A DNA stretch of 11,004 nucleotides. Origin: a bacterium. Lineage in GTDB: Bacteria; Krumholzibacteriota; Krumholzibacteria; LZORAL124-64-63. Of this stretch, positions 1 through 11,004 are shown in pieces (positions within the stretch are counted from its first letter, which is position 1; every line of letters starts with the position of its first letter). Position numbers and translations under genes: made by a program. The DNA is taken from the NCBI GenBank assembly GCA_003646045.1, contig QNDV01000047.1, positions 1 to 11,004 on the forward strand. The letters are read 5' to 3'. A model generated the notes under the pieces. The model made no database searches and was not told where the DNA came from. It saw nothing but the letters and a program-made list of their open reading frames with translations.

Positions 1-341
1 ATGGCCTGTTCGGGGCAAACCAGCCAGCAGCCGGCACAACTGTGGCAGAGATCCTCGAAGACCATGGTGCGCTCGGGCAGACAGGCGATGGCATTGAATT
101 CACAAATGTCCGCGCACTTGCCGCAGTGCTGGCAGAGTTCGGCGTCCACCACCGGGATCGGCACTGTGACCGGTTCCGGCGGTTCCAGGGCGGGATCCAG
201 CAGCAGGTGGGCGTTGGGCTCCTCGACGTCACAGTCGCCCAGATGCACCGTCTGGCCGGCACGGACGGCGATCAAGGCCAGGTTGACCGCCACGGTGGTC
301 TTGCCTGTGCCACCTTTACCACTGGCTATGGCGATGCGCAT
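1..341 (-). CDS. MinD-superfamily P-loop ATPase with inserted ferredoxin domain (3' end cut by window edge)
   Basis: The visible N-terminal 113 residues begin MRIAIASGKGGTGKTT, a deviant Walker A motif (residues 7-16) typical of the MinD/Mrp ATPases. After the DCDVEEPN segment (about 37-44) come two [4Fe-4S] clusters' worth of cysteines, CxxCxxCxxxC twice (CQHCGKCADIC, then CHSCAGCWLVC-P), inserted in the ATPase as in the COG1149 family. Such proteins are thought to bind ATP and iron-sulfur clusters and to act in maturation or assembly of metal-cofactor proteins in anaerobes; the exact substrate is not known. The start at 341 has a strong GGAGG at about 346-350. The gene lies 12 bases downstream of the NifX-like gene, so the two are very likely one operon. 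The C-terminal ATPase part lies outside the window. Family assignment is confident; cellular role is inferred. Confidence 0.93.
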   Translation of the reverse strand, partial: MRIAIASGKGGTGKTTVAVNLALIAVRAGQTVHLGDCDVEEPNAHLLLDPALEPPEPVTVPIPVVDAELCQHCGKCADICEFNAIACLPERTMVFEDLCHSCAGCWLVCPEQA

Positions 342-353
342 GATCGCCTCCGT

Positions 354-593
354 TCAGTGTTGCGGCGAGCCGTCGGGACCCGTCAGCAGTTCGAGATCAC
401 CGCGGCGCCAGGTTTGAAGTGCCTCCTCGACAGTGCCCGCGATACCCGAGTAGATCTGCACCTGGGCCGCGTTGTCCAGCGGCGTGAACTCCCCGTTCTC
501 GTCATCATGGATGATGAACCACTGGGCACGGCCGAAGCACGGGTCCACGATGTCGGTGGGGTCCGGCCCCCGGGAAGTAATGATCAGTTTCAT
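354..593 (-). CDS. Short NifX/NifB-type dinitrogenase iron-molybdenum cofactor family protein, apparently missing the domain centre
   Basis: This 79-residue protein starts MKLIITSRGPDPTDIVDPCF and continues GRAQWFIIHDDENGEF, the hallmark N-terminal half of the Nitro_FeMo-Co family (IVDP-FGRAQ motif). It ends with the family's last strand and helix (VQIYSGIAGTVEEALQTW, then a short GDLELL tail). Family members normally carry about 35-40 further residues between the DNAAQ segment (40-44) and this VxIYxG segment, including the GAGIQAA and TGxxGPxA motifs. None of these is present, and the two halves are joined in frame at residues 44-45. The reading frame, the ATG at 593 and the promoter upstream are all intact. 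It is first in an operon with the ferredoxin ATPase. It may be a minimal cofactor-binding protein or a decayed copy. Function is inferred from family only. Confidence 0.85.
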   Translation of the reverse strand: MKLIITSRGPDPTDIVDPCFGRAQWFIIHDDENGEFTPLDNAAQVQIYSGIAGTVEEALQTWRRGDLELLTGPDGSPQH

Positions 594-629
594 TCTCGCT
601 TCCGCCGCCCGGTCTCTGGATATAGCATC

Positions 630-658
630 TTGACGATTGCCAGTTAAGAGTATATGCT
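630..658 (+). promoter_or_regulatory. Sigma70-type promoter for the DUF134 gene
   Basis: TTGACG (630-635) and TATGCT (653-658) are 17 bases apart. The -35 is a good match and the -10 is weaker (4/6). Predicted start of transcription is near 665, about 29 bases before the TTG start at 694. It faces the minus-strand promoter, and the two -10 boxes overlap by two bases. Confidence 0.55.
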
Positions 659-665
659 CATAACT
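642..665. promoter_or_regulatory. 24-bp inverted repeat covering both divergent -10 boxes (candidate DUF134 operator)
   Basis: The left arm AGTTAAGAGTAT and right arm ATGCTCATAACT pair at 10 of 12 positions around a centre at 653/654. The repeat covers the -10 boxes of both divergent promoters, so a dimer bound here would shut both. The adjacent DUF134 gene encodes an HTH protein, making autoregulation the simplest reading (inference). Confidence 0.65.
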
Positions 666-677
666 ATCGAAAGTCAA
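649..677 (-). promoter_or_regulatory. Sigma70-type promoter for the NifX-like/ATPase operon
   Basis: On the minus strand TTGACT (672-677) and TATACT (649-654) each match 5/6 of the consensus boxes and are separated by exactly 17 bases. Predicted start of transcription is near 642, giving a leader of about 48 bases before the ATG at 593. The -10 box lies inside the inverted repeat at 642-665. Confidence 0.7.
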
Positions 678-693
678 ACAGGAGGATCCACAC

Positions 694-1086
694 TTGTCCC
701 GACCGCCAAAACCACGCTGTGTGCGCCACAATCCGGCCGCAGTCCATTTCAAACCCGCTGGCGTGCCCCTGCGTGATCTGCAGGAGGTGATCCTGGGCCT
801 GGACGAGCTCGAGGCCCTGCGCCTGGCGGATTTGGAGAACCACTCCCACGAGGAAGTGGGTGCGCTGATGAATGTCTCGCGTGCCACCGCCGGCCGTATA
901 CTGGCCCAGGCCCGACGCAAGACTGCCACCGCCCTGACCCAGGGCATGGCGATCCGGGTGGAGGGCGGCGTGGTCGAGACGGTCCCGGACGAATGTGGTC
1001 GCGGCCGTCGTCGGGGGCACGGCTGCGGCCACGGGCGAGGACGCGGGGGGCGGGGCAACCGCGAATCCGAGGATCCGGGGAACTGA
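694..1086 (+). CDS. DUF134 (UPF0251) family HTH DNA-binding protein
   Basis: The 130-residue product opens MSRPPKPRCVRHNPAAVHFK-PAGVPLRDL and continues LDELEALRLADLENHSHEEV, the signature of the DUF134 family, with a sigma-factor-like helix-turn-helix at about 37-80 (GALMNVSRATAGRILAQARRK). The start is a TTG at 694, chosen because a GGAGG stands 8 bases upstream (681-685) and the family begins at this point. After the conserved RVEGG (about 88-92) the tail is unusual: residues 101-121 are Gly/Arg-rich with two Cys (101, 111) and two His (109, 113), which could bind a metal. The gene sits head to head with the NifX-like operon, as DUF134 genes often do, and is followed after 16 bases by the DUF5320-like gene. 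It is probably a repressor or sensor-regulator of this cluster and of itself; the ligand is unknown. Confidence 0.92.
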   Translation: MSRPPKPRCVRHNPAAVHFKPAGVPLRDLQEVILGLDELEALRLADLENHSHEEVGALMNVSRATAGRILAQARRKTATALTQGMAIRVEGGVVETVPDECGRGRRRGHGCGHGRGRGGRGNRESEDPGN

Positions 1087-1102
1087 AACAAAGAGGTGAG
1101 TC

Positions 1103-1339
1103 ATGCCTGGTGAAGACAGAAAAGGACCCATGGGCGAGGGACCACGTACCGGTCGCGGACTGGGACGGTGCGGCGACGGTACCGAAAAGAACGACACTGC
1201 GCAGGAAGCACCCCGCGGACGCGGCATGGGTTGGGGTAGAGGCCGCGGCCCCGGCAGGGGACCAGGAGCTGGCCGGGGACCGGGTGCGTGGCGCGGGCCG
1301 GGAATGGGCCGGGGACCGGGGCGCGGTCGAGGCCGCTGA
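1103..1339 (+). CDS. Gly/Arg-rich DUF5320-like small protein
   Basis: The 78-residue protein begins MPGEDRKGPMGEGPRTGRGL-GRC, matching the MPxGDxxGPxGxGPxTGRGxGxC opening of DUF5320-type proteins found beside DUF134, NifX-like and MinD-like genes. From residue 38 to the end it is almost only Gly, Arg and Pro, in GRGPG-like repeats with single Trp, Met and Ala. A GAGGTG ribosome site stands at about 1094-1099. The spacing of 16 bases to the DUF134 stop suggests co-transcription. There is one cysteine (23). The family's function is not established; a disordered nucleic-acid or metal-associated role is only a guess. The Gly/Arg tail is longer and more regular than the conserved head. Confidence 0.8.
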   Translation: MPGEDRKGPMGEGPRTGRGLGRCGDGTEKNDTAQEAPRGRGMGWGRGRGPGRGPGAGRGPGAWRGPGMGRGPGRGRGR

Positions 1340-1415
1340 CAACGAAGGTCTCGATCAGCCGGAGTAGGGCAGGTTCCCTCGGACTTGACTCACGGCGTGT
1401 GACCTGAGACATTTG

Positions 1416-1435
1416 CCTTTCCCCGAATGGAAAGG
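1416..1435 (+). promoter_or_regulatory. Hairpin that would hide the ribosome site of the next gene
   Basis: CCTTTCC (1416-1422) and GGAAAGG (1429-1435) form a perfect 7-bp stem with loop CCGAAT. The right arm contains most of the AAAGGTGA ribosome site (1432-1439) of the TTG start at 1443, so folding would block translation. A role in translational control (temperature, protein or RNA binding) is inferred. Confidence 0.5.
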
Positions 1436-1442
1436 TGAAGCA

Positions 1443-1718
1443 TTGGCAAGATCGCATTTCTCCTACGAAAAACGTCGCAAGGAACTGGACAAGAGGGCCA
1501 AGAAGGAAGCCAAGCGTCAGGCAAAGCTGGAACGCAAGGCTCAGGCTGTCGAGGACGGAACCGTCGGTACCGGTCCGACCATCGCCCCGCTGGATGACGG
1601 GTTTGAAGAGGGCAGTGAGGTTGCCGGGAAATCCAACACCGACAGTGAAGCCGAAGCTGCGCCCGAAACCGCGCCCGAAACCGAGTCTGAAGCAGAGACG
1701 GATACCGAGACGCCGTAA
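1443..1718 (+). CDS. Small charge-polarised hypothetical protein
   Basis: The 91-residue product starts MARSHFSYEKRRKELDKRAK; residues 9-33 are a Lys/Arg/Glu-rich stretch likely to form one helix or coiled coil, and the C-terminal half (37-91) is acidic, Pro/Thr/Glu-rich and surely disordered. The start is a TTG at 1443 with AAAGGTGA just upstream; an in-frame TTG at 1413 would place a hairpin inside the coding region and has a poorer ribosome site. A 12-base tandem duplication (1659-1682) encodes APET twice in the acidic tail. Short proteins opening with SYEKRxKE are widespread in proteobacteria and have no known function; I recognise the pattern but cannot name a role. It lies 103 bases after the DUF5320-like gene and may or may not share its transcript. 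Confidence 0.72.
   Translation: MARSHFSYEKRRKELDKRAKKEAKRQAKLERKAQAVEDGTVGTGPTIAPLDDGFEEGSEVAGKSNTDSEAEAAPETAPETESEAETDTETP
1659..1682 (+). repeat. 12-base tandem duplication in the acidic tail
   Basis: GCGCCCGAAACC occurs twice in direct succession (1659-1670 and 1671-1682), encoding APET-APET in frame. It is probably a replication-slippage product tolerated in a disordered region. Confidence 0.8.
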
Positions 1719-1930
1719 GTGGGCCGTGATGAACCGTCCGGCCTGAATGTCACGCCAGGGATCCCTCACCCGCTCATTTGTGCCCATATTCCGCACGATC
1801 CCGGAGCTCTGTCGCGGTGGCCGATTACATCGCTGGTCCGGTCTATCCCACACCGGGTCTTGCGCCCCCGCAATTCGGCGTCATCCTGTGGGGCGTTGCC
1901 CCACTCCAAATCCACCGGAAGAAGATCTCC
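1719..1930 (+). other. Non-coding stretch with a perfect hairpin before the DUF2214 gene
   Basis: No coding region is supported in these 212 bases. The only clear structure is GTGGGGC-GTT-GCCCCAC at 1888-1904, a perfect 7-bp stem ending 26 bases before the ATG at 1931. It is not followed by a T-run, so it does not look like a terminator; it may be a leader-RNA structure. I find no convincing promoter boxes. Confidence 0.45.
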
Positions 1931-2371
1931 ATGACCACCGTGCTGATCAACTATGGACACTATCTGGGCCTGGCCGGTCTTTTTGCGGGACTGGCGTTGG
2001 AACTGGCCCTGTTCAGGCCCCGGGTGGACGGCGCCATCGCCCGCCGCCTGGCCCTGGCTGACACGCTGTACGGCTTGGCGGCGGTGCTGGTACTGGTCAC
2101 TGGTCTGCTGCGGCTCTTTGCAGGTGACAAGCCCGCCAGTTACTTCGGCGTGAATTTCATCTTCCACATCAAGCTGACGGTGTTCGTGGTGGTGGCGTTC
2201 ATGTCCATCTGGCCCGCCATGAAGTTCTTCGGTGGTGGCCGGGCGGTGGACGGGGTAGAGCACACCTTCCCGTCGGCAGTTGGCATCCTGCTGCGTATCG
2301 AGTTGGCCCTGCTTCTGCTCATCCCGCTGCTGGGGACCATGGTGGCCCGGGGCTTCGGTTTCCGCGGCTGA
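1931..2371 (+). CDS. DUF2214-type four-helix membrane protein
   Basis: The 146-residue protein has four hydrophobic segments at about 8-28, 45-63, 72-97 and 115-138. The pattern of an N-terminal His (YGHYLGLA), a RRLALADTLYGLAAVLVLVTG segment (written here in part: RRLALADTLYG at 38-48), LxAGDKPASYFxxNxxFHIK (about 62-81) and a final IELALLLLIPLLGTMVARG matches the DUF2214 family of predicted inner-membrane proteins (COG3556). The frame is open well upstream, but the ATG at 1931 is chosen because the family begins here and a GGAAGAAG (1917-1924) precedes it. The molecular function is unknown; conserved His and charged residues near the membrane have led to redox or transport suggestions, none proven. 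It ends 4 bases before the stop of the convergent peptidase gene. Confidence 0.85.
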   Translation: MTTVLINYGHYLGLAGLFAGLALELALFRPRVDGAIARRLALADTLYGLAAVLVLVTGLLRLFAGDKPASYFGVNFIFHIKLTVFVVVAFMSIWPAMKFFGGGRAVDGVEHTFPSAVGILLRIELALLLLIPLLGTMVARGFGFRG

Positions 2372-2372
2372 G

Positions 2373-2385
2373 GCCCTACCAGGGC
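2373..2385. terminator. Short hairpin at the junction of two convergent genes (weak bidirectional terminator candidate)
   Basis: GCCCT-ACC-AGGGC forms a 5-bp stem at the point where the DUF2214 gene (stop 2371) and the minus-strand peptidase gene (stop 2376) meet. No T-run follows on either strand, so intrinsic termination is doubtful. Confidence 0.2.
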
Positions 2386-5306
2386 GAGGACCAGCGCGTG
2401 CCCAGACCCGGTCCCAGCAGGATGGCGTTGACGAACATGCGTTCCGTGTCCTGCATCCAGCGTCGGTAGGTCGGTTGACCGGCGAAGAGGATCACCTGAC
2501 CGCGGCCCACCCCCTCGCGGGTCGCATAGGCTGTCCTGGCCGTGCGTGCCGCGCCCTCGGGCCACAGCAGTCCACCCAGATGCAGTTCAGCCAGCCCGGC
2601 GAAGCGTGCGGCTACCCGCACCGGAGGTTGGGCGATGAGGGTGTCATCGCCGCCGAACCACACGGTCACCTCGCTGCCCAGTCCGAAGTTCAACCAGAAT
2701 TCCCCGTCCAATTCGGCTCGCAGCAGGGCGCCCTGGGGCATGAAGCGTCGCAGGCGCCGGTCGGCAGCGGCCAGATCGTCCTGGTCCGCCTTCTGGCGCC
2801 CCGCCGGCAGCGTGGATTTCACCCACTGCTGCATGGGGACGGGTGCTCCGCCCAGGGGTGTGCCCTGTTCCATTTCCGCGGTGAATGGTTTGGCGCCGGC
2901 ACCCAGCACCGGGGCTACGTCGTAGGGTGAGGCCCGGTGGGTCTCTGTCGCTGCTTCTTCCTCCTTGGCGGCGGGCTGCAACCCCAGGGCTGAGGGACGT
3001 CCGGCCTCCCGGGCGATCTCCGCCCTGGTGCTCCACACCGGCGAGGGGTGAATCTCCAGCACGTCGCGGCGGAAGCGGGTTTTTACCAGGTCCCAGTCCG
3101 CGTCGGCCAGCATGGCGGCTCCGCTGCCCATACCGATGGCCGTGCCGCCGGCCTCGATCCACCGCTGCAGTCGGTCGCGCCCGCCGGGTCCCAGCAACTG
3201 TTTGTACATGCCTGACCCGCCGAAGACCGGTGGGAAGACCAGCACGTTGTAGCGCGACAGGTCGACGCGACCGAAGCTGCCGATGTCCAAAGCGCTGAAG
3301 CGAAGATCCAGGTCCTGGTCCAGCAGATGCCACACGGTACCGTAGGCCGTGGGTGACACGGGCATGCCTGTCAGTACGCCCACCCGCGGCGCCACCAGCA
3401 CCCGGTAGTGGGAACCACCCAGGTCGGGGCCCGAGCTGGCGTTGGCGGTGGTGACACCTTGCACGGCCAGGCTGTGGCGGGCAGCGACTTTGTTGACGAT
3501 TTCGTCCAGTGCATCACCGTTGCCTTCACGCATGATCAGCAGGGCACCACGCTGATAATCGCGGTCGGCCATGGCGAAGGGCTTGGCCGCCACGCGCACG
3601 GTCACGCCGGCCTGCAGAAGGTCGGCCAGGGCGCGGGGCGCCGCGTCGGGATCGCCGTCCAGGATGGCCGATGTCCAGCCCGGTTCGGGGGCGGTTGGCA
3701 TTGTGGCTGTCACCGGTACCCAGGGTTCCCAGTCCCCACCGGGAATACGATTGCTCCAGTAGGCGGCAACTCCCCTGGTCAAGGGTACCGACCAGGCAGT
3801 GGTGTCATAGAGACGACTGCCCTTGCCTTTCTCCAGGTACTCGCGCTCCTCATGGAAGAATTCGGCGGACATGGGCACGTGGGGGTCGAGAATGACCCGG
3901 GCCAGGGCGCCGTTGGGTTGGTCCAGGCGAACCATCAGGGTTCCTGCCGGCAGGTCGCCGTCGGGTTTGTCACCGGTGCGGGCGTCTGTCAGGCCACCAC
4001 CGTCCACTTCGTCGCCGGTGCGATGCACCTCGATGTTCTGGTCCATGAGCTGTCGCGCCAGGCGTTGGGTTCGCCCGGGGTGCCGCGGATCCGGCGGGAA
4101 GAGCCAGGCCCTGACGCGTCCTTCCTTGCCCTGCTTCACCACGGTCCGCCGGGCGGCGGCCATGTCGGTCAGGATCCCGTCCCGGTTGTCAGCCAGCGAG
4201 GTCAGGTTTGCCAGCGACGAAGTGATCTGGTGCTCCACCGCCTGGGCGAAGGTCCGCACGGTGCCGTTACGCTTCTTCACATGGGTACCGGTGGTTCGGG
4301 ACATCTCGTACAGGATTCCCACGGTACCGTAGTAGCTGGCCCAGGATGATCCGTAACCGGGGAAGAATTCCTCGTTCCATTCGCCGTTGAAGTAGGAGTA
4401 ACCACGGGTGTCGAGGGCCGCGGCCTGGTCCACCGAGAACGCGTGCTCCCACTTGTCCGTATTCTCCGGCAGGAACGGGTTGAAGGGATGGCGCGGGGGC
4501 GGGAACAGATAGCTGGCATTGGCGCCCATCTCATGGCTGTCCACCAGCAATTGGGGCAGCCAGGTGCCGATGGTGGTGGCGCGCCGGCTTTCGGGCTGCA
4601 CCATGCTGAACCAGTCGCGGTTCAGGTCGAAAAGGTAGTGGTTGCCTCGGCCCCAGGGCCAGACTGCGCGGTGGGCCAGATCTTCCTGGTCGGGGTTGGC
4701 TGTGCTGTGGGCGAAGCTGGTGATCTGGGCCAGATAGCGGGCGCGGCCGTCGGGGTTCTCGCAGGGGTCGATGAGGATGACCAGGGACTCGCGCAGATTG
4801 CGGGCCCGCTCGTCCTCGCCGCCCACCAGCCACTGGGCCATGACCGCCGCGGCGTCGGTGCTGCTCAACTCGTCACCGTGGATACCGTAGGCCATCCAGG
4901 CCACGGCCTTGTCCCCGGCTTTGGGCGCGGTCTCGGTACGCGGGTCCAGGCGGTCGATGTGGGCGGTACGGAAAGTTTCCAAGTCGGCGATGGTCGCCGC
5001 ATCAGAAACCGCCAGGATAACCAGGGGGCGACCCTCGTGGCTGCGGGAGTATTCCAGGAGCCGGGCCCGCGGCGAGGCGTCAGCCAAGGCACGGAAGTAG
5101 GTCAGTACCTCATCCGGTCGCAGGGGCCGGGTGGTGGGTTCGACGCCGGTCACGTCGGCGACCGTGGGTACGTTCGCCCCCATTTTCGCACCCGGCAGCA
5201 GGACCGACAGGGGCAGGGGGTCGAGACCCCGGTTGAGACCCTCAGCCAGCACGGGAGTGGTCACGACGACGAAGGTCAGGACAAGGGCTAGCATGCGGTG
5301 CGGCAT
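2376..5306 (-). CDS. Secreted M14 family zinc carboxypeptidase with C-terminal amidotransferase-like domain
   Basis: The 976-residue protein starts with a signal peptide (about 1-21, hydrophobic core LALVLTFVVV, VLA-E cleavage). The peptidase M14 domain spans about 60-350: the zinc motif HGDE gives H143 and E146, NPDGR at 184-188 supplies the substrate-binding Asn/Arg, DSHEMG gives the third zinc ligand H258, and the Glu in LYEMS (E334) is the likely catalytic residue. A second domain at about 634-740 has the fold features of class I glutamine amidotransferases (LVFPPVFGG, GGTAIGMGSGAAML), but a Gly replaces the nucleophile Cys, so it should be non-catalytic. Length and architecture fit the large bacterial M14 proteins of this type. 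It should act in the periplasm or outside the cell on peptides. The ATG at 5306 has GGGAG 7 bases upstream; an ATG four codons later is possible. It lies 155 bases downstream of the response regulator on the same strand. Confidence 0.93.
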   Translation of the reverse strand: MPHRMLALVLTFVVVTTPVLAEGLNRGLDPLPLSVLLPGAKMGANVPTVADVTGVEPTTRPLRPDEVLTYFRALADASPRARLLEYSRSHEGRPLVILAVSDAATIADLETFRTAHIDRLDPRTETAPKAGDKAVAWMAYGIHGDELSSTDAAAVMAQWLVGGEDERARNLRESLVILIDPCENPDGRARYLAQITSFAHSTANPDQEDLAHRAVWPWGRGNHYLFDLNRDWFSMVQPESRRATTIGTWLPQLLVDSHEMGANASYLFPPPRHPFNPFLPENTDKWEHAFSVDQAAALDTRGYSYFNGEWNEEFFPGYGSSWASYYGTVGILYEMSRTTGTHVKKRNGTVRTFAQAVEHQITSSLANLTSLADNRDGILTDMAAARRTVVKQGKEGRVRAWLFPPDPRHPGRTQRLARQLMDQNIEVHRTGDEVDGGGLTDARTGDKPDGDLPAGTLMVRLDQPNGALARVILDPHVPMSAEFFHEEREYLEKGKGSRLYDTTAWSVPLTRGVAAYWSNRIPGGDWEPWVPVTATMPTAPEPGWTSAILDGDPDAAPRALADLLQAGVTVRVAAKPFAMADRDYQRGALLIMREGNGDALDEIVNKVAARHSLAVQGVTTANASSGPDLGGSHYRVLVAPRVGVLTGMPVSPTAYGTVWHLLDQDLDLRFSALDIGSFGRVDLSRYNVLVFPPVFGGSGMYKQLLGPGGRDRLQRWIEAGGTAIGMGSGAAMLADADWDLVKTRFRRDVLEIHPSPVWSTRAEIAREAGRPSALGLQPAAKEEEAATETHRASPYDVAPVLGAGAKPFTAEMEQGTPLGGAPVPMQQWVKSTLPAGRQKADQDDLAAADRRLRRFMPQGALLRAELDGEFWLNFGLGSEVTVWFGGDDTLIAQPPVRVAARFAGLAELHLGGLLWPEGAARTARTAYATREGVGRGQVILFAGQPTYRRWMQDTERMFVNAILLGPGLGTRWSSPW

Positions 5307-5461
5307 GGAAGACTCCCGGCAAAAAAAGAGTAATGCGACGCAGGCAAGGCACTATAGCACAGGAGAAGAACGGTTGCTTTATTTCGCGGCTTTGGAGCTA
5401 TTTCCGTTGATGATGCGGCATCCACCGTCGATCCTGGCCGTAGCCTTCAGCTTCCACCAGT
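5307..5461 (-). promoter_or_regulatory. Leader region of the M14 gene with a candidate -10 box
   Basis: In the 155 bases between the response-regulator stop and the peptidase start, the minus strand carries TATAGT (5351-5356, 5/6 match to a -10 box) about 45 bases before the ATG, with no good -35 at the right spacing. A GATGATGCGGCATCC stretch (plus strand, 5409-5423) agrees at 12/15 with the inner ATCATG box upstream of the kinase gene. There is no clear terminator after the regulator gene, so read-through is also possible. Confidence 0.3.
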
Positions 5462-6097
5462 TCAGATCAGGTCTTCCCGGATGGCCTTGGCCACCGCCGC
5501 GGTCTGCGAATGCACATGGAGCTTGCGGTAGATATTGCGGATGTGGAAGCGCACCGTATCGGCGGCCACACACAGGGAGTCGGCTATGGCCGCGTAGCTG
5601 TTGCCCTTGGCCAGGCTTGACAGCACCTCCTGCTCCCGCTCGGTGATGCGTATTTCCGACTCGCGGGGCGGTTGGAACTTGTCCTGGAAGAGGGCCACCA
5701 CTCGCCGGGCAATGCGCGACGACATGGGCGAACCGCCCTCGTGGGCGTCGGCTACCGCGGCCACCAGATCGGCCGGCGGTGTGTCCTTCAGCAGGTAGCC
5801 GCAGGCGCCGGCGCAAAGGGCCTTGAATATGTTTCCGTCGTCCTCGTGAATCGTCAGGATAACCACCTCTGTGGCTGGCTGGGACTCTTTTACCCGCATC
5901 GTGGCGTCGATGCCCGACATACCTGGCAGCCCGATATCCATGAGCACGATGTCCGGGCAGTCCGTGGCCAGGTTGGACAGCATGTCCTCGGCGTTAGGGT
6001 AGCGGCCCACGCAGGACAAGTCACCGGACACGCCCAGCAGGACGGCCAGACCTTCCCGTACCGCTTTCTTGTCCTCGACGATGACGATCCTGATCAT
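5462..6097 (-). CDS. NarL/LuxR-family response regulator
   Basis: The 211-residue protein has an N-terminal receiver domain (about 1-120): the acidic pair E8/D9, the phosphoacceptor D54 in VLMDIGLPGMSG, T82 and K104 are all present, so it should be phosphorylatable. A LuxR-type HTH follows (about 148-205: ITEREQEVLSSLAKG, then AADTVRFHIRNIYRKL), which binds DNA as a dimer. Start ATG at 6097 with GGAG about 7 bases upstream. The HisKA_3-type kinase encoded upstream on the same strand is the natural partner, since that kinase class pairs with NarL-type regulators. The two genes are separated by 397 bases, and this gene has its own good promoter (6168-6196). Likely targets include its own and the kinase promoter, judged from the shared boxes (inference). 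The M14 gene lies directly downstream. Confidence 0.95.
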   Translation of the reverse strand: MIRIVIVEDKKAVREGLAVLLGVSGDLSCVGRYPNAEDMLSNLATDCPDIVLMDIGLPGMSGIDATMRVKESQPATEVVILTIHEDDGNIFKALCAGACGYLLKDTPPADLVAAVADAHEGGSPMSSRIARRVVALFQDKFQPPRESEIRITEREQEVLSSLAKGNSYAAIADSLCVAADTVRFHIRNIYRKLHVHSQTAAVAKAIREDLI

Positions 6098-6105
6098 GGA
6101 GTAAC
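6091..6105 (+). promoter_or_regulatory. Additional ATCATG box over the response-regulator start codon
   Basis: TGATCATGGAGTAAC agrees at 13 of 15 positions with TGATCATGCAGTTAC of the box at 6263-6282 and has the same orientation. It spans the start codon (6095-6097), so part of the match is constrained by the Met-Ile codons. Bound protein here would act as an intragenic roadblock (inference). Confidence 0.3.
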
Positions 6106-6167
6106 TCCAAAGAAGGCATGGCAGATAGCTGATTTCGGTAACCCAATGTCGTCCTGATAGATAAACA

Positions 6168-6196
6168 ATTATCGCATTTCAGTGAAATGAGTTCAA
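6168..6196 (-). promoter_or_regulatory. Sigma70-type promoter of the response regulator
   Basis: On the minus strand TTGAAC (6191-6196) and GATAAT (6168-6173, 5/6) are separated by 17 bases. Predicted start of transcription is near 6161, giving a leader of about 63 bases before the ATG at 6097. It shows the regulator can be expressed apart from the kinase gene. Confidence 0.6.
6175..6189. promoter_or_regulatory. Inverted repeat filling the promoter spacer (operator candidate)
   Basis: CATTTC-AGT-GAAATG is a perfect 6-bp inverted repeat with a 3-base centre. It occupies 15 of the 17 spacer bases between the -35 and -10 boxes of the response-regulator promoter, a classic place for a repressor or a DNA-distorting activator. 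The binding protein is unknown. Confidence 0.45.
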
Positions 6197-6221
6197 CGGC
6201 TTATGCGGGTTCGGTGAATTA

Positions 6222-6282
6222 CCTACCCGATCATGCTGGTTTGACCCCTCCGTGAACGCTTTTCCACATGATCATGCAGTTA
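6222..6282 (+). promoter_or_regulatory. Paired ATCATG boxes upstream of the response regulator
   Basis: Two boxes share the core ATCATGC at 6230-6236 and 6271-6277, exactly 41 bases apart. The inner box reads CCTACCCGATCATGCTGGTT (6222-6241) and the outer TCCACATGATCATGCAGTTA (6263-6282). Both align without gaps to the pair upstream of the kinase gene at 9710-9770. The outer copy contains the 10-bp palindrome CATGATCATG (6267-6276). They lie about 125-185 bases upstream of the regulator start codon at 6097. Confidence 0.55.
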
Positions 6283-6494
6283 CCGGATACCGGTTAATTG
6301 ACCACATTTGCACTCGATACCCGACCGCAGTCGATGAGATTGCCTGCGTCGAGGGTCCAGCCATTCTGAATCAGCAGTTGAAACTATGCCTGTGGGGTCG
6401 GGGGATCAGGGAGTCGGCCCCACGGGCTGCCCATGGAGACGGAAACCACCGGAGTCGCCTGAATCGGATTGCCGGTCGGGAAGGGTGATCCGGG
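6283..6494. other. Non-coding stretch between kinase stop and the regulator's upstream boxes
   Basis: No coding region is supported. A GTG-started plus-strand frame at 6252-6488 has no ribosome site, an implausible composition and lies across the upstream boxes. Structures seen: ACCGG-ATA-CCGGT (6282-6294), and GTGGGG (6392-6397) paired with CCCCAC (6418-6423) about 70-100 bases after the kinase stop on its strand; without a T-run it is only a weak terminator candidate for the kinase mRNA. Confidence 0.35.
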
Positions 6495-8531
6495 CTAGCC
6501 GATGGACCCCGAGTATTCCACCGTCGTGCCTTCGCCGATGGAGGAATGGATGGAGACCACGCCGCCGATACGCTGCGCCCGGTTCTGCATGTTCTTCAAC
6601 CCGTTGCCCGTCGAATCATCCTTGATCTCGAAGCCGTCGCCATCGTCACGCAACTGCATCGTCAGTCTGCTCCCCTTCAGTTCGACCTTGAGGTTGATCT
6701 CGGTGCAGGCGCTGTACTTCAGGCTGTTGTTGATGGCTTCCTTGAAAATCAGCAAAAGGTGCTGCCGGTATTCCATCTTCAGTCGCACGGATTTCAAGGA
6801 GTCCAGGTTCTCGGCCGTGAATCGGATATCCAGGCCACGCAGGGTTTCGCTGAATGAATCACTCAGCCTGGAGATCAGGTCGTACAACGAGTCCCGTCCC
6901 GGATCCACCAGCCATACGATATCGCTCATGCTGACGATCAGGGTTCTGGCCGTCGTACGGATCTTCTCCGTTTCGGATTTGACGAGCTGGCGCGGTTCCG
7001 GCGGGAGTTTTTGGGCAATGATATGGCCCATGAGGGTGATCTCGGTCAGTCCGGCGCCGATATCGTCGTGAAGATCCGCGGCTATCTTGCTCCGCAGGCG
7101 TTCGATGGCCAGGAGTTGCCTGACGCGGATGGTGATCAGGGCCGCAACGCCGCCCCCGATGGCCGTGACCAGCAGGAGGATGAACCACCACGTCTTCCAG
7201 AACGGTGGTGTGATGACGATTCTGATGGAAGCGATGTCGTCGCTCCAGACTCCGTCGCCGTTGGTCCCCTTCACCATGAAGGTGTATGAGCCCGCATCCA
7301 CGTGGGTATAACCCACAAAATTCCTCGTGCCGGCCTGGGTCCACGCCTTGTCCAGCCCCTGGAGCATGTATGAGTAGCGATTGCGGTCCGGCGTGGAGAA
7401 ATCCATCGCGGCGAATTCGAACGAGAAGTAATTGTCGCGATAGGAGAGCGTTATCTCGTTGCAGCACGAGAGGGACTTGCCGAGGCGGGCCGGCTGATCG
7501 AAGATGTTGAATCCCGTCAACACCACCGGGGGGGCATAGGCACTGTCCACTATGCTGTCCGGATCGAACTCGCTCGCCCCACCCACGCCGCCGAAGACGA
7601 AAGTGCCCGCGGCCGTTCGGGCATAGGCCCCCGTGTTGTATTCGTTCCCCAGCAGTCCGTCGCGGGTATCGTAGTTCCTGAATATCCCCGTATCCGGGTC
7701 GAAACACGACAGGCCGTAGTTGGTGCTGAGCCAGAGCCTGCCGCGGTCGTCCTCGAGTATGCCGTAGACCACATCACTCGGCAGTCCGTTCTTCATGAAA
7801 TAGCGGTGGAACACCGGGTGGTCACGGTCGCTTTTGCGGAGCCGGGACAAACCCAGCATGGTGCCGAACCACAAGTCCCCGTTGCGTGCCTCGTGAATGG
7901 ACAGGACATAGCTGTTGCTGATGGATCGCGGGTCGTCCGGATCGTGATGGAACCTGGTGATGTGGGGCTGCCGATCACCGGCGGAAACCGGCTCCGTCGG
8001 GTCCCCGTCGAAAACCAGCCGGTTCAGGCCGCTCGCAGTGGCGACCCAATACGTCCCGTTGCTGTCCTGCAGCAGGGATACGACGCTGTTGTTGCTGAGG
8101 CTGGCCGGATCATCCGGGTGATGTCCGAAATTGATGAAGGTTCCGGTTCGCGGGTCGTAGTTGTCCAGGCCCCCTTTCCAGGTGCCGAACCACATGTCCC
8201 CGCAGTCGTCCTGGTAGACGGCCCGCACGTTGTTGCTGCTGATGGTATTGGCCGCGCCCTGCACGTGGCGCATGTTTCTGAACCTGCCGGTACCGGGATC
8301 GTAGACATCGACACCTGTATAGAGCCGTCCTATCCAGAGCGAGCCGCCGTCATCCCAGGTGAGGCAGCGGGTGAAGTTGCGCCTCTTGACGTCGCCGGCG
8401 CCGACCGGATCGAGAAGGTGGTGCTCAACCCTGCCTGTATCACGATCATAGCGGTCCAACCCGCTGGAAGTACCGAACCACAGACCAGCGGATGGACCTT
8501 CGGCAACCGCCCACAGGATTGGAGCACTCAA
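6495..8531 (-). CDS. Sensor histidine kinase, C-terminal part (second propeller, Y_Y_Y, kinase core) of a frameshifted gene
   Basis: This ORF (678 residues from the TTG at 8531) continues the protein begun at 9631. It holds about six or seven two-component propeller repeats (LWFGT/LWIGR/MWFGT type, 1-320), a Y_Y_Y domain (about 365-440), one membrane helix (about 448-470), and a cytoplasmic kinase: HisKA_3 phosphoacceptor H488 in LHDDIGAGL, HATPase N box around EAINNSLKYS (598-607), G1 DDGDGF (629-634) and G2 GNGLKNM (643-649). It should phosphorylate a NarL-type regulator, most likely the one at 5462-6097. On its own this piece would lack a signal peptide, so the propeller could not reach the periplasm. 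The TTG overlaps the stop of the upstream ORF (TTGA), which would allow re-initiation, but sequence in this frame upstream of the TTG (HYRYDPDDPNG) still reads as propeller, showing the TTG is not the true start. Confidence 0.9.
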   Translation of the reverse strand: MSAPILWAVAEGPSAGLWFGTSSGLDRYDRDTGRVEHHLLDPVGAGDVKRRNFTRCLTWDDGGSLWIGRLYTGVDVYDPGTGRFRNMRHVQGAANTISSNNVRAVYQDDCGDMWFGTWKGGLDNYDPRTGTFINFGHHPDDPASLSNNSVVSLLQDSNGTYWVATASGLNRLVFDGDPTEPVSAGDRQPHITRFHHDPDDPRSISNSYVLSIHEARNGDLWFGTMLGLSRLRKSDRDHPVFHRYFMKNGLPSDVVYGILEDDRGRLWLSTNYGLSCFDPDTGIFRNYDTRDGLLGNEYNTGAYARTAAGTFVFGGVGGASEFDPDSIVDSAYAPPVVLTGFNIFDQPARLGKSLSCCNEITLSYRDNYFSFEFAAMDFSTPDRNRYSYMLQGLDKAWTQAGTRNFVGYTHVDAGSYTFMVKGTNGDGVWSDDIASIRIVITPPFWKTWWFILLLVTAIGGGVAALITIRVRQLLAIERLRSKIAADLHDDIGAGLTEITLMGHIIAQKLPPEPRQLVKSETEKIRTTARTLIVSMSDIVWLVDPGRDSLYDLISRLSDSFSETLRGLDIRFTAENLDSLKSVRLKMEYRQHLLLIFKEAINNSLKYSACTEINLKVELKGSRLTMQLRDDGDGFEIKDDSTGNGLKNMQNRAQRIGGVVSIHSSIGEGTTVEYSGSIG

Positions 8532-9631
8532 GCCGTTCGGGTCGTCCGGGTCGTACCTGTAGTGTCGGTAGCGTCGGTATGGGGGTCGTGGATACTCAAC
8601 CCCCCGCCGATGGTGCCAATCCAGAGGATTCCACCGTCGTCCTGGAAGGTCACGCGAACGCTGTTGTTGCTCAGGCTGCGCGGGTCAGCCTGGTTGTGGC
8701 GATAGGTGGTGAAGGTGTTTGTGCCGCGGTGAAGGAGGTTGAGGCCGCCATTGGTCGTGCTGATCCACAGGCGTTCTTGTCGGTCTTCATAAGTCTTGCG
8801 GATACTGTCGGCGCTGATGCTGGCTGGGTCCGCCGGGTCATTCACGTAGTTGACGAAGCGCTTTGTCACGGGATGAAACTGCGCAAGTCCTCCTGCCGTG
8901 GATACCCAAAGTATTCCTGACCGGTCCCGGAGCAGGTGTCGGACATTGTTGCTGCCAATGGTGTTGGTGCCCTCCGGCCCGGCCTGGTAATGGGTGAATT
9001 CGCCTCGATCCACCTCGAGACGGCTGAAACCGCGGTTGGTGGCGATCCAGAGTACGGCGCCGGAATCCGGATAGACAAACCGCACATTGTCACTGGGCAG
9101 GCCATCGGTGGCGGCGGGGTCGTGCCTCATGTGCAGGAACCGGTTTGACCCGGCCCGTAGCCGATTCAGTCCGCCATCCCGGGTACCGATCCACAAATCG
9201 CCCTGTTCGTCTTCCGCAATGGAACGGATACGATTGCTGCTGATGCTGCAGGAATCCGCAGGGTCATGAACGAAGCGCGTGAAGGTCTCGGTTGCGGGGT
9301 CGTACCGGTTCAATCCGGCCGAGAAGGTCCCGATCCAGAGGTACCCGTCTCGATCCACATGGAGGCACCAGATGTTGTTGCCGGAAATCGATCCCGGGAT
9401 ATCGGGGTCATGTTTGAATTTAGTGAAGGTATACCCGTCGTAGCGGTTCAAACCGTCCTCGGTTCCGAACCACATGAACCCTGCCTGATCCTGCACGATG
9501 GCTTCGACCGTCGATTGTGACAGGCCGTCCTCGATGGACAACCTCCTGAACCTCACGTTGCCCTGTGCTGATACGGATTGGGCCAGCATCAACAGCAGAG
9601 CGACGACAGCGGATGCATACCTGATGCTCAT
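8528..9631 (-). CDS. Sensor histidine kinase, N-terminal part (signal peptide and first beta-propeller) of a frameshifted gene
   Basis: From the ATG at 9631 the product is 367 residues. It opens with a signal peptide (MSIRYASAVVALLLMLAQSV, cleavage near VSA-Q at 22) and then carries seven two-component propeller repeats with the WFGT/WIGT/WIAT/WVST/WIST cores and linkers of the type HDPxDPxSISxNxI. Seven here plus about seven in the downstream ORF give two seven-bladed propellers, the architecture of periplasmic sensors of sugars or polysaccharide fragments in hybrid two-component systems. The ligand here is unknown. The last 14 residues are out of frame and not native. The ATG at 9631 has GGTG 6 bases upstream; alternatives are an ATG at 9643 and a GTG at 9709, which would add an unlikely n-region. 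The upstream region holds the paired ATCATG boxes. Confidence 0.9.
   Translation of the reverse strand: MSIRYASAVVALLLMLAQSVSAQGNVRFRRLSIEDGLSQSTVEAIVQDQAGFMWFGTEDGLNRYDGYTFTKFKHDPDIPGSISGNNIWCLHVDRDGYLWIGTFSAGLNRYDPATETFTRFVHDPADSCSISSNRIRSIAEDEQGDLWIGTRDGGLNRLRAGSNRFLHMRHDPAATDGLPSDNVRFVYPDSGAVLWIATNRGFSRLEVDRGEFTHYQAGPEGTNTIGSNNVRHLLRDRSGILWVSTAGGLAQFHPVTKRFVNYVNDPADPASISADSIRKTYEDRQERLWISTTNGGLNLLHRGTNTFTTYRHNQADPRSLSNNSVRVTFQDDGGILWIGTIGGGLSIHDPHTDATDTTGTTRTTRTA
8571..8586 (-). other. Frameshift site splitting the kinase gene
   Basis: The first frame is normal propeller until IHDPHTD and then degenerates to ATDTTGTTRTTRTA before a TGA at 8528. The other frame reads YRHYRYDPDDPNGLSAPILW, a normal propeller linker. 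Between the two flanking DP motifs there are 26 bases where the sister repeats have 27 (DPATETFTRFVHDP type), so exactly one base is missing. Likely places are the GACGC at 8571-8575 or the run of five G (plus strand) at 8581-8585. It is either a sequencing or assembly error or a true inactivating mutation; the intact gene would run 6495-9631. Confidence 0.88.
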
Positions 9632-9709
9632 GGGTGGCACCATACGCCGCGCCAATAGTCGTGTCCAGAGTCCCGAAAACCGACTTCGGATGCATATGCG
9701 GATTTGCAC

Positions 9710-9770
9710 CCTGCATGATCATGCGGGTTCCGCACCGCCCGCCCAGTGAATCCACATCATCATGTAGTTA
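9710..9770 (+). promoter_or_regulatory. Paired ATCATG boxes upstream of the sensor kinase
   Basis: The inner box CCTGCATGATCATGCGGGTT (9710-9729) and the outer box TCCACATCATCATGTAGTTA (9751-9770) have cores ATCATGC at 9718 and ATCATGT at 9759, again 41 bases apart. The outer box is 18/20 identical to that upstream of the response regulator. The inner box holds a perfect 12-bp palindrome GCATGATCATGC (9713-9724). The boxes lie about 80-140 bases before the kinase ATG (9631), and on the other side the lipoprotein gene starts at 9938, so both could be controlled. Confidence 0.55.
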
Positions 9771-9937
9771 TTTGAGTTCTGACAATCGTTTAGCATCATC
9801 TCGGTAACACATTGCTCAATACTGCGGCAATGATATACGACGCGCAGAGACCTCCTTATTGAGGCAGTCGTCGTTCTGGCCTGCGGGGTTGGGGATGGGG
9901 TGATGGCCCCCAGGTCGTCCTTTCAGAGGGAGAAACC
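9771..9937 (+). promoter_or_regulatory. Leader region of the lipoprotein gene with a dyad and a weak promoter
   Basis: CATTGC (9810-9815) and GCAATG (9827-9832) form a dyad with an 11-base centre. It overlaps a weak promoter candidate, TTGCTC (9812-9817) and TATACG (9834-9839), spaced 16 bases. A G-rich stretch (about 9881-9915) that can pair TGGGG with CCCCA precedes the GGGAGA ribosome site at 9928-9933. All calls here are tentative. Confidence 0.3.
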
Positions 9938-11004
9938 ATGATTCGCCTGAAAAAGAACTACGCGCAGACCGGGGTCCTGGTCCTGGCCCTGCTGTTCCTG
10001 ACAATCTTTCTGGCGTCCTGCAGCGACGACGATCCGGTCGTTCCCGGGGACACCAACGGAGCTCCGACCGTGCCGGCGATTGACACGGCGTCAGGTGCAC
10101 CCGCCAATGCGGCCACGGGCGTCGATCTGGCGACGGATCTGCACTGGACCTGTTCCGATCCAGACGATGAAGCCCTGACCTACACCGTGCGTTTTGGCAC
10201 GGCGGCGGAGCCGGACATGGTGGAGGACGAATACGTGCCCACCAGCTACACGCCGGCCGGTCTCGTCAACGGCACCACCTACTACTGGCAGATCATCGCC
10301 AGTGACGGCGCCAAGTCCACCTCCTCGCCGGTGTGGAGCTTCACGACCCTGGCCATCGTCGCCGAAACCGTCACCAGCCCCGATACCCCCGACGGCCCGG
10401 CCGGCGGCGAGGTCGATGACGTGCTGGCCTACACCACGGCCGGCGGCGTGAGCAGTGAAGGCCACGCCCTCGAGTACCGCTTCGACTGGGACGACGGCAC
10501 CATGTCGGCTTGGTCGACCACCGTGCCCGTCAGCCACGCCTGGACCCTGGCCGGCACCTACGCCGTGACGGCCCAGGCCCGTTGCATCGAGCACCCGGAT
10601 GCCGTGTCCAGCACCTCGGTGGCCCTGCAGGTGATCATCGACGGGCCGGAGAACGTGACGGCGCCCATGGCGCCGGGTGGTTCCAACACGGTCGAGGTCG
10701 AGATAGCGACCAGCTATTCGCTTTACGGCGCGGTCAGCAGCCGTGGTCACACGCTCGAATATCGCGTCGACTGGGGCGACGAAACCATGTCCGACTGGGG
10801 CCCCGGCGGTGTCGTGAACCGGACCTGGACCGCGACGGGCACTTACGCCGTCTTCACCCAGGCCCGCTGCCTGGATCACCCCGACGTGGAGTCGGTCTGG
10901 TCGACCGGCCTCATGGTCACGGTGCTGGCCCCGGAAACCATCAGTACTCCCGACGCGCCAGTGGGCCCGGCAACGGTCGTGGCTGACGTGAACACACGCT
11001 ACGA
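9938..11004 (+). CDS. Lipoprotein with Fn3-like domain and PKD-like repeats (3' end cut by window edge)
   Basis: The frame is open from the ATG at 9938 to the end of the window (355 residues). GGGAGA stands 4 bases before the ATG. The N-terminus MIRLKKNYAQ plus a hydrophobic stretch ending FLASC is a lipoprotein signal with lipidated Cys28, followed by an acidic SDDDP linker. Residues about 41-137 resemble an Fn3-type domain (SDPDDEALTYTVRFG, NGTTYYWQIIASDG). From 143 on come PKD-like repeats of exactly 95 residues (143-237, 238-332, 333 onward), each with GHxLEYRxDWxD near its centre, a GTYAV strand and one conserved Cys in QARC. Such proteins are cell-surface or secreted adhesion or scaffold proteins. 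It is divergent from the kinase gene, with shared upstream DNA. Total length and any catalytic domain are not visible. Confidence 0.88.
   Translation, partial: MIRLKKNYAQTGVLVLALLFLTIFLASCSDDDPVVPGDTNGAPTVPAIDTASGAPANAATGVDLATDLHWTCSDPDDEALTYTVRFGTAAEPDMVEDEYVPTSYTPAGLVNGTTYYWQIIASDGAKSTSSPVWSFTTLAIVAETVTSPDTPDGPAGGEVDDVLAYTTAGGVSSEGHALEYRFDWDDGTMSAWSTTVPVSHAWTLAGTYAVTAQARCIEHPDAVSSTSVALQVIIDGPENVTAPMAPGGSNTVEVEIATSYSLYGAVSSRGHTLEYRVDWGDETMSDWGPGGVVNRTWTATGTYAVFTQARCLDHPDVESVWSTGLMVTVLAPETISTPDAPVGPATVVADVNTRY
10364..10648 (+). repeat. PKD-like repeat unit 1 (285 bp)
   Basis: Encodes residues 143-237, opening ETVTSPDTPDGPAGG and including GHALEYRFDWDDGTMSAWS and AGTYAVTAQARC. Same length and register as the next unit. 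Confidence 0.8.
10649..10933 (+). repeat. PKD-like repeat unit 2 (285 bp)
   Basis: Encodes residues 238-332, opening ENVTAPMAPGGSNTVE and including GHTLEYRVDWGDETMSDWG and TGTYAVFTQARC. It aligns to unit 1 without a length change and has diverged in sequence. Confidence 0.8.
10934..11004 (+). repeat. PKD-like repeat unit 3 (start only, cut by window edge)
   Basis: Opens ETISTPDAPVGPATVVADVN, matching the first residues of units 1 and 2 at the expected 285-base period; the rest is outside the window. Confidence 0.65.

Follow-up and report, generated by a model that had tools for sequence, protein, structure and literature searches.

In the window, by which we mean the whole stretch of 11,004 nucleotides analysed here, two pairs of similar boxes lie around the genes of a two-component system (in the gaps at 6098-6494 and approximately 9632-9937), which raises the questions of whether these boxes are bound by a protein, which protein that would be, and which genes would respond. 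A first-pass annotation had taken them for selected sites of a single factor, probably the NarL-type regulator bound as two dimers, that would control the kinase and regulator genes and perhaps the divergent lipoprotein gene. The ATCATG cores of the boxes are at 6230, 6271, 9718, and 9759, and a recount agreed with that annotation on the distance of 41 bases from core to core in both pairs, on the ungapped alignment of 6222-6282 with 9710-9770 (40/61 identical), on the outer boxes (18/20), and on the nonconserved text between boxes (10 of the 25 separating bases identical, p 0.16 in shuffles). Scored as an ungapped repeat within the whole window, the alignment was modest (score 19, reached by 4/100 shuffled windows); with only the two intergenic regions compared, its score was reached in 0/1000 shuffles. 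For comparison, a repeat within the lipoprotein gene scores 63 by the same ungapped measure in the window.

The features of the window, which has a GC content of 63%, are listed in Table 1. The regulator combines a receiver domain with a GerE/LuxR helix-turn-helix and so belongs to the NarL/FixJ type. The N-terminal part of the kinase likely starts at a signal-peptide ATG at 9631 (judged by eye), and most of the 120 kinase relatives listed are single proteins of ∼1000-1100 amino acids. The lipoprotein has the lipobox LASC, again judged by eye. The kinase promoter is one of two such matches within 9580-9960. A search of the window against Rfam, up to an E value of 1, gave no match. To our knowledge, the phylum of L001, to which the window probably belongs, is known almost exclusively from metagenomes.

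Table 1. Genes, candidate promoters, dyads, and shared blocks of the window
Feature	Position	Strand	Remarks
M14 peptidase gene	window		closest relative L001, 71%
NarL-type response regulator	5462..6097	-	Response_reg 1.5e-23, GerE 5e-16 (Pfam domains); putative binding protein
Regulator promoter, sigma-70-like, TTGAAC-17-GATAAT	6168..6196	-	TG ahead of -10; consensus match alone; shuffle mean 0.4
Weak site CTACCCGATCATGCTG	6223..6238	+	one good half; counterpart of 9711
Dyad CCACATGATCATGCAG upstream of regulator gene	6264..6279	+	counterpart of 9752 in duplicated region
Leader-block copy	6388..6463	+	no coding sequence behind; likeness stops after 6463; kinase frame ends at 6495
Sensor kinase, C-terminal part	6495..8531	-	Reg_prop, Y_Y_Y, HisKA_3, HATPase_c
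Sensor kinase, N-terminal part (Reg_prop propeller)	8528..9709	-	different frame
Kinase promoter, sigma-70-like, TGGACA-17-TATGGT	9639..9667	-	consensus match alone; shuffle mean 0.5
Third dyad TCGGATGCATATGCGG, kinase side	9686..9701	+	10/12 consensus bases
Dyad CTGCATGATCATGCGG	9711..9726	+	window's strongest; distal lipoprotein-promoter site, centre ∼-84; inner kinase-side box of the first-pass annotation
Dyad CCACATCATCATGTAG	9752..9767	+	proximal lipoprotein-promoter site, centre ∼-43.5
Candidate -10 of lipoprotein promoter, TAGCAT	9791..9796	+	4/6 bases; 31.5 bp from centre of 9752-9767
Lipoprotein leader block	9879..9951	+	crosses start codon, ends in codon 5
PKD-repeat lipoprotein gene, probable main target	9938..11002	+	PKD_4 3.2e-10; gene leaves contig

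The boxes proved to be the core of a 16-bp dyad with the consensus CCGCAT-N4-ATGCGG and a half-site of approximately TCATGCGG. Both this symmetry (GCATGATCATGC at 9713 and CATGATCATG at 6267) and the additional site at 9686 had been overlooked earlier. The 10,989 positions of the window were scanned with two matrices, matrix A from five sites of two related genomes (G061 and G072) and matrix B from 11 nonwindow sites. Matrix A ranked four window sites first to fourth (9711, 21.8; 6264, 18.0; 9686, 12.7; 9752, 10.8), and the weak site at 6223 was absent from its six best positions. Since the maximum in 100 shuffled windows averaged 10.8 and reached 19.1, only 9711 exceeded all shuffles with this matrix, 6264 falling just below. 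With matrix B, 9711 (23.1) and 6264 (19.8) were ranked first and second, above the shuffle maximum of 17.8, followed by 9752, 9686, and 6223. The score of 9752 (10.8 to 11.9) was only at the level of the average maximum of shuffled windows. The matrix test is not fully blind, because the first sites were chosen by eye for their resemblance to the window boxes; the leave-one-out finds and the -10 test described below depend less on that choice.

A fifth box had been proposed at 6091-6105, over the start of the regulator gene. Its 13/15 agreement, counted by eye against 6269-6283, stands, but its role as an operator does not: the best matrix score there was 0.9, and since GATCAT, read on the opposite strand, gives the ATG ATC (Met-Ile) with which the regulator starts, the match is a coding coincidence. 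The first-pass annotation had also held that many box matches inside genes would count against binding sites, and for the bare box such matches predominate. With at most one mismatch, CACATNATCATGNAGTT occurred 20 times in 80 related genomes, once in each of 20 genomes (reversed control, 1), and 18 of the 20 matches fell within frames, on one strand or the other, that ran from stop to stop over at least 100 codons. An ATCATG exactly 41 bp ahead was absent from all 20; one coding match (L045) had one at 42 bp. The two matches outside such frames were in L047, where it is the site before a G072 lipoprotein gene, and in L034 (G026).

These 80 genomes, all from the phylum of L001, were searched for the two-component system. 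The regulator was found at an E value of ≤1e-45 in four (G020, G033, G061, and G072, at 70%, 59%, 52%, and 50% identity) and the kinase at ≤1e-100 in 11 (60 to 70% in G028, G072, and G033; 39 to 45% in the others). Still closer relatives are known as proteins, at 75 to 90% identity for the regulator (P0002-P0025) and 78 to 88% for the kinase (P0122-P0125). Dyads were located 75 to 113 bp ahead of the start codons of exported-protein genes in four related genomes, lipoprotein and exported status being judged by eye from the N termini without a predictor, and the regulator gene was likewise preceded by a dyad in three (G033, G061, and G072). G028 has the layout of the window, with a kinase ∼69 to 70% identical, a divergent PKD lipoprotein, and two dyads (CCGCATGACCATGCGG and CCGCACATTCGTGCGG) 52 bp apart in the gap. 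In G033, a pair with 52-bp spacing stands ahead of a lipoprotein gene, and a third dyad is found between regulator and kinase. The regulator's contig in G061 carries two dyads, spaced by 61 bp, between two divergent genes, and each dyad has a separate -10 directed toward the gene on its side. In G072, dyads without a partner site within 25 to 80 bp stand before the regulator gene, a tandem pair of exported-protein genes, a lipoprotein gene, and a further exported-protein gene detected by pattern alone. The lipoprotein promoters of G028 and G033 share a leader block as well as the 52-bp pair; that the pair is kept although the divergent neighbour is a kinase in G028 and a glycosyltransferase-like frame in G033 (judged by eye) ties it to the lipoprotein promoter.

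Recurrence of these sites was supported by matrices from other genomes. Matrix A placed the sites of G033 as the top four, those of G028 as the top two, and the G072 lipoprotein site as the top one of their stretches; one of the four G033 sites (10231) lies away from any promoter. Leave-one-genome-out matrices again found the known sites best in G028, G033, G061, and G072, apart from three new sites, one ranked third in L122 and two ranked third and fourth in G061. These three precede the G061 regulator gene, the G061 kinase gene, and a further G072 exported-protein gene. Among the matches listed, the single exact match to CCGCATGANNATGCGG in G028 is on the system's contig, and the only two one-mismatch matches in G033 are both on the system's contigs. 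Over all 80 genomes, the exact bare dyad was scarcely enriched (30 sites in 24 genomes versus 19 in the control), and with two mismatches, carriers of the system as well as some noncarriers (e.g., G063) stood above the control among the matches listed. A strict pair pattern matched in two places in the 80 genomes, once in G061, where the match is on the contig of the system, and once in G070, with one match in the reversed control. No site of at least 10/12 was present in the locus of the G072 kinase (61%). Among further genomes behind the peptidase loci, 2/12 had a regulator at ≤1e-45 (G091, with three genes at 43 to 48%, and G003), and neither locus had a site of 10/12. In the viral contigs, 19 stretches were matched, none of them a relative of the regulator.

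The position of the dyad relative to the promoter was then compared among genes. The test asked for a -10 with at least 4/6 bases at 30.5 to 33.5 bp from the dyad centre and was applied to 10 nonwindow site/gene pairs. Eight of the 10 had such a -10 (shuffle mean, 0.79; 0/5000 shuffles), and a sliding control peaked at this distance; the two misses both concerned kinase genes (G028 and G033). Two of the three later leave-one-out sites also fit, those of the G061 regulator gene (TATACT, 31.5 bp) and of the third exported-protein gene of G072:C65 (CATAAT, 31.5 bp), and the one that did not belongs to the G061 kinase gene. At the regulator gene, the distance is 31.5 bp in G033 and in G061 and 30.5 bp in G072. 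The pattern GCAT-N4-ATGC with TANAAT at this distance gave 13 matches in 7/80 genomes (reversed control, 3), nine of them in G028, G033, and G072. Six of these matches had gone into the design of the pattern, and three of the remaining seven belong to G072. One of those three (G072:C312, with TATAAT at 31.5 bp, a distance imposed by the pattern itself) is intergenic and precedes an exported-protein gene; all others among the seven overlap reading frames. What is specific is thus the combination of dyad and -10 distance, not the bare box. The recurrence of dyads in relatives at a fixed -10 distance makes it most likely that they are selected binding sites, as the first-pass annotation had proposed.

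Activators of class II bind at sites centred at approximately -41 to -44, touching the -35 element. With its centre 31.5 bp from the -10, the 16-bp site covers approximately -51 to -36 and abuts the -35; its centre, at ∼-43, falls where class II activators bind. The lipoprotein promoter of the window has this canonical distance, its class II position being deduced from the -10 (CATCAT at 34.5 bp scores as high as TAGCAT), which supports the suggestion that the lipoprotein gene is a target. Toward the kinase and the regulator, no -10 of at least 4/6 was found at 30.5 to 33.5 bp from a dyad, and class II geometry is lacking there. The full earlier proposal, in which two dimers 41 bp apart activate the kinase and regulator genes, is consequently doubtful, though not without points in its favour: sites do lie upstream of both genes, sigma-70-like promoters are present, that of the kinase would place the dyad at 9686 at ∼-61, a class I position, and the regulator genes of three relatives carry the operator. 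However, the distance from box to promoter differs by 17 bp between kinase and regulator, and the kinase genes of G028, G033, and G061 fail the distance test. As chief targets in the window, kinase and regulator give way to the lipoprotein gene.

Which protein binds the dyads can be approached through the company they keep. It is quite probable, as judged from sequence, that they are operators of the neighbouring NarL-type regulator, activating exported-protein genes, here that of the PKD lipoprotein. The regulator is taken as the operator-binding protein because of the class II geometry, a position like that of a known response regulator's site (described below), and the operators before regulator genes. 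Its recognition helix is nearly identical in the window, G033, G061, and G072 (DTVR-HIRNIY) and almost the same in G020 (DTIRYHIRNIY); that of G003, where no site of 10/12 lies in the 3.6 kb covered, differs (YTVDTHIRNIY). Three of four regulator genomes (G033, G061, and G072) have an operator before the regulator gene. G020, with the regulator at 70%, has no dyad on its 8.3-kb contig, and G028, a draft genome, has operators and kinase with no regulator match at ≤1e-45. The motif, its recurrence, the -10 distance, and the kinship of the two intergenic regions were computed here directly, and on them binding by the neighbouring regulator is likely. The single factor named by the first-pass annotation is thus probably the right one, on the strength of neighbouring sites and the shared helix, with the operator-less G020 counting against it.

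Alternatively, the dyads could be operators for a different dimeric factor whose gene lies elsewhere and which controls the two-component genes jointly with those of the exported proteins. A 16-bp palindrome fits many families, and the regulator without operator in G020 and the operator without detected regulator in G028 would suit such a factor. However, the dyads are on the contig of the two-component system in G028, G033, and G061 and immediately upstream of the regulator gene in G033, G061, and G072, and the recognition helix is conserved among these three genomes and the window. A LuxR-family response regulator is also reported to depend on an inverted repeat located in this position (PMC5715377). 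Another factor is therefore rather unlikely.

The proposed operation of the system is as follows: (i) the propeller sensor kinase would phosphorylate the regulator; (ii) the phosphorylated regulator dimer would bind the dyad at ∼-43, touching the -35 element; (iii) the bound regulator would activate exported-protein genes, here the divergent PKD lipoprotein gene at 9938; (iv) in the relatives, the regulator would also activate its own gene, which fits the operators of this geometry that precede the regulator gene in G033, G061, and G072; and (v) a second site, where present, about four or five helical turns upstream, may aid through cooperative binding. Predicted targets are PKD lipoproteins, another lipoprotein that carries an FGE-sulfatase domain, exported proteins of the beta-helix and FG-GAP types, and the regulator itself. 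The gains are a candidate operator, its promoter geometry, and the first predicted target set for this signalling system of a little-studied phylum, and the predictions are precise enough for tests with synthetic DNA and purified protein.

Three known systems come closest to this arrangement. LuxR has a GerE-type helix-turn-helix, and its palindromic lux box near -42.5 touches the -35, as the window regulator and its site would; LuxR is controlled by an autoinducer, lacks a receiver domain, and binds a 20-bp site of other sequence, unlike the window system. Reg_prop/Y_Y_Y propeller sensors (Pfam PF07494 and PF07495) share propeller repeats, Y_Y_Y, and HisKA_3 with the window kinase. The best-known Bacteroides members of this group are one-protein hybrids with AraC-type output, whereas kinase and NarL-type regulator are separate genes in the window. 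CrbR of Pseudomonas fluorescens is a LuxR-family two-component response regulator; its ACTU motif is an imperfect inverted repeat at -52 to -36, directly before the RpoD promoter, is needed for activation, and was found in 91/112 promoter regions of 31 species (PMC5715377). Like the window system, CrbR thus pairs a LuxR-family response regulator with an inverted repeat abutting the promoter at about the same position; it differs in the sequence of the motif, in a kinase of the SLC5/STAC family, and in its acetate-use targets, and the portion available mentions no second upstream site, such as the window has (PMC5715377). Judged by titles, and with subscription papers mostly outside the search, the literature held nothing on this operator or on two-component targets in Krumholzibacteriota. 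The operator and regulon are new, but of a familiar kind.

The spacing of the pairs leads back to the likeness of the two gaps. Pair spacings are 41 bp (twice, duplicated), 52 bp (twice), and 61 bp, or ∼3.9, 5.0, and 5.8 turns of 10.5 bp, and six other sites have no partner within 25 to 80 bp (best score 3.4). The 41- and 52-bp pairs would seat two dimers on one helix face; with few independent spacings, this phasing is merely suggestive. In G061, the 61-bp pair may instead represent two promoters with one site each, placed back to back, and need not be cooperative, because each site has its own -10. As for the equal 41-bp pairs, read earlier as a sign of independent selection, a second shared block, missed at that time, accompanies the boxes, so that duplication explains them best; other genomes have 52 bp, 61 bp, or no partner. 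This block (6388-6463 versus 9879-9951) scored 22 in a gapped local alignment, reached in 0/1000 shuffles (maximum 15 to 16), with 52/77 columns identical (p<0.001). The offset between the two regions is 3488 at the boxes and 3491 at the start of the block, and the 105 and 108 bases separating boxes from block are alike in 54/114 columns, which is the shuffle level (p 0.40). The two regions probably go back to an old duplication, after which boxes and leader were conserved while the remainder drifted; ∼6200-6463 would be a copy of the region between the kinase and lipoprotein genes from which the lipoprotein coding sequence has been lost.

Against six leaders of other genomes, the leader block gave no clear match (lowest p in 12 comparisons, 0.03), the RNA folds of the two 101-nt leaders were no better than those of shuffles (z 1.72 and 0.29), and the DNA of 9690-9960 gave no match at E≤0.01 in the 80 genomes, in a search that had no known positive and shows little. 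It is quite improbable that the dyad marks an old regulon of surface and secreted proteins under the propeller-sensor system in which the gene-less copy at ∼6200-6463 is kept as a working part for feedback, titrating the regulator or making a short leader RNA that opposes the kinase transcript at its 3' end. Least probable is a plain duplication without binding sites, in which the boxes match only as parts of a copy (6200-6463 of 9690-9951): the near-equal offset of a second block without clear match elsewhere speaks for it, but the dyads were kept while the text between the kept blocks fell to shuffle level, and dyads at the fixed -10 distance in other genomes contradict it as a full account, leaving it to explain the equal 41-bp spacing. 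The locus thereby offers an example of a duplicated intergenic region mimicking two independently selected pairs of sites.

Predicted operators for the NarL-type response regulator preceded exported-protein genes in the related genome G072, where one such gene is present in two tandem copies on contig G072:C65 and the predicted operators of both copies are identical. A third predicted operator on this contig (L122:775-790) lies 88.5 bp before another, upstream exported-protein gene. In genome G033, a good dyad, CCGCATGCTCATGCCG, was observed at a non-promoter position (L029:10231-10246), flanked by the convergent 3' ends of a lipoprotein gene and a regulator gene.

A long block (score of 29 versus a shuffle mean of 8.2) is common to the leaders of the lipoprotein genes in G028 and G033; it contains GGGAACAA and CTTTCCTTTT-like parts and is located 3' of the -10. 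This block is possibly an attenuator-like element. The G-rich leader block of the window had no clear counterpart among six leaders from related promoters.

Leader blocks and genes with predicted operators
Feature	Location	Coordinates
G-rich leader block	common to both window gaps	6388-6463 and 9879-9951
Lipoprotein leader	G028 / G033	L066:1340-1454 / L029:8302-8420
Exported-protein genes with predicted operators	G072:C65	L122:775-4607

The reading frame of the sensor kinase is interrupted close to a stretch of five C residues (8528-8590, minus strand), leaving two parts in different frames. Because its relatives are mostly single proteins of about 1000 to 1100 amino acids among the 120 matches listed, the split reflects either a genuine frameshift or an error in the assembly.

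A second match to the ATCATG-box pattern outside reading frames was observed in G026 (L034; G026:C67:17281), a genome in which a regulator match at E≤1e-45 was absent. Within the window, a small frame rich in Gly, Arg, and Pro (1103-1339) has a DUF134 protein on one side and a DUF2214 membrane protein on the other, and adjoins a ParA/ferredoxin frame.
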